The notes under the pieces are model-generated. The model ran no database searches, was not told the DNA's origin, and saw nothing but the letters and a program-made list of their open reading frames with translations. Both the position numbers and the translations under genes were made by a program. 64,000 nt of DNA. Source: Tepidimonas sediminis (GTDB lineage: Bacteria; Pseudomonadota; Gammaproteobacteria; Burkholderiales; Burkholderiaceae_C). Shown piece by piece: positions 1 to 64,000 of this stretch. Location of the stretch: positions 186,001 through 250,000 of the forward strand of contig NZ_VJND01000002.1 in assembly GCF_007556605.1 (NCBI RefSeq). The letters run 5' to 3'. Within the stretch, counting starts at the first letter, position 1. Every line of letters starts with the position of its first letter.

Positions 1-1
1 C

Positions 2-271
2 CGCGAATGGAAGCTGGAGGGCTTCGGCGGCGCCTACACGATGCCGCGCTACATCGTCGGCGCCATCCTGATGGGCTTCGGCTCGATGCTGGCCGGCGGC
101 TGCGCGGTGGGGGCGGGGGTCACGGGCGGCGCGATCTTCGCGCTGACGGCGTGGGTGACGCTGGTGGGCATGTGGGTCGGCGGCGGTGTCGCCGACCGTC
201 TGATCGACCGCCCGCATCCCCGCGCCGCCACGGCCGTGCCGGCCGGTGCCGAGCCGGCGCGCGCGCCCTGA
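2..271 (+). CDS. YeeE/YedE family (sulfur-compound transport) protein, C-terminal fragment
   Basis: The reading frame is open from the window edge to a TGA at 269-271, giving the last 89 residues of a membrane protein. The visible part has the glycine-rich MGFGSMLAGGCAVGAGVTGG segment, which matches the C-terminal signature repeat of the YeeE/YedE (DUF395) family of thiosulfate or sulfur-compound membrane transporters, followed by a hydrophobic helix and a short polar tail. The conserved Cys in the GGC motif is the family's presumed substrate-relay residue (family knowledge). The N-terminal part lies outside the window, so substrate and operon cannot be judged. Confidence 0.75.
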   Translation, partial: REWKLEGFGGAYTMPRYIVGAILMGFGSMLAGGCAVGAGVTGGAIFALTAWVTLVGMWVGGGVADRLIDRPHPRAATAVPAGAEPARAP

Positions 272-280
272 CGGCGGCGC

Positions 281-1501
281 TCAGACCCGGCCGCCGGCGC
301 GGGCGCGTGCCAGCAGCACCAGGCACGCCAGCGCCACCGCCAGCAGCAGGGCCGGAAAGCCCGCGCGCGGCGCCCACTGCAGCGCCGCGCCGGCCAGCGA
401 CGGCGCCAGCACGCCGCCCAGCGTGTAGGCCAGCACCAGCACCGCGGTGGCGTTGACCAGCGCCACCCCGCGCTCGCGCGCGCCGATGTCGATCATGGCC
501 AGCGTGTACAGGGTGCCGCCGGCGCCGCCCCACAGGAACGCCACCGGCCAAGCCAGCCAGGGCGTGTCCGCCACCCACGGGATGACCAGCGTGGCCAGCA
601 GCGTGGCGGCGGCCGCCAGCCGCATCAGGAACAGTCGCGCGCCGCCTGCCCCGCCGCGTCGTGCCGGCCGGCGTCCCAGCCAGTCCGCTGCCAGCCCGGC
701 CGGCAGCATCAGCACGGCGCTGCCCAACCCGCTGGCCGACACCAGCAGCGCCGCCGCCGCCGCGCCCAGCCCGAGCGCCAGCCCGTACAGCGGCAGGATC
801 GAGGTCAGGCCGCTCTCGAAGAAGCCGCCGCAGAAGCCCGCGGCCATGATCACCGGGTGCGCGCGCAGCGCCTGCCGCACGCCGCGCCAGCCCAGCGCGT
901 GGCCCGCCTCGCCGGCGTGCGGCTCGGGCAACGCCGGCAGCGCCAGCGATCCCAGCCAGCCGCCGGTCAGCAGTGCCACCGACAGCACCAGCGCCGCCTC
1001 GCTCGACGGCCCCACCGCCGCCAGCAGCAGCGGCCCGAGCACGAAGGTGACGCCCACCATCGTCTCGAACAGCCCGACGTAGCGGCCGCGTCGCGCCAGC
1101 GGCGAGCACTCGGCCACGATCGACTCGGCCAGCACCCAGCGCAGCCCGGAGGCCATGCCGGCCACCAGCTTCAGCGCGAACCACAGCGCCAGCGTGGCCG
1201 TGCCCTGCCACGGCAGCGCGTAGCCCAGCCCCGCCAGCGCCGGCACCGCCGCCGACAGCGCCAGCGCGCGCCGTCGCCCCAGCCGCTGCGTCAGGGCCGA
1301 GGCCAGCGGTGTCACCAGCAGGATGCCGATCCAGGCGCTGGCGGCGAACAGGCCGACGACCGCCGGGCCGGCCCCCCGCTCGCTCAGGCGCAGCACCAGC
1401 CACGGCGTCAGCATGAAATAGCCCACCAGCTCGAGAAAGGTCGAGCCGAAGATGGTCAGCAGGCCGCGCGCGGCCAGCGGTGCAGGCAGGTCGGTGTGCA
1501 T
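281..1501 (-). CDS. MFS transporter
   Basis: A 406-residue polytopic protein with about 12 hydrophobic segments, which is the usual major facilitator length. An MFS loop motif follows helix 2, where the sequence reads LASALTQRLGRRRALAL, and a second Arg-rich inter-helix loop (WLGRRPARRGG) sits near the middle. I chose the ATG at 1501 because GGAAAG lies about 7 nt upstream. The in-frame ATG at 1516 lacks a Shine-Dalgarno sequence. The gene is transcribed away from rplU and its 5' end overlaps the rplU promoter region. The substrate cannot be inferred from sequence; a drug/sugar-phosphate-type MFS is only a guess. Confidence 0.85.
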   Translation of the reverse strand: MHTDLPAPLAARGLLTIFGSTFLELVGYFMLTPWLVLRLSERGAGPAVVGLFAASAWIGILLVTPLASALTQRLGRRRALALSAAVPALAGLGYALPWQGTATLALWFALKLVAGMASGLRWVLAESIVAECSPLARRGRYVGLFETMVGVTFVLGPLLLAAVGPSSEAALVLSVALLTGGWLGSLALPALPEPHAGEAGHALGWRGVRQALRAHPVIMAAGFCGGFFESGLTSILPLYGLALGLGAAAAALLVSASGLGSAVLMLPAGLAADWLGRRPARRGGAGGARLFLMRLAAAATLLATLVIPWVADTPWLAWPVAFLWGGAGGTLYTLAMIDIGARERGVALVNATAVLVLAYTLGGVLAPSLAGAALQWAPRAGFPALLLAVALACLVLLARARAGGRV

Positions 1502-1506
1502 GGGGC

Positions 1507-1536
1507 TTTCCAGCATACCGCATCCATGGCTATAAT
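1507..1536 (+). promoter_or_regulatory. Sigma-70-type promoter for rplU-rpmA
   Basis: A perfect -10 hexamer TATAAT (1531-1536) is preceded after an 18-bp spacer by TTTCCA (1507-1512), a weak -35. It points at rplU, about 100 bp downstream. The -35 lies at the very start of the divergent MFS gene. The leader between promoter and gene is GC-rich and holds no open frame. Confidence 0.6.
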
Positions 1537-1637
1537 TGCCGGTTCGCCGACCAGTCAATGGTTGGCGAGCACGTGAGACACGGGGCGGGCAAGCCGGTGG
1601 CTTGCCCGCCCCGCATCGATGCAACGAGAGGAAACCT

Positions 1638-1952
1638 ATGTACGCGGTCATAAAAACCGGCGGCAAGCAGTATCGCGTCGCTGCCGGCGAAAAAATCAAG
1701 GTAGAACAGATCGCTGCGGACGTAGGCCAAGAGATCGTGATCGACCAGGTGTTGGCCGTGGGCAACGGCGCCGACATCCGGGTGGGCACCCCCTTGGTCA
1801 GCGGCGCGACGGTCACGGCCAAGGTGGTGGCGCACGGGCGCGGCGAGAAGGTGCGCATCTTCAAGCTGCGCCGCCGCAAGCACTACCAGAAGCGCCAGGG
1901 CCATCGGCAGAACTACACCGAGCTGGAGATCGGCTCGATCAACCTGGGATGA
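1638..1952 (+). CDS. rplU: 50S ribosomal protein L21
   Basis: A 104-residue protein beginning [14 protein letters not shown], the hallmark N-terminus of bL21, and containing the basic [19 protein letters not shown] stretch that contacts 23S rRNA. Length matches E. coli L21 (103 aa). A strong Shine-Dalgarno (GAGAGGAAA) lies just upstream of the ATG. It is followed after 11 bp by rpmA, the invariant rplU-rpmA-obgE order of proteobacteria. Its promoter is the TATAAT element at 1531. Confidence 0.98.
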
Positions 1953-1963
1953 GGTGAGGCACC

Positions 1964-2224
1964 ATGGCACAGAAAAAAGGCGGCGGCTCCACGCGCAACG
2001 GCCGTGACTCCAAGCCCAAGATGCTGGGGGTGAAGGTGTACGGCGGCGAGCAGGTCAACGCCGGCGCGATCATCGTGCGCCAGCGCGGCACGCACTTCCA
2101 TCCGGGTGTCGGCACCGGCATCGGCCGTGACCACACCATCTACGCCACCGTCGCGGGCAAGGTCGAGTTCGCCGTCAAGGGACCGCTGAACCGCAAGGTG
2201 GTCAACGTCATCGCCGCGGCCTGA
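1964..2224 (+). CDS. rpmA: 50S ribosomal protein L27
   Basis: An 86-residue basic protein starting [16 protein letters not shown], the conserved bL27 N-terminus that reaches towards the peptidyl-transferase centre. The body carries GVKVYGGE and [10 protein letters not shown], also family signatures. It is co-transcribed with rplU, and a hairpin terminator follows at 2288. Confidence 0.98.
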
Positions 2225-2270
2225 GCCACGCGGCCGGTGTGCGGCGTCCAGCGGCGCGCCGGCCGGGTGA

Positions 2271-3476
<1,206 letters not shown>

Positions 3477-3485
3477 GGGCTGCGT

Positions 3486-4712
3486 ATGATTGCCCGCACC
3501 ATGAGTGCCTGCACGAAGACGTCCGCCCCCGCTTCCGCCGCCGACCGCGACCCCGCCACCGGCCTGAGCCTGCCGGCGCGCGCACCGGCTGAGGTGCTGC
3601 GCGCGGCGCGGCGCATCGTCGTCAAGGTCGGCTCCAGCCTCGTGACCAACGAGGGGCGCGGGCTGGACGAGGGCGCCATCGGCCAGTGGGCGCGCCAGCT
3701 CGCGCACCTGGTGCGCGACGGGCGCGAGGTGGTGATGGTCTCCAGCGGCGCGATCGCCGAGGGCATGAAGCGCCTGGGCTGGGCGGTGCGGCCCAAGGAG
3801 CTGCACGAGCTGCAGGCGGCCGCGGCGGTGGGGCAGATGGGGTTGGCGCAGATGTGGGAGACCAAGCTGCGCGGGCAGGGGCTGCGCAGCGCGCAGGTGC
3901 TGCTGACGCATGCGGACCTGGCCGACCGCGAGCGCTACCTCAACGCCCGCTCCACGCTCTTGACGCTGCTGGCGCACGGCGTGGTGCCGGTCATCAACGA
4001 GAACGACACCGTCGTCAACGACGAGATCAAGTTCGGCGACAACGACACGCTGGGCGCCCTGGTGGCCAACCTGATCGAGGCCGACCTGCTGGTGATCCTG
4101 ACCGACCAGCGCGGCCTCTACACCGCCGACCCGCGCAAGCGGCCCGACGCCGCCTTCGTGCACGTGGCGCGTGCGGGCGATGCGGCGCTGGAGGCGATGG
4201 CCGGCGGCGCCGGCACGCGCGTGGGCACCGGCGGCATGATCACCAAGGTGCTGGCGGCACGGCGCGCGGCCGGCTCCGGTGCCTCCACCGTGATCGCCTG
4301 GGGGCGCGAGGCCGACGTGCTGCCGCGGCTGCTGGGTGGCGAGCCGATCGGCACCGTGCTGGTGGCCGACGCGCCCAAGCAGCAGGCGCGCAAGCGCTGG
4401 ATCACCAGTCAGCTGCAGCTGCGCGGCGCGGTGACGGTGGACGACGGCGCGGTGGAGAAGCTTGTGCGCGAGGGCAAGAGCCTGCTGCCGATCGGCATGA
4501 CGGCGGTGGAAGGCGAGTTCCACCGCGGCGACGTGATCGCGGTGCGCGCGCCCGACGGCCGCGAGATCGCGCGCGGGCTGGCCAACTACGCCGCCGCCGA
4601 GGCGCGCCTGCTCTGCCGCCGGCCGTCGGCGGAGATCGAGCGCCTGCTCGGCTACACGGCCGAGCCGGAGATGATCCACCGCGACAACCTGGTCGTGACG
4701 GCGGCGGCCTAG
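3486..4712 (+). CDS. proB: Glutamate 5-kinase
   Basis: A 408-residue enzyme for the first step of proline synthesis (ATP-dependent phosphorylation of glutamate). The amino-acid kinase core begins [12 protein letters not shown], carries the VSSGAIAEG loop, the NENDTVV and [12 protein letters not shown] substrate/Mg sites and [10 protein letters not shown]-terminal PUA domain covers about the last 80 residues. I chose the ATG at 3486 because GAGGG sits 6 nt upstream. An alternative ATG at 3501 has no ribosome site. The roughly 35-residue extension before the kinase core is longer than in E. coli. It is probably co-transcribed with obgE. Confidence 0.96.
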
Positions 4713-4733
4713 GCCAGCGCGTCGAGGGCTGCC

Positions 4734-5264
4734 TCAGCGGTCCGCCGCACGGCCCTGTCGCAGCGCGCGCAGCATGTCGGCCGGACGGCCGTTGGGCGTG
4801 GCGCCGTCGCAAAAACCCCCGCGCGCCAGCGCCACCGCCGGACGCGAGGCGAACTCCCCGCCCAGGTTGCGCCACGCCGGCTCCGGGTTGACGCGCCAGC
4901 CGGGCGGTGGGCCGGGGTTCCAGTGCGCATAGGTCTTGACCTGCGCGGTGGCGCAGCGCAGCCCCTCGTACCAGGCGTTGAGCGCGCCGCCGTCGCCCTG
5001 CGCGACGATGACGTAGCGGATGACGCCGTCGGACCCCAGCGTGACGCTGTCGGGGTCGACGCCGAAGCGCAGCTGGCTGTGCACCGACGGGGTGAACGGC
5101 ACCAGCCGCTCGGTGCGCAGCGGCGGCGGGGGCGGGACCTCGGCCTCGCGCCAGTCGCGGTTCGGGTCGGTCAGCAGCTGGGCCTGCGCGCCGGCGGCCA
5201 GCAGCAGCGCCAGCGCGGCGGTGGCGCGGCGCCGACGGAAGGGCAGGGGGAGAAGGTGACTCAC
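4734..5264 (-). CDS. CNP1-like family exported protein
   Basis: A 176-residue protein with a cleavable signal peptide (Arg-rich start, hydrophobic Ala/Leu core, AQAQ cleavage region near residue 29). The mature part includes [13 protein letters not shown] and a [11 protein letters not shown] segment typical of the CNP1-like family (PF08750) common in Burkholderiales. Its function is not established; an envelope role is inferred only from the signal peptide. The start is a GTG at 5264 that overlaps the rppH stop as GTGA, so the two genes look translationally coupled. Confidence 0.8.
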
Positions 5265-5959
5265 GGTACGGTGGGCTTCGGTTGCCGCGGGCGCACGGCC
5301 GGCACCGCGCCGGGCGGGCTGCCGCGGCTGGCGCCGGGCGGCAGCTCGGCGTCGGAGGGCACACCGAGCTGCGGCGGCAGCGCACGCGCGCCGCGTGCCG
5401 GGGCTGCCTCGCCCCGCGCTGCCGGCGGCCGGGCGTTGCGCAGGAAGCGGTTGCCGCGGCCGTCACGGCGCACCGGCCCGTTTTGTACCGGCGGCAGGTA
5501 GGCGGCCAGCTCCTGCAGCGCGCGCTGGTAGACCTCGCGCTTGAATTCGATCACCAGGTCCAGCGGCACCCAGTAGTCGTTCCAGCGCCAGGCGTCGAAT
5601 TCGGGGTGGTCGGTGGCGCGCAGGTTCAGGTTCCAGTCGCCGCCGACCAGCCGCAGCAGGAACCAGATCTGCTTCTGGCCGCGATAGTGGCCGCGCGCCT
5701 CGCGGCGGATGTAGCGGTCGGGCACCTCGTAGCGCAGCCAGTCGCGCGTGCGCGCGATGATCTCCACGTGCTCCGGCTTCAGGCCGATCTCCTCGTGCAG
5801 CTCACGGTACATCGCCTGCTCGGGCGTCTCGCCGCGGTCGATGCCCCCTTGCGGAAACTGCCACGAATGCGTGCGGATGCGCTTGCCCCAGAAGACCTGG
5901 TTGCGGTGGTTGAGCAGGATGATGCCGACATTCGGCCGGAAGCCGTCCCTGTCAAGCAT
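5261..5959 (-). CDS. rppH: RNA pyrophosphohydrolase (Nudix)
   Basis: A 232-residue protein starting [17 protein letters not shown], the standard RppH N-terminus. The Nudix box runs from about G38 to L60 with the REXXEE core (RELHEEIGL). RppH removes pyrophosphate from mRNA 5' ends and so starts decay by RNase E (family knowledge). The catalytic domain ends near residue 165. The remaining roughly 65 residues are a Pro/Ala/Arg-rich tail absent from the 176-residue E. coli enzyme but usual in this order. It is divergent from proS, and the stop overlaps the CNP1-like gene start. Confidence 0.94.
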
Positions 5960-6020
5960 AATCAACCCCAATCTTGTAAAGCTGGCCCGATTATGCAACG
6001 CGGGTCATCGTCATGTCGAC

Positions 6021-7766
<1,746 letters not shown>

Positions 7767-7768
7767 CG

Positions 7769-8470
7769 ATGGCGGCGGTGCCCGGTCCGGTCTTGCGGTT
7801 GACGCGCCGCGCCGGCCTGCGCGCCGCGGCCGGCTGGGCGCTGGCGCGTGCCGCCGCGCCGTGGGGGCTGGCCGCCGGGTTGCTGGCGGCGCCGCCGGCT
7901 GCGCGCGCCGGCGCGCAGATCGAGGAGCCGCTGTCGGATGCCGTGCGTCACGCGCTGCGCGCCGCGGTGGAGCAGCTCGACCCGCCCGAGCCGGTGCTGA
8001 CCAGCGCCGAGGAGCGCGTGCACTACGTGCGCTGGCTGGCCGACGGCAGCTGGCGGCTGCGCCGGCGCAAGCCCGAGGCGCGCGCGCGCGAGGATTTCCT
8101 GCAGACCGTCTGGTACGAGAGCCGCCGCGCGGGCCTGGACACCGCGCTGGTGCTCGGGCTGATCGAGGTCGAAAGCGGCTTTCGCCGCTGGGCGATCTCG
8201 CGCGCCGGCGCACGCGGCTACATGCAGGTGATGCCGTTCTGGACGCGGCTGATCGGCGACGGCGATCCGGACAAGCTGTTTCACCTGCAGACCAACCTGC
8301 GCTACGGCTGCGTGATCCTGCGCCACTACCTCGACCGCGAGCGCGGCGATCTCTTTCTGGCGCTGGGGCGCTACAACGGCAGCCGCGGGCAGGCGGCGTA
8401 CCCGAATGCGGTGCTGGCCGCGCGGCGCCGCTGGGCTGACCTGGGCCACGGCGCGGCGCCGCGCGCCTGA
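7769..8470 (+). CDS. Lytic murein transglycosylase (SLT domain)
   Basis: A 233-residue protein with an N-terminal signal/anchor (hydrophobic stretch to the AARAGAQ region, about residue 48). An SLT-type catalytic domain follows with the catalytic Glu in GLIEVESGFRRWAIS, then GYMQVMPFW and NLRYGCVILRHYL. Such enzymes cleave peptidoglycan to 1,6-anhydro products during wall turnover (family knowledge). It starts 2 bp after proS, so it is part of that transcription unit, as often seen in Burkholderiales. It converges with the AAA ATPase gene. Confidence 0.88.
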   Translation: MAAVPGPVLRLTRRAGLRAAAGWALARAAAPWGLAAGLLAAPPAARAGAQIEEPLSDAVRHALRAAVEQLDPPEPVLTSAEERVHYVRWLADGSWRLRRRKPEARAREDFLQTVWYESRRAGLDTALVLGLIEVESGFRRWAISRAGARGYMQVMPFWTRLIGDGDPDKLFHLQTNLRYGCVILRHYLDRERGDLFLALGRYNGSRGQAAYPNAVLAARRRWADLGHGAAPRA

Positions 8471-8483
8471 AGGCGCGGCCCGC

Positions 8484-9491
8484 CTAGGCCAGAAAGCCGA
8501 TGCGCCCCTTGCCCGCCGCCGGCGCGGGCAGGTCACGCACCTCCAGGTGGTCGCGCTCGTCCAGCCGCGCGTTGCCGAACGCCGTCATCAGCGCGCGGCG
8601 CATCTCGCGCGGCGCCAGTTCCGCCAACCGCTCCAGCACGTCGTCGCCCGGCTCCTCATCGAACAGCCGCCCCCAGTCGTGCGCGGCGCGCAGCCGCTGG
8701 TAGAGCAGCCGCGCGATCGTGCGCGCCTCCTCGCGCGTCGGTGGCGCGATCTCGAACACGTTCATGCGGTTGAGGATCGGCTCGGGGATCGCGCGCTCGT
8801 CGTTGGCGGTGGTGATCCAGATCACCTGGCTGGCGTCGATCGGCACTTCAGCGAACTCATCGACAAAGCGCTGCGCGGTCTGCGGCTCCAGCAGCCCGTA
8901 CAGCGCGCCCAGCGGGTCGTACTGCGCGTGCTCGCTGGCCTTGTCGATCTCGTCGACGACGATCACCGGGTTGGCGTAGTCGCCCTCCACCAGCGCCTCG
9001 AAGACCTTGCCGGGCTTGGCGCCCTTCCACTGCGAGGAGGAGCCCGACAGCAGCCAGCCGGCGGTCATCGCGCTCATCGGCACCAGCGTCATGGTGGTGG
9101 CCAGCAGCTCGGCCAGCTGCTGCGCGAAGTGCGTCTTGCCCACACCCGGCGGTCCCAGCAGCAGGATCGGCGTGACCTCCAGGCTGTCGCTGCCGGCCTG
9201 CGCCAGCGCCACGTGGCGCTTGATGTCGTCGAGCACGGCGCGGAAGTTGGGCAGCTGCTCGTACAGCGGCGCCATGTCAGGCACGCCGGAAGGCTTGACC
9301 GCGAAGCGCTGCGGTCCGCGCTCCAGCATGCGCTCGTAGGTCTGGCACAGGGTGGCCTGCTCGCGCTCGTGGCCCTGGGCCTTCAGGCGCTTCAGGCGCT
9401 GCTCGACGTCGTCCGGGTTGAAGATCTCGCGCACGCGCGCGATCGGCAGGCCGCGCGGCGGCGCGATCGTGGGCACGCTGTCGTGGACCAT
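8484..9491 (-). CDS. ClpX-like AAA family ATPase
   Basis: A 335-residue single-domain AAA protein. Walker A is GPPGVGKTH and Walker B is VIVVDEIDK, followed by a WITTANDERAIPEPILNRM sensor-1/arginine-finger region. An N-terminal stretch of about 100 mostly helical residues lacks the ClpX zinc finger. The chain ends in IGFLA, placing an IGF tripeptide at the extreme C-terminus. The start at 9491 is supported by AAGGAG upstream. I do not recognise a named orthologue; it resembles the ClpX/Lon AAA core. A protein-remodelling role is inferred. Confidence 0.8.
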   Translation of the reverse strand: MVHDSVPTIAPPRGLPIARVREIFNPDDVEQRLKRLKAQGHEREQATLCQTYERMLERGPQRFAVKPSGVPDMAPLYEQLPNFRAVLDDIKRHVALAQAGSDSLEVTPILLLGPPGVGKTHFAQQLAELLATTMTLVPMSAMTAGWLLSGSSSQWKGAKPGKVFEALVEGDYANPVIVVDEIDKASEHAQYDPLGALYGLLEPQTAQRFVDEFAEVPIDASQVIWITTANDERAIPEPILNRMNVFEIAPPTREEARTIARLLYQRLRAAHDWGRLFDEEPGDDVLERLAELAPREMRRALMTAFGNARLDERDHLEVRDLPAPAAGKGRIGFLA

Positions 9492-9595
9492 GGTGCACTC
9501 CTTCGAACGATCGGCTCGTCGACCATTGAAGCAAGCACCGTGCCGGCTGCGGTATCGGGACGGACCCGGGGTGTGGCGTGCGGCGCAGTGCCGCC

Positions 9596-9922
9596 TCACG
9601 CGGTTGGAGCCGCCAGCAGCTTCTGCAGTTCGCCGCTCTCGTACATCTCCATCATGATGTCGGAGCCGCCGATGAATTCGCCGCGCACGTACAGCTGCGG
9701 GATGGTGGGCCAGTTGCTGTACTCCTTGATGCCCTGGCGCACCTCGGGGTCGTCCAGCACGTTGACGGCGACGATGGCCTTGGGGTCGACCCCGCAGGCC
9801 TTCAGGATCTGCACCGCGCGGCCGGAGAAGCCGCACATCGGAAAGCTCGGCGTGCCCTTCATGAAGAGCACGATGTCGTGGTTCTTGACCAGCTGGTCGA
9901 TGCGCTGTTGCACGTCGCTCAT
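9596..9922 (-). CDS. grxD: Monothiol glutaredoxin (CGFS type)
   Basis: A 108-residue glutaredoxin with the CGFS active site at residues 30-33 (GTPSFPMCGFS), the TIPQLYVRGEFIGGSDI glutathione-binding segment and a short helical end. Length matches E. coli Grx4 (115 aa). CGFS glutaredoxins carry [2Fe-2S] clusters with BolA partners (family knowledge). It is the last gene of the hemA-prfA-prmC-grxD run on the minus strand, a typical betaproteobacterial order. Confidence 0.96.
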   Translation of the reverse strand: MSDVQQRIDQLVKNHDIVLFMKGTPSFPMCGFSGRAVQILKACGVDPKAIVAVNVLDDPEVRQGIKEYSNWPTIPQLYVRGEFIGGSDIMMEMYESGELQKLLAAPTA

Positions 9923-9962
9923 GGCTCGTCTCGCGTGGCGTGTCGGGTTGCGGATGCCGCCA

Positions 9963-10871
9963 TTATCCCGCCGCCGGCGAGCCCGTGCCGCCGCCGGGGG
10001 TGCCGGGCCATGCCGCGCCGGTGCAGCGCACGTGGCCGCCCAGGTCGCGGCGGTGCGCCGGTGCACCGAAGCCGTGCGCGCGCAGCAGCGCCGCCACCGC
10101 GGCGGCCTGATCCCAGCCGTGCTCCAGCAGCAGCCAGCCGCCGGGGCGCAACCGCGCCGGCGCGCCGGCGATGATGGCGCGCAGCGCGTCCAGCCCGTCG
10201 GCGCCGGCCACCAGCGCCTGGCGCGGCTCGTGGCGCAGCGCGGGCAGGTGCGGATCGTTCTCGGCCAGGTAGGGCGGGTTGCTGACGACGAGGTCGAAGC
10301 GCGCCGGCGGCGCGGACGCGGCGGATTCGTCACCCCACGGCCGCCAGCCGTCCCACCAGTGGCCGTGCAGCCAGCGTACCGGCAGGGCGAGCCGCCGGCC
10401 GTTGGCCGCGGCCACCGCCAGCGCGGCGGGGCTCGCGTCCAGCGCCCACACACGCGCGGCCGGCCGGCGCGCCTGCAGCGCCAGCGCGATGGCGCCACTG
10501 CCGGTGCCCAGGTCCAGCACGTCGGCGGCCTGCCCCTGCGGCAGCAGTTCCAACGCCCAGTCCACCAGCGTCTCGGTGTCCGGGCGGGGGTCGAGCACGC
10601 GCGCATCCACCTGCAGCGTCAGGCCGTGAAAGCCGCGTTCGCCGACCAGGTAGGCCAGCGGCACGCCGTCGCGGCGCTGCGCGCACAGCGCGGCGTAGCG
10701 CGCCGCCGCCGGCGCCGGCAGCGGCTCCTCGCCATGCGCCAGCAGCCAGGCGCGCTCCTGCAGGCCGCGGCCCAGCGCGTGCAGCAGCAGCCACTGTGCT
10801 TCCAGCCGTGGCAGGCCGCGCGCCTGCGCGGCGCGCAGCGCCTCGTCGAGCGTGCGGGCGCGGTCGGGCAT
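9963..10871 (-). CDS. prmC: Release factor glutamine methyltransferase
   Basis: A 302-residue SAM-dependent methyltransferase. The SAM motif LDLGTGSGAIAL is at about 119-130 and the catalytic NPPY at 198-201. The N-terminal helical domain binds the release factor. PrmC methylates the Gln of the GGQ motif in RF1 and RF2, and its gene sits directly after prfA here, as in most proteobacteria. The last 20 or so residues are a Gly/Pro-rich tail. Confidence 0.95.
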   Translation of the reverse strand: MPDRARTLDEALRAAQARGLPRLEAQWLLLHALGRGLQERAWLLAHGEEPLPAPAAARYAALCAQRRDGVPLAYLVGERGFHGLTLQVDARVLDPRPDTETLVDWALELLPQGQAADVLDLGTGSGAIALALQARRPAARVWALDASPAALAVAAANGRRLALPVRWLHGHWWDGWRPWGDESAASAPPARFDLVVSNPPYLAENDPHLPALRHEPRQALVAGADGLDALRAIIAGAPARLRPGGWLLLEHGWDQAAAVAALLRAHGFGAPAHRRDLGGHVRCTGAAWPGTPGGGTGSPAAG

Positions 10872-10882
10872 GCGCGGGGCCC

Positions 10883-11998
10883 TCAGCTCGCGCCGGCGGC
10901 GGCGCGCGCCTCCAGCTCCGCCAGCTGCTGCGCGCCGTGCGCCAGCCGCAGCGCGTGCACCAGGTCGTCGAGCTCGCCGTCCAGCACCGCCGGCAGCTGG
11001 TGCAGCGTCAGGTCGATGCGGTGGTCGGTGACGCGGCTCTGCGGGAAGTTGTAGGTGCGGATGCGGTCGCTGCGGTCGCCGCTGCCGATCAGGCTCCTGC
11101 GCGTGGCGGCCTGCTGCGCGGCGCGCGCCTGGCGCTCGCGCTCCTGCAGCCGCGCCAGCAGCACCTGCAGCGCGCGCGCCTTGTTGCGATGCTGGCTGCG
11201 GTCGTCCTGGCATTCGGCCACCAGGCCCGTGGGCAGGTGGGTGATGCGTACCGCCGAGTCGGTGCGGTTGACGTGCTGGCCGCCGGCGCCGCTGGCGCGG
11301 AAGGTGTCGATGCGCAGCTCGGCCGGGTCGAGCTGGATGGCCTGCTGCTCGTCGGGCTCCGGCAGCACCGCCACGGTGCAGGCGCTGGTGTGGATGCGGC
11401 CCTGCGACTCGGTGACCGGGATGCGCTGCACGCGGTGGCCGCCGGATTCGAAGCGCAGCCGCCCGTAGGCGCCCTCGCCGGCGATGCGCAGCACGACTTC
11501 CTTGTAGCCGCCGAGGTCGCTCGGCGAGGCGCTGAGCTCCTCCACGCGCCAGCCCTGGCGCTCGGCGTAGCGCGCGTACATGCGCGCCAGGTCGGCTGCG
11601 AACAGCGCCGCCTCCTCGCCGCCGGTGCCGGCGCGGATCTCGACGAAGGCGTTGCGCGCGTCGTCCGGATCGCGTGGCACCAGCCGCGCCTGCAGCTCGT
11701 CTTCCAGCGCGCGCAGCTCGGCCTGCGCGGCCTCGATCTCGTCGGCCGCCAGCGCCGCCAGCGCCGCATCCCCCTCGGCCATGGCCTCGTCGTGCAGCTG
11801 CAGCGCCGCCTGCCAGTCGGCCTCGCGCTGCAGGTAGCGCAGGTAAGGCTGCACCAGCGCGTCGGTCTCGGCGTGCTCGCGCGACAGCGCCTGAAAGCGC
11901 GCCAGGTCGGCGGTGGCGTCCGGCGCGGCCAGCTGGGCGTCGAGCTCGTGCAGCCGGCGGCGGCGCTGCTCCAGCGTCTGGCGGACGAAGGCTTTCAT
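10883..11998 (-). CDS. prfA: Peptide chain release factor 1
   Basis: A 371-residue class I release factor. The catalytic GGQ is at residues 239-241 in GAGGQHVN. The codon-recognition tripeptide is PVT (about 194-196, in [14 protein letters not shown]), the RF1 type (RF2 has SPF), so it reads UAA and UAG. The ATG at 11998 overlaps the hemA stop as ATGA, indicating translational coupling. Confidence 0.97.
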
Positions 11999-13308
11999 GC
12001 GCCCTGGGTCGCCGCGCCGTCGGCCGCGCCGGCCGGCCCGCGGCGGCCGCGCAGGAACAGCCGCTGCACCATCTCGGCGGTGTGCCGGCGTGCCGCCTCG
12101 TCGCCGCCGTGCAGCTCCGCCAGCGCCCCGTGCAGCATCTTCTGCGTCAGGCCGCGCGCCAGCGCCTGCAGCGCCTCCTCGGGGCTGGCGCCGCGCGCCA
12201 GCAGCCGGCGCGCGCGCGCCAGCTCGGCCTGCTGCCACGCCTCGGCCTGCGCGTGCAGGTCGCGGATCAACGGCACCACGCCGTGGCGCGGGTCGCGCTC
12301 GCGCAGCCAGAGCATGAAGCTCTGCACGCCGGCGTCGATGATCGCCTCGGCCTGCGCCACCGCGGCCTGCCGGCTGTCGCGGCCGGCCTGCACGACGGCG
12401 GCCAGGTCGTCCACGGTGTACAGGTAGACGTCGTCGAGCTGGCGCACCTCGGCCTCGATGTTGCGCGGCACGGCCAGGTCGACCATGAACATCGGGCGAT
12501 GGCGGCGGCGCTTCAGCGCGCTTTCCACCATGCCCAACCCGATCAGCGGCAGCGTGCTGGCGGTGCAGCTGACCACGGCGTCGAACTCGTGCAGACGCGC
12601 CGGCAGATCCGACAGGCGCAGGGCCTCGGCACCGAAGCGCGCCGCCAGCCGCTCGCCGCGCTCCAGCGTGCGGTTGGCGATCGCCATCGCCCGCGGCTGG
12701 CGCGCGGCGAAGTGCGTGGCGGTCAGCTCGATCATCTCGCCGGCGCCGACGAACAGCACGCGGATCTCGCGCAGATCCTCGAACAGCTGGCCGCACAGGC
12801 GCACCGCCGCGGCGGCCATGCTGATGGAGTGCGCGCCGATCTCGGTGCTGCTGCGCACCTGCTTGGCCACCGCGAACGAGCGCTGGAACAGCTGGTGCAG
12901 CGTCGTGCCCAGCGTGCCGGCCTCGTCGGCGACGCGCACCGCGTCCTTCAACTGGCCCAGGATCTGCGGCTCGCCCAGCACCATGCTGTCCAGCCCGCTG
13001 GCCACGCGGAAGGCGTGGCGTGCCGCGGCGTCGTCGCGCAGCACGTAGGCGTGGCGCAGCAGCGCCTCGGCCGGCACGCCGCCGTTGTCGGCCAGCCAGC
13101 GCGCGCTCGACTCCACCAACGGTTCGTCGCTGGCGCAGTACAGCTCGGTGCGGTTGCAGGTGGACAGCAGCGTGGCCTCGGCCGGGCGCGCCAGCGCGGC
13201 GCGCAGGCGGCGCAGGGCGTCCGGGATCTGCTCCAGCGCGAAGGCGAACCGCCCCCGCACGTCCAGCGGAGCGGTCTGGTGGTTGATGCCGAGCGCCCAG
13301 ACTGCCAT
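11995..13308 (-). CDS. hemA: Glutamyl-tRNA reductase
   Basis: A 437-residue enzyme of the C5 heme pathway that reduces Glu-tRNA to glutamate-1-semialdehyde. The catalytic Cys is C51 in [27 protein letters not shown] and the NADPH-binding [17 protein letters not shown] follow, and a dimerisation domain ends the chain. The start [14 protein letters not shown] is canonical. A TATAAT lies only 7 nt upstream of the ATG on this strand (13321-13316), so the mRNA may have almost no leader. It is first gene of the hemA-prfA-prmC-grxD run. Confidence 0.96.
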
Positions 13309-13315
13309 GTCCCGG

Positions 13316-13323
13316 ATTATAAA
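13316..13323. promoter_or_regulatory. Divergent -10 element between hemA and a small membrane gene
   Basis: The AT-rich core ATTATAAA reads TATAAT on the minus strand (13321-13316, 7 nt before the hemA ATG). On the plus strand it reads TATAAA (13318-13323, 13 nt before the GTG at 13337). No good -35 is visible for either direction. It is the only AT-rich stretch in this gap. Confidence 0.45.
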
Positions 13324-13336
13324 ATCCGCCCCCTGC

Positions 13337-13612
13337 GTGGACGTCTTGACCGCCCTGTCGCACCTGATCCAGCTGGTGGCGCCCGCCTGGAGCGCCGGCG
13401 CGCTGCTGGCGGGGCTCGTGGCGGCGCGGCGGCGCGACGGCGCGTGGCCGCGGCGCTGGGCGCGCGAGACGCTGTGGCTGGCGCTGCCCGGCTCGGCGGT
13501 GCTGGTCGGCGGGCTGGTGCTGACCGGCGCCGACGGCCGCATCGCCACGTACGGCGCGCTGGTGCTGCTGCAGGGAGCGCTGGCGGCGTGGCGTGCCCGC
13601 CCGCGCGGCTGA
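13337..13612 (+). CDS. Small hydrophobic membrane protein
   Basis: A 91-residue protein starting at a GTG ([18 protein letters not shown]). It has two or three hydrophobic segments separated by an Arg-rich loop and ends in WRARPRG. The same frame extends upstream, but only through the antisense of hemA. An ATG at 13307 is an alternative start. Similar short membrane proteins next to hemA are common in related genomes (recollection, not checked). Function unknown. The 140 bp up to the next gene hold nothing recognisable. Confidence 0.6.
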
Positions 13613-13755
13613 GGCGTCGGTCCCCAGTGGCGGCAGGGATACCGGGCACGCCGGCCGGTCTGCATGCTGCGCTGCGGTAACATCCCGGTCCCCGCGTCGG
13701 CGCCCGAGACCGTCCCGGACCGGGTGGCCAGGCCGCGCGGGGCCGCCCCACAGCC

Positions 13756-16700
13756 ATGAACGCGCCCACACCCCTGCACGCCCTGCTCGATGCCGCGCCC
13801 GACGCGCCCCGGCTGCGCGAGATCCCATACAACTACACGTCGTTTTGCGATCGCGAGATCGTGATCCGGCTGCTCGGGGAGCGCGCCTGGGCGTTGCTGG
13901 AGCAGCTGCGCAGCGAGCGGGCCACCGGCCGCTCGGCGCGCATGCTCTACGAGGTGCTCGGCGATATCTGGGTGGTGCAGCGCAACCCCTACATCCAGGA
14001 CGACCTGCTGGCCAACGCGCGCCGCCGCAGCGCGCTGATCGAGGCGCTGCACCACCGCCTGCGCGAGATCGAGAAGCGCCGCCGCCCGCACGAGGACGCC
14101 GAGCGCGACGCCAAGGTGGGCGAGCTGCTGGCGCTGGCGCAGCAGGCGGTGCGGGCGTTTGCGGCCCACTTCGACGAGGTGGCGGCGCTGCGCCGCCGCG
14201 CGCTGCGGGTGCTCAGGCGCCACACGCACAAGGACAACATCCGCTTCGACGGCCTGTCGCGCGTCAGCCACGTGACGGATGCCACCGACTGGCGCGTCGA
14301 ATACCCGTTCGTCGTGCTCACGCCCGACAGCGAGGAGGAGATCGTCGGCCTGGTGCAGGGCTGCATCGAGCTGGGGTTGACGATCATCCCGCGCGGCGGC
14401 GGCACCGGCTACACCGGCGGCGCGGTGCCGCTGACGTGGAAGAGCGCGGTCATCAACACCGAAAAGCTCGAGCGCCTGACCGAGGTGGAGCTGACGCCGA
14501 TCCCCGGCCACGCCGAGCCGGTGCCGACCATCTGGACCGAAGCGGGCGTGGTCACGCAGCGCGTGGCCGATGCGGCCGAGCGCGCCGGCTACGTGTTCGC
14601 GGTCGACCCGACCTCGGCCGAGGCGTCGTGCATCGGCGGCAACATCGCGATGAACGCCGGCGGCAAGAAGGCGGTGCTGTGGGGCACGGCGCTGGACAAC
14701 CTGCTGAGCTGGCGCATGGTCACGCCCCAGGCGCAGTGGCTGGAGGTCACGCGCCTGAACCACAACCTCGGCAAGATCCACGACGCCGAGGTGGCCAGCT
14801 TCGAGCTGAAGTATTTCGAGGCCGACGGCAAGACCCCCATCCGCACCGAGCGGCTCGACATCCCGGGCTCGGCCTTCCGCAAGGCGGGCCTGGGCAAGGA
14901 CGTCACCGACAAGTTCCTGAGCGGCCTGCCCGGCGTGCAGAAGGAGGGCTGCGACGGCATCATCACCAGCGCGCGCTGGGTGGTGCACCGCATGCCGGCG
15001 CACACGCGCACCGTGTGCCTGGAGTTCTTCGGCAACCCCAGGGACGCCGTGCCCTCGATCGTCGAGATCAAGGACTTCATGTTCGCCGAGCAGCGGCGCA
15101 GCGGCACGCTGCTGGCCGGGCTGGAGCACCTGGACGACCGCTACCTGAAGGCGGTGGGCTACACCACCAAGAGCAAGCGCGGCACGCTGCCGAAGATGGT
15201 GCTGATCGGCGACCTCGTCGGCGACGATCCGGACGCGGTGGCGCGCGCCGCCAGCGAGGTGGTGCGGCTGGCCAATGCGCGCGGCGGCGAGGGGTTCGTG
15301 GCCGTCAGCGCCGAGGCGCGCAAGAAGTTCTGGGCCGACCGCAAGCGCACCGCCGCCATCAGCCGCCACACCAACGCCTTCAAGATCAACGAGGACGTGG
15401 TGATCCCGCTGGAGCGCATGGGCGAGTACACGCTGGGCATCGAGCGCATCAACATCGAGCTGAGCCTGCGCAACAAGATCCGCCTGTGCGACGAGCTGGA
15501 GGCCTTTCTGCAGCGGCCGCAGCTGCCGCTGGGCAAGGTGGAGGACCGTGCCGAGGCCCCCGCGCCGGAGCTGGTGGAGGAGCGGCGCGAGCAGGCGCTG
15601 GCGCTGGTGCGCACGGTGCGTGCGCAGTGGCAGGGCTGGCTGGAGGGGCTGGATGCCGTGCCCGAAGGGCAGACGCGCACGGTGTTCGAGCTGCTGCAGG
15701 ATCACACCTGGCGCGCGAGCTGGAAGGCGCAGCTGCGCCAGCCGCTGCGCGAGCTGTTCGGCGGTGCGGCGCTGGCGCCGGTGGCCGCGGAGTGCGAGGC
15801 GATCCACCGCCGCGTGCTCAAGGGCCGTGTCTGGATCGCGCTGCACATGCACGCCGGCGACGGCAACGTGCACACCAACATCCCGGTCAACAGCGACGAC
15901 TACGCGATGCTGCGCACCGCGCACGAGGCGGTGGACCGCGTGATGGCGCTGGCGCGCAGCCTGGGCGGCGTGATCTCCGGCGAGCACGGCATCGGCATCA
16001 CCAAGCTGCAGTACCTCACCGACGAGGAGCTGGCGCCGTTTGCCGCCTACAAGGCGAAGGTCGATCCGCAAGGCCGCTTCAACCGCGGCAAGCTGCTGCG
16101 CCAGCCCATGCCCGAGGCGCGCGCGGCCGACCTGCGCGACGCCTACACGCCGAGCTTCAACCTGCTCGGGCACGAGTCGCTCATCATGCAGCAGAGCGAC
16201 ATCGGCTCGATCGCCGACAGCATCAAGGACTGCCTGCGCTGCGGCAAGTGCAAGCCGGTGTGCTCCACGCACGTGCCGCGCGCCAACCTGCTCTACAGCC
16301 CGCGCAACAAGATCCTGGCCACCAGCCTGCTGATCGAGGCCTTCCTGTACGAGGAGCAGACGCGCCGCGGCATCAGCGTGCAGCACTGGGAGGAGTTCGA
16401 GGACGTGGCCGACCACTGCACGGTGTGCCACAAGTGCGAGAGCCCCTGCCCGGTCAAGATCGACTTCGGCGACGTGTCGATGGCGATGCGCAACCTGCTG
16501 CGCAAGATGGGGCGCAAGTCGTGGCGGCCCGGCAACGCGCTGGCGATGGCCTTCCTCAACGCCACCCACCCCGAGACCATCAAGCTGATGCGCACGCTGA
16601 TGGTGGACGTGGGCTACCGCGCGCAGCGGCTGGCGCACGACCTGCTCAAGCGCGCGGCGCGGCGCCAGACCAGCGCCCCGCCGGCCACCGTCGGCGCGGC

Positions 16701-17655
16701 GCCGGTCAAGGAGCAGGTGATCCACTTCGTCAACAAGAAGATGCCGGGCAACCTGCCCAAGAAGACGGCGCGCGCGCTGCTCGACATCGAGGACCGGGCC
16801 TACGTGCCGATCATCCGCGATCCGCAGCGCACCAGCGCCGACAGCGAGGCGGTGTTCTACTTCCCCGGCTGCGGCTCGGAGCGCCTGTTCAGCCAGGTGG
16901 GTCTGGCCACGCAGGCCATGCTGTGGCACGTCGGCGTGCAGACGGTCCTGCCGCCGGGCTACCTGTGCTGCGGCTACCCGCAGCGCGGCAGCGGCCAGTT
17001 CGACAAGGCCGACAAGATCATCACCGACAACCGCGTGCTGTTCCACCGCGTGGCCAACACGCTGAACTACCTCGACATCAAGACCGTGGTGGTCAGCTGC
17101 GGCACCTGCTACGACCAGCTGCAGCACTACGAGTTCGACAAGATCTTCCCCGGCTGCCGCATCCTCGACATCCACGAATACCTGCTGGAGAAGGGCGTCA
17201 GGCTCGAGGGCAAGGAGGCCTACCTCTACCACGACCCCTGCCACAGTCCGATGAAGCTGCAGGATCCGCTCAAGACCGTCAAGGCGCTGGTGGGCGAGAC
17301 GGTGGTGGCCAGCGACCGCTGCTGCGGCGAGTCCGGGACGCTCGCGGTGACGCGGCCCGACGTCTCCACCCAGGTGCGCTTCCGCAAGGAGCAGGAGCTG
17401 CGCAAAAACGAGCGCCAGTTGGCCGAATTAGCGCAGCGCACCGGCGCGCAGCTCACGCCGGGCCGCACCAAGATCCTGACCTCTTGCCCGAGCTGCCTGC
17501 AGGGCCTGAGCCGCTATAGCGAAGACTTGAGCAACGGCCTGTTGGAGGCCGACTACATCGTCGTCGAGATCGCGCGCCAGGTGCTGGGCGAGAACTGGCT
17601 GCCGGAGTACGTGGCGCGCGCCAACGCCGGCGGCATCGAGCGGGTGCTGGTGTGA
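13756..17655 (+). CDS. Giant FAD-linked oxidase / 4Fe-4S / CCG-domain oxidoreductase (DUF3683 type)
   Basis: A 1299-residue fusion. The N-terminal part (about 1-140, [19 protein letters not shown]) is DUF3683-like. An FAD-binding type 4 domain follows, where [14 protein letters not shown] contacts the cofactor. An FAD-oxidase C-terminal domain holds [13 protein letters not shown] and [11 protein letters not shown] two-cluster ferredoxin module has Cys motifs starting at C826 ([11 protein letters not shown]) and C888 ([12 protein letters not shown]). Two heterodisulfide-reductase-like CCG segments lie at C1071 (CCGYPQRG) and C1189 (CCGESGT). The architecture is that of Dld/GlcDEF-like 2-hydroxyacid dehydrogenases joined in one chain, delivering electrons to the respiratory chain. 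The substrate is not deducible. The HIT gene overlaps its stop. Confidence 0.85.
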
Positions 17656-18092
17656 CCGGCTGCGCGCTGTGCCGCGACGACGGCGGCCTGACGCTGTGGC
17701 GCGGGCCGGGCTGGCGCGTGGTGCGCGCGCTGGGCGCCGAGGTGGCCGCCGCCCCGGCGTGGTACCGCGTCATCGCCGCCGCCCACGTGGCCGAGTGGAG
17801 CGACCTGCCCCCGGCCGAGCAGGCCCGCGCGATGGCGCTCGTGACGGCGGTGGAGCGCGCGCTGCGCACCACGCTCCTGCCCACCAGGGTCAACCTCGCG
17901 AGCCTGGGCAACGTGGTGCCGCACCTGCACTGGCACGTGATCGCGCGCTTCGACTGGGACAGCCGCTTTCCGGCGCCGGTGTGGGCGCCGGCGCAGCGCG
18001 GCGACGACGCGCTGCGGCTGGCGGCGCTGCGCGAGCGGCTGCCGGCGTGCGACGCCGCGGTCGTGCAGGCGCTGCAGGCCCAGCCGGGCTGA
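17652..18092 (+). CDS. HIT family protein
   Basis: A 146-residue protein with the histidine triad HLHWHV at residues 91-96 and a Cys pair near the N-terminus (C4, C7, CALC) that may bind zinc. HIT proteins hydrolyse or transfer nucleotidyl groups (family knowledge). It starts at a GTG overlapping the preceding stop as GTGA, so it is translationally coupled to the FAD oxidoreductase. Further small genes follow at short spacing. Confidence 0.88.
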
Positions 18093-18104
18093 AAGGAAGC
18101 GGCG

Positions 18105-18524
18105 ATGCTGCGCGCGCTGCTGGTGGGGCTGACGCTGCTGCACCTGGGGCCGGGGCTGGCGTTCGCGCTGCTGGCGTTCGGCTGCGACGGGGCGGCGCCA
18201 TGGCTCGGTGCGCATTGCGGCGGCGACCCGGTGGGCCGCTTCGGCCGTCTGACGCTGGCCGCCTGGGCGGTGCTGGGGCTCGCGTGGCTGGCCTGGGGGG
18301 CGGTGCGGCGTGCGCGCCACCGTCCGCCCGGCGGCGCCGCCCGCTGGCAGGCGCTGGCTGCGGTGCTGGCCGCCGGCGGCGCGCTGGGCGGTGCCGGTGC
18401 CTGGCTCACCGGGGCGGCGGCCGCCTGGCTGGCCGTGCCGTTGGCGCTGGCCGTGGCGTGGCTGGCGCTGGCCAACCCCGCGGCGTGTCAGCCGCCGCGG
18501 GCCGACACGCCCCGACGTCCCTGA
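18105..18524 (+). CDS. Hypothetical membrane protein
   Basis: A 139-residue, very Ala/Leu/Trp-rich protein with about four predicted membrane helices and a Cys pair in the first periplasmic loop (FGCDGAAPWLGAHCGG). A good Shine-Dalgarno (AAGGAAG) lies before the ATG. It sits between the HIT and DUF971 genes in an apparent operon. I do not recognise the family, and nothing in the sequence suggests an enzyme. Confidence 0.65.
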   Translation: MLRALLVGLTLLHLGPGLAFALLAFGCDGAAPWLGAHCGGDPVGRFGRLTLAAWAVLGLAWLAWGAVRRARHRPPGGAARWQALAAVLAAGGALGGAGAWLTGAAAAWLAVPLALAVAWLALANPAACQPPRADTPRRP

Positions 18525-18549
18525 TCCCCTGCTGGAGGAGGCTGCCGCG

Positions 18550-18957
18550 ATGAATCCCGCATCCCATCCCCGTCCGACCGAACTGACCGTGCACGGCGCC
18601 TCGCGCGTGCTGGAGGTCGCCTTCGACGATGGCGCGCGCTTTCGCATCCCGTTCGAGCTGCTGCGCGTCTACTCGCCCTCGGCCGAGGTGCAGGGCCACG
18701 GCCCGGGTCAGGCGGTGCTGCAGACCGGCAAGCGCGACGTCACGATCGTCGCGCTGGAGCCGGTCGGGCACTACGCCATGCAGCCCACGTTCTCCGACGG
18801 CCACGACAGCGGCCTCTACACGTGGGAGTACCTGTACTTCCTGGGCAGCCGGCAGGACGAGCTGTGGGCGGAGTACGAGCGGCGGCTGGCCGAGGCCGGG
18901 CTGGACCGCGACGCGCCGATGCCGGCCAAGGGCGCCGGCGGCTGCGGTCGGCACTGA
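18550..18957 (+). CDS. DUF971 domain protein
   Basis: A 135-residue protein. The core PTELTVHGASRVLEVAFDDG, FRIPFELLRVYSPSAEVQGHG and the end-of-domain TWEYLYFLG match the DUF971 (gamma-butyrobetaine hydroxylase-like N-terminal) fold. A Gly/Cys/His-rich tail (GAGGCGRH) follows. Single-domain DUF971 proteins are linked to Fe-S or ubiquinone neighbourhoods. Here the next gene is ubiE, a pairing frequent in betaproteobacteria. Biochemical role unknown. Confidence 0.88.
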   Translation: MNPASHPRPTELTVHGASRVLEVAFDDGARFRIPFELLRVYSPSAEVQGHGPGQAVLQTGKRDVTIVALEPVGHYAMQPTFSDGHDSGLYTWEYLYFLGSRQDELWAEYERRLAEAGLDRDAPMPAKGAGGCGRH

Positions 18958-19020
18958 GCCGCGCGCCCGCCGTGGGCCGCGGGTGGCACGGCGCGCCCCG
19001 CTTTGGCGTAGGATGGCGCC

Positions 19021-19755
19021 ATGACGCAGACCCATTTCGGCTTCGAGACCGTCGACGAGCGCGAGAAGGCGCGGCGCGTGCGCGCCGTCTTCGATTCGGT
19101 GGCGCCGCGCTACGACCTGATGAACGACCTCATGTCGGTCGGCCTGCACCGCTGGTGGAAGGCCTGCGCCGTGATGGTGGCCGCGCCGCAGCCGGGCCAG
19201 CGCGTGCTGGACATCGCCGGCGGCACCGGCGACCTCGGCCTGGCGCTGGCGCCCAAGGTGCAGCCCGGCGGCGTGGTGGTGCACACCGACATCAACGAGA
19301 CCATGCTGCGCGAGGGCCGTGACCGGCTGCTCGACCGCGGCTGGGCGCTGCCCACCGTGGTGTGCGATGCCGAGCGGCTGCCGTTTCCCGACGGCGCGTT
19401 CGACCTCGTCACGGTGGCCTTCGGCCTGCGCAACATGACGCACAAGGAACTTGCGCTGCGCGAAATGAATCGAGTGCTGAAGGTCGGCGGCAAGCTGCTG
19501 GTGCTCGAATTCTCCAAGGTCGCGCCCCCGCTGCGCAAAGCCTACGACTGGTACAGCTTCCACGTGCTGCCGCGCCTGGGTCGCTGGGTGGCCGGCGACG
19601 AGGCCAGCTACCGCTACCTGGCCGAGTCGATCCGCATGCACCCGGACCAGGAGACGCTGCGCGGGATGATGCGCGAGGCGGGCTTCGGCCACGTCGACGT
19701 GCACAACCTGACCGGTGGCGTCGTCGCGCTGCACGTGGGCATCAAGACCGCATGA
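19021..19755 (+). CDS. ubiE: Demethylubiquinol/demethylmenaquinol C-methyltransferase
   Basis: A 244-residue SAM methyltransferase. [17 protein letters not shown] and [17 protein letters not shown] (SAM motif I) are UbiE signatures, as are [25 protein letters not shown] and the C-terminal [11 protein letters not shown]. It carries out the C-methylation step of ubiquinone synthesis. With ubiJ and ubiB downstream it forms the ubiE-(Tim44)-ubiJ-ubiB arrangement. Confidence 0.97.
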
Positions 19756-19774
19756 CGTCGAGGAGAGCGATCGC

Positions 19775-20749
19775 ATGAAGGCTCACGTGGGAACCTGGGT
19801 AGTGGTGGCGGCGCTGGCGCTGGGCTCGGCCGATGCGTCGTGGGCCAAGCGCCTGGGCGGTGGTGGCTCGGTGGGCAAGCAGTCCGCCAACGTGACGCAG
19901 CGCCAGGCCACGCCGGCGCAGCCGACCCCCGCCCAGCCGGCGCAGGCCCCGGCGGCGAAGCCGCAGCCACAGCCCGCACAGGCTGCCAGCCAGGCCGGCG
20001 CTGCTGCGGCCAAGCCGCGCACGCCGTGGGGCGCGATGCTGGGCGGGCTGGCCGCCGGGCTGGGGCTGGCGTGGCTGGCCTCCGCGCTGGGCTTCGGCGA
20101 GGCGTTTGCGCAGTTTCTGCTGATCCTGCTGCTGGTCGGCGCGGTGCTGGCCGTGGTGGCGCTGCTGCGCCGCGGCCGCGTGGCGGCGCCGCGGCCGGCG
20201 CTGGCCGGTGCCGGCGCCGGCGCCGAGCCGGTGATGCCGCGCAGCTACCAGCCGCACCACGTCGGCAACGACGCGGCGGCGCGGCCGTGGGAGCAGACCC
20301 AGTTCCAGGGCGCAGCCGCCGGCGGCCTGATCGGCAGCGCGCTGCAGGGGCCGCAGACCTGGGGCATTCCGGCCGGCTTCGACGTCGAGGGCTTCCTGCG
20401 CGCCTCGCGCGACAACTTCGTGCGCCTGCAGGCGGCGTGGGACCGCGGCGACGTGGCGACGCTGCGCGCGCTGATGACCGACGACATGCTGGCCGAGATC
20501 CGGGCCCAGCTGGCCGAGCGCGAGGCGCAGGGCGGCGCGCCCAACGTCACCGAGGTGGTGGCGCTGGACGCGCAGCTGCTCGGCATCGAGGACCGCGGCG
20601 ACGAATACATGGCCAGCGTCGAGTTCTCCGGCCTGATCCGCGAGGATCCGGCCGAGGGACCGGCGCCGTTTCGCGAGGTGTGGAACATCACCAAGGCCAA
20701 GGACGGCCGCAGCGGCTGGCTGGTGGCCGGGGTGCAGGCGCTGCAGTGA
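19775..20749 (+). CDS. Tim44-like domain protein, membrane-bound
   Basis: A 324-residue protein with a signal peptide (cleavage near ADASWA), a low-complexity Ala/Pro/Gln linker (about residues 35-85) and two hydrophobic helices (about 88-130). The C-terminal Tim44-like domain (about 200-324) runs from FDVEGFLRASRDNFVRLQAAWDRGD to the end. Bacterial members are envelope proteins of uncertain role. It starts 19 bp after ubiE and lies before ubiJ, a conserved context in betaproteobacteria. Confidence 0.85.
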   Translation: MKAHVGTWVVVAALALGSADASWAKRLGGGGSVGKQSANVTQRQATPAQPTPAQPAQAPAAKPQPQPAQAASQAGAAAAKPRTPWGAMLGGLAAGLGLAWLASALGFGEAFAQFLLILLLVGAVLAVVALLRRGRVAAPRPALAGAGAGAEPVMPRSYQPHHVGNDAAARPWEQTQFQGAAAGGLIGSALQGPQTWGIPAGFDVEGFLRASRDNFVRLQAAWDRGDVATLRALMTDDMLAEIRAQLAEREAQGGAPNVTEVVALDAQLLGIEDRGDEYMASVEFSGLIREDPAEGPAPFREVWNITKAKDGRSGWLVAGVQALQ

Positions 20750-20826
20750 CCTGACGGGCCGCCCGCGGGGCGGCGAGCCGGAAAGAGCAGGGCGCGGGCG
20801 ACGCCGATCCGGCACAATCCGCGGGC

Positions 20827-21444
20827 ATGGACACGCCCCCGTTCCCCCGTCTGCGGCTGCCCGCGCTGCCGCCACCGCCGCCGTGGCTGCTGGCCGAGCT
20901 GCGCAACCGCGTCGTGCTGCTGCTCAACCACGTGCTGCAGCAGGAGCCCGAAGCGCAGCAGCGCCTGCGGCGTCAGGCCGGCAAATGCATCACCGTGCGT
21001 GCGCCCGCTCTGCTGCCGCCTGGCTGGGCGGCGGGGGCGGAGGGTGAGGCCCTGACGCTTCAGGTGACGTCGGCCGGTCTGCTGGCCGAGGCCGCGCCAG
21101 GGCAGGCCGCCGATCTCACGCTGAGCCTGCAGGCGGATTCGGCCACGGCGCTGGCGCAGCGGCTGCTGGCCGGGCAGCGTCCGCCGGTGGCCATCGCCGG
21201 CGACGTGCAGCTGGCCGCCGAGGTGGCGTGGCTGATCGACCACGTGCGCTGGGACGTCGAGGAGGATCTGGCGCGTCTGGTGGGTGACGCGGCCGCGCAC
21301 ACGCTGGCCGGATGGGCGCGCGCGCTGGCCGAGGCGCTGCGTACGCACGTGCTGCCGCGCGCCCGCACGCTGGCCGGGCGTGCCGCCGCGTGGCGCGGCG
21401 CGGCGAAGGAGGAACGCGCCGCCGGCGACGGAGCCGCCGCATGA
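20827..21444 (+). CDS. ubiJ: Ubiquinone biosynthesis accessory factor UbiJ (SCP2 domain)
   Basis: A 205-residue protein with an SCP2-like lipid-binding domain (about 25-130) and a C-terminal amphipathic helical part ([20 protein letters not shown]). UbiJ organises the Ubi enzyme complex and binds ubiquinone intermediates (family knowledge). The assignment rests on fold-like features plus its position directly before ubiB, with an ATGA overlap. Confidence 0.88.
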
Positions 21445-22994
21445 GGCGCTGGCTGCGTGGCTGGTTCATCGTCTGGGTGCTGCTGCGCTACGGCCTGGAC
21501 GAGCTGATCCTGTCCGGGTTCCGCCATCCGGCGCTGGCGCTGCTGCGCCGGCTGCTGACCATCGGGCGCGACCTGTCGGCACCGCGCGGGCAGCGCCTGC
21601 GCGAGGCGCTGGAGAGGCTCGGGCCGATCTTCGTCAAGTTCGGCCAGGTGCTCTCGACCCGGCGCGACCTGCTGCCGCCCGACATCGCCGACGAGCTGGC
21701 GCGGCTGCAGGACCGCGTGCCGCCGTTTCCGACCGAGGTCGCGGTGGCCACCATCGAGCGAGCCTACGGCCGGCCGCTGCACGAGGTGTTCGCCACCTTC
21801 GAGCGCGAGCCGGTGGCCAGCGCCTCGATCGCGCAGGTGCACTTCGCCACGCTGCGCGATGGCCGCGAGGTGGCGGTCAAGGTGCTGCGCCCCGGCATGC
21901 TGCCGGTGATCGAGAAGGACCTGGCGCTGATGCGCACGATGGCCGGCTGGGTGGAGCGGCTGTCGCGCGACGGCCGGCGCCTGAAGCCGCGCGAGGTGGT
22001 GGCCGAGTTCGACAAGTACCTGCACGACGAGCTCGACCTGATGCGCGAGGCGGCCAACGCCGCGCAGCTGCGCCGCAACATGGCGGGGCTGGATCTGGTG
22101 CTGATCCCGGAGATGCACTGGGACTGGTGCCGCAGCGACGTGCTGGTGATGGAGCGCATGCGCGGCGTGCCGATCAGCCAGGTCGAGCGGCTGCGCGCCG
22201 CCGGCGTCGACATCAAGAAGCTGGCGCGTGACGGCGTCACGATCTTCTTCACGCAGGTGTTCCGCGACGGCTTCTTCCACGCCGACATGCACCCGGGCAA
22301 CATCCAGGTGTCGCTGGAGCCGCAGACCTTCGGCCGCTACATCTCGCTCGATTTCGGTATCGTCGGCACACTGACCGAGTACGACAAGGAGTACCTGGCG
22401 CAGAACTTCACCGCCTTCTTCCGGCGCGACTACAAGCGCGTGGCCGAGCTGCACATCGAGTCCGGCTGGGTGCCGCCGCAGACGCGCGTCGACGAGCTGG
22501 AGGCGGCGGTGCGCGCGGTGTGCGAGCCGTACTTCGACCGGCCGCTGAAGGACATCTCGCTCGGCATGGTGCTGATGCGGCTGTTCCAGACCTCGCGCCG
22601 CTTCAACGTCGAGATCCAGCCGCAGCTGGTGCTGCTGCAGAAGACGCTGCTCAACATCGAGGGGCTGGGCCGCCAGCTCGACCCCGACCTCGACCTCTGG
22701 AGCACCGCCAAGCCGTTCCTGGAGCGCTGGATGGTGGAGCAGGTGGGGCCGCGGCGGCTGTGGCGCGAGCTCAAGGCGCAGGCGCCGCATTACGCCAAGC
22801 TGCTGCCGCGGCTGCCGGTGCTGCTGCACGGTTACCTGCAGCAGCGCCCGGCCGACCTGCGCGCGCAGCTGGAGGCGCTGGTGCGCGAGCAGCGCCGCAC
22901 GCAGCGCCTGTTGCTGATGGTGATCTACGTGCTGTTCGGCTTCGTCGCCGGGCTGATGGCGATGCAGTGGTGGCTGCGCGTGCGCCTGTGGTGA
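21441..22994 (+). CDS. ubiB: Ubiquinone biosynthesis kinase-like protein UbiB
   Basis: A 517-residue atypical kinase/ATPase of the ADCK/UbiB family. The KxGQ motif is at 66-69 ([17 protein letters not shown]). The Ala-rich loop ([10 protein letters not shown]), [18 protein letters not shown] and DFGIVG follow. Two C-terminal transmembrane helices (about 485-515) anchor it. It is needed for aerobic ubiquinone synthesis. The start overlaps the ubiJ stop (ATGA). Confidence 0.96.
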
Positions 22995-23040
22995 ACGGCG
23001 CGCTGCGGGGGGCTTGAAAGGGCGCTCACGGGCCCGCACC

Positions 23041-23046
23041 TATAAT
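23041..23046 (+). promoter_or_regulatory. -10 element upstream of the FmdB-family gene
   Basis: A perfect TATAAT lies 61 bp before the ATG at 23108. A TTGAAA at 23014 is 21 bp upstream, which is too far for an ordinary -35, so only the -10 is well supported. Confidence 0.5.
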
Positions 23047-23107
23047 GAGAAGTTTTGCATCCAAGCCTCCCGTTCGATTCGTTTTCTCATCACTTCCAGG
23101 TGCAGCC

Positions 23108-23419
23108 ATGCCCATCTACGCGTACAAGTGCGAGTCCTGTGGCCACGCCAAGGACGTGCTGCAGAAGGTGTCGGACGAGCCGCTGAGCGTGTGCCCGGCG
23201 TGCGGTGCGCCGACGTTTCGCAAGCAGCTGACCGCCGCCGGGTTCCAGCTCAAGGGCACCGGCTGGTACGTGACCGACTTCCGCAACGGCAGCGGCGGGG
23301 CCGCCAAGGCCGCCGGCGCGGGCGCGGCAGCCGGTGCGACCGCCGAGTCCTCGGCGTCGTCGTCCGCTGGCGGCAAGGATGCCTCCACCCCCTGCGGGGC
23401 GGCCTGTGCCTGTCATTGA
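23108..23419 (+). CDS. FmdB-family zinc-ribbon protein
   Basis: A 103-residue protein starting MPIYAYKCESCGHAKDVLQKVSD. Two CxxC knuckles (C8/C11 and C29/C32) form the FmdB/CxxC zinc ribbon, and GTGWYVTDF ends the conserved part. The tail is Ala/Ser/Gly-rich and closes with a CGAACACH Cys/His cluster. The role is presumed regulatory. It lies upstream of DUF502 and aspS, as is standard in betaproteobacteria. Confidence 0.92.
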   Translation: MPIYAYKCESCGHAKDVLQKVSDEPLSVCPACGAPTFRKQLTAAGFQLKGTGWYVTDFRNGSGGAAKAAGAGAAAGATAESSASSSAGGKDASTPCGAACACH

Positions 23420-24080
23420 GCGCGCGCGCATCGGCGCGGCGCTGCGGCGCTGGCTGCTGTCGGGCCTGTTGGTGCTGGTCCCGCTCATCGTCACCCTTTG
23501 GGTGCTGGAGTGGGTCGTCTCGACGCTGGACCAGACGCTCAACATCCTGCCCGAGGCGTGGCAGCCGGAGCGCTGGCTCGGCATGCGCGTGCCGGGCATG
23601 GGCGTGCTGCTGGCGCTGGCCATCGTGCTCGGCATCGGGGCGCTGGCGTCCAACTACGTCGGCAACCAGCTGGTGGCATGGTGGCACGCGCTGCTGCAGC
23701 GCATCCCGGTGGTGCGCTCGATCTACTCCGGCGTCAAGCAGGTCTCCGACACGCTGCTGTCCGAGAAGGGCAACGCCTTTCGCCAGGCGCTGCTGGTGCA
23801 GTGGCCGCGCGAGGGCATGTGGACCATCGCCTTCCTGACCGGTGCGCCGGGTGGCGACGTCGCGCGCCACCTGCCGCCGCAGGACTACCTCAGCGTCTAC
23901 GTGCCCACCACCCCCAACCCCACCGGCGGCTATTTCGTCATCGTGCACCGGCGCGACGTCGTGCCGCTGGCGATGAGCGTCGACGAGGCGCTGACCTACG
24001 TCATCTCGATGGGCGTCATCGTGCCGGGTGCACGCAAGCCCGGCGCGGCGGCGTCCGCCTCCCTGCCCGGCGCGGCCTGA
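23406..24080 (+). CDS. DUF502 family membrane protein
   Basis: A 224-residue protein with two N-terminal transmembrane helices (about 15-40 and 60-85). GIGALASNYVGNQLV and RIPVVRSIYSGVKQVSDTLL are DUF502 signatures, and a soluble domain carries VPTTPNPTGGYFVIV. The start is a GTG at 23406 inside the end of the FmdB gene, so the two are coupled by overlap. Function unknown. Confidence 0.9.
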   Translation: MPVIERARIGAALRRWLLSGLLVLVPLIVTLWVLEWVVSTLDQTLNILPEAWQPERWLGMRVPGMGVLLALAIVLGIGALASNYVGNQLVAWWHALLQRIPVVRSIYSGVKQVSDTLLSEKGNAFRQALLVQWPREGMWTIAFLTGAPGGDVARHLPPQDYLSVYVPTTPNPTGGYFVIVHRRDVVPLAMSVDEALTYVISMGVIVPGARKPGAAASASLPGAA

Positions 24081-24119
24081 AGCGGCGCCACCCCTGTTCC
24101 GTTGCAAGGTACCACTGCC

Positions 24120-25913
24120 ATGCTCATGCGCTCCCACTACTGCGGTCTGGTCACCGAGGCCCTGATCGGTCAGGCCGTCACCCTGTGCGGCTGGGTCAAC
24201 CGTCGGCGCGACCACGGCGGCGTCATCTTCATCGACCTGCGCGACCGCGAAGGCACCGTGCAGGTGGTCTGCGACCCGGACCGCCCCGAGATGTTCGCCA
24301 CCGCGGAGGGGCTGCGCAACGAGTACTGCATCCAGGTCAAGGGCGTGGTGCGCGCGCGCCCCGAAGGCACCGTCAACGAGGCCATCCGCAGCGGCAAGGT
24401 CGAGGTGCTGTGCCACGCCATCGAGGTGCTCAACCCGAGCGTGACGCCGCCGTTCCAGCTCGACGACGACAACCTGTCGGAGACCACGCGCCTGACCCAC
24501 CGCGTGCTGGATCTGCGCCGTCCCTACATGCAGCGCAACCTGATGCTGCGCTACCGCGTCGCGATGGAGGTGCGCAAGTTCCTGGACGCCAACGGCTTCA
24601 TCGACATCGAGACGCCGATGCTGACCAGGAGCACGCCCGAGGGCGCGCGCGACTACCTGGTGCCCAGCCGCGTGCATGACGGCATGTTCTACGCGCTGCC
24701 GCAGTCGCCGCAGCTGTTCAAGCAGCTGCTGATGGTGGCCGGCTTCGACCGCTACTACCAGATCACCAAGTGCTTCCGCGACGAGGACCTGCGTGCCGAC
24801 CGCCAGCCCGAGTTCACGCAGATCGACATCGAGACCTCGTTCATGACCGAGCAGGAGATCCGCGACCTGTTCCAGGCCATGATCAAGACGGTGTTCGCCA
24901 ACACCATCGGGGTGGATCTGGGCGACTTTCCCGTCATGCCCTACGCCGAGGCGATGGCACGCTACGGCTCCGACAAGCCCGACCTGCGCGTCAAGATGGA
25001 ATTCACCGAGTTGACCGACGTCATGAAGGACGTCGAGTTCAAGGTGTTCTCCGGGCCGGCCAACCAGCCGGGCGGCCGCGTGGTGGCGCTGCGCGTGCCG
25101 GGCGGCGCGCAGCTGTCGCGCAGCGAGATCGACGCCTACACCGAGTTCGTCAAGATCTACGGCGCCAAGGGGCTGGCCTGGATCAAGGTCAACGACCTGG
25201 CCGCCGGCCGCGACGGGCTGCAGTCGCCGATCGTCAAGAACCTGCACGACGCGGCCCTGCAGGCCATCCTGCAGCGCAGCGGCGCGCACAACGGTGACCT
25301 GCTGTTCTTCGGTGCCGACAAGGCCAAGATCGTCAACGACGCCATCGGCGCGCTGCGCGTCAAGATCGGCCACAGCGAGTTCGGGCGCAGGAACGGCCTG
25401 TTCGAGGACCGCTGGGCGCCGCTGTGGGTGGTGGACTTCCCGATGTTCGAGTACGACGAGGAGGAGGGCCGCTGGGTGGCGGTGCACCACCCGTTCACGG
25501 CGCCGAAGGACGGCCACGAGGAGCGGATGGCGACCGACCCGGGGACGTGCCTGGCCAAGGCGTACGACATGGTGCTCAACGGCTGGGAGCTGGGCGGCGG
25601 CTCGGTGCGCATCCATCGCGCCGACGTGCAGCGCAAGGTGTTCGCCGCGCTCAACATCGGTGAGCAGGAGGCGCGCGCCAAGTTCGGCTTCCTGCTCGAT
25701 GCGCTGCAGTACGGCGCGCCGCCGCACGGCGGGCTGGCGTTCGGGCTCGATCGCCTGGTGACGCTGATGACCGGAGCCGAGTCGATCCGCGACGTGATTG
25801 CCTTCCCGAAGACGCAGCGCGCCCAGTGTCTGCTGACGCATGCGCCCAGCCCGGTGGACGAGAAGCAGTTGCGCGAGCTGCACATCCGCCTGCGCAACCC
25901 GCAGCCGGCGTGA
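24120..25913 (+). CDS. aspS: Aspartyl-tRNA synthetase
   Basis: A 597-residue class IIb synthetase. The N-terminal OB fold ([23 protein letters not shown]) binds the anticodon. Motif 2 ([20 protein letters not shown]) and motif 3 ([13 protein letters not shown]) are present, and the bacterial GAD insertion lies in between. The start is the ATG at 24120 (MLMRSHYCG); the ATG at 24126 would remove only two residues. It lacks an obvious separate promoter and is probably read through from the FmdB promoter. Confidence 0.97.
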
Positions 25914-25956
25914 TACAGTGGGAGCGGATCGTCTGTTTGCGACAAAGGAGGTCACG

Positions 25957-26268
25957 ATGACGGATACGACGCTCAACCCGAAGGACAAGCTGGTGGCCGA
26001 CCTCAAGGTCGTGGTGGCCGACGCCGAGGAACTGCTGGCGGCCACCGCCCACAGCACCGGCGAGCGCGTGGCCGAGCTGCGCGAGCGGCTGCAGGAAAAC
26101 CTGCGCAACGCGCGCCATCGTCTGGCCGACGTCGAGGCCGCGCTGCGCGAGCGTACGCGCGAGGTCGCCAAGGCCACCGATCACTACGTGCACGAGCACC
26201 CCTGGAAGGCCATCGGCGTGGCTGCCGGCATCGGCCTGCTGGTGGGCATGCTGATTGGGCGGCGCTGA
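25957..26268 (+). CDS. DUF883 (ElaB/YqjD-like) membrane-anchored protein
   Basis: A 103-residue protein. A long charged amphipathic helix (about 10-75) is followed by HYVHEHPWKAIGVAAGIGLLVGMLIGRR, the typical single C-terminal anchor of the DUF883/YqjD family, which binds ribosomes at the membrane in stationary phase in E. coli. A strong AAAGGAGG ribosome site precedes the ATG. It is first of a three-gene unit with YqjE-like and YqjK-like genes. Confidence 0.92.
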   Translation: MTDTTLNPKDKLVADLKVVVADAEELLAATAHSTGERVAELRERLQENLRNARHRLADVEAALRERTREVAKATDHYVHEHPWKAIGVAAGIGLLVGMLIGRR

Positions 26269-26298
26269 GCGGCGCCGTCGACGGGGACGGCCACGGTC

Positions 26299-26709
26299 AT
26301 GGCGACCCCCGGTCCGGGTGCCGACCCGGAACCGCTGGCGCAGGCTGCGCGCGGCTGGCTGCGCGACGCGCTGGAGCTGGCGCGGGTGCGGCTGGCGCTG
26401 CTCGGCGTGGAAGCGGGCGAGCACGCGCTCGCCTGGGCGCGCGCGCTGGCGTGGCTGCTGGCCGCCGCGCTGCTGCTGCCGGTGGGGCTGGTGTGCCTGC
26501 TGGTGCTGCTGACCGTGCTGCTGTGGGAATCGCACCGCGTGCTGGCGCTGGCGCTGGCCAGCGGGGTCCTGCTGGCCACCGGCGTGGCGGCGGCCTGGAT
26601 CGGCTGGCACGGGCTGCGCGGGGTGGCGTGGTTCGCCGCCAGCCGTGCCGAGCTGGCGCGTGACGTGGAGCGGTTGCGTGGCGGGCGCGACGCGGCCCCC
26701 CGGGCCTGA
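26299..26709 (+). CDS. YqjE-like (phage holin superfamily) membrane protein
   Basis: A 136-residue protein with two close transmembrane helices (about 50-75 and 80-105) flanked by charged helices. The pattern ALELARVRLALLGVEAGEHA before the helices is typical of the YqjE/Actinobacterial-holin-like family. It lies between the DUF883 and YqjK-like genes, as in the E. coli yqjD-yqjE-yqjK order. The holin label is a family name, not evidence of lysis. Confidence 0.85.
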   Translation: MATPGPGADPEPLAQAARGWLRDALELARVRLALLGVEAGEHALAWARALAWLLAAALLLPVGLVCLLVLLTVLLWESHRVLALALASGVLLATGVAAAWIGWHGLRGVAWFAASRAELARDVERLRGGRDAAPRA

Positions 26710-26710
26710 G

Positions 26711-27040
26711 GTGCCGGCCGGCGCGCAGGCGCGGCTGGCGGCGCGCCGCGCGGCGCTGCTGCAGCGTTCGGCCGAGCTGCGCGAGCGGCTCGCGCTGCAC
26801 GCCGCGGCGCTGGAGCCGGCGTTGGCCGCCGCCGACTCGGTGCGCGAGGGCTGGCGCTGGCTGCGTGCGCATCCATGGGTGCCGCTGGCCGCGGCCGGGG
26901 TGCTGCTGCTGCGCCGTCCGCGTCGGCTGTTCGGGTTGGTGCTGCTGGCGTGGCGCGGCTGGCGCCTGTGGCGGCGCGTGCCGCCGCGCTGGCGCGGCTG
27001 GCTGGCCGATAGAATGAGTGTGGGCTCAACCCTCAGGTAG
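26711..27040 (+). CDS. YqjK-like protein
   Basis: A 109-residue basic protein starting at a GTG one base after the preceding stop. A helical region (RRAALLQRSAELRERLALHAAALEP) is followed by a hydrophobic segment (HPWVPLAAAGVLLLRR) and an Arg/Trp-rich tail. Position and layout match YqjK. Function unknown. Its 3' end runs up to motA, 4 bp away. Confidence 0.7.
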   Translation: MPAGAQARLAARRAALLQRSAELRERLALHAAALEPALAAADSVREGWRWLRAHPWVPLAAAGVLLLRRPRRLFGLVLLAWRGWRLWRRVPPRWRGWLADRMSVGSTLR

Positions 27041-27044
27041 CGCC

Positions 27045-27902
27045 ATGTTCGTCATCATCGGCTGGGTGATCGTCCTCGCCTGCATCTTCGGGGTATTCAT
27101 CGCCCACGGCGGCAACATCGGCGTCATCCTGAAGGCGCTGCCGTTCGAGATGGCCACCATCTTCGGCGCGGCCATCGGCGCCTTCATCGCCGGCAACATG
27201 ATGCCGGTGCTCAAGGGCGTCGGCCGCGGGCTGGGGCGCTGCTTCAAGGGGTCGCACTACACCAAGGAGCGCTTCATGGATCTCCTGGCGCTGCTGTACG
27301 ACATCCTGCAGAAGGCGCGCAAGGAGGGCCTGATGGCCATCGAGGGCGACGTCGAGAACCCCGAGGCCTCGCCGCTGTTCCAGAAATACCCCACGATCGC
27401 CAGCGACCACCACACGGTGGAGTTCATCACCGACTACCTGCGTCTGATGGTCTCGGGCAACCTCAACGCGCACGAGATCGAGGCCATCATGGACGCCGAG
27501 CTCGAGACCCACCACGCCGAGGAGCACGCGGCGGTGGCGGCGCTGGCGCGCCTGGCCGGGGCGCTGCCGGCGTTCGGCATCGTCGCTGCGGTGCTGGGCG
27601 TGGTCAACACGATGGGCTCGGTCGGCCAGCCGCCGGCGGTGCTGGGCGGCATGATCGGCTCCGCGCTGGTCGGTACCTTCCTCGGCATCCTGCTGGCCTA
27701 TGCATTCGCCGAGCCGCTGGCCAGCCTGCTGGAGCAGAAGGTGGAGGAGGCCAGCAAGGAGTTCCAGTGCATCAAGACCACGCTGCTGGCCAGCATGCAG
27801 GGCTACGCGCCGATGACCGCGATCGAGTTCGGTCGCAAGGTGCTGTTCTCCACCGCCCGGCCCACCTTCGGTGAGCTGGAGCAGCACGTCAAGAAGAAGT
27901 GA
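27045..27902 (+). CDS. motA: Flagellar motor stator protein MotA
   Basis: A 285-residue protein with four transmembrane helices. The start MFVIIGWVIVLACIFGVFIAHGG, the cytoplasmic charged loop between helices 2 and 3 and the paired helices ALPAFGIVAAVLGVVNTMG and GGMIGSALVGTFLGILLAYAF are MotA signatures. With MotB it forms the proton-driven stator. It is first of a motA-motB-cheY-cheZ-flhB-flhA-flhF-fliA series on one strand. Confidence 0.97.
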   Translation: MFVIIGWVIVLACIFGVFIAHGGNIGVILKALPFEMATIFGAAIGAFIAGNMMPVLKGVGRGLGRCFKGSHYTKERFMDLLALLYDILQKARKEGLMAIEGDVENPEASPLFQKYPTIASDHHTVEFITDYLRLMVSGNLNAHEIEAIMDAELETHHAEEHAAVAALARLAGALPAFGIVAAVLGVVNTMGSVGQPPAVLGGMIGSALVGTFLGILLAYAFAEPLASLLEQKVEEASKEFQCIKTTLLASMQGYAPMTAIEFGRKVLFSTARPTFGELEQHVKKK

Positions 27903-27937
27903 CCGCGGCTGTGGCCGCCTGCTGAAACCGAATCGCC

Positions 27938-28900
27938 ATGGCCGCTTCCGGCAAGCCGCTGCAGCCGATCATCATCAAGCGCGTCAAGAAAGGCGGGCAC
28001 GGCGCGCACGGCGGCGCCTGGAAGATCGCCTACGCCGACTTCGTCACGGCGATGATGGCGTTCTTCCTGCTGATGTGGCTGCTGGGCTCCACCACCGAAG
28101 GTGACCGCAAGGGCATCGCCGACTACTTCAACCAGCCGCTGAAGGTGATGCTGTTCGGCGGGCCGGGCTCGGGTGGCGCCACCAGCATCCTTCAGGGCGG
28201 CGGCGACGACCTGACCAAGAGCGTGGGCGAGGTGGCCAGCGGTGAGGTCGAACAGAAGGTGCGCGAGCTCGGGGCGCAGCTGGCGCGCGCCGAGGCGATC
28301 CGGCAGGACAAGCAGCGCATCGCCACGCTGCGCGACAAGATCGAGAACATCATCAACGTCAACCCGCGCCTGGCCGAGTACAAGAACCAGATCCGGCTGG
28401 AGATGGTGCAGGACGGGCTCTACATCCAGATCGTCGACGAGCAGAACCGCCCCATGTTCGACACCGGCAGCGCGCTGGTCAAGCCCTACATGCGTGACAT
28501 CCTGCGCGCCATCGCCGAGGTGCTGCAGGAGGTCGACAACCGCATCTCGCTGTCGGGCCACACGGACGCCACGCCGTACGGCACCGGCGAGCGCGCCTAC
28601 AGCAACTGGGAGCTGTCGGCCGACCGCGCCAACGCGACGCGGCGCGAGCTGGTGGCCGCCGGATTGCCGGAGGGCAAGCTGGCGCGCGTCGTGGGCATGG
28701 CCGACAAGCAGCTGCTGTTTCCGGACAACCCGTTCGACCCCCGCAACCGCCGCATCAGCATCCTGGTGCTGACCCGTGAGGCCGAGGAGCGCATGACCAA
28801 GTCGCTGGAGGCCGCCACCGAGGTGTCCGACGGCGGCGAGGCGCAGCAGGCGGTGGGCGAGGCCGCCGCGCGCGTCGGCGCGGGCGGCGCGTCGCGCTAA
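27938..28900 (+). CDS. motB: Flagellar motor stator protein MotB
   Basis: A 320-residue protein. The single N-terminal helix YADFVTAMMAFFLLMWLLG carries the proton-relay Asp at D34. The periplasmic OmpA-like domain includes SGHTDATPYG and NWELSADRANATRRELV, which bind peptidoglycan. The Ala/Gly-rich tail is unremarkable. It follows motA by 35 bp. Confidence 0.97.
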   Translation: MAASGKPLQPIIIKRVKKGGHGAHGGAWKIAYADFVTAMMAFFLLMWLLGSTTEGDRKGIADYFNQPLKVMLFGGPGSGGATSILQGGGDDLTKSVGEVASGEVEQKVRELGAQLARAEAIRQDKQRIATLRDKIENIINVNPRLAEYKNQIRLEMVQDGLYIQIVDEQNRPMFDTGSALVKPYMRDILRAIAEVLQEVDNRISLSGHTDATPYGTGERAYSNWELSADRANATRRELVAAGLPEGKLARVVGMADKQLLFPDNPFDPRNRRISILVLTREAEERMTKSLEAATEVSDGGEAQQAVGEAAARVGAGGASR

Positions 28901-28929
28901 ACTAGGCGCCCATCCGGACGGAGTCTTCC

Positions 28930-29316
28930 ATGGCCCAAGTGCGCTTCCTGATCGTCGACGACTTCTCCACGATGCGGCGCATCGTGCGCAACCTGCTCAA
29001 GGAGCTGGGGCACACCGATGCCGACGAGGCCGAGGATGGCTCGGTGGCGCTGCACAAGCTGCGCAACGGCAAGTTCGACATGGTGATCACCGACATCAAC
29101 ATGCCGAACATGAACGGCTTCGAGCTGCTGACCAGCATCAAGTCCGACGAGAAGCTCAAGCACATCCCGGTGCTGATGGTCACCGCCGAGGCACGCAAGG
29201 AGGACATCATCGCCGCGGCGCAGGGCGGGGCGGCCGGCTACATCGTCAAGCCGTTCACCAAGGCGACGCTGGAAGAAAAGCTCACCAACATCTTCCGCAA
29301 GATGGGCTGGGCCTGA
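28930..29316 (+). CDS. cheY: Chemotaxis response regulator CheY
   Basis: A 128-residue single receiver domain. The acidic pair is D10/D11, the phospho-acceptor D55 (MVITDINMP), the switch Thr T85 and the invariant Lys K107 (IVKPF). Phospho-CheY binds FliM and changes the direction of rotation. Here it is paired with cheZ but not with cheA/cheW, which must be elsewhere. Confidence 0.97.
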
Positions 29317-29341
29317 TGCGCCGAGCCGGGGAGGACGGGCC

Positions 29342-29995
29342 GTGACCGAACATGCCACCACCAGCCCCGCCGACGGCAAGGGCGACATCTACCAGCGGCT
29401 GGGCGAGATCACGCGCCAGTTGCACGAGGCGCTCAAGGAGCTCGGCTACATGCCGGCGCTGAAGGACGCGGTGGGCGAGCTGCCCGACGCGCGCAGCCGG
29501 CTGGAATACATCGCCCGTCTGACCGGCGAGGCCGCCGAGAAGGTGCTCAACCACGTCGACGAGGCCAAGGCCGACCAGCAGACCGTCATCGAGGCCAGCC
29601 GCCAGCTGGTGCAGACCATCGGCGGCGTGCCGGGTCTGAAGTGGGCGATGCCCGAGCTGCTGGAGTGGTCGCACAAGATCCAGGCCGCCGCCGAGCGCAC
29701 CGACCAGCACCTCACCGAGATCATGATGGCGCAGGACTTCCACGACCTGACCGGCCAGGTGATCAAGAAGGTGGTGGCGCTGGCCGGCACGCTGGAGCAG
29801 CAGCTGGTGCAGCTGCTGGTGGAGACGGCTTCGTACACGGCCGAGGGCGGCGCCGAAGCGGGCGGGCAGGCCGGGGGTGGCGCGGCGGGCGGCCGGCGTG
29901 AGCTCTCCGGCCCGGTGGTCAACCCCGAGGGCCGCACCGACGTCGTCACCAGCCAGCAGCAGGTCGATGACCTGCTGGCCAGCCTCGGCTTCTGA
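29342..29995 (+). CDS. cheZ: Protein phosphatase CheZ
   Basis: A 217-residue mostly helical protein. The conserved MAQDFHDLTGQVIKKV segment contains the catalytic Gln (QDFHDLTGQ), and the C-terminal VDDLLASLGF is the CheY-binding tail. A Gly-rich linker (about 165-185) joins the two. It starts at a GTG with GGGGAGG upstream. CheZ dephosphorylates CheY. Confidence 0.95.
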   Translation: MTEHATTSPADGKGDIYQRLGEITRQLHEALKELGYMPALKDAVGELPDARSRLEYIARLTGEAAEKVLNHVDEAKADQQTVIEASRQLVQTIGGVPGLKWAMPELLEWSHKIQAAAERTDQHLTEIMMAQDFHDLTGQVIKKVVALAGTLEQQLVQLLVETASYTAEGGAEAGGQAGGGAAGGRRELSGPVVNPEGRTDVVTSQQQVDDLLASLGF

Positions 29996-30035
29996 GGCCG
30001 GTGGCGCGATAACCGGGTCCGTGGCGGCCTTCCTC

Positions 30036-30051
30036 GCGCTTTAGAAAGCGC
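30036..30051. repeat. Inverted repeat in the cheZ-flhB gap
   Basis: GCGCTTT-AG-AAAGCGC, two 7-bp arms with a 2-bp centre, lies in the 105-bp gap. The loop is too short for a classic terminator and no T run follows, so it may be an operator. The rest of the gap holds nothing else recognisable. Confidence 0.4.
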
Positions 30052-30100
30052 CGGCCGCGACCCACAATGCGGCTGAAGCAGCCCCGCTGCCTGAGCCGCC

Positions 30101-31240
30101 ATGGAATCCACCCAGGACAAGAACCAACCCGCCACGCCACGGCGTCTGCAGAAGGCCCGCGAGCAGGGCCAGGTGCCGCGGGCGCGCGACCTGACGCACC
30201 TGGTGGTGCTGGGGGGCGGGTTGAGCCTGCTGTGGGCGACGCTGCCGTGGGGCTATGAGCGGCTGCGCGCCACGCTGCGCGCCGGCCTGCGCTTCGACGC
30301 CGCGGCGGTGCGCGAGCCGCGCGTGATGCTGGAGCAGCTCGCCGGGGCCCTGCTGCAGGGGCTCAGCCTGGTGCTGCCGCTGGGGCTGGCGCTGATGGCG
30401 CTGGTGGTGGTGGCGCTGGTGGCGGCCGGCTCGGTCACGCTCAGCGTCAAGCCGCTGGCACCGGACTTCTCCAAGATCGGCCCGCTCAGCGGTCTGAAGC
30501 GCCTGTTTTCGCGCCAGCAGCTGTTCGAGGTGCTCAAACTCCTGGCCATCACGGCGCTGATCGCCGCCATCGGCGGCTGGTACGTGGCCACGCACGTGGA
30601 GGACTTCGCCAGCCTGCTGCTGCGGCCACTGGAGGCGGCGCTGACGCAGGCCGGGCAGTGGTTCATGGTGGGCGTGGCGGCGATGCTGTCGATCGTGCTG
30701 CTGGTGGCGGCGGTGGACGTGCCGCTGCAGCAGTACCTGTATCGACACAACCTGCGCATGTCGCTGCAGGAGGTCAAGGACGAGTACAAGGAAACCGAGG
30801 GCAATCCGCAGATCAAGAGCCGCCGGCGCCAGCGCGCGCGCGAGATCGCCTACGGTCAGAGCGTGCGCCGCGTGCCCGAGGCCGACGTGGTGGTGATGAA
30901 CCCGACGCACTACGCGGTGGCGCTGCGCTACGACGAGGCCACCATGGCCGCGCCGCACGTCATCGCCAAGGGCGCGGACCTGCTGGCGCTGCGCATCCGC
31001 GACCTGGCGCGCGAGCACCGCGTGCCGGTGCTGGAGGCGCCGATGCTGGCGCGCGCCCTCTACGCCCACACCGAACTCGACCAGCCGGTGCCGGCGGCGC
31101 TGTTTTCCGCCGTGGCGCAGGTGCTGGCCTACGTGTACCGCCTGCGTGCCGCGCTGCGCGGCCAAGGCCCGCTGCCCAAGCCGCCGCGGCCCGAGGTGCC
31201 GCTGGAGCTCGACCCGCTGCACGGCCGCGGGCCGCGCTGA
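30101..31240 (+). CDS. flhB: Flagellar export switch protein FlhB
   Basis: A 379-residue protein. Four hydrophobic segments lie in the first 210 residues. The cytoplasmic domain contains the autocleavage motif NPTH at 267-270 (VVMNPTHYAVALRY). Cleavage there switches the export gate from rod/hook to filament substrates. It starts with DKNQPATPRRLQKAREQGQVPRARDL, typical for FlhB. It precedes flhA by 32 bp. Confidence 0.97.
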   Translation: MESTQDKNQPATPRRLQKAREQGQVPRARDLTHLVVLGGGLSLLWATLPWGYERLRATLRAGLRFDAAAVREPRVMLEQLAGALLQGLSLVLPLGLALMALVVVALVAAGSVTLSVKPLAPDFSKIGPLSGLKRLFSRQQLFEVLKLLAITALIAAIGGWYVATHVEDFASLLLRPLEAALTQAGQWFMVGVAAMLSIVLLVAAVDVPLQQYLYRHNLRMSLQEVKDEYKETEGNPQIKSRRRQRAREIAYGQSVRRVPEADVVVMNPTHYAVALRYDEATMAAPHVIAKGADLLALRIRDLAREHRVPVLEAPMLARALYAHTELDQPVPAALFSAVAQVLAYVYRLRAALRGQGPLPKPPRPEVPLELDPLHGRGPR

Positions 31241-31272
31241 GACCTCCTTCTGTCTGAACTCGAACGACGACG

Positions 31273-33366
31273 ATGAACGCCGCCCTGCAGTCGCTGCAAC
31301 AGACGCTGGCCCCGCTGCGCGGCCACGGCCAGGCGCTGGCCGCCCCGATCCTGGTGATGCTGGTGCTGGCTATGCTGGTGCTGCCGCTGCCGCCGTGGCT
31401 GCTGGACACCTTCTTCACGCTCAACATCGGCATTGCGCTGACCGTGATGATGGTGGCCGCCTACATGAAGCGGGCGCTGGACTTCACGGCCTTCCCAACC
31501 GTGCTGCTGCTGACCACGCTGCTGCGGCTGTCGCTCAACGTCGCCTCCACGCGCGTGGTGCTGATGGAGGGCCACACCGGCCCGGGCGCGGCCGGGGCGG
31601 TGATCGAGGCCTTCGGCACCTTCCTGATCGGCGGCAACTTCGCCGTCGGCCTGATCGTGTTCCTGATCCTGGTGGTGATCAACTTCGTCGTCATCACCAA
31701 GGGCGCCGAGCGCATCGCCGAGGTCGGCGCGCGCTTCACCCTGGACGCGATGCCGGGCAAGCAGATGGCCATCGACGCCGACCTCAACGCCGGCCTGATC
31801 GACCAGGCCGAGGCCAAGCGGCGCCGCGCCGAGGTCGCGGTGGAGGCCGACTTCTTCGGCAACATGGACGGCGCTTCCAAGTTCGTGCGCGGTGATGCCA
31901 TCGCCGGCATCCTGATCCTGCTGATCAACATGATCGGCGGCTTTGCCATCGGCATGCTGCAGCACGGGCTGACGCTGGAGCAGGCCGCGCACAGCTACAT
32001 CACGCTGTCGGTGGGCGACGCGCTGGTGGCGCAGGTGCCGGCGCTGTTGATCTCGGTGGCGGCGGCGATGGTGGTCTCGCGCGTCGGCAAGGACGAAGAC
32101 CTGGGTCAGCAGATCGTCAGCCAGATGCTGGATTCGCCCAAGGTGCTGGGCGTCACCGCCGGCGTGCTGGCGCTGCTGGGCGTCATCCCCGGCATGCCCA
32201 ACGGCGTGTTCCTGCTGTTTGCGCTGCTGGCCGGCGGCACGGCCTGGTGGCTGGTGCAGCAGCGCCGCCGCGCCGAGCAGGCCAAGGCGCAGGCGGCGCA
32301 GCAGGCCCCGGCGGCCGCACCGGATGCCGAGGCCACCTGGGACGACCTGCAGCCGGTGGACCTGCTGGGGCTGGAGCTCGGCTACCGTCTGATCACGCTG
32401 GTGGACCGCAGCCGCCGCGGCGACCTGCTGACGCGCATCAAGGGCGTGCGCAAGAAGTTTGCGCAGGACGTGGGCTTTTTGCCGCCGCCGGTGCACGTGC
32501 GCGACAACCTCGAGCTCAAGCCGAGCGGCTACCGCATCACGCTGCGCGGTGTGGTCGTCGGCGAAGGCGAGGTGTTTCCGGGTCAGTTCCTCGCCATCAA
32601 CCCCGGTCACATCCGCACGCCGCTGATCGGCCAGGCCACCACCGACCCGGCGTTCGGCCTGCCGGCCACGTGGATCGACGAGCGCCAGAAGGAAAGCGCG
32701 CAAATGGCGGGCTACACCGTCGTTGATGCGGAGACCGTGCTGGCCACGCACCTGTCACACTTGATGCAGGTGCATGCGGCGCGGTTGCTGTCGCGCACCG
32801 AGGTGCAGGAGCTGGTGGAGCACGTGCGCAAGCTGGCCCCCAAGCTCATCGACGAAGTCATTCCGACCATGGTGCCGATCGGCGTGTTCCAGAAGGTGCT
32901 GCAGCTGCTGCTGGAGGAAGGCGTGCACATCCGCGACATCCGCACCATCGTCGAGACGCTGGCGGAGCACGCCGGCAGCACGCAGGATCCGCAGGAGCTG
33001 GCGCGGCGCGTGCGCGTGGCGCTGGCCCCGGCGATCGTGCAGCAGCTCTACGGCCCGCTGGAGGAGCTGGAGGTCATCGCCATCGAGCCGCAGCTGGAGC
33101 GCATCCTGGTGCAGGCGCTCAGCCCCAGCGGCAACGGGGTGCTCGATCCCGGCGTGGCCGACATGCTGACGCGCTCGGCCGCCCAGGTGGCGCAGCGGCA
33201 GGAAGAGGCGGGGCTGCCGGCCGTGCTGCTGGTGCCCGACGCCATCCGGCAGGCCATGGCGCGCCTGCTGCGCCGCGCCGCGCCGCGCCTGGCGGTGCTG
33301 GCGCACAGCGAGATCCCTGACACCCACACCATCCGCATCGGCCCGATCCTTGGAGAGCCCGCATGA
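31273..33366 (+). CDS. flhA: Flagellar export gate protein FlhA
   Basis: A 697-residue protein. About eight transmembrane helices fill the N-terminal half, including TAFPTVLLLTTLLRLSLNVASTRVVL and the conserved cytoplasmic FHIPEP-type segment (TLDAMPGKQMAIDADLNAGLI). A large C-terminal docking domain for chaperone-substrate complexes follows. Length matches E. coli FlhA (692). Its end overlaps the flhF start (ATGA). Confidence 0.97.
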   Translation: MNAALQSLQQTLAPLRGHGQALAAPILVMLVLAMLVLPLPPWLLDTFFTLNIGIALTVMMVAAYMKRALDFTAFPTVLLLTTLLRLSLNVASTRVVLMEGHTGPGAAGAVIEAFGTFLIGGNFAVGLIVFLILVVINFVVITKGAERIAEVGARFTLDAMPGKQMAIDADLNAGLIDQAEAKRRRAEVAVEADFFGNMDGASKFVRGDAIAGILILLINMIGGFAIGMLQHGLTLEQAAHSYITLSVGDALVAQVPALLISVAAAMVVSRVGKDEDLGQQIVSQMLDSPKVLGVTAGVLALLGVIPGMPNGVFLLFALLAGGTAWWLVQQRRRAEQAKAQAAQQAPAAAPDAEATWDDLQPVDLLGLELGYRLITLVDRSRRGDLLTRIKGVRKKFAQDVGFLPPPVHVRDNLELKPSGYRITLRGVVVGEGEVFPGQFLAINPGHIRTPLIGQATTDPAFGLPATWIDERQKESAQMAGYTVVDAETVLATHLSHLMQVHAARLLSRTEVQELVEHVRKLAPKLIDEVIPTMVPIGVFQKVLQLLLEEGVHIRDIRTIVETLAEHAGSTQDPQELARRVRVALAPAIVQQLYGPLEELEVIAIEPQLERILVQALSPSGNGVLDPGVADMLTRSAAQVAQRQEEAGLPAVLLVPDAIRQAMARLLRRAAPRLAVLAHSEIPDTHTIRIGPILGEPA

Positions 33367-34901
33367 ACGCGCAACGCTTCGTCGCCCCCAATTCGCGCGA
33401 GGCCATGGCCCAGGCGCGCGCCGCCTTCGGCGAGCAGGCCGTGATCCTGTCCACGCGCTCCACGCCCGACGGCTTCGAGGTCGTGGCCACCTCGGAGGAG
33501 GCGCTGGCGGCGCTGGCCGCGCAGGCCAGCCCGCGCCTGCAGCCGGCCGCCGAGACGCGCCTGCCCGAGTCGCGCGCGGCGCGGCCGGCGCGCGCGCCGC
33601 TGCAGCAGCGCGCCGCCGCGCAGCTGCCGCCGGTGTCGCCCGACAGCAGCGTGGCGCAGGACGCCGTGACGCTGGCGATGAGCACGCTGTCGTTCCAGGA
33701 GTACGTGCGCGAGCGCATGCTGCGCAAGCGCCAGGCGGCGCTGGAGGGGCGTCTGGAAGCGGCCGAGCCACCCGCGCGCGCGCCGCGGCGCGAGGCGCCG
33801 GCGGCGGCGCCGCAGCCGCCGCTGGCACCGCGAGGCGCCGAGGTGACGCTGAGCTTCGGCGCGACGGCGGCGCCTGCCGCGGCCAAGGCCGCGCCGAGCC
33901 GGCCCGCCGCCGCGGCCACGCCTTCGGCCGCGCCCGCGGCGCCGTCGGCGGCGGCGCAGCTGACCGCGCAGCTGGAGGGGCTCCGGCAGATGGTGGAGGA
34001 GCGCTTCCAGACGCTGGCGTGGCTGGGCCAGTCGCGCCTGAACCCGATCCAGTCGACGCTGATGCACAAGTTCATCCGCGCCGGCTATTCGCCCACCGTG
34101 GCGCGCGCGGTGCTGGAGCGGCTGCCGGCGCAGCTGGACGCCGCCGGCGCCTGGCGCTGGGTGCTGGACGTGCTGGCGCACAACCTGCGCGTGGCGCGCG
34201 AGCCCGGCCTGCCGTGCGACGAAGGCGGCATCTTCGCGCTGGTCGGCCCCACCGGCGTGGGCAAGACCACCACGGTGGCCAAGCTGGCGGCCCAGTGCGT
34301 CAAGGCCTACGGCGCCGGCAGCGTCGGCCTCATCACGCTGGACACCTATCGCGTGGCCGGCTTCGAGCAGCTGCGTGCGTACGGCCGCATGCTGGGCGTG
34401 GTGGCGCACCAGGCGCACGACCAGGCCGCGCTGCAGGATCTGCTGGAGCTGCTGGCCGGCAAGCGCATGGTCATCATCGACACGCCGGGGCTGGCGCAGC
34501 GCGATCCGCGCCTGCAGGACATGCTGGCGCTGCTGCAGGCGCCCGCGGTGCGCAAGCTGCTGGTGCTGGACGCCGGCCGCCATGGCGACACGCTGGACGA
34601 CGTGGTGCAGACCTACAAGGGGCTGGGCCTGCATGGCACGGTGCTGTCCAAGGTCGACGAGGCGGCCAAGCTCGCGCCGGCGCTCGACGCGCTGATCCGC
34701 CACCAGCTGCCGCTGCGGGGCCTGAGCACCGGCCAGCGCGTGCCGGAGGACTGGCAGCGGCCGGAGGCGGCTACGCTGGTGCGCATGTCGATGGGCGGCA
34801 ATGGCAAGTCGCCGTTCGAGCCGCAGCGCGACGAGCTGCCGTACTTCTTCGCCGATGCGGCCGCCGGCGCGTGGCAGCCGCAGGGGGCTGGCCATGCTTG
34901 A
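33363..34901 (+). CDS. flhF: Flagellar SRP-like GTPase FlhF
   Basis: A 512-residue protein. A basic N-terminal region is followed by a long Ala/Pro-rich linker (about 60-200) and the SRP-type NG domain with Walker A GPTGVGKTTT starting at G295. LITLDTYRVAGFEQLRAYG and IIDTPGLAQRD follow. FlhF sets flagellar position, usually with FlhG. In the next gene the FlhG partner is degenerate. Confidence 0.95.
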   Translation: MNAQRFVAPNSREAMAQARAAFGEQAVILSTRSTPDGFEVVATSEEALAALAAQASPRLQPAAETRLPESRAARPARAPLQQRAAAQLPPVSPDSSVAQDAVTLAMSTLSFQEYVRERMLRKRQAALEGRLEAAEPPARAPRREAPAAAPQPPLAPRGAEVTLSFGATAAPAAAKAAPSRPAAAATPSAAPAAPSAAAQLTAQLEGLRQMVEERFQTLAWLGQSRLNPIQSTLMHKFIRAGYSPTVARAVLERLPAQLDAAGAWRWVLDVLAHNLRVAREPGLPCDEGGIFALVGPTGVGKTTTVAKLAAQCVKAYGAGSVGLITLDTYRVAGFEQLRAYGRMLGVVAHQAHDQAALQDLLELLAGKRMVIIDTPGLAQRDPRLQDMLALLQAPAVRKLLVLDAGRHGDTLDDVVQTYKGLGLHGTVLSKVDEAAKLAPALDALIRHQLPLRGLSTGQRVPEDWQRPEAATLVRMSMGGNGKSPFEPQRDELPYFFADAAAGAWQPQGAGHA

Positions 34902-35502
34902 TGCGCGGCGCCTGGCACATGACCAGGCCGCCGGGCTGGCGGCCTGGGGGCTGCAGCCGCCGCTGCGCGTGGTGGCGCTGATCGAGGTGGGCGAGGCCGC
35001 CGCGGCGCTGGCGCGGCGCCTGGCCGCAGGTTGCGCGCGGCTCGGGCTGGAGGCCGTCGGCGTGGAGGGGCCGCCGTCGCTGTGGCATGACGCACCGCCG
35101 GCCGACGTCTGGCTGTGGTGCGCCGAGGCGCAGGTGCTGGCGCGCTGGTGGCCAGGGGACGGCGCGCGCCCGCTGGTGCCGCTGCTTGCGCAGCCCGAGG
35201 CCATCGTCGGCGCCTACCGGGCGCTGAAGCTGCTGCGCCAGCACGCGCTGGCACCCGCGGTCGTTGCGCTGGCGCGCCAGCCGGGCGAGGAGCCGGCGCT
35301 GGCGGCGGCGCTCAGCGCGCTGCGGCGCACCTGCGCGCAGCACCTGTCCTGGCAGCCGGTGGCCTGGACGCTCGGGTATCATGACGCGTGTCATCCCTGC
35401 GGGGACGCGGCCGCCGACGATGCGGTGGTCACGCGGGTGCTCGAGGTCGCCTGGCTGCTGGAGGGCGAGCCGATGCAGCGGAGGCCGATGGCGACATGCT
35501 GA
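34894..35502 (+). CDS. Degenerate FlhG/MinD-like protein without a P-loop
   Basis: A 202-residue protein overlapping the flhF end by 8 bp, in the position of flhG. It begins like FlhG (DQAAGLAAW, then a beta strand LRVVALIEVG) and keeps a recognisable version of the FlhG segment PEAIVGAYRALKLLRQH. The deviant Walker A (KGGVGKT) is absent: the strand is followed by EVGEAAAALARRLA with no Lys or GKT. No switch motifs are visible. It is also shorter than the usual 260-290 residues. It reads as an intact but non-ATPase derivative rather than a frameshifted gene. fliA follows. Confidence 0.65.
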   Translation: MLDARRLAHDQAAGLAAWGLQPPLRVVALIEVGEAAAALARRLAAGCARLGLEAVGVEGPPSLWHDAPPADVWLWCAEAQVLARWWPGDGARPLVPLLAQPEAIVGAYRALKLLRQHALAPAVVALARQPGEEPALAAALSALRRTCAQHLSWQPVAWTLGYHDACHPCGDAAADDAVVTRVLEVAWLLEGEPMQRRPMATC

Positions 35503-35549
35503 CCGCCTGCGCGCGTGTCCCCGGGATCCGCCCGATGCCGGAGCTTTGC

Positions 35550-36275
35550 ATGTACACCCCCAAGGGCACGCTGGACCGCGACGCCCAGCTGCGCCAGTAC
35601 GCGCCGCTGGTGCACCGCATCGCGCACCTGATGATCGCGCGCCTGCCCCCCAGCGTCGAGCTCGACGACCTGATCCAGGTCGGCATGATCGGGCTGACCG
35701 AAGCGCTGGCGCGCTACGAGCCGTCGATGGGGGTGCAGTTCGAGACGTTCGCCAGCCAGCGCATCCGCGGCGCCATGCTCGACGAGCTGCGCGACGCCGA
35801 CTGGATGTCGCGCGGCTCACGCAAGCTGCAGAAGGACATCGAGGGCGCGATCCACCGACTGGAGCAGCGGCTGCAGCGGCCGCCGCGCGAATCCGAGATC
35901 GCCGAGGAACTGGGGATGACGCTGGCACAGTACCACGAGACACTGGCGCGCATGCGCGGCACGCAGCTGGTCTACCTGGAGGATCTGGGCAGCGGCAAGG
36001 GCGGTGAGGAGGACGAGGGCTTCCTCGACCGCTACCTGCCCGAGGACGGAGACGCCGACCCCGAGCGCATCCTGGCCGACCAGCGCATGCGTGCGGCACT
36101 GGTGGAGGCCATCGGCAAGCTGCCCGAGCGCGAGCAGTACGTCATGAGCATGTACTACGAGCACGACATGAACCTGAAGGAGATCGCCGCCGTGCTCGGG
36201 GTGACGGAGTCGCGCGTCAGCCAGCTGCACTCGCAGGCCGTGGCGCGCCTGCGCGCGCGGCTGCGCGAACACTGA
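35550..36275 (+). CDS. fliA: RNA polymerase sigma-28 factor FliA
   Basis: A 241-residue sigma factor starting MYTPKGTLDRDAQLRQYAPLV. Region 2 (VELDDLIQVGMIGLTEALARYE and FASQRIRGAMLDELRDADW), region 3 and region 4 (LKEIAAVLGVTESRVSQLHSQA) are visible. The start is set by GGAG at 35540-35543, 6 nt before the ATG; longer in-frame starts upstream lack such a site. FliA reads late flagellar promoters such as the one found before flgM. Confidence 0.96.
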   Translation: MYTPKGTLDRDAQLRQYAPLVHRIAHLMIARLPPSVELDDLIQVGMIGLTEALARYEPSMGVQFETFASQRIRGAMLDELRDADWMSRGSRKLQKDIEGAIHRLEQRLQRPPRESEIAEELGMTLAQYHETLARMRGTQLVYLEDLGSGKGGEEDEGFLDRYLPEDGDADPERILADQRMRAALVEAIGKLPEREQYVMSMYYEHDMNLKEIAAVLGVTESRVSQLHSQAVARLRARLREH

Positions 36276-36316
36276 GCGGGGTGGGGCGGGGGCGCGCAGT
36301 CCCCCTTCGACAGACG

Positions 36317-36679
36317 TCAGCGCGGCCAGCCGCGCGGTGCCGGGCGTTGCCCCAGGCGGGCGTAAGCCTGCAGCGCGTCCTGCGGCAGCAGCGTCTGCAG
36401 CGCGGCGCGTGCCTGCGCATCCAGGCGGGCCTGCAGCTCGTGCAGGGTCTGCAGCCGGGCGGCCAGGCGCTCCACGAGCGGGGCCGGCGGTGCCTCGCGC
36501 AGGGCGGCCAGCAGCGGGCGCGCCTGGACGAACGCGTGCGCCAGCCGCTCGCACGCCGCGGCAAAGGCGTCGGCGTCGAGCTGGCCGGCGGCGTGTCGGG
36601 TGGCGGTCTCCAGCGCGGCGTCGAGCTCGCGCAACAAGCCCTCCAGCGTGGTGACGGGGTCGGTGGGCGCCGGCTGCAT
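36317..36679 (-). CDS. flgN: Flagellar export chaperone FlgN
   Basis: A 120-residue all-helical, Leu/Ala-rich protein with no catalytic motif. Identification rests on size, helical content (TTLEGLLRELDAALE at the start, LLAALREAPPAPLVERLAARLQ later) and its position directly after flgM. FlgN carries FlgK and FlgL to the export gate. The roughly 40 bp between it and the fliA end show no clear terminator. Confidence 0.85.
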   Translation of the reverse strand: MQPAPTDPVTTLEGLLRELDAALETATRHAAGQLDADAFAAACERLAHAFVQARPLLAALREAPPAPLVERLAARLQTLHELQARLDAQARAALQTLLPQDALQAYARLGQRPAPRGWPR

Positions 36680-36692
36680 CGTGGCCGGCGGG

Positions 36693-37025
36693 TCAGCCGC
36701 GCGCGCGCGGCCCGGCAGCGGCCACGCCCAGCATCTCGCGGGCGCTGGCCAGCAGACGGTCGGCGATGGCCTCGGCGTTGACCGAGAAGCTGCCGTTCTG
36801 GATCGCGGTGCGCATCGCTTCGACCTTGGCGGCGTCGAACACGTCGGTGCCCGAGCGCGCCACGCCGTTGGTCATGGCCTGCGTCACCGGCGAGAGCTTG
36901 ACCGTGCTGGCCGCGGACTCAGCCGCCGGCGCGGACGCGACCGGGCCCGCCCCGGGATCGGGACGCTTGGGCGTGGCCGCAACCGGCGTTCCAAACTTGG
37001 CGTCAGGCGACTGGTTGATCTTCAT
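36693..37025 (-). CDS. flgM: Anti-sigma-28 factor FlgM
   Basis: A 110-residue protein starting MKINQSPDAKF. An N-terminal disordered half is followed by helices with VKLSPVTQAM and the FliA-binding FDAAKVEAMRTAIQNGSFSVNAEAIADRLLASAREML segment. FlgM holds FliA inactive until it is exported through the completed hook-basal body. The gene lies behind a sigma-28 promoter, so FliA raises its own inhibitor. Confidence 0.95.
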   Translation of the reverse strand: MKINQSPDAKFGTPVAATPKRPDPGAGPVASAPAAESAASTVKLSPVTQAMTNGVARSGTDVFDAAKVEAMRTAIQNGSFSVNAEAIADRLLASAREMLGVAAAGPRARG

Positions 37026-37066
37026 GGTGACTCTCCAGACCCGCAAACCGGGCCCTGCTGAGAGCC

Positions 37067-37093
37067 ATATCGGCGACAAGCGGCCGAACTTTA
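37067..37093 (-). promoter_or_regulatory. Sigma-28 (FliA) promoter of flgM-flgN
   Basis: On the minus strand the -35 is TAAAGTTC (7 of 8 to TAAAGTTT), the spacer is exactly 11 bp and the -10 is GCCGATAT (7 of 8 to GCCGATAA). The -10 ends 42 bp before the flgM ATG. Confidence 0.85.
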
Positions 37094-37113
37094 GCGCTTT
37101 TTGCGGTGCCGCG

Positions 37114-37905
37114 CTACAGCGCCAGCTCCACCGTCGTGGCGTCGACCACCGTGCCCAGCACCACGCGCTTGCCCGGCAGGCGCACGCGCACGGTCTCGCC
37201 CAGATGCCCTGGGCCCAGCGCCTCGCCGGTGGCGGTCAGGGTGAAGCCCTGGCCCTGCACGCGCACCTTCACCGTGCTGCCGGTGGCGAACACCTGCGGC
37301 GCGCGCACGCTGCCGGCACGCAGCACCTGCCCGGCCGGCAGTGCCCGCACCGCCTGCAGGCCGACCCAGTCCTCGGCACGCGCCAGCACCGGCTGGCGCT
37401 CGGCCGTCCACTCCACCTCGCTGGCGGCGGCGTGCGCCGGCTCCAGGGGCGTGCCGGCGGCCACCGGCTGGCGCAGCACCCAGCCCGGTCCCCACACGCG
37501 CACCTGGATCGGCAGGAAGACGTTCCAAGGTACCGCGCCCTGCGCACAGCGCAGCCCGATGCGCGTGCGCCCCCACAGGCGCGTGCCCGGCGGCAGGTAA
37601 GGCTCCACGCGCTGACACGGAGCCAGCCGCAGCCGGGCATCCAGACTGCCGACCTCCACCTCGACGCGCAGCCGCACCGGCAGGGCTGTCTCGCGCATCT
37701 GGGCGTCGGCCTGTGCCTGCAGCCAGGCGGCCATGCCGTCGCGCCAGGCGGGCGAGCCCAGCGCCGGCGCTTCGGCCGCCGCCCAAGCCGCCGGCCCCAG
37801 CAGCCACGCGAGCAGCCACGCCAGCCAGCGCCGCCGCGCGGCGGCCCGGCCGCGTGCCGGCGGGGGCACGGGGGCCGGCGGCAGGGTTGGGCGCGTGGGT
37901 TGCAT
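37114..37905 (-). CDS. flgA: P-ring assembly chaperone FlgA
   Basis: A 263-residue exported protein. An Arg-rich N-region and hydrophobic core end near AAWAAAEAP (about residue 45). SAF-like and C-terminal beta domains include ARAEDWVGLQAVRALPAGQVL and GQGFTLTATGEALGPGHLGETVRVR, the FlgA signature. FlgA is needed to polymerise FlgI in the periplasm. It lies divergent from flgB, with flgM-flgN downstream on the same strand. Confidence 0.94.
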   Translation of the reverse strand: MQPTRPTLPPAPVPPPARGRAAARRRWLAWLLAWLLGPAAWAAAEAPALGSPAWRDGMAAWLQAQADAQMRETALPVRLRVEVEVGSLDARLRLAPCQRVEPYLPPGTRLWGRTRIGLRCAQGAVPWNVFLPIQVRVWGPGWVLRQPVAAGTPLEPAHAAASEVEWTAERQPVLARAEDWVGLQAVRALPAGQVLRAGSVRAPQVFATGSTVKVRVQGQGFTLTATGEALGPGHLGETVRVRLPGKRVVLGTVVDATTVELAL

Positions 37906-37990
37906 GATCCGGCACTGTAGGGACGACCCGCCCGCGGGAAAAGCCGCAAAAGCCGGTGGTGCGCCCCCTTCATCGGGGCTTTGCGTGATC

Positions 37991-38006
37991 TCAAGTTTTC
38001 GACAAT
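37991..38006 (+). promoter_or_regulatory. Candidate promoter motif upstream of flgB
   Basis: TCAAGTTTTCGACAAT lies in the 193-bp flgA-flgB gap, 92 bp before the flgB ATG. It resembles a FliA -35 (7 of 8), but no good -10 follows at the right spacing. A closely similar string is found before flgI. Assignment to a sigma factor is uncertain. Confidence 0.35.
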
Positions 38007-38098
38007 GCCGGCGAACGGGGCTCCGGCGCCGCCTCCACCCAGGCGATCCGGGGCCGTCTCCGGGCCCGAGGCCCGCATCCCGCCCGACGGAGGCCGCC

Positions 38099-38545
38099 AT
38101 GTTGAACCGCATGACCGAGCGCATGGACTTTCTGGGTCAGGCGCTGCAGCTGCGCGCCTGGCGCCAGCAGGTCATCGCCAGCAACATCGCCAACGCCGAC
38201 ACGCCCGGCTACGTGGCGCGCGAGGTGGATTTCCGTGCCGCGCTGCAGCAGGCGCGCGCCGGCGGGCCGGCCGTCGCCCCGGCGCTGCAGGCCGGCCAGG
38301 CGCCCGCGCTGGCGCTGGCCGGCGACGACGCGCGCCACCTGCGTACCGTGCACAGCGCCGCCGGCGTCATCGACCGCAGCCGCCTCACCTACCAGGTGCG
38401 CACGCAGCCGGCGCTGGACCAGAACACCGTCGATCTCGATCAGCAGCGCGCCAACTTCGCCGACAACGCGGTGCAGTACGAATCGACGCTGCGCTTCATC
38501 AACGGCCACGTCAAGACGATGCTGGCCGCCATCCAGGGCCAGTGA
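38099..38545 (+). CDS. flgB: Flagellar proximal rod protein FlgB
   Basis: A 148-residue protein. The rod-family N-terminal motif QQVIASNIANADTPGY (about 25-40) and the C-terminal coiled segment (VDLDQQRANFADNAVQYESTL) are present. It is first gene of the flgBCDEFGHIJKL series on the plus strand. GGAGG lies before the ATG at 38099. Confidence 0.96.
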   Translation: MLNRMTERMDFLGQALQLRAWRQQVIASNIANADTPGYVAREVDFRAALQQARAGGPAVAPALQAGQAPALALAGDDARHLRTVHSAAGVIDRSRLTYQVRTQPALDQNTVDLDQQRANFADNAVQYESTLRFINGHVKTMLAAIQGQ

Positions 38546-38562
38546 GCGGGGAGGGCTGAGCC

Positions 38563-38967
38563 ATGTCCATGCTGCGCATCTTCGACGTCTCGGGCAGCGC
38601 GCTGGCGGCGCACTCGCAGCGCCTCAACACCGTGGCCAGCAACCTGGCCAACGCCGACGCGGTGGCCGGGCCGGACGGCCAGGCCTACAAGGCGCGCCAG
38701 GTGGTGTTCCAGACCGTGCCGATGGGCGAGCCGGCCTCCGCCGGCGTCAAGGTCCGCACCATCGTCGAGAGTGACGCGCCCAACCGCCGCGTCTACAACC
38801 CGCACCACCCGAGTGCCGACGCGCAGGGCTACGTGACCTACTCCAACGTCAACCCGGTGGAGGAGATGGTCAACATGATCGCCACCGCGCGCTCTTACCA
38901 GAACAACGTCGAGGTCATGAACACGGCCAAGACGCTGCTGCTCAAGACCCTGCAGATGGGCCAATGA
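38563..38967 (+). CDS. flgC: Flagellar proximal rod protein FlgC
   Basis: A 134-residue rod protein. The N-terminal motif RLNTVASNLANADAVAGPDG and the C-terminal NPVEEMVNMIATARSYQNNVEVMNTAK are family signatures. It is 17 bp downstream of flgB. Length equals E. coli FlgC. Confidence 0.96.
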   Translation: MSMLRIFDVSGSALAAHSQRLNTVASNLANADAVAGPDGQAYKARQVVFQTVPMGEPASAGVKVRTIVESDAPNRRVYNPHHPSADAQGYVTYSNVNPVEEMVNMIATARSYQNNVEVMNTAKTLLLKTLQMGQ

Positions 38968-38986
38968 TCTCCCGGGAGGCGACGCC

Positions 38987-39640
38987 ATGTTCCTGACCCC
39001 ATTGTCCAACGACCAGATCGAAAGCTACAACGCCCGCGGCGGCGCGCAGGCCGACCAGACCGACCCGAAGGCGATGCAGGAGCGTTTTCTGAAGCTCTTC
39101 GTCGCGCAGCTCAACAACCAGGACCCGCTCAACCCGCTGGACAACGCCCAGATGACCACCCAGATGGCGCAGATCAATCAGGTGGTGGGCCTGCAGCAGG
39201 TCAACGAAACGCTCAAGAGCCTGGCCAGCCAGTTCGGCATGGTCGGCGCGCTGCAGGGCGTGCAGTTGGTCGGCCGCACCGTGGCCAGCGAGGGCAATGG
39301 CCTCGTGGTCGACGGGGAGCAGGCGCGCGGCGCCTTCAACCTCGGCGCCGCCGCCGACCGCGTCACGGTGGAGATCCTCGGCCCGGCCGGCGAGGTGCTC
39401 GGCACCGTCGACCTCGGCCAGCGCGGAGCCGGCCTGCAGACGTTCGCGTGGCCGCTGGGCGGCGTCGATCCGGCTTCGGTGCGTTCGATCCGCGTCAACG
39501 CCACCGCCGGCGGCCAGGCCGTCACCGCCACGCCGCTGGCGCTGCACCAGGTGCAGTCGGTCGGCATGGTGGAAGGCAGCCTGCGCCTGCGCACCGACGG
39601 CGGCACGCTCGGCTACGACCAGGTGCTCGCCTTCCTCTGA
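38987..39640 (+). CDS. flgD: Hook-capping protein FlgD
   Basis: A 217-residue protein. FLKLFVAQLNNQDPLNPLDNAQMTTQMAQINQV is the classic FlgD N-terminal segment. The C-terminal half has a Tudor/FnIII-like beta fold (VTVEILGPAGEVLGTVDLG). FlgD caps the growing hook and is absent from the finished structure. Confidence 0.96.
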   Translation: MFLTPLSNDQIESYNARGGAQADQTDPKAMQERFLKLFVAQLNNQDPLNPLDNAQMTTQMAQINQVVGLQQVNETLKSLASQFGMVGALQGVQLVGRTVASEGNGLVVDGEQARGAFNLGAAADRVTVEILGPAGEVLGTVDLGQRGAGLQTFAWPLGGVDPASVRSIRVNATAGGQAVTATPLALHQVQSVGMVEGSLRLRTDGGTLGYDQVLAFL

Positions 39641-39688
39641 TCCGTCTTCTCGTTCTCGAACCGCTTTCGCCCGCACAAGGAGCACGCC

Positions 39689-40978
39689 ATGAGCTTCGGA
39701 ACCGGCCTCTCGGGCCTCAACGCCGCCAGCAAGAACCTCGACGTCATCGGCCACAACATCGCCAACGCCAACACCACCGGCTTCAAGAACCAGCGCGCCG
39801 AGTTCGCCGAGATGTACGCGATGGCGCTCGGTGCCGCGGGGGGCAGCAACGGCGGCATCGGCGTCAGCGTCGCCAACGTCGCGCAGCTTTTCACGCAGGG
39901 CAACATCAAGATCACCGGCAACAACCTGGACCTCGCGATCAACGGGGAGGGGCTGTTCAAGGTGCGCATGACCGACGGCTCGGTGGCCTACACCCGCAAC
40001 GGCGAGTTCAAGCTAGACAAGGAAGGCCGCATCATCACCAACAACGGGGCGCGTCTGCAGGGGTACCTGCCGCCGGCGCCGGGAGCACCGATTCCGGTCG
40101 GCGCGACGACGGACCTGGTGTTGCCGACGGGCGCGGCGATTGCGCCCAGGGCGACGGGGTCGTCCACGGTTAATCCAGGTATTTTTATTACGGCGAATTT
40201 GCCGGCAACGGCCGCGGTTCAGGGATCCCCCGCTTCCCCGCTAACAGCTGACCAGAAAAAATACGGGACTGTTGTCAATATTTACGATCAGCAGGGTAAT
40301 GCAATACCGCTTCAAATTTATTTCGTCAAGACTGCGCCAAATCAGTGGAGCGTGATTGGTCGCGTCGATGGAGCGACGCCATGGCAAGACTCCCTTGGAA
40401 CGGTCAACTTCGATGCCGCAGGCGAAGTGAGCAACACTACCCCAGCGCCGCTACAATTGCCCGCCAATGCTCTGGCTGCCGACTCTTATTCGGCTGGCGT
40501 GCCTTCGGCTAACTTCCCCCCCAACCCGATTAACATCAACATCGGCCAAACCGGCGCCTGGACGCTGACCCAATACGGCAGCCCGTTCGCCGTCTATGAC
40601 TTGAAGCAGGACGGCTACGCGCCGGGCGAGCTGTCGTCGATCGTGATCAGCGAGCAGGGCATCATCACCGCGCGTTATTCCAATGGCGTCTCGCAGGACG
40701 CCGGGCAGGTGGCGCTGGTTCGCTTCCGCAACCTGCAGGGGTTGGAGCCGGTCAACGGCGGCTACTGGCGTGAGACATTCACGTCGGGGCAGCCGATCGA
40801 GGGGCAGCCGCTGACGGGCCGCTTTGGCTCGATCCGGCAAAACGCCCTGGAAGAATCCAACGTCGACCTGACCCAGGAGCTGGTCAACATGATCGTGGCG
40901 CAGCGGCACTACCAGGCCAACGCGCAGACGATCAAGACGCAGGACCAGGTGCAGCAGACGCTGGTCAACCTGCGCTGA
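39689..40978 (+). CDS. flgE: Flagellar hook protein FlgE
   Basis: A 429-residue protein. The N-terminus (MSFGTGLSGLNAASKNLDVIGHNIANANTTGFK) and C-terminus (ALEESNVDLTQELVNMIVAQRHYQANAQTIKTQD) are conserved hook domains D0/D1. The central surface domain, about residues 154-290, is encoded by DNA of sharply lower GC (23 of 60 bases in 40261-40320) with codons unlike its neighbours. The conserved ends are GC-rich like the rest of the window. This looks like replacement of the surface-exposed domain by transfer. Confidence 0.96.
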   Translation: MSFGTGLSGLNAASKNLDVIGHNIANANTTGFKNQRAEFAEMYAMALGAAGGSNGGIGVSVANVAQLFTQGNIKITGNNLDLAINGEGLFKVRMTDGSVAYTRNGEFKLDKEGRIITNNGARLQGYLPPAPGAPIPVGATTDLVLPTGAAIAPRATGSSTVNPGIFITANLPATAAVQGSPASPLTADQKKYGTVVNIYDQQGNAIPLQIYFVKTAPNQWSVIGRVDGATPWQDSLGTVNFDAAGEVSNTTPAPLQLPANALAADSYSAGVPSANFPPNPININIGQTGAWTLTQYGSPFAVYDLKQDGYAPGELSSIVISEQGIITARYSNGVSQDAGQVALVRFRNLQGLEPVNGGYWRETFTSGQPIEGQPLTGRFGSIRQNALEESNVDLTQELVNMIVAQRHYQANAQTIKTQDQVQQTLVNLR

Positions 40979-41005
40979 CCGCCAGCCTGAACGGGGAGCA
41001 CCGCC

Positions 41006-41746
41006 ATGGACCGGGTCGTCTTCACCGCCGCGTCGGGGGCCAAGGCCGCGATGCACCGCCACCAGGTCATCGCGCACAACCTGGCCAACGTCACGACGAC
41101 CGGCTTTCGCGCCGAGCTGTCGACGTTCCGCGCGGTGCCGCTGCGCGGCGAGGGCGCCACCACCCGCGTGCACGCGCTGGAGGCCACGCCCGGCTACCTC
41201 GACAAGCCCGGCAACCTGCAGAGCACCGGCCGGCCGCTGGACGTGGCGGCGGTGGGGCGCGCGTTCTTCGCCATCCAGGCGCTGGACGGCACCGAGGCTT
41301 ACACCCGCGCCGGCGCGCTGCAGATCGACGCGCAGGGCCAGCTGGTCGGCTTCAACGGCCTGCCGATGCTGTCCACCGCCGGCGCGCCGATCCAGGTGCC
41401 CAACGACGCGCAGGTCACCATCGGCCGCGACGGCACCGTCAGCGCCAAGGTCGGCAACGAGGCGCCGCAGGTGCTGGGCCGCCTCAAGCTCGTGACGCCC
41501 CCGGAGGGGCAGCGCCTGCAGCGCGGCGAGGACGGGCTGTTTCGCAGCCCCGACGGCCAGCCGTTGCCCGCGGATGAGGCGGCGCGGCTGGTCGACGGGA
41601 TGCTGGAGGGCTCCAACGTCGACCCGATCGCGGCGATGGTCGACATGATCGCCGCCACCCGCCTGTACGAGGCCCAGATGCGCCTGGTGCAGAGCGCCGA
41701 GCGCAACGACCAGACCGCTGCGCAGCTGCTCAGCGTCAGCGCCTGA
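41006..41746 (+). CDS. flgF: Flagellar proximal rod protein FlgF
   Basis: A 246-residue rod protein starting [35 protein letters not shown]. The C-terminal GSNVDPIAAMVDMIAATRLYEAQMRLVQSAE matches FlgF. The GC content is normal for the window, unlike the flgE centre just upstream. Confidence 0.96.
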   Translation: MDRVVFTAASGAKAAMHRHQVIAHNLANVTTTGFRAELSTFRAVPLRGEGATTRVHALEATPGYLDKPGNLQSTGRPLDVAAVGRAFFAIQALDGTEAYTRAGALQIDAQGQLVGFNGLPMLSTAGAPIQVPNDAQVTIGRDGTVSAKVGNEAPQVLGRLKLVTPPEGQRLQRGEDGLFRSPDGQPLPADEAARLVDGMLEGSNVDPIAAMVDMIAATRLYEAQMRLVQSAERNDQTAAQLLSVSA

Positions 41747-41785
41747 AGCCCGCTTCGCCTCCTCCCCGATATCGGAGAACCCGTC

Positions 41786-42568
41786 ATGATCAACTCGCTG
41801 CACATCGCCAAGACCGGCATGCAGGCCCAGCAGACGCAGCTGGACGTCATCGCGCACAACCTGGCCAACGTGGCCACCGCCGGCTTCAAGCGCGGCACGG
41901 CGCTGTTCGAGGATCTGATCTACCAGAACCTGCGCCAGGTCGGCGGCAACACCGCCGACAACGCCGAGCTGCCCACCGGGCTGCAGATCGGCCTGGGCGT
42001 GCGCACGGTGGCCACGGCGCGCACCTACAGCCAGGGCAACCTGCAGCAGACCGACAACAACCTGGACGTGGCGATCAACGGCAACGGGTTCTTCCGCGTG
42101 CAGCTGCCCGACGGCACCATCGCCTACACGCGCGACGGCAGCTTCAAGCTCAACAACCAGGGCCAGATCGTCACCAACCAGGGCTACCTGCTGGTGGATT
42201 CCCCCACCGTGCCGGACAACGCCCGCGGCCTGACGATCGGCAAGGACGGCGTCATCACCGTCCTCGTGCCCGGCCAGGCGCAGCCGCAGCAGATCGGCCA
42301 GATCACGCTGGCCAACTTCATCAACCCCGCCGGACTGGAGCCGATGGGGCAGAACCTGTTCCTCGAGTCGCAGGCCTCCGGCGCGCCCAATGAGGGCACG
42401 CCCGGCGCGGAAGGGTTCGGCCAGGTGCTGCAGGGCTTTCTGGAGAGCTCCAACGTCAACGTCGTGCAGGAGCTGGTCAACATGATCCAGACCCAGCGCG
42501 CCTACGAGCTCAACTCCAAGGCCGTGACCACGTCCGACCAGATGCTGCAGCGCCTGACGCAGCTGTGA
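41786..42568 (+). CDS. flgG: Flagellar distal rod protein FlgG
   Basis: A 260-residue rod protein starting [37 protein letters not shown] and ending [37 protein letters not shown]. Length equals that of E. coli FlgG. No hook-type insertion is present. Confidence 0.97.
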
Positions 42569-42593
42569 CACCTAACCCTGCCGGAGCCTTGCC

Positions 42594-43283
42594 ATGAACG
42601 CCGCCCGCCGCCTGCTCGCCGTGGTCGCCGCCGCCTTGCTGGGGGGCTGCGCGACGCTGTCCCAGATCCCGGACGTCGACCTTGCGAAGCCGCCCGAGGA
42701 CGGCATCCGCTATCCCCAGACGCGCCCGGCCGCGGCCGAGGCGCCCAGCGGCTCGCTCTACACCCCGGTCGCGTACCGGCCCGGCTTCGAGGATCACCGC
42801 GCGCGCCTGCCGGGTGATGTGCTGACGATCCAGATCACCGAGTCGCTCACCGCCTCGCAGAGCGCCAAGACCGACGTCAAGCGCGACAGCAGCCTGGGGG
42901 CCAGCGTGTCGGCGTTTCCGTTCACGCCGGCCTCCATCCTGGGCGACCTGACCGCCGGCGCCAAGTCCAACAACGCCTTCAAGGGCGACGGCAAGACCGA
43001 GGCCAGCAACACCTTCCGCGGCTCCATCACCGCGGTGGTCACCGAGGTGCTGCCCAATGGCCACCTGGTCGTCATTGGCGAAAAGCAGATCGGCGTCAAC
43101 CAGGCGGTGGACGTGCTGCAGTTCAGCGGCACGGTGGACCCGCGCGCCATCCAGCCCGGCAACGTCGTGCCCAGCACCCAGGTGGCCAACGTGCGCGTGC
43201 TGTCGCGCGGCCGCGGGGCGCCGGCCGATGCGCAGACATTTGGCTGGTTGGCGCGCTTCTTTTTGACGCTTTTGCCGTTCTAA
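42594..43283 (+). CDS. flgH: Flagellar L-ring lipoprotein FlgH
   Basis: A 229-residue lipoprotein. The lipobox LLGGC places the lipidated Cys at residue 19. LPGDVLTIQITESLTASQSAKT and the C-terminal LVVIGEKQIGVNQ...LQFSGTVDPRAI are FlgH signatures. It forms the outer-membrane ring around the rod. Confidence 0.96.
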   Translation: MNAARRLLAVVAAALLGGCATLSQIPDVDLAKPPEDGIRYPQTRPAAAEAPSGSLYTPVAYRPGFEDHRARLPGDVLTIQITESLTASQSAKTDVKRDSSLGASVSAFPFTPASILGDLTAGAKSNNAFKGDGKTEASNTFRGSITAVVTEVLPNGHLVVIGEKQIGVNQAVDVLQFSGTVDPRAIQPGNVVPSTQVANVRVLSRGRGAPADAQTFGWLARFFLTLLPF

Positions 43284-43297
43284 AGTTTTTCCACAAT
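43281..43297 (+). promoter_or_regulatory. Candidate promoter motif upstream of flgI
   Basis: TAAAGTTTTTCCACAAT overlaps the flgH stop and ends 22 bp before the flgI ATG. TAAAGTTT is a perfect FliA -35 octamer, but the expected GCCGATAA at +11 is replaced by GTTCACGA. It closely resembles the string before flgB. Confidence 0.3.
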
Positions 43298-43318
43298 CGG
43301 TTCACGAGGTGATGCGCG

Positions 43319-44446
43319 ATGAACCGATGGACGTTTCTCCCCCGCGGGCTGCTGGCCGCCATGACGATCATGGCCGCCTCGGCCCTGATGCCGACCCCGG
43401 CGCAGGCCACGCGCGTCAAGGACGTGGCCGCCGTGCAGGGCGTGCGCAGCAACCAGCTGGTCGGCTACGGCCTGGTGGTGGGGCTGGACGGCACGGGCGA
43501 CGGCAACAACGCCTACACCACCCGCAGCCTGGCCAACTTCATGCAGCAGATGGGCATCAGCCTGCCGCCGGGCGTGACGGTGCAGCCGAAGAACGTCGCC
43601 GCGGTGCTGGTGACGGCCGATCTTCCGGCCTTCGCCCGGCCGGGACAGACGATCGACGTGACGGTATCGTCGGTCGGCAGCGCCAAGTCGCTGCGCGGCG
43701 GCACCCTGATCCAGACCCCGCTGCGCGGCGCCGACGGGCAGGTCTATGCGCTGGCGCAGGGCAGCCTGGTGGTGGCCGGCGCCGGGGCCTCGGCCGGTGG
43801 CAGCAGCGTCACCGTCAACCATCTGAATGCCGGCCGCATCCCCAACGGCGCGCTGGTGGAGCGCACCGTGCCGACGCCGCTGCTGCTGGGCGAGACGGTG
43901 ACGCTGGCGCTGCGCGCCGACGACTTCCAGACCGCCTCGCGCGTGGCCGCGGCGATCAACCGCGCCATCGGCGACGGCACGGCGCAGGCACTGGACGGCC
44001 GCACCGTGCAGGTGCGCGCGCCGCGCGACCCCAACGAGCGGGTGACGTTCCTGGCCAGCCTCGAGGAGCTGCCGGTGGAGCTGGCCACGCCGACCGCGCG
44101 CGTCGTCTTCAACGCCCGCACCGGCTCGGTGGTGCTGAACCAGGCGGTCAAGCTGGCCCCGGCGGCGATCGCCCACGGCAACCTCTCGATCAGCATCAGT
44201 TCCACCCCGCAGGTCAGCCAGCCGCCGCCGCTGGCGCCCCAGGGCGCGCAGACCGTCGTCACCGAGAAGGCCGACATCCAGATCCAGCAGGACGGCGGCA
44301 AGATCATCGAGGTGGAGGCCTCCGCGCAGCTCGCGGACGTGGTGCGCGCGCTCAACAAGCTGGGTGCCACGCCGCAGGATCTGCTGGCCATCCTGCAGGC
44401 GCTCAAGGCGGCCGGGGCGCTGAAGGCCGAGCTGGAGGTGATCTGA
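43319..44446 (+). CDS. flgI: Flagellar P-ring protein FlgI
   Basis: A 375-residue exported protein with a signal peptide ending about AQATRVKDVA (cleavage near residue 24). VKDVAAVQGVRSNQLVGYGLVVGLDGTGDG is the canonical FlgI start, and LADVVRALNKLGATPQDLLAILQALKAAGAL the canonical end. It polymerises in the periplasm with help from FlgA. Confidence 0.97.
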   Translation: MNRWTFLPRGLLAAMTIMAASALMPTPAQATRVKDVAAVQGVRSNQLVGYGLVVGLDGTGDGNNAYTTRSLANFMQQMGISLPPGVTVQPKNVAAVLVTADLPAFARPGQTIDVTVSSVGSAKSLRGGTLIQTPLRGADGQVYALAQGSLVVAGAGASAGGSSVTVNHLNAGRIPNGALVERTVPTPLLLGETVTLALRADDFQTASRVAAAINRAIGDGTAQALDGRTVQVRAPRDPNERVTFLASLEELPVELATPTARVVFNARTGSVVLNQAVKLAPAAIAHGNLSISISSTPQVSQPPPLAPQGAQTVVTEKADIQIQQDGGKIIEVEASAQLADVVRALNKLGATPQDLLAILQALKAAGALKAELEVI

Positions 44447-44447
44447 C

Positions 44448-45332
44448 ATGGTGGCCGACGTGCGCTTCACCCTGGGGGCCGACGCCGCGCGCGGGCTGGC
44501 GGCGGATGCCCGCAGCCTCGACGCCCTCAAGGGCGCCGCCGGCCGCGACCCGAAGGCGGCGCTGAAGGAGACCGCCCGTCAGTTCGAGGCGCTGTTCATG
44601 CGCGAACTGCTCAAGTCCATGCGCGAGGCGACGATGAAAAGTGGCCTGATGGACAACGAAGGCAGCGACCTCGGCATGGACCTGCTCGACGAGCAGTGGG
44701 CGGTCAAGATGACCGGCCTGCCGGGGGGCTTGAGCGAAATGATCGAGCGCCAGTTGCAGCAGCAGATCGACCCCGCCGCGCGGCCGGGCGCGGCGCAGAG
44801 CGGCGCTGCGCCGGCCACCGCCGCAGCCTCCGTGCCCGACGGGGCCGTGCGCCCGAGCGCCGCACAGGCCGCCTTCGTCGAGCGCCACCGCGCGGTGGCG
44901 CAGCAGGTGCAGCGCGAGACCGGCATCCCGGCCGCGTTCATGATCGGCCAGGCCGCGCACGAGACCGGCTGGGGCCGCAGCGAGATCCGCACCGCCGACG
45001 GCGGCAACTCGCACAACCTGTTCGGCATCAAGGCCGGCCCGGGCTGGACCGGCAAGGTCGCCGAGGTCACCACCACCGAATACGTGGACGGCCAGCCGCG
45101 CAAGGTGGTGCAGCGCTTCCGCGCCTACGACAGCTACGCCGAGGCGTTCCGCGACTACGCGCGCCTGATCACCGGCAGCCCGCGCTACCAGGCGGTGCTG
45201 CGCAACCTGCACTCGCCGCAGGCGTTCGCCCAGCAGCTGCAGCAGGCCGGCTACGCCACCGACCCGCAGTACGCGGCCAAGCTCAGCCGCGTCATCAACA
45301 CCACGCTGCAGCTGCAGCGCGCGCTGGCCTGA
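44448..45332 (+). CDS. flgJ: Bifunctional rod cap / peptidoglycan hydrolase FlgJ
   Basis: A 294-residue two-domain protein. The N-terminal rod-scaffold part (about 30-110, ARQFEALFMRELLKSMREAT) is joined by an Ala-rich linker to a C-terminal glucosaminidase domain (about 140-290) with AAHETGWGRSEIRTADGGNSHNLFGIK. The catalytic Glu is in HETGWG. It opens the wall for the rod. The ATG is 1 bp after the flgI stop. Confidence 0.96.
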   Translation: MVADVRFTLGADAARGLAADARSLDALKGAAGRDPKAALKETARQFEALFMRELLKSMREATMKSGLMDNEGSDLGMDLLDEQWAVKMTGLPGGLSEMIERQLQQQIDPAARPGAAQSGAAPATAAASVPDGAVRPSAAQAAFVERHRAVAQQVQRETGIPAAFMIGQAAHETGWGRSEIRTADGGNSHNLFGIKAGPGWTGKVAEVTTTEYVDGQPRKVVQRFRAYDSYAEAFRDYARLITGSPRYQAVLRNLHSPQAFAQQLQQAGYATDPQYAAKLSRVINTTLQLQRALA

Positions 45333-45352
45333 GCTGAGGACCGGAGGCCGGC

Positions 45353-47305
45353 ATGAGCGCCCTCAACATCGCCACCCGCGCGCTGACCACCAACCAGGCC
45401 GCGCTGCAGGTCATCGGCCACAACATCGCCAACGCCAACACCGCCGGCTACACGCGCCAGCGCGTCGAGCTCAACGCCGTGCCGGGGCAGCAGCTGGGCA
45501 GCGGCTACTTCGGCAAGGGCGTGCAGATCGAGGCCGTGGCGCGCGAGGGCTACGACGCCTTCCTGACGCGCGAGTCCAACCTGACGCGCGCCACCGCCGC
45601 CGCCGACCAGACGCGCCTGCAGTACCTGCAGAGCGTCGAGTCGCTCTTTCCGCTCGGTGAGGGCAGCCTCGGCAAGCTGCTCAACGACGCGCTCAACGCC
45701 TGGACCGATGTGGCCTCCAGCCCCAGCGACAGCGCGGCGCGGCAGGTGGTGCTGGACAACTTCGACGCGCTGGCCGCGCGCATCCGCGACGGCGCCGCGC
45801 GCATCGACGAGATCGCCACCGGCGCGCGCCTGCAGGCCACCGAAGTCACCAAGGAGATCAACCGCCTGGCGCAGGCGATCGCCAACGTCAACGACGCCAT
45901 CGCCCGCGCGCAGGGCACCGGCGCCAGCCCCAACGACCTGCTCGACCAGCGCGACCGCCTGATCGCGCAGCTCAACGATCAGGTGCAGGTGACCACGCTG
46001 CGCGCCGATGACGGCACGCTGTCGGTGTTCGTGGCCGGCAGCCTTCCGCTGGTGCTGGGCAACCGCGCGGCCGAGCTGCGCGTGTCGCGTGCCGAGCTGG
46101 ATGGCGACCGCCAGATTCAGCTGCAGTTCGTGCAAGGCGCCACCGCCTACGACGTGCCGACCGATTTCGTCAGCGGCGGCAAGCTCAAGGGCCTGCTCGA
46201 CTTCGTCAACCGCGACGTCATCCGCACCCAGGCCGAATTGGGCCGCATGGCGCTGGCCCTGGCCACGACCGTGAATCGGCAGCAGCAAAGCGGGCTGGAC
46301 CTGCTCGGCAATCCGGGGGGCGATCTGCTGACCCACGACGCCTTGACGGGCAAGCCGGCGGCCAGCAACATCGGCAGCGGCAGCGTGAGCGCGACGGTGG
46401 CCGATCCGACCCAGCTCAAGGCCGAGGATTACATTCTGGAATTTACCTCCGCCACGCAAGCGCTGATCCGGCGCGGCAGCGACGGGTGGTATTGGAACGG
46501 CACCGGCTGGCAGGCCAACGCCGCCGCCCCGGTCACCGTCAACGGCTACTCCCTGGAGGGGCTGACGCTGAGTGTGCCGACCTCACCCGCGGCGGGGGAT
46601 CGCTTCATGCTGTCCCCGGGCGCCACGGCCGCCAGCTCGCTGCAAATGGCGCTGTCGCGGCCGGCCGAATTGGCTGCGGCCGGCCGGTTGACGCTGTCGA
46701 TCGGTACGCCCAACACCGGCAACGCCACGATCGAGGCCGTCTCCGCCACCGTGACCGCGGGTTCGTGGGTGATGCCCAGCCTGCCTGCCGCGTTGACATA
46801 TGCCTCGCTCACCAACACCTTCAGCTTGGCTGGATTTACGCCGGGCGGCGTCACCTACACCCCCGGCGAACCGATGGTGTTCACTTACACCTCGGGCGCC
46901 AATACGGTGGAGGTGAAGATCACGCTGCGGGGGCAGCCCAACAACGGCGACGTCTTCCAGCTTGTCGCCACGCCTGCTGCGGGGGTTGCATTCAACGGCA
47001 GCAACGCCCAGGCGATGCTGGCGCTGCGCGACCAGGTGATGTTCGACGGCAGCGTCAAGCTGTCGGAGGGCTACGTGGCGGTGTTTTCCAACCTCGCCTC
47101 GCGCGTCAACGAGGCGCAGACGCGCGCGAGCTTCTCCAAGGCGCAGGCCGACGACGCCGAGCAGCGCCGCGCCAACCAGGCCGGCGTCAACCTCGACGAG
47201 GAGGCCGCGCGCATGCTGCAGTTCCAGCAGGCCTACCAGGCCAGCGCCAAGTACCTGCAGACGGTGCAGTCGATCTTCGACACGCTGATCAGCACCTTCC
47301 GTTGA
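45353..47305 (+). CDS. flgK: Hook-filament junction protein FlgK
   Basis: A 650-residue protein starting MSALNIATRALTTNQAALQVIGHNIANANTAGYTRQR and ending in the conserved AARMLQFQQAYQASAKYLQTVQSIFDTLI. The central variable domain (about 300-560) is Thr/Ser-rich and its DNA is moderately less GC-rich than the ends. FlgN is its chaperone. Confidence 0.96.
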   Translation: MSALNIATRALTTNQAALQVIGHNIANANTAGYTRQRVELNAVPGQQLGSGYFGKGVQIEAVAREGYDAFLTRESNLTRATAAADQTRLQYLQSVESLFPLGEGSLGKLLNDALNAWTDVASSPSDSAARQVVLDNFDALAARIRDGAARIDEIATGARLQATEVTKEINRLAQAIANVNDAIARAQGTGASPNDLLDQRDRLIAQLNDQVQVTTLRADDGTLSVFVAGSLPLVLGNRAAELRVSRAELDGDRQIQLQFVQGATAYDVPTDFVSGGKLKGLLDFVNRDVIRTQAELGRMALALATTVNRQQQSGLDLLGNPGGDLLTHDALTGKPAASNIGSGSVSATVADPTQLKAEDYILEFTSATQALIRRGSDGWYWNGTGWQANAAAPVTVNGYSLEGLTLSVPTSPAAGDRFMLSPGATAASSLQMALSRPAELAAAGRLTLSIGTPNTGNATIEAVSATVTAGSWVMPSLPAALTYASLTNTFSLAGFTPGGVTYTPGEPMVFTYTSGANTVEVKITLRGQPNNGDVFQLVATPAAGVAFNGSNAQAMLALRDQVMFDGSVKLSEGYVAVFSNLASRVNEAQTRASFSKAQADDAEQRRANQAGVNLDEEAARMLQFQQAYQASAKYLQTVQSIFDTLISTFR

Positions 47306-47316
47306 CGAGGCCCATC

Positions 47317-48294
47317 ATGTCCACCGTCTACCGCGTCGCCACGGCCTACAGCTACGACCGCACCATCGACCGGCTGCAGCAGCGCGGCGCGCAGCTGGCG
47401 GAGCTGCAGGACCAGCTTTCCTCCGGCAAGCGCGTGCGCCGCATCAGCGACGACCCGGCCGCCGCCGCGCTGGCCGAGCGCGAGCAGGCGCGCATGCAGC
47501 GCATCCAGTCCGACCAGCGCGCCCTGGAGGCGGCGCGGCGCAACATCGAGCTGGCCGAAAGCACGCTCGGCACCGTCAACGACCTCTACCACCGCGCCAA
47601 GGAGCTGATCGTGCAGGGCGGCAACGGCGCGCTCAACGCCAGCGACCGCCGCACCATCGCCGACGAGCTGGAGGGCATCCGCGAGCGCATTCTGGCGCTT
47701 TCCAACACGCAGGACACGCTCGGCCGCCCGCTCTTCATGGGGCAGGGGATGACCACGGCCGACGGCAAACCCTTCGCCGAGGCTCTCACGGGTGGCGATT
47801 TCATGCCATACGGTGTCGACGGCCGCATCGTCGAGTGGCGCGGGCTTTCCGGTCAGTCTGCGCCCGGCGAGACCTCGCTGCCGCACGTCCTGGATGGCGA
47901 GCGCATCTTTGGCCGATCCGACCTCTTGGGCCAGCAGGGCAACGACAGCATCTGGGAAACGCTGGATCGCGCCATCATCGCGCTGCGCAACCCCAGTCTG
48001 ACGCCGCAGGACCTGGCCAACGAGCTCGGACAGGCCAACGCCAACCTGGCAGTGCGGCTCGACGCCGTGCTCTCCGCCCGCGGCCAGCTGGGCGACTGGC
48101 TCAACCGCGCCGATGCGGTGCAGGCGGCGCTGAAGGCGCGCGAGGACTACCACATCGCCCAGCAGTCGGAGCTCACCGACCTCGACATGGTGGAGGCGAT
48201 CTCGCGCTTCCAGACCCAGCAGCTGGCCTACCAGGCCGGGCTGTCGTCGTACGCGCAGGTGCAGCGGCTGTCGCTGTTCCAGTACATTGCGTGA
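47317..48294 (+). CDS. flgL: Hook-filament junction protein FlgL
   Basis: A 325-residue flagellin-family protein. The N-terminus has LQDQLSSGKRVRRISDDPAAAALAEREQ and the C-terminus SELTDLDMVEAISRFQTQQLAYQAGLSSYAQVQRLSLFQYI. It is last of the flg series, so flagellin (fliC) and the cap genes are outside the window. Confidence 0.95.
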   Translation: MSTVYRVATAYSYDRTIDRLQQRGAQLAELQDQLSSGKRVRRISDDPAAAALAEREQARMQRIQSDQRALEAARRNIELAESTLGTVNDLYHRAKELIVQGGNGALNASDRRTIADELEGIRERILALSNTQDTLGRPLFMGQGMTTADGKPFAEALTGGDFMPYGVDGRIVEWRGLSGQSAPGETSLPHVLDGERIFGRSDLLGQQGNDSIWETLDRAIIALRNPSLTPQDLANELGQANANLAVRLDAVLSARGQLGDWLNRADAVQAALKAREDYHIAQQSELTDLDMVEAISRFQTQQLAYQAGLSSYAQVQRLSLFQYIA

Positions 48295-48342
48295 CGCGCG
48301 CCGGCGGCGTGGCGAACGGTCGCCGCCGCGCGCCGACGCCGC

Positions 48343-49305
48343 ATGGACCGCTTCACGCTCGAACGACACCAGGTCTGGCTGTACCTGCTGGCCATCGCAC
48401 TTGGCTGGGCAGCCGGCTCCGCGCTGCCGGCCCTGGCGCCGCTGGCGGCGGCGTCGCTGTGGCCGGTGCTGGCGCTGCTGCTGCTGGCCACGTTCGCGCA
48501 GATCCCGCTGCTGCACGTGCGCCGCGCCTGGCGCGACGCCCGCTTCGCGCGCGCCGTGCTGCTGGGCAACTTCGTCGCGGTACCGCTCCTGGTCTGGGCG
48601 CTGGTGGCGGCGTTCGGGCTGCACGGTGCGCAGCGGCTCGGGGTGCTGCTGGTGCTGCTGGTACCATGCACGGACTGGTTCATCACCTTCACGCAGCTCG
48701 GCCGGGGCGATGCGGCGCGCGCGATCGCCGTCACGCCGCTGAACCTCATCCTGCAGCTGGCCTTGCTGCCCATCTACCTCGCGGCCATGGCCGACGCGCA
48801 GGCGCTGGCCGGCTGGTCGTGGGCGGACCTGCTGCCGGCGGTGGCGCTGGTCGCGGGGCCGCTGGCGCTGGCGGCGGCGCTGGAGCGGCGGGCCGGGCGC
48901 GCGCCGCGCTGGCAGCGCGTGCGCGAGCGGCTGGCCTGGTGGCCGGTGCCGCTGCTGGCGCTGGTGGTGGGGCTGATCGCCTGCGCGCAGGTGGCCGCCG
49001 TCGGGCGCGCGTGGGACGCGGTGGCGGCGACGCTGCCGCTGTTCGCGCTCTACCTGGTCGGGGCGCTGGCACTGGCGTGGGGGCTGGCGCGCGCGCATGG
49101 CCTGCCGCCGGCGCAGGGGCGCACGCTCGCCTTCAGCCTCGGCACGCGCAACTCGTTCGTCGTGCTGCCGCTGGCGCTGGCCCTGCCGCCGGGCTGGGAG
49201 GCGGTGGCGGTGGTGATCGTGGCGCAGTCGCTGGTGGAGCTGCTGGGCATGGTGGCCTGCGTGGCGCTGGTGCCGCGCCTCTGGCGGGAGAACGATGATG
49301 CTTGA
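48343..49305 (+). CDS. BASS-superfamily (bile acid/arsenite-type) transporter
   Basis: A 320-residue protein with about ten hydrophobic segments. LVLLVPCTDWFITFTQLGRGDAARAIAVTPLNLILQ resembles the helix-break region of the arsenical-resistance-3/BASS fold, and the later SLGTRNSFVVLPLALAL matches the second repeat. No arsR or arsC is next to it, so an arsenic role is not supported by context. Its 3' end overlaps the following MFS gene by 11 bp, suggesting joint expression. Confidence 0.75.
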   Translation: MDRFTLERHQVWLYLLAIALGWAAGSALPALAPLAAASLWPVLALLLLATFAQIPLLHVRRAWRDARFARAVLLGNFVAVPLLVWALVAAFGLHGAQRLGVLLVLLVPCTDWFITFTQLGRGDAARAIAVTPLNLILQLALLPIYLAAMADAQALAGWSWADLLPAVALVAGPLALAAALERRAGRAPRWQRVRERLAWWPVPLLALVVGLIACAQVAAVGRAWDAVAATLPLFALYLVGALALAWGLARAHGLPPAQGRTLAFSLGTRNSFVVLPLALALPPGWEAVAVVIVAQSLVELLGMVACVALVPRLWRENDDA

Positions 49306-50485
49306 CACGTTGCGCGCGCTGCCGCGCACCGTCTGGCTGATCGGCCTGATCAGCCTCGTCAACGACACGGCCTCGGAACTGGTCTATCCGCTGGTGCCGC
49401 TGTTCCTGACCTCGGTGCTGATGGCCGGGCCGAAGGCGCTGGGCTTGATCGAGGGCATCGCCGAAGCCACCGCGGCGCTGCTCAAGCTGGTTTCCGGCGT
49501 GGCGGTGGATCGCACGCGCCGCAGCAAGCCGTGGATCGTCGTCGGCTACGCGCTGGCGGCGCTGGGCCGGCCGCTGATCGCGCTGGTGAGCAGCTGGCCG
49601 ACGCTGCTGGCGATCCGCTTCGCCGATCGCGTCGGCAAGGGGCTGCGCACCTCGCCGCGCGATGCGCTGCTGGCCGCGAGCGTCGGCCCGGACCGGCGCG
49701 GGCTGGCCTTCGGCATCCACCGCGCGATGGACAACGCCGGCGCGGTGCTGGGGCCGTTGCTGGCCGCCGCGCTGCTGGCCGCCGGCATGCCGCTGCGCGA
49801 CGTGCTGCTGTGGACGCTCGTGCCGGGCGTCCTGTGCGTGCTGCTGACGCTGGCGCTGCCGGAAGCCCGGGCGGCTGCGGCGCCCGTGGCTCCGTCGGCG
49901 CCGCGGCCTTCGCTCGCCGGCTGGGCGAGCCTGCCGCCGGGCTACCGGCGCTTTCTCGTGGTGGTGGGGCTGTTCACCATGGGCAACTCCTCCAACATGT
50001 TCCTGCTGCTGCGCGCCAGCGAACTCGGCGTGCCGCAGGCGCAGGTGCCGCTGCTGTGGGCGGCCGTCTCGGCCATCGCGATGCTGTTGTCGGCGCCGCT
50101 GTCGGGTCTGTCGGACCGCGTCGGCCGCCGCGCGCTGCTGCTGGCGGGCTACGGGGCCTACGCGCTGTTCTATCTGGTGCTGGGGCTGGCGGCGCCGGCG
50201 GGCGTGTGGCTGCTGCTGTGGTTCGGTTTCTACGGCGTGTTCCTCGCCGCCACCGAAGGGGTCGAGAAGGCGCTGGTCGCCGACCTGGCGACGCCCGAGC
50301 AGCGCGGCACCGCCTATGGATGGTTCAACATGACCGCCGGCACGATGCTGCTGCCGGCCTCGGCGCTGTTTGGCTGGCTGTACGAGCGCATCGGCGTGGC
50401 GGTGGCGTTCGGGTTTTCGGCCGGGTGCGCGCTGCTGGCGGCAGCGCTGCTTTGGCTGTGGGTGCCGCGACCGCCACGCGGTTGA
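49295..50485 (+). CDS. MFS transporter
   Basis: A 396-residue protein with twelve predicted helices. GVAVDRTRRSKPWIVVGYALAALGRPLIAL contains the loop 2-3 motif and FADRVGKGLRTSPRDALLAASV is a strong MFS signature. The repeated loop SGLSDRVGRRALLLAGY lies in the second half. Members of this subfamily are poorly characterised. It is translationally linked to the BASS gene. Confidence 0.87.
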   Translation: MMLDTLRALPRTVWLIGLISLVNDTASELVYPLVPLFLTSVLMAGPKALGLIEGIAEATAALLKLVSGVAVDRTRRSKPWIVVGYALAALGRPLIALVSSWPTLLAIRFADRVGKGLRTSPRDALLAASVGPDRRGLAFGIHRAMDNAGAVLGPLLAAALLAAGMPLRDVLLWTLVPGVLCVLLTLALPEARAAAAPVAPSAPRPSLAGWASLPPGYRRFLVVVGLFTMGNSSNMFLLLRASELGVPQAQVPLLWAAVSAIAMLLSAPLSGLSDRVGRRALLLAGYGAYALFYLVLGLAAPAGVWLLLWFGFYGVFLAATEGVEKALVADLATPEQRGTAYGWFNMTAGTMLLPASALFGWLYERIGVAVAFGFSAGCALLAAALLWLWVPRPPRG

Positions 50486-50530
50486 CCGCCGCCATGCAGC
50501 CAAAATGCAGCAGAAACCCTTCCGGCCACG

Positions 50531-50553
50531 AAAAAGCCCGCACGGAGGCGGGC
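50531..50553 (-). terminator. Intrinsic terminator of tRNA-Asn
   Basis: On the minus strand GCCCGC-CTCCGT-GCGGGC is followed by five T residues. It lies 18 bp beyond the CCA end of tRNA-Asn and points away from the convergent MFS gene. Confidence 0.85.
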
Positions 50554-50570
50554 CAAGTCGTCGATTTCGT

Positions 50571-50646
50571 TGGCTCCCCGACCTGGGCTCGAACCAGGGA
50601 CCTACGGATTAACAGTCCGGCGCTCTACCGACTGAGCTATCGGGGA
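50571..50646 (-). tRNA. tRNA-Asn (anticodon GTT)
   Basis: A 76-nt cloverleaf on the minus strand. It begins TCCCCGATAGCTCAG, has the anticodon loop CTGTTAA with GTT, the T arm GGTTCGAGCC and an encoded CCA. A TATAAT lies 15 bp upstream (50666-50661), a suitable -10, and an intrinsic terminator follows. No phage or element sits in this copy. Confidence 0.97.
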
Positions 50647-50806
50647 TCGGAAAGACTTCCATTATACATGACCGCGGCGCAGGGCCTGACGGGGCCGCGC
50701 GCGAGGGCGTCGCGGAGCGGACAGCCGGCGCTGGCAGCCAGACCGGTGCGCGCGTACGATGGCGCCCGGGCCGCCGACGCGGCCCGTCGCCGAAAGACCT
50801 GTCAGC

Positions 50807-52003
50807 ATGGATCTGCGTTTCACCCCTGAGGAAGAGGCCTTTCGCGCGGAGGTGCGAGCTTTCCTGCGCGACCATCTGCCCGCTGAGCTGGCTGCCAAGG
50901 TCCGGCAGGGCCTGCGGCTGACGCGCGACGACATGGCGCGCTGGCACGCCATCCTGCACGCGCGCGGCTGGCTGGCCGGCCATTGGCCGCGCGAATGGGG
51001 CGGTCCGGGCTGGGGGCCGGTGCAGCGCTTCATCTTCGAGCACGAATGCGCGCTGGCCGGCGCGCCGCGCATCGTGCCGTTTGGCGTGCACATGCTGGGG
51101 CCGGTGCTGATCCGCTACGGCACCGAGGAGCAGAAGCGCCACTGGCTGCCGCGCATCCTGGACGGGTCGGACTGGTGGTGCCAGGGCTATTCGGAGCCGG
51201 GGGCGGGGTCGGACTTGGCCTCGCTCAGGACCACCGCGGTGCGCGACGGCGATCACTACGTCGTCAACGGTCAGAAGACTTGGACGACGCTCGGACACTA
51301 CGCCAACCGGATGTTCTGCCTCGTGCGCACCGACCGCGACGCCAAGCCGCAGGAGGGCATCAGTTTCCTGTTGATCGACCTGGACAGCCCGGGCGTGGAG
51401 GTGCGGCCGATCCTCACGCTGGACGGCGAGCACGAGGTCAACGAGGTGTTCCTGACCGACGTGCGCGTGCCGGCGGACCGCCTGGTCGGCGCGGAGAACC
51501 AGGGCTGGACGATCGCCAAGTACCTGTTGACCTACGAGCGCACCAACCTCGCCGGCATCGGCTTTTCGGTGGCGGGGCTGGAGCGGCTCAAGGTCATCGC
51601 GCGTGCCGTGCACAAGGGCGGCCGGCCGCTGATCGAGGAGCCGCTGTTCGCCGCGCGGCTGGCGCGCGTGGAAATCGAGCTGGACAACCTCAAGACCACC
51701 AACCTGCGCGTGCTGGCGGCGGTGGCCGGTGGCGGTGCGCCGGGGCCGCAGAGTTCGCTGCTCAAGATCCTGGGCACGCAGGTGCGGCAGGAGATCCTGA
51801 GCCTGACGCGCCGCGCCATGGGGCCGTACGCGCTGCCGTGGATCGAGGAGGCGCTGACGCTGGAGGGCGCCGACCAGGCACTCGGCCCGCCGGGAGCGGC
51901 CACCGCGGCGCTGCAGTATTTCAACCACCGCAAGCTGTCGATCTTCGGCGGCTCCAACGAGATCCAGAAGAACATCATCGCCAAGGCGGTGCTGGGGCTG
52001 TGA
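50807..52003 (+). CDS. Acyl-CoA dehydrogenase, large subunit of a two-subunit (PimC-like) enzyme
   Basis: A 398-residue ACAD. The N-terminal helical domain begins MDLRFTPEEEAFRAEVRAFL. The FAD/substrate segment CQGYSEPGAGSDLASLRT and GQKTWTTLGHYANRMFCLVRTD follow, and IFGGSNEIQKNIIAKAVLG closes the chain. The pattern and the partner gene 15 bp downstream match heterodimeric dehydrogenases such as pimeloyl-CoA dehydrogenase PimC/PimD or steroid side-chain FadE pairs. The real substrate is not evident. Nothing else for acyl-CoA breakdown is nearby. Confidence 0.88.
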   Translation: MDLRFTPEEEAFRAEVRAFLRDHLPAELAAKVRQGLRLTRDDMARWHAILHARGWLAGHWPREWGGPGWGPVQRFIFEHECALAGAPRIVPFGVHMLGPVLIRYGTEEQKRHWLPRILDGSDWWCQGYSEPGAGSDLASLRTTAVRDGDHYVVNGQKTWTTLGHYANRMFCLVRTDRDAKPQEGISFLLIDLDSPGVEVRPILTLDGEHEVNEVFLTDVRVPADRLVGAENQGWTIAKYLLTYERTNLAGIGFSVAGLERLKVIARAVHKGGRPLIEEPLFAARLARVEIELDNLKTTNLRVLAAVAGGGAPGPQSSLLKILGTQVRQEILSLTRRAMGPYALPWIEEALTLEGADQALGPPGAATAALQYFNHRKLSIFGGSNEIQKNIIAKAVLGL

Positions 52004-52018
52004 CGGGAGGCAGGGGCG

Positions 52019-53164
52019 ATGGATTTCACGCTTTCGGACGACCAGCGCATGCTGGCCGACACCTTGGGGCGCTACCTCGCCGAGCGCTACCCGATCGCGC
52101 GCCGCCACGCCGCGGCGGTCAGTCCCCTGGGCTACGATGCCGAAGTCTGGGCCGCTCTGGTGGAGCTGGGGGCGGTGGCGGCGCTGCTGCCCCCGGAGGT
52201 CGACGGGCTGGGCGGCGGTGGCGTCGACATCATGGTCGTCTTTGAGCAGGCCGGCCGGGCGCTCGTGCAGGAGCCGCTGCTGGGCGCGCTGATGGTGGGC
52301 CAGACGCTGGCCCGTGCCGAGCAACCGGCGCGCTGGCGGCCGCTGCTGCAGCGGTTGCAGGAGGGGGCGGTGGTGGCGCTGGCGCACGGCGAGCCCGACG
52401 CCCACCACGAGCCGTGGCACGTGGCCACGGTGGCGCAGCGCGACCCGGGCGGCTGGGTGCTGGACGGGCACAAGGCGGTGGTGCCGTTCGGCGCGCAGGC
52501 GGCTGGCTGGCTGGTCAGTGCGCGCCTCAGCGGCGCAGTGCGCGACCCGGCCGGGCTGGCGCTGTTCTGGGTGCCGCGCGAGACACCCGGCGTGCGCCTG
52601 CGCGACGTGCGCCGCGTCGACGGCGGGCGCGCCGCCGAGCTGTGGCTGCCCGCGGTGCAGCTCGGCCCCGAGGCGCTGGTGGCCGGCCCGGCGCACGCCG
52701 CCGAGGCCCTGGCCTGGGGGCTGGACGTCGGCACGCTGGCGCTGTGCGCCGAGGCGCTGGGTGCGATGGAGGTTGCCTTCGAGCAGACACGGCAGTACCT
52801 GCAGACGCGCCGTCAGTTCGGCCGGCCGATCGGCAGCTTCCAGGCCCTGCAGCACCGCATGGTCGATCTGTGGATGGCGCTGGAGCAGACGCGTTCAGCC
52901 GTGATCAACGCGGCGGCCGCGTTGGAGGAGCCCGACGTGCGCGTGCGCGGCCGCGCACTGGCGGCGGCCAAGGTCACCGTCGGGCGTCACGGCACGCACC
53001 TGGCCGAGGAAGCGATCCAGCTGCACGGCGGCATCGGCATGACGTGGGAGCTGCCGCTGGCGCACTACGCCAAGCGGCTGGTGCTGATCGACCACGAGCT
53101 CGGCGACGAGGACCATCACCTGGCGCGCTACATCGCGCTGAGCCGCGCGCTGGAAGCGGAGTGA
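52019..53164 (+). CDS. Acyl-CoA dehydrogenase, small subunit (PimD-like)
   Basis: A 381-residue ACAD starting MDFTLSDDQRMLADTLGRYLAERYP. It keeps RRQFGRPIGSFQALQHRMVDLWMALEQTRSAV and AIQLHGGIGMTWELPLAHYAKRL, the C-terminal ACAD signature. The middle region is degenerate compared with the large subunit, as in the non-catalytic subunits of heterodimeric enzymes. It is co-transcribed with the large subunit. Confidence 0.88.
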   Translation: MDFTLSDDQRMLADTLGRYLAERYPIARRHAAAVSPLGYDAEVWAALVELGAVAALLPPEVDGLGGGGVDIMVVFEQAGRALVQEPLLGALMVGQTLARAEQPARWRPLLQRLQEGAVVALAHGEPDAHHEPWHVATVAQRDPGGWVLDGHKAVVPFGAQAAGWLVSARLSGAVRDPAGLALFWVPRETPGVRLRDVRRVDGGRAAELWLPAVQLGPEALVAGPAHAAEALAWGLDVGTLALCAEALGAMEVAFEQTRQYLQTRRQFGRPIGSFQALQHRMVDLWMALEQTRSAVINAAAALEEPDVRVRGRALAAAKVTVGRHGTHLAEEAIQLHGGIGMTWELPLAHYAKRLVLIDHELGDEDHHLARYIALSRALEAE

Positions 53165-53168
53165 GCGC

Positions 53169-54041
53169 ATGCGCCGCGCGCGCCTGGCGGGCTGGCTCGC
53201 GGCGGCGCTGGCCGCGCTGTGGCTGGCCGGCTGCGGCGTCGTGACGCTGACCTACCCGCGGCTGCCGACGATCGCGCTGTGGCAGCTGGACAGCCTGTGG
53301 GATCTGGACGAGGTGCAGCACCGCGGCGTGGCCGAGGCGCTGCGACGCTGGCATGAGTGGCACCGGCACGGGCAGCTGCCGGCGCTGGCCGAGCTGCTGG
53401 TGCGCTGGCAGCGGCTGGCCGCCGGCACGCCGGATGCGGCCGCCGTCTGCCGCGAGGGCGAGGCGCTGCGCGCGCTGCTGCGCGAGGCTGGCGAGCGCAC
53501 CGTGGACGATCTGGCGCGCTGGCTGCCGACGCCGACCGACGCGCAGCTGGCGCATTGGCAGCGCCGCCTTGCCGAGAGGGATGAGGAGTGGCGGCGCGAC
53601 TGGGGCGACCCCGACCCGGACCGCGGGCTGCGGTTGCGCCGCACGCGCGAGCGGCTGGAGATGTTCTACGGCCGGCTCGACGACGCCCAGCGCCGCTGGC
53701 TGCGCGACCGGCTGGCGGCCAGCCCCTATCGGCCGGATCTCGCCTGGGCCGAGCGCCAGCGCCGCCAGGCCGACTGGCTCGACACCGCACGCCGTCTGCG
53801 CGGGCTCGACTCCGCGGCGGCGCGCGCCGAGGTGCGGGCGCTGTGGGCGCGCACGTGGCGCTCGCCCGACCCGGCGCTCGCGGCCTGGCAGGACGAGGCG
53901 TGGGCGCAGGGCTGTGCGTGGCTGGCGGACTGGCACGCGCGCGCCACGCCGGCGCAGCGCGAGCGCGCCGTCGCCCAGCTGCAGGCCTGGGAGCGCGAGC
54001 TGCGCGCGCTGGCCGGCGGCAACGGCCCCAACGGCCGCTGA
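53169..54041 (+). CDS. DUF6279 family lipoprotein
   Basis: A 290-residue protein with a lipobox (LWLAGC, lipidated Cys near residue 22) followed by a mature part rich in Trp, Arg and Leu. LPTIALWQLDSLWDLDEVQ and the regular amphipathic helices after it match DUF6279, an all-helical proteobacterial lipoprotein family of unknown function. It starts 4 bp after the ACAD small subunit, and its end faces the groEL terminator. Confidence 0.85.
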   Translation: MRRARLAGWLAAALAALWLAGCGVVTLTYPRLPTIALWQLDSLWDLDEVQHRGVAEALRRWHEWHRHGQLPALAELLVRWQRLAAGTPDAAAVCREGEALRALLREAGERTVDDLARWLPTPTDAQLAHWQRRLAERDEEWRRDWGDPDPDRGLRLRRTRERLEMFYGRLDDAQRRWLRDRLAASPYRPDLAWAERQRRQADWLDTARRLRGLDSAAARAEVRALWARTWRSPDPALAAWQDEAWAQGCAWLADWHARATPAQRERAVAQLQAWERELRALAGGNGPNGR

Positions 54042-54071
54042 GTGCGCTCCCCGATCTGCCCGCCCCCAAGC

Positions 54072-54104
54072 AAAAAGACCGCCGGGGTCGCCCCCGACGG
54101 TCTT
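54072..54104 (-). terminator. Intrinsic terminator of groSL
   Basis: A 13-bp stem with one mismatch (AAGACCG...CGGTCTT, 4-nt loop) is followed on the minus strand by further T residues. It lies about 40 bp beyond the groL stop. Confidence 0.9.
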
Positions 54105-54141
54105 GCGCATGGTGGTGTGCTCAGCGTGCGTCAGCCGCCGA

Positions 54142-55794
<1,653 letters not shown>

Positions 55795-55847
55795 TCAGAA
55801 ATGGAAAAGGGTTTGGATCGCGATGCAGGGTTGCGCGCCGCGCCGGA

Positions 55848-56138
55848 TCACTTCTCGATCACGGCGAACAGGTCGTCTTCCTTCATCACCAGCAGCTCCT
55901 CGCCGTCGACCTTGACGGTCTGGCCGCTGTACTTGCCGAACAGCACACGGTCGCCGACCTTGACGCTCAGCGGCTTGGTCTCGCCCTTGTCATTGGTCTT
56001 GCCGGGGCCGACGGCGATCACCTCACCTTGGTCCGGCTTCTCGGCCGCGTTGTCCGGGATCACGATGCCCGAGGCGGTCTTGGTTTCGTTTTCCAGACGC
56101 TTGACGATCACGCGATCGGCGAGAGGACGAAGCTTCAT
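55848..56138 (-). CDS. groS: 10-kDa co-chaperonin GroES
   Basis: A 96-residue protein starting [29 protein letters not shown], with the mobile loop around KTASGIVI and the C-terminal [18 protein letters not shown]. It is first gene of the groSL operon, with a CIRCE-type operator about 85 bp upstream. Confidence 0.98.
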
Positions 56139-56222
56139 GGGATCTCCTGTCGTGTCGGACGAGATGAGAAAAGTCTTCAGGAAGGGCGGTGCGGGCCGAC
56201 CAGCCGGGCTCAGCCACGGTTG

Positions 56223-56249
56223 TTAGCACTCACCGCCTGCGAGTGCTAA
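56223..56249. promoter_or_regulatory. CIRCE operator (HrcA-binding) of groSL
   Basis: TTAGCACTC-N9-GAGTGCTAA is a perfect copy of the CIRCE inverted repeat. It implies repression by HrcA, whose gene is outside the window. Its upstream end shares one base with the -10 of the groSL promoter. Confidence 0.97.
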
Positions 56250-56277
56250 TCATAAGGGTTGGGCGAGCGCTTTTCAA
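56249..56277 (-). promoter_or_regulatory. groSL promoter
   Basis: On the minus strand TTGAAA (56277-56272), a 17-bp spacer and TATGAT (56254-56249) form a good sigma-70 promoter. The string CTTGAAA is also a sigma-32 -35 core, but the matching CCCCAT-type -10 is weak (CCCTTATGA). CIRCE starts directly at the -10. Confidence 0.85.
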
Positions 56278-56307
56278 GGGCCCCGGTCCGGCGGGTCGGG
56301 CGGCGGC

Positions 56308-56637
56308 TCAGGCCGCCGGTGGTCGCGCCGTCTGCTGGCGCACCCAGGCGGCGTAGCCGTCGCTGGCCTCGATCGGCGCGCGCCAGATGGCCGGCAGGCG
56401 GTAAGGATGCCGCGCGGCGATGAAGTCGCGCAGCGCCGGCCAGTCGGTTGCGCGCGCCTTGGCCAGCAGCCGCCACTCGGCGTCGTGCTGCACGGCGCCG
56501 TCCCACTCGTAGACGCTGGCGATGGCGTGCAGCTGCACGCAGGCGGCCAGCCGTGCGCGCACCAGCGCTTCGGCCAGGGCGCGCGCGCCGGCCTCGTCGG
56601 GCAGCGTCGTGAAGACCGCGATCAGCGTGTCGTCCAT
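56308..56637 (-). CDS. cutA: Divalent-cation tolerance protein CutA
   Basis: A 109-residue small trimeric protein. [35 protein letters not shown] and YEWDGAVQHDAEWRLLAKA are CutA1 signatures. The start is the ATG at 56637; an upstream in-frame ATG at 56670 would add 11 residues without family support. It is read in the same direction as the groSL operon but from its own position upstream of it. Confidence 0.93.
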   Translation of the reverse strand: MDDTLIAVFTTLPDEAGARALAEALVRARLAACVQLHAIASVYEWDGAVQHDAEWRLLAKARATDWPALRDFIAARHPYRLPAIWRAPIEASDGYAAWVRQQTARPPAA

Positions 56638-56745
56638 GGGGGTGACAGGGGAGGGCGAGACGGGCGCCATGGTAGCCGAACCGGAGGCTGGGGACGGCAA
56701 CCCCACCGCGGCCCGCGTCGGGGCATCGTGGCAGACGCGGCACGC

Positions 56746-56770
56746 AAAAAGGCCCCCTCACGGGCGGGCC
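56746..56770 (-). terminator. Original tRNA-Met terminator, stranded by the insertion
   Basis: On the minus strand GGCCC-N10-GGGCC is followed by five T residues. It lies 17 bp beyond the displaced tRNA-Met 3' end (attL). It would have terminated the tRNA before integration; the intact tRNA is now 7 kb away. The 150 bp between it and cutA hold nothing else recognisable. Confidence 0.65.
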
Positions 56771-56786
56771 AAGTGGTTGGTCGTCA

Positions 56787-56835
56787 TGGTGGCGCTTCAG
56801 GGACTCGAACCCAGGACCTGCGGATTATGATTCCG
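56787..56835 (-). repeat. attL: displaced 3' part of tRNA-Met
   Basis: These 49 bp repeat the CCA end, acceptor 3' strand, T arm, variable loop and anticodon loop of the intact tRNA-Met at 63804. They break off after the 5' side of the anticodon stem. One base differs (56813 A versus 63830 C), which makes a T-T mismatch in the T stem of the remnant. This is the original chromosomal 3' end separated from its tRNA by integration. Confidence 0.9.
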
Positions 56836-56903
56836 CTCATCAAGGTATTCCTTCCCATTCCACGCTGTTGATAGAATCCATGGAAATCAGGCACTTGTAC
56901 GAT

Positions 56904-56916
56904 GCTGCACTGCAGC
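56904..56916. promoter_or_regulatory. Palindromic operator-like site upstream of the integrase
   Basis: GCTGCACTGCAGC, a perfect 6-1-6 palindrome, lies about 110 bp before the integrase gene. The same palindrome with T at the centre (GCTGCATTGCAGC) lies upstream of the element's small HTH gene at 59602, so both may bind one regulator. The surrounding attL-to-integrase gap is AT-richer than the host DNA. Confidence 0.5.
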
Positions 56917-56946
56917 ACGTGTTGATCAGTTTGCCGCTAGTTTGAG

Positions 56947-56974
56947 CAAAAGTGGCTACATGGTGGCTACATGG
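56947..56974 (+). repeat. Left terminal repeat, probable integrase arm sites
   Basis: A 28-bp block (CAAAA, one base, then TGGCTACATGG twice in tandem) recurs at 63721-63748 in the same orientation with one mismatch. The tandem 11-mers near each end of the element look like arm-type binding sites of the tyrosine integrase. Confidence 0.7.
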
Positions 56975-57023
56975 AACTCATATCGTGAAATCATCTTGCA
57001 GCTGACGGAATTGGGGGTGCAAC

Positions 57024-58322
57024 ATGACCGCAAGGGTGCGACTCACGGCTGGCCGCGTGGCCGCCTTCACCTGCCCGCCTGGGCAGACTCAGGCCTTCCT
57101 GCGCGACTCGGAGGTGCCGACGCTGGCGCTGCGCGCCACGCCTGCCGGGGCGAAGTCCTACGTGTTCGAAGCGAAGCTGCAGCGCCGCACGGTGCGCGTG
57201 ACCATCGGCGACCCTGCGCACTGGACGATCGAGGCCGCCCGCGCCCGTGCGCGCGAGCTCGCGGCGCTGTTGGATCGCGGTATCGACCCGCGCGAGGAAG
57301 CTAGGCGTCAGCAGCAGCAGCGCGAAGCCGAGCGCGCCCGCCAGCAGGCCGCCCAGGCCTGCGCCCTGGACGTGTGGCAACGCTACTGCGAGGAGCGCCG
57401 CCGCGCCTGGGGCGAGCGTCACTACGCCGACCACGTCAAACTCGCGCGTGCCGGTGGCGATCCGGTGCGCCGTGGCAAAGGCACCCTGGCTGCCGGGCCG
57501 CTGTATCAGCTGCTGAACCGGCCGCTGGCGCAACTGGACGCCGCGACGGTGGAGCGCTGGGCTGCCAAGCATGCCGCCGAGCGCCCGACCGTGGCGCGGC
57601 TGTGCCTGCGCCTGCTGGGGGTGTTCATGAACTGGTGCCGCGCGCATCCCGACTACCGCCACGCCATGCCGGATGGCAACCCCGCCAAGAGCAGGCGCGC
57701 CCGCGAGGCGCTGGGCAGCCCGCAAGCCAAGACCGACGCCCTGCTGCGCGAGCAGCTGCGCCCGTGGTTCGAGGCCGTGCGCACGCAAGACCCGGCGGTC
57801 AGCGCCTACCTTCAGGCCCTGCTGCTGACCGGCGCGCGCCCAGGCGAGCTGCTGCAGCTGCGCTGGTCGGACGTGGATTTCCAATGGAAGAGCCTGACCA
57901 TCCGCGACAAGGTGGAGGGCGAGCGCACCATTCCCTTGACGCCCTACGTGGCCGCGCTGCTGGCCGGTCTTCCCCGCCGCGGCCCCTACGTCTTCATGAG
58001 CGGCAAGACCGACGGCCCGATTGCGCCGCCGAATCACGCCGCCACCCGGGTCTGCAGGCTGGCAGGCGTCCCGCCCGTCACCCTTCACGGCCTGCGCCGC
58101 AGTTTTAAGAGCCTGTCCGAATGGGTGGAGGTGCCCGTAGGCGTGACGGCGCAGATCATGGGCCACAAGCCCAGCGCCACCGCCGAAAAGCACTACACCG
58201 TGCGGCCTCTGGACTTGCTGGCGAAGTGGCACGTCAAGATCGAGGGCTGGATTCTGGAGCAAGCCGGAATCGAGCAGCCCAGCGCCGAGGATGCCGCCCA
58301 GCGGCTGCGCGTGGTGGCGTGA
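57024..58322 (+). CDS. Tyrosine recombinase/integrase
   Basis: A 432-residue phage-type integrase. An N-terminal arm-binding DUF4102-like domain (about 1-95, with LALRATPAGAKSYVFEAKLQ) is followed by a core-binding SAM-like domain (about 115-215) and the catalytic domain. Catalytic residues are R272 (TGARPGELLQLRW), H355 and R358 (HGLRRSFKS), H381 (MGHKPSATAEKHY) and the nucleophile Y391. GGGGGTG precedes the ATG. It lies 188 bp from attL and catalyses integration at tRNA-Met. Confidence 0.95.
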   Translation: MTARVRLTAGRVAAFTCPPGQTQAFLRDSEVPTLALRATPAGAKSYVFEAKLQRRTVRVTIGDPAHWTIEAARARARELAALLDRGIDPREEARRQQQQREAERARQQAAQACALDVWQRYCEERRRAWGERHYADHVKLARAGGDPVRRGKGTLAAGPLYQLLNRPLAQLDAATVERWAAKHAAERPTVARLCLRLLGVFMNWCRAHPDYRHAMPDGNPAKSRRAREALGSPQAKTDALLREQLRPWFEAVRTQDPAVSAYLQALLLTGARPGELLQLRWSDVDFQWKSLTIRDKVEGERTIPLTPYVAALLAGLPRRGPYVFMSGKTDGPIAPPNHAATRVCRLAGVPPVTLHGLRRSFKSLSEWVEVPVGVTAQIMGHKPSATAEKHYTVRPLDLLAKWHVKIEGWILEQAGIEQPSAEDAAQRLRVVA

Positions 58323-58337
58323 CGATACAAGTCTGGA

Positions 58338-58343
58338 TATACT
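58338..58343 (+). promoter_or_regulatory. -10 element of the toxin-antitoxin pair
   Basis: TATACT lies only 6 bp before the GTG start of the toxin gene, which suggests a leaderless mRNA. No clear -35 is visible because the integrase stop is 16 bp upstream. Confidence 0.45.
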
Positions 58344-58349
58344 GCCGAC

Positions 58350-58667
58350 GTGAAACCGCTGGTCTTCCTGGGCGATGCGCTGCGCCGCCTGCGCGACTTT
58401 CCTGAGGGTGCGCGGCACGATGCCGGTTATCAGCTGCACCGCGTGCAGTGCGGCGAGCAGCCCAGCGACTTCAAACCCATGCCAGAGGTCGGGCCGGGAG
58501 TGGAGGAGCTGCGCGTCTGGGACGCCAGCGGCACCTACCGGGTCATCTATGTGGCGCGCGTGGCGCGGGCCGTCTACGTGCTGCACGCTTTCCAGAAAAA
58601 GACCCAGCGCACCGCCCGCGCCGATATCGAGCTGGCGCGCCAGCGTTACCGCGAGATAGGAGGTTGA
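58350..58667 (+). CDS. HigB/Gp49-like (RelE superfamily) toxin
   Basis: A 105-residue basic protein starting at a GTG (KPLVFLGDALRRLRDFPEGARHDAGYQLHRVQ). The RelE/ParE-fold Gp49 family signatures VEELRVWDASGTYRVIYVARV and the end FQKKTQRTARADIELARQRYREI are clear. Such proteins cleave mRNA at the ribosome (family knowledge). The toxin precedes its antitoxin, as in higBA, with 2 bp between them. Confidence 0.88.
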   Translation: MKPLVFLGDALRRLRDFPEGARHDAGYQLHRVQCGEQPSDFKPMPEVGPGVEELRVWDASGTYRVIYVARVARAVYVLHAFQKKTQRTARADIELARQRYREIGG

Positions 58668-58669
58668 AC

Positions 58670-58954
58670 ATGACCGCCGAGACCTACGCCAGCGTCTGGG
58701 ATGCGCTGGCCGATTCGCCAGAGCAGGCTGCCAACCTGCGCGCCCGGGCTGAGCTGATGGATGCCATTGCGGCCCACGTGCGCCGCCATGGTTGGACACA
58801 GGCCGAGGCCGCGCGCCGCTGTGGCGTCACCCAGCCCCGCATGAATGACCTGCTGCGCGGGCGGCTGAGCCGCTTTTCTCTGGACGCCCTGGTCAACCTG
58901 GCCACCGTCGCCGGGCTGCGCGTGCAAATCGAGACCTGCGAGGCCGCCCCGTGA
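58670..58954 (+). CDS. HigA-type (XRE family) antitoxin
   Basis: A 94-residue protein with an XRE helix-turn-helix (HGWTQAEAARRCGVTQPRMNDLLRGRLSRFSLDALVNLATVAGLRVQI). A perfect AGGAGG ribosome site 6 nt before the ATG suggests stronger translation than the leaderless-looking toxin. It binds the toxin and probably represses the pair. Confidence 0.88.
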   Translation: MTAETYASVWDALADSPEQAANLRARAELMDAIAAHVRRHGWTQAEAARRCGVTQPRMNDLLRGRLSRFSLDALVNLATVAGLRVQIETCEAAP

Positions 58955-59037
58955 GCGCCGATTGCGCGACTGGCCGGACGCTGGCCGCATAACAAACGCC
59001 ACGCCGGGGCGCAATCCGGCGGTAAGGGGGGGTGCGA

Positions 59038-59496
59038 ATGGAAGATCGGAGCCAAGACCTGCTGGCCGCAATCGAGCGGCTGGCGCAGCGCGCGCAAGCC
59101 GACGATGCGCGCAATCGGCCGGCGCTGGTAAGGCTAATCCGCGCCATCGATGGCGTGTACCCTGAATTGGCCAATGCGCCGCTGGTGGCGCAGATTGCCG
59201 ACGACATCCTGGATTTGCTCCACAACGTCGGTTGCGGGCCGATCACGGAAAACCCGCTGCGCACCGACCGAAACGAGAGGCAGCGGCTGCTGCGCCGCGC
59301 CGCAATCATCGCTCACATGGATCACAACGCCAAGCGCCGCACTGTGCAGGATGCGTGGCTGGCGCTGCAGCGCGCCGGAAGCAGCAAGACCAAGGATCGC
59401 TTCGCGTCCGAGCAGGCCCGCGCCCTGAATCTGAGCCCCGCCACCGTCAGGCGCTGGCTGCGCGACGGCGAGCTGCGCCGCAATTCGAACGCCTGA
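59038..59496 (+). CDS. Unknown element protein with C-terminal HTH-like segment
   Basis: A 152-residue acidic-then-basic helical protein. The middle holds GVYPELANAPLVAQIADDILDLL, and the last 30 residues (EQARALNLSPATVRRWLRDGELRR) resemble a recognition helix-turn-helix. I do not recognise a family. AAGGGGG lies before the ATG at 59038. It stands alone between the toxin-antitoxin pair and the HTH gene, with 83 bp of empty sequence before it. Confidence 0.6.
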   Translation: MEDRSQDLLAAIERLAQRAQADDARNRPALVRLIRAIDGVYPELANAPLVAQIADDILDLLHNVGCGPITENPLRTDRNERQRLLRRAAIIAHMDHNAKRRTVQDAWLALQRAGSSKTKDRFASEQARALNLSPATVRRWLRDGELRRNSNA

Positions 59497-59572
59497 AGCC
59501 CTTCGCGAACGCCTGAGCCGCGCCATTTGCCGCGCCGCTGGTGGCGCGCAAGTCGTTGATTTGCCGTCCGAG

Positions 59573-59614
59573 GGCTAGGCGCTGCATTGCAAAGGCTAGG
59601 CGCTGCATTGCAGC
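59573..59614. repeat. 21-bp-period direct repeat with palindromic operator
   Basis: The 19-mer GGCTAGGCGCTGCATTGCA occurs twice (59573-59591 and 59594-59612), two helical turns apart. The second copy continues into the palindrome GCTGCATTGCAGC (59602-59614), which matches the one at 56904. It lies 75-115 bp upstream of the small HTH gene and looks like an operator or iteron. The rest of the 190-bp gap has no other visible feature. Confidence 0.6.
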
Positions 59615-59686
59615 GTCCATTCCCGGCGCGCCAGCTGCGCTGCACACTGACAGCCGCGTCAACAGTGTTTGACGGAGGTGCAGCGA

Positions 59687-59899
59687 GTGAAACCCGTTCA
59701 ATACCCACCGCTTGAAATGGAAACCAGGCCTGCCGTGGAAACCGGGCAGGCCGCGTATTACTTGGGCCGCCGTTCACAAACCTTGCGCGCCTGGTCGTCC
59801 TCGGGGCGCGGCCCCATTCAGCCTGTGCGCGTTTACGGACGCCTGATGTGGTCGGTGCGCGATATCCGCCGTTTACTGGGGTTGGAGGGCGACAAATGA
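59687..59899 (+). CDS. Small HTH protein, excisionase-like
   Basis: A 70-residue protein starting at a GTG with GGAGG 8 nt upstream. ETGQAAYYLGRRSQTLRAWSSSGRGPIQPVRVYGRLMWSVRDIRRLLG is a winged-HTH of the MerR/excisionase type. It could be the directionality factor for the integrase or the regulator binding the palindromes. Its stop overlaps the next start (ATGA). Confidence 0.7.
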   Translation: MKPVQYPPLEMETRPAVETGQAAYYLGRRSQTLRAWSSSGRGPIQPVRVYGRLMWSVRDIRRLLGLEGDK

Positions 59900-60135
59900 C
59901 GGCGCAAATCCAAAAAGAAAACCCCACCGTTGCGGTGGGGCTGCCAGCGGAAGTTGGGGGTGCGGCTGACGTCTTCGATTGTAGCGCGCCGCACCGCCGC
60001 CCGGAAGACGCGGGCGACCCGCTGCTTGCCGCGCTGCTGCGCGCCGCGTGGTGCTTGGGTCGGATCGAGGCGGCGCTGGACTCGCTGGCAGACGAGCTGC
60101 GCGCGATTGACGTGGCCGCAAGGGAGGGCGCGTGA
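59896..60135 (+). CDS. Small unknown element protein
   Basis: A 79-residue protein. The first 30 residues are polar; LLAALLRAAWCLGRIEAALDSLADELRAID forms a probable helix hairpin. It overlaps both neighbours (ATGA before, TGATG after), so it belongs to the RepA-like operon. Its start region contains a strong hairpin terminator for the opposite strand. No family recognised. Confidence 0.6.
   Translation: MTAQIQKENPTVAVGLPAEVGGAADVFDCSAPHRRPEDAGDPLLAALLRAAWCLGRIEAALDSLADELRAIDVAAREGA
59912..59940 (-). terminator. Minus-strand terminator inside the small gene
   Basis: On the minus strand CCCCACCG-CAA-CGGTGGGG is followed by TTTTCTTTTT. It would stop transcription entering from the right, that is, any antisense transcript of the RepA-like operon. 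Confidence 0.65.
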
Positions 60136-61487
60136 TGGCTGACCTGATGGACATCAGGGCCGCGCTGGCCGCCTTGCGCACCGAGCCCACCGTGCCGCCG
60201 CTGGAGGGCGAGCAGCTGACTGACGAGCGCCCGGCTGAGGTCGAGCTGCTCTCGGCCGGAGCGATTGAACCGCAACCGGTGCGATGGCTGTGGCCCGGAT
60301 GGCTGGCGCGCGGGAAGCTCCACCTACTGGCCGGGCGACCTGGGCAAGGCAAAACGCAGATTGCGCTGGCGCTGGCTGCCATCATCACCCGAGCCGGGCG
60401 CTGGCCAGACGGCAGCCGATGCGAAACAGCCGGAAGCGCGGTTATTTGGTCGGGCGAAGATGATCCACGCGATACGTTGGTGCCGCGCCTGATGGCCGCT
60501 GGGGCAGACCTTGATCGTGTCCTACTCGTCGGACCGGTCACGGACGACGCGGGACGTCGTCCATTCGACCCGGCGACCGACCTGCCACTACTGGCCGCCA
60601 AGCTTCGGCTGCTGAAGCCATCGTTGCTGATCGTAGACCCCGTTGTCGCAACTATGGGTGCGGGCGCGGACTCGCACAAAAACGCCGAGGTGCGCCGCGC
60701 GCTGCAGCCGCTGGTCGACCTGGCCGCCGAGCTCGACGCCGCCCTGCTGGGCGTCACGCACTTGGCCAAGGCGACGGCTGGCCGCGACCCGACGGAGCGC
60801 GTCACGGGGAGCATTGCGTTCGCGGCGTTGGCGCGTGTTGTGCTGATGGCCGCCAAGCGCGAAGACCCGCCGCCCGGCGAGCCAGCGCGCCTACTGTTGC
60901 GCCCGAAGTCGAACATCGGCAGTGACGCCGGAGGTGTCGGCTACGACATCGAACGGATCGAGGTCACGTCCGGAATCTGGACATCCCGCGTCCGCTGGGG
61001 CGGAGTCGTCGAGGGCTCGGCGCGCGAGCTGCTGGCGCAAGCCGAGGCAGCGCCTGACGACGAGACAGGAGCGCTGGCCGATGCCGCCAGTTTCCTGCGC
61101 TCTCTGCTGGCCGACGGCCCCATGCCGCAGCGGCAGGTCATGGTCGAGGCGAGCGGCGCTGGCTACTCGGAAGCGACGATCCGCCGAGCCAAGCGGATGC
61201 TTGGGGTCGAGGCGGCTAGGTCTGGGTTCGGACGGAGCGGCACGTGGGTGTGGGCGCTGCCAGCCGCCATAGATGATCGAGAAAGCCCAAAGATGCTCAA
61301 GCCAAAAAGCTTGAGCACCTATGGTGCCGCTGATCATCTATGCGCTGCGCCAGCCGCCGAAGCGCCGCAGCCGCCCGCTGCCGTGGCGCAGGTTCGGGAC
61401 GGCGCTGTGAACGTGATAGGCGACCCCCCATCGCCACCCGTGGCGAATCATGCGCCGCTGGTCGGCGGCGACCTGGAGGTGTTCTGA
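60135..61487 (+). CDS. RepA-like hexameric AAA ATPase/helicase
   Basis: A 450-residue protein of the AAA_25/RepA family. Walker A is GRPGQGKTQ at about 67-75 (K73) and Walker B LLIVDPVVA with D168. DDPRDTLVPRLMAAGADL and ALLGVTHLAKATAGRDPTERVTGSIAFAALARVVLMA are typical of the plasmid RSF1010 RepA-type fold. The C-terminal part (about 300-380) holds a probable winged helix (ATIRRAKRMLG). The ATG at 60135 overlaps the previous stop, with GGGAGG 7 nt upstream. It probably unwinds an element origin. Confidence 0.85.
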   Translation: MADLMDIRAALAALRTEPTVPPLEGEQLTDERPAEVELLSAGAIEPQPVRWLWPGWLARGKLHLLAGRPGQGKTQIALALAAIITRAGRWPDGSRCETAGSAVIWSGEDDPRDTLVPRLMAAGADLDRVLLVGPVTDDAGRRPFDPATDLPLLAAKLRLLKPSLLIVDPVVATMGAGADSHKNAEVRRALQPLVDLAAELDAALLGVTHLAKATAGRDPTERVTGSIAFAALARVVLMAAKREDPPPGEPARLLLRPKSNIGSDAGGVGYDIERIEVTSGIWTSRVRWGGVVEGSARELLAQAEAAPDDETGALADAASFLRSLLADGPMPQRQVMVEASGAGYSEATIRRAKRMLGVEAARSGFGRSGTWVWALPAAIDDRESPKMLKPKSLSTYGAADHLCAAPAAEAPQPPAAVAQVRDGAVNVIGDPPSPPVANHAPLVGGDLEVF

Positions 61488-62167
61488 TGGGCGCGCGCGA
61501 GACCTTCCTCGACCTGGCCGCGCGCGGCATCCGGCTGCTGGCGCTGGCGCGGGGGGCGGACTCGAATTCCGGCCCTTGCCGCGCCAAAGGGACTTCCGCT
61601 GCGCCAGTCCCTGCCGAAGGGGCCGTCGATCCGGGGGCGCCCTCCTGTCGCACCTGCGCAGCGTGCGCCCACCGCACCCGCGCCGGCACGTGCGCCCGGC
61701 CTGCCGAGGCCGGGTTGGCTGACCACTTCGCGATACGCTGGCCGCCAGCCGAGCATGCCGCCCAGTGCCCGGCATTCGAGCGCCAGCAGCCCGTCCTCGA
61801 TCCGGGGGCGCAGCCCCACCCGTTCGGGCGCGAGCGCCGCGCCTGGACGCCCGCCAGCGAGCCCGAACTGCGGCGCATGGCCGCGATGTTCGAGCGCGCC
61901 GTGGCGCTTGGCTTCTCGTCGGAAGAGGCCGACTGCGCGGCCGATGTGGCCCATTGGGCCGCGCGCCTGGGCGACCTGCGTCCGTGCCTTGCCTGCGCCC
62001 ACCTGCGCGCCGGGGTCAGCAGCCGCTGGTGGTGCGCGGCGCAGCGCCTGCCGCTGCCGCAGCAGCTGGTGACGCAGCCGCACCGATGCCCGGCGTTCTC
62101 TGACCTGGAAGCGCAGCAGCCGCTGCCTGACGACGACCTGGGCGATCTTGCGCCCGGCCTGCCTTGA
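61487..62167 (+). CDS. Cys-rich unknown element protein
   Basis: A 226-residue protein whose start overlaps the RepA-like stop (TGATG). It has two Cys groups: CRTCAACAHRTRAGTC (about residues 54-69) and CLACAHLRAG...WWCAAQ (about 166-186), which could bind zinc. A helical segment (PELRRMAAMFERAVALGFSSEEAD) lies between them. No family recognised. Coupling to RepA suggests a replication role, for example a primase-like or loader factor (inference). Confidence 0.65.
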   Translation: MGARETFLDLAARGIRLLALARGADSNSGPCRAKGTSAAPVPAEGAVDPGAPSCRTCAACAHRTRAGTCARPAEAGLADHFAIRWPPAEHAAQCPAFERQQPVLDPGAQPHPFGRERRAWTPASEPELRRMAAMFERAVALGFSSEEADCAADVAHWAARLGDLRPCLACAHLRAGVSSRWWCAAQRLPLPQQLVTQPHRCPAFSDLEAQQPLPDDDLGDLAPGLP

Positions 62168-62191
62168 CCACCAAACTGCTGGAGTTCTACT

Positions 62192-62449
62192 GTGTCCGAC
62201 ACCACCAAGCGAAAACCACCAGCCGCTGGCCGTGGCCGCAAACCCGGCAGCAAGAATCGCGTGCCGGCCCGGCTGGGAGAACTGATCCTGGGCGCGCTAG
62301 CTGACGTCGGAGGCCGCGAGTATCTGGCGCGCTGCTTCCTCGACCCAGAGCCGCGCATCCGCGCCGCCGCGCTGGCGCTGCTGGCGCGCCTGCTGCCACC
62401 CGCCCAGAGCGATGCGCAGCCCGAGGTGGTCATTCGATGGGAGCCATGA
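62192..62449 (+). CDS. Small basic protein, DUF5681/terminase-small-like N-terminus
   Basis: An 85-residue protein starting at a GTG with GGAG 7 nt upstream. GRGRKPGSKNRVPARLGELILGALADVGGREYLAR resembles the basic start of phage DUF5681-type or small terminase-like proteins. Too short for a terminase by itself, and no large subunit is present. Confidence 0.55.
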   Translation: MSDTTKRKPPAAGRGRKPGSKNRVPARLGELILGALADVGGREYLARCFLDPEPRIRAAALALLARLLPPAQSDAQPEVVIRWEP

Positions 62450-62451
62450 CG

Positions 62452-62673
62452 ATGAAGAGCCTTGCCGTCACACTCGAGGAATGCGAGCAGCTGCTCGATT
62501 GCAGCCGTTCCATCATGACCCTGGTGGAGGTGGTGCTGCTGTCCGACCTGGACGAAGGCAGCCGCAGCGCGCCGCAGCTGATCTTGAACGCGATTGCTGG
62601 CGCGCGCCACCTGGCCGATGAGGCCCACCGCCGCGCTGAGGGAGCGCTTGACAGGCTTGTGCATGGCCGCTGA
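62452..62673 (+). CDS. Small unknown element protein
   Basis: A 73-residue mostly helical acidic protein (LEECEQLLDCSRSIMTLVEVVLLSDLDEGS). The ATG at 62452 has GGAG 8 nt upstream; an in-frame ATG at 62446 overlapping the previous stop is an alternative. No family recognised. Confidence 0.5.
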   Translation: MKSLAVTLEECEQLLDCSRSIMTLVEVVLLSDLDEGSRSAPQLILNAIAGARHLADEAHRRAEGALDRLVHGR

Positions 62674-62938
62674 GCGCTTGCCGCCGTCCGTTCTCGGGGC
62701 CGCGCGCCGCCTGGAGGCGCTGGGGCTTGGCGACCCGCGCATGGCTGCCGAGGCCGCGCCGGACGTGCTGGCGCTGCTGGATCACGACCGCGCCGGCCTG
62801 CTGGAGCTGGTGTTGCCGACGATCACGATGACCGGCTGGCAGACCGAGCTGCTGCGCTGCGTAGCCGCGCTGGCGCGCGGTCAGGAACCGCCAGAGCCGC
62901 TGCAATGGCTGCCAAACTGGCCGCACAATCGCGCGTAA
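62663..62938 (+). CDS. Small unknown element protein
   Basis: A 91-residue protein overlapping the previous gene by 11 bp. It is Ala/Leu-rich and helical (VLGAARRLEALGLGDPRMAAEAAPDVLALL) with a Trp-rich end (WLPNWPHNRA). No family recognised. Confidence 0.5.
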   Translation: MAAERLPPSVLGAARRLEALGLGDPRMAAEAAPDVLALLDHDRAGLLELVLPTITMTGWQTELLRCVAALARGQEPPEPLQWLPNWPHNRA

Positions 62939-62967
62939 CGCGTTGATCCGAAAGGGAGAATTGACCA

Positions 62968-63180
62968 ATGGCCACCCGTGCACGAAGGCCGAAGCTGGAG
63001 ACGATGGCCGACATCCGCGGCGAGGCCGCAAAGTTGTATCGCACAGCGCTGGCCGGACGCATGTCTGTGCGGGATGCAACGGCGCTGGCGCATCTGCTGC
63101 GGGTGATCATTGAGACGCTGAAGGCTGAGCCTGCGCACCAAGGCGTGATCGTGATCGAACGCCCGAGAGCCTTCGGGTGA
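62968..63180 (+). CDS. Small unknown element protein
   Basis: A 70-residue basic protein (MATRARRPKLETMADIRGEAAKLYRTALAGRMSVRDATALAHLLRVIIETL). GAAAGGGAG lies before the ATG. It is last gene of the element, followed by an intrinsic terminator. No family recognised; a small DNA-binding role is possible. Confidence 0.55.
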   Translation: MATRARRPKLETMADIRGEAAKLYRTALAGRMSVRDATALAHLLRVIIETLKAEPAHQGVIVIERPRAFG

Positions 63181-63212
63181 CCCGCCGCTGGCCACCCATC
63201 ACCACCCCGTAG

Positions 63213-63235
63213 GCCCGCCGCAGCGCGGGCTTTTT
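63213..63235 (+). terminator. Intrinsic terminator ending the element operon
   Basis: GCCCGC-CGCAGC-GCGGGC followed by five T residues, 33 bp after the last element gene. Beyond it about 570 bp up to the tRNA hold no credible gene, only repeats and hairpins. Confidence 0.88.
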
Positions 63236-63252
63236 CGTGCGCCTGGACGGCT

Positions 63253-63274
63253 GCGGCAGTGCCGCGGCAGTGCC
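63253..63274 (+). repeat. Tandem 11-bp repeat
   Basis: GCGGCAGTGCC occurs twice in direct tandem at the start of the non-coding tail. Iteron-like, but only two copies. Confidence 0.5.
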
Positions 63275-63286
63275 GGCGCAATGCCC

Positions 63287-63320
63287 CCAACACCAACACC
63301 AACACCAACACCAACACCAA
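63287..63320 (+). repeat. Hexanucleotide microsatellite (CCAACA)n
   Basis: Five full CCAACA units plus four bases. Slipped-strand copy-number variation is likely. No gene reads through it on the plus strand. Confidence 0.95.
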
Positions 63321-63335
63321 AAGAGGTTATTGGCA

Positions 63336-63355
63336 CTCCACCATCCTTGGTGGAG
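63336..63355. repeat. 8-bp hairpin beside the G tracts
   Basis: CTCCACCA-TCCT-TGGTGGAG, a perfect stem with a 4-nt loop, directly followed by the G-rich block. No T run, so not a normal terminator. Confidence 0.8.
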
Positions 63356-63357
63356 AA

Positions 63358-63394
63358 GGGGGTAGGGGGTGGAAGGGGGTGTGGGGGAAGGGGG
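63358..63394 (+). other. Predicted G-quadruplex block
   Basis: Five runs of exactly five G (63358, 63365, 63375, 63383, 63390) are separated by loops of 2, 5, 3 and 2 bases. This fits an intramolecular G-quadruplex on the plus strand with one spare tract. Function unknown. Confidence 0.8.
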
Positions 63395-63627
63395 AAACGC
63401 GCATCGCGCTGAACGCGCGATGAGCCTGAGGGCCTCAAAAAGCCCTCTGGCGCGCTTTTGACCGCGGGCGCGCAGGGTGGGGGCTTAGCCGCCACAAAAA
63501 AACCGCCCACAGGCCGTTCTGGCGCGTCCCAGGGGCATCCGCAGTCTGCGGAGGCCCCGGGCTTCGCCAGATCGGTGAAACCCGAGCGTCAGCAGGGGAG
63601 GGGTGCACCACACCCACCCCCTGCGCG

Positions 63628-63652
63628 AGGGTGTCGGGACTGCCGACACCCT
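63628..63652. repeat. 10-bp hairpin in the element tail
   Basis: A stem of AGGGTGTCGG and its exact complement with loop GACTG. No T run follows in either direction. A nick/origin or packaging role is possible but not shown. Confidence 0.75.
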
Positions 63653-63720
63653 GCGCCGCACGCGGGACGCTGCGCTGGTGATCGCACGCCTGGCTTTCTG
63701 GCCGCGCCTGCCCGACTTGC

Positions 63721-63748
63721 CAAAACTGGCTACATGGTGGCTACATGG
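63721..63748 (+). repeat. Right terminal repeat, probable integrase arm sites
   Basis: The second copy of the 28-bp block with two tandem TGGCTACATGG units, same orientation as at 56947, 56 bp before the tRNA-Met CCA end. Confidence 0.7.
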
Positions 63749-63762
63749 CGGCGAGCGCCCAC

Positions 63763-63786
63763 AAAAAAGCCCGCCGTGATGCCGGC
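63763..63786 (-). terminator. Element-supplied terminator for tRNA-Met
   Basis: On the minus strand AGCCGGC pairs with GCGGGCT (one mismatch) and six T residues follow. It lies inside the element, 18 bp beyond the CCA of the intact tRNA, and replaces the stranded original at 56746. Confidence 0.6.
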
Positions 63787-63803
63787 TAAGTCGTTGATTT
63801 TTT

Positions 63804-63880
<77 letters not shown>

Positions 63881-64000
63881 GCCGAAGCCAAAAGTATAGC
63901 AGAACCGACCGAGACCGCGGCGGACCCCGCAGGCAGGCCGAAGCGCCCGGCGGCCACGCGCGGGCAGCGGGCGCCGCGGGGATCAGCGGCCTTCGAAGCG

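Follow-up and report, generated by a model that had tools for sequence, protein, structure and literature searches.

A P-loop-less, FlhG-derived protein with a conserved enhancer-helix glutamine beside FlhF in Tepidimonas sediminis and most sampled Burkholderiales

In current models, the ATP cycle of FlhG is central to the counting of flagella. The closest described relatives of the protein studied here are FlhG/YlxH (PDB 4rz2 and 4rz3) and FleN from Pseudomonas (PDB 5j1j, 7ejw, and 8p53), the latter solved with AMPPNP and with FleQ. According to a 2025 review, the enhancer helix of FlhG carries a DQAxxLR motif, of which the glutamine is reported to be co-catalytic for FlhF (PMC12826062). For Shewanella, it has been reported that FliM binds FlhG without nucleotide while FlrA binds only the ATP-bound dimer (PMC11236974). 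In Vibrio, mutations in the Walker A motif of FlhG lead to hyperflagellation (PMC7226244); therefore, an FlhG blind to ATP is not expected to work alone.

We looked at the flagellar locus of T. sediminis in a stretch of 64,000 nucleotides, hereafter the window. The genes are ordered motB, a CheY-like receiver gene, cheZ, flhB, flhA, flhF, a flhG-derived gene, fliA, and flgM. The product of flhF (33363..34901, + strand) is an SRP-type GTPase (NCBIfam TIGR03499 FlhF, 250.9 bits for a cut-off of 174.15) in which the P-loop, GPTGVGKTTT, is present, and fliA, encoding the flagellar sigma factor, was found at about 35550..36275 on the + strand (NCBIfam FliA, 289.2 bits, cut-off 201). Between these two genes, both named by NCBIfam, an intact frame of 202 codons (34894..35502, +) was assigned as flhG-derived from the ORF, the alignment, stepwise profiles, and fold models. 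The start codon, ATG, lies within the 3' end of flhF, and the frame stops before fliA. A preliminary description of this DNA had proposed that a shortened gene with an open frame and no KGGVGKT occupies the place of flhG, and these points were borne out: neither KGGVGKT nor any other P-loop was detected anywhere in the frame, and the 202 residues compare with about 280-295 in the intact FlhGs of our alignment. The former P-loop position, after strand beta1, corresponds to residues 31-36, EVGEAA (34984..35001, +), in a loop that is shortened in T. sediminis. No Pfam or NCBIfam model matched the protein, even at E 10, and a sequence search of the PDB gave no convincing match. A misread start or a frameshift was ruled out, as the congeners have the same frame and flhF is directly upstream. 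An assembly error is unlikely because two congeners, from separate assemblies, share the gene without P-loop (G024, 53-56% identity, and G151, 44-48%). The gene looks coding, with a third-position GC of 0.91 and, in comparison with the congeners, dN/dS values of 0.46-0.58, a weaker constraint than that on FlhF (0.24-0.34) or FliA (0.09-0.11). Beside flgM, a small ORF on the - strand (36317-36679) had no Pfam match at 1e-5; by its position in the usual gene order, it is possibly flgN.

The N-terminus of the protein holds a remnant of the enhancer helix, residues 4-17 (ARRLAHDQAAGLAA; 34903..34944, +), identified from the motif table and predicted as a helix over residues 4-17 with low pLDDT. 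D10, Q11, A12, and L15 are kept while Ala replaces the Arg of DQAxxLR, giving DQAAGLA, and the full motif is thus not found. The segment HDQAAGL (residues 9-15), absent from the preliminary description, contains the residue best conserved across relatives, Gln11 (34924..34926, +), which aligns with the enhancer-helix glutamine. Among the 151 aligned P-loop-less proteins, this glutamine is kept in 54/54 from other families of the order Burkholderiales and in 97/97 from the family Burkholderiaceae_C, the latter figure being slightly favoured by the method since frames were chosen partly by a DQ-type pattern and, for about five family loci, differ from those given by geometry alone. It is also present in 37 of the 40 proteins from the class Gammaproteobacteria outside the order, and only three residues, this one among them, are invariant in the order set. 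It leads the family ranking (n=97), ahead of the AYxxxK-helix Tyr (96), the enhancer-helix Leu (95), and the AYxxxK-helix Lys (94). That second conserved segment, residues 101-114 (PEAIVGAYRALKLL; 35194..35235, +), aligns with DEPASITDAYALIKVL of intact FlhGs, as expected from the earlier claim that a MinD/FlhG segment is kept. Loss of the DQAxxLR arginine is seen in 36/97 family members, T. sediminis included, and activation of FlhF may therefore be weakened. Altogether, the protein resembles FlhG/YlxH in the flhF-flhG gene order, the enhancer glutamine, and the AYxxxK helix, but differs from it by having neither P-loop nor DAD motif, by being about 80-90 residues shorter, and by the lost Arg.

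Relationship to FlhG was followed by stepwise profile comparison. The T. sediminis protein reached 94.5 bits against the family profile, a score that none of 1000 shuffled sequences attained, and hhalign connected family to order (99.7%), family to intact FlhG (99.2%), and order to intact FlhG (100%). Compared directly with intact FlhG, the protein gave 0.2 bits, which is not significant, one shuffle in 1000 scoring as high, and hhalign of its own genus gave 10%. Descent of the linked gene from the FlhG lineage is supported by this chain of profiles. Structure models were built with eight sequences. That of T. sediminis was weak (pLDDT 55.6, pTM 0.55), and that of a relative, Tepidicella xavieri (L291), reached pLDDT 65.4 and pTM 0.66. 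Foldseek placed an FlhG first for both, 4rz3 for T. sediminis (E 2e-3) and 4rz2 for Tepidicella (E 2.6e-4), in the latter case followed by FleN 5j1j (E 3.6e-4), whose fold the Tepidicella model appears to share. By VIA-align, the FlhG/FleN entries had Z-scores of 11.1-13.0 against the Tepidicella model (13.0 for 4rz3), tied with dethiobiotin synthetase at 13.1. Dethiobiotin synthetase shares the same broad fold. Hence, the comparison with FlhG by structure prediction, suggested in the preliminary description, came out in favour of FlhG in the Foldseek rankings and less clearly in the weak model of the protein itself and the tied Z-scores. MinD would share the SIMIBI fold by descent; it is encoded separately in T. 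sediminis (L034, over the NCBIfam cut-off) and forms a long branch outside in the tree. The protein is an FlhG by descent but falls outside the FlhG ATPases by its motifs, and ATPase-less FlhG variant is the best name for it.

To place the gene among relatives, we used an flhF profile search. A first scan with the T. sediminis protein itself confirmed no relative. FlhF was over the cut-off in 143 of 200 genomes of the family, 99 of 150 of the order, and 67 of 143 of the class. The downstream gene was read in 106 family genomes, comprising 102 of the 143, three with a weaker FlhF, and one from the order sample (G330). It was P-loop-less in 97 (28 of which, T. sediminis included, came from the query's own search) and intact in five (L105, L106, L221, L224, and L225), and in four loci flhF abuts fliA. 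From the remaining order families, 59 loci were retrieved (58 of 95 genomes over the cut-off, plus G344), of which 54 were P-loop-less, one intact (L165), one short (L155), and three unusable. Outside the order, all 40 class loci read, from 40 of 65 genomes over the cut-off, have an intact P-loop. Counted as GKGGxGK[TS] among the flhF-linked genes read, this gives 40/40 in the class, 1/55 in the other order families, and 5/102 in the family; the P-loop-less groups of 97 and 54 were set after putting the six P-loop-bearing copies apart. Left out of the counts were L141, L149, L155, and L161 (lacking a usable full ORF or a neighbouring FliA, or too short) and, as repeats, L226 (of L060) and L222 and L223 (of two among L053, L062, L217, and L219). 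The loss is thus not peculiar to the T. sediminis genome, since linked genes are P-loop-less in most sampled Burkholderiales. Orthologues with a normal P-loop, looked for as a sign of a misread start, numbered only 6 of 157 aligned flhF-linked order genes and lie outside the P-loop-less clade. Scores against the profile of the 40 intact FlhGs drop gradually over the flhF-linked ORFs, from 525 bits to about none. GK[TS] is retained in 9/54 P-loop-less proteins of other families, some as GRxGVGKT, a form seen in the intermediates L110, L112, L118, and L124; neither GK[TS] nor DAD was found in any of the 97 P-loop-less family members. The shortest family forms, 199-206 residues in the trimmed alignment, belong to the genus of T. 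sediminis itself. On plasmids, an FlhF search returned 21 records, each below 60% identity.

In a tree of 64 rows, of which the T. sediminis protein is not one, the 37 sampled P-loop-less FlhGs formed one clade with 100/100 support, where long-branch effects are possible as these rows evolve fast. The six intact order copies fell outside this clade, which suggests that they were acquired from elsewhere. Four of them (L106, L165, L224, and L225), linked to flhF and with an intact P-loop, have no recognisable DQA helix and form a clade of their own. The two others, L221 (G025) and L105 (G049), contain both DQAEGLR and GKGGVGKT in genomes without FlhC or the orphan ATPase described below; here, the native flhG was probably replaced by a copy from outside. 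Finally, L053, L062, L217, and L219, from three genera of the family, have no linked flhG at the expected position, and their flhF and fliA are separated by 46, 46, 41, and 62 bases. As these 4/106 family loci do without it, the gene is dispensable there.

We also looked at the regulators to which FlhG is coupled elsewhere. The FleQ domain (PF06490) was found, with E-values no worse than 4.4e-8, in 6/6 gammaproteobacteria tested. Among 73 Burkholderiales, 65 gave no hit and eight gave weak hits (3.2e-7 to 6.7e-6) over Pfam's cut-off; in T. sediminis, in contrast to the FleN system solved with FleQ, no FleQ domain was present at E 1e-5. It is reasonable that loss of the FleQ/FlrA partner explains the decay of the ATP site, although the argument has only about one evolutionary event and six positive genomes behind it. 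Given that FlrA reportedly needs the ATP-bound FlhG dimer, ATP control would have become dispensable once the order had lost FleQ/FlrA. FlhC was searched in 27 family genomes and was present in 13/13 with a P-loop-less gene, in 4/4 without linked flhG, and in G022, where the linked gene was unread. It was present in 0/9 of the other family genomes, in which the linked P-loop was read as intact in five and presumed so in four. Of 23 class genomes, 21 had no FlhC and two had weak hits. Within the order, strong FlhC hits showed no relation to GK[TS] (3/26 vs 6/28, Fisher p 0.47). That FlhDC brought about the P-loop loss fits the family, yet this was rejected, as FlhC does not track GK[TS] across the order.

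The T. sediminis genome contains another FlhG-like ATPase, not linked to flhF and referred to here as the orphan (contig C9, G000:C9:38771-39619; L033/L230). SGKGGVGKT, DADLGLAN, and DTGAG are all present in it, and GKGGxGK[TS] was found in 35/35 orphan proteins; a DQA helix was found neither in the T. sediminis orphan nor in the N-termini of the 35. With the intact FlhG profile, the 35 orphans scored 210-243 bits vs 81-96 for three MinDs, which places the orphan closer to FlhG than to MinD. Unlike the linked gene, it lies in a GGDEF - FlhG-like ATPase - HDOD cluster (L227, 8187-11348, on the same contig of G000), of which the GGDEF neighbour is kept in 34/35 related loci. The other relatives in the genome are MinD and ApbC, over their NCBIfam cut-offs, and ParA-like and RepA-like proteins, under them. 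The second, complete flhG that the preliminary description had thought worth looking for thus exists as far as the ATPase goes, but it is unlinked and without the FlhF-activating helix. A strong orphan match was taken as E 3.5e-61 or better, picked by E-value; the 108 genomes with a match include 16 whose values lay between 6e-47 and 7e-21, and these were scored as without orphan. On this basis, in 150 family genomes, the orphan was found in 90/106 with FlhF over the cut-off vs 2/44 others (Fisher p 1.8e-21, kinship ignored). By state of the linked gene, in the same sample, it accompanied 67/75 P-loop-less, 0/4 intact, and 1/3 absent. Outside the family, three clear cases were found in 146 order genomes (G269, G345, and G288), and in G345 FlhF is not over the cut-off. 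Being so rare there, the orphan is not the general reason for the P-loop loss.

That FlhF is paired with a non-ATPase FlhG and the control of flagellar number changed, as first proposed, is plausible. Going further, we think it somewhat probable that the linked protein is a nucleotide-blind activator of the FlhF GTPase, on a decayed FlhG scaffold, acting via Gln11. The N-terminal helix would insert into the FlhF GTP dimer and supply the glutamine, leading to GTP hydrolysis and release of FlhF; with no ATP gate, the protein would be a constitutive activator on a MinD-type scaffold. Retention of the enhancer glutamine across the order while the ATP site decayed argues for an activator, and the high dN/dS and the four family loci without flhG argue against it. 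A split FlhG, in which the linked protein retains the FlhF-activating helix and the orphan provides the ATP part in trans, so that two half-proteins share control, is an unlikely alternative. The complete ATPase motifs of the orphan, its missing DQA helix, its FlhG-like scores, and its co-occurrence with FlhF and with P-loop-less genes (and none of the four intact ones) would suit such a division. Against this, trees place orphans apart from the linked P-loop-less lineage, and a simple fission of the linked gene was rejected; the orphan is missing in 8/75 genomes with a P-loop-less FlhG, the co-occurrence ignores kinship, and outside the family it is nearly absent though the linked FlhGs are already degenerate. 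A broader version, an order-wide rewiring of FlhF/FlhG in which the nucleotide-blind activator is joined in the family by the GGDEF-cluster ATPase, of separate derivation, as the ATP-dependent half of a two-protein switch, maybe coupling c-di-GMP to flagellar number, is rather unlikely and put forward tentatively.

Other readings of the linked protein were considered as well. If the main job of FlhG was lost in the order, the gene might be a relic on its way out with little function in the genus, which the dN/dS, the short forms of this genus, the empty flhF-fliA intervals, and the truncated L155 would fit. We find this quite unlikely, as the gene is kept in a conserved position in 97 family loci that all share one glutamine, dN/dS is below 1, and the AYxxxK helix retains its Tyr and Lys. 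Ordinary FlhG behaviour, with nucleotide still bound via an unusual site, is very improbable: the fold of the Tepidicella model and the GK[TS] remnants of other families leave some room for it, while the 97 P-loop-less family members have neither GK[TS] nor DAD and the loop is shortened in T. sediminis. Hardly credible at all is an unrelated protein lying between flhF and fliA by chance. The failed Pfam, NCBIfam, and PDB matches and the poor direct scores, of the protein and of its genus, are what such a protein would give; nevertheless, the stepwise profiles reach FlhG, Foldseek ranks FlhG first, and intermediates bridge the gap.

In the open-access literature, as represented mostly by titles and the beginnings of abstracts, we recognised no description of a P-loop-less FlhG. 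An order in which most sampled members are without the ATP site of FlhG, yet retain the FlhF-activating glutamine, constitutes a natural experiment separating the two functions, and Burkholderiales with such an FlhG may control their flagella outside the textbook models. For the part that is missing, the orphan ATPase offers a concrete candidate. The P-loop-less FlhGs bear on two questions listed as open in the 2025 review: whether FlhG works with transcription regulators besides FlrA/FleQ, and what its partners are beyond the well-studied models (PMC12826062).

In the short copy L155 (G219, 1062-1461), from a genome of three contigs, the enhancer helix runs in frame directly into the C-terminal half, and the region from the P-loop to switch II is missing. 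Judging by this arrangement, it appears to be a natural minimal FlhG, the extreme of the P-loop-less series.
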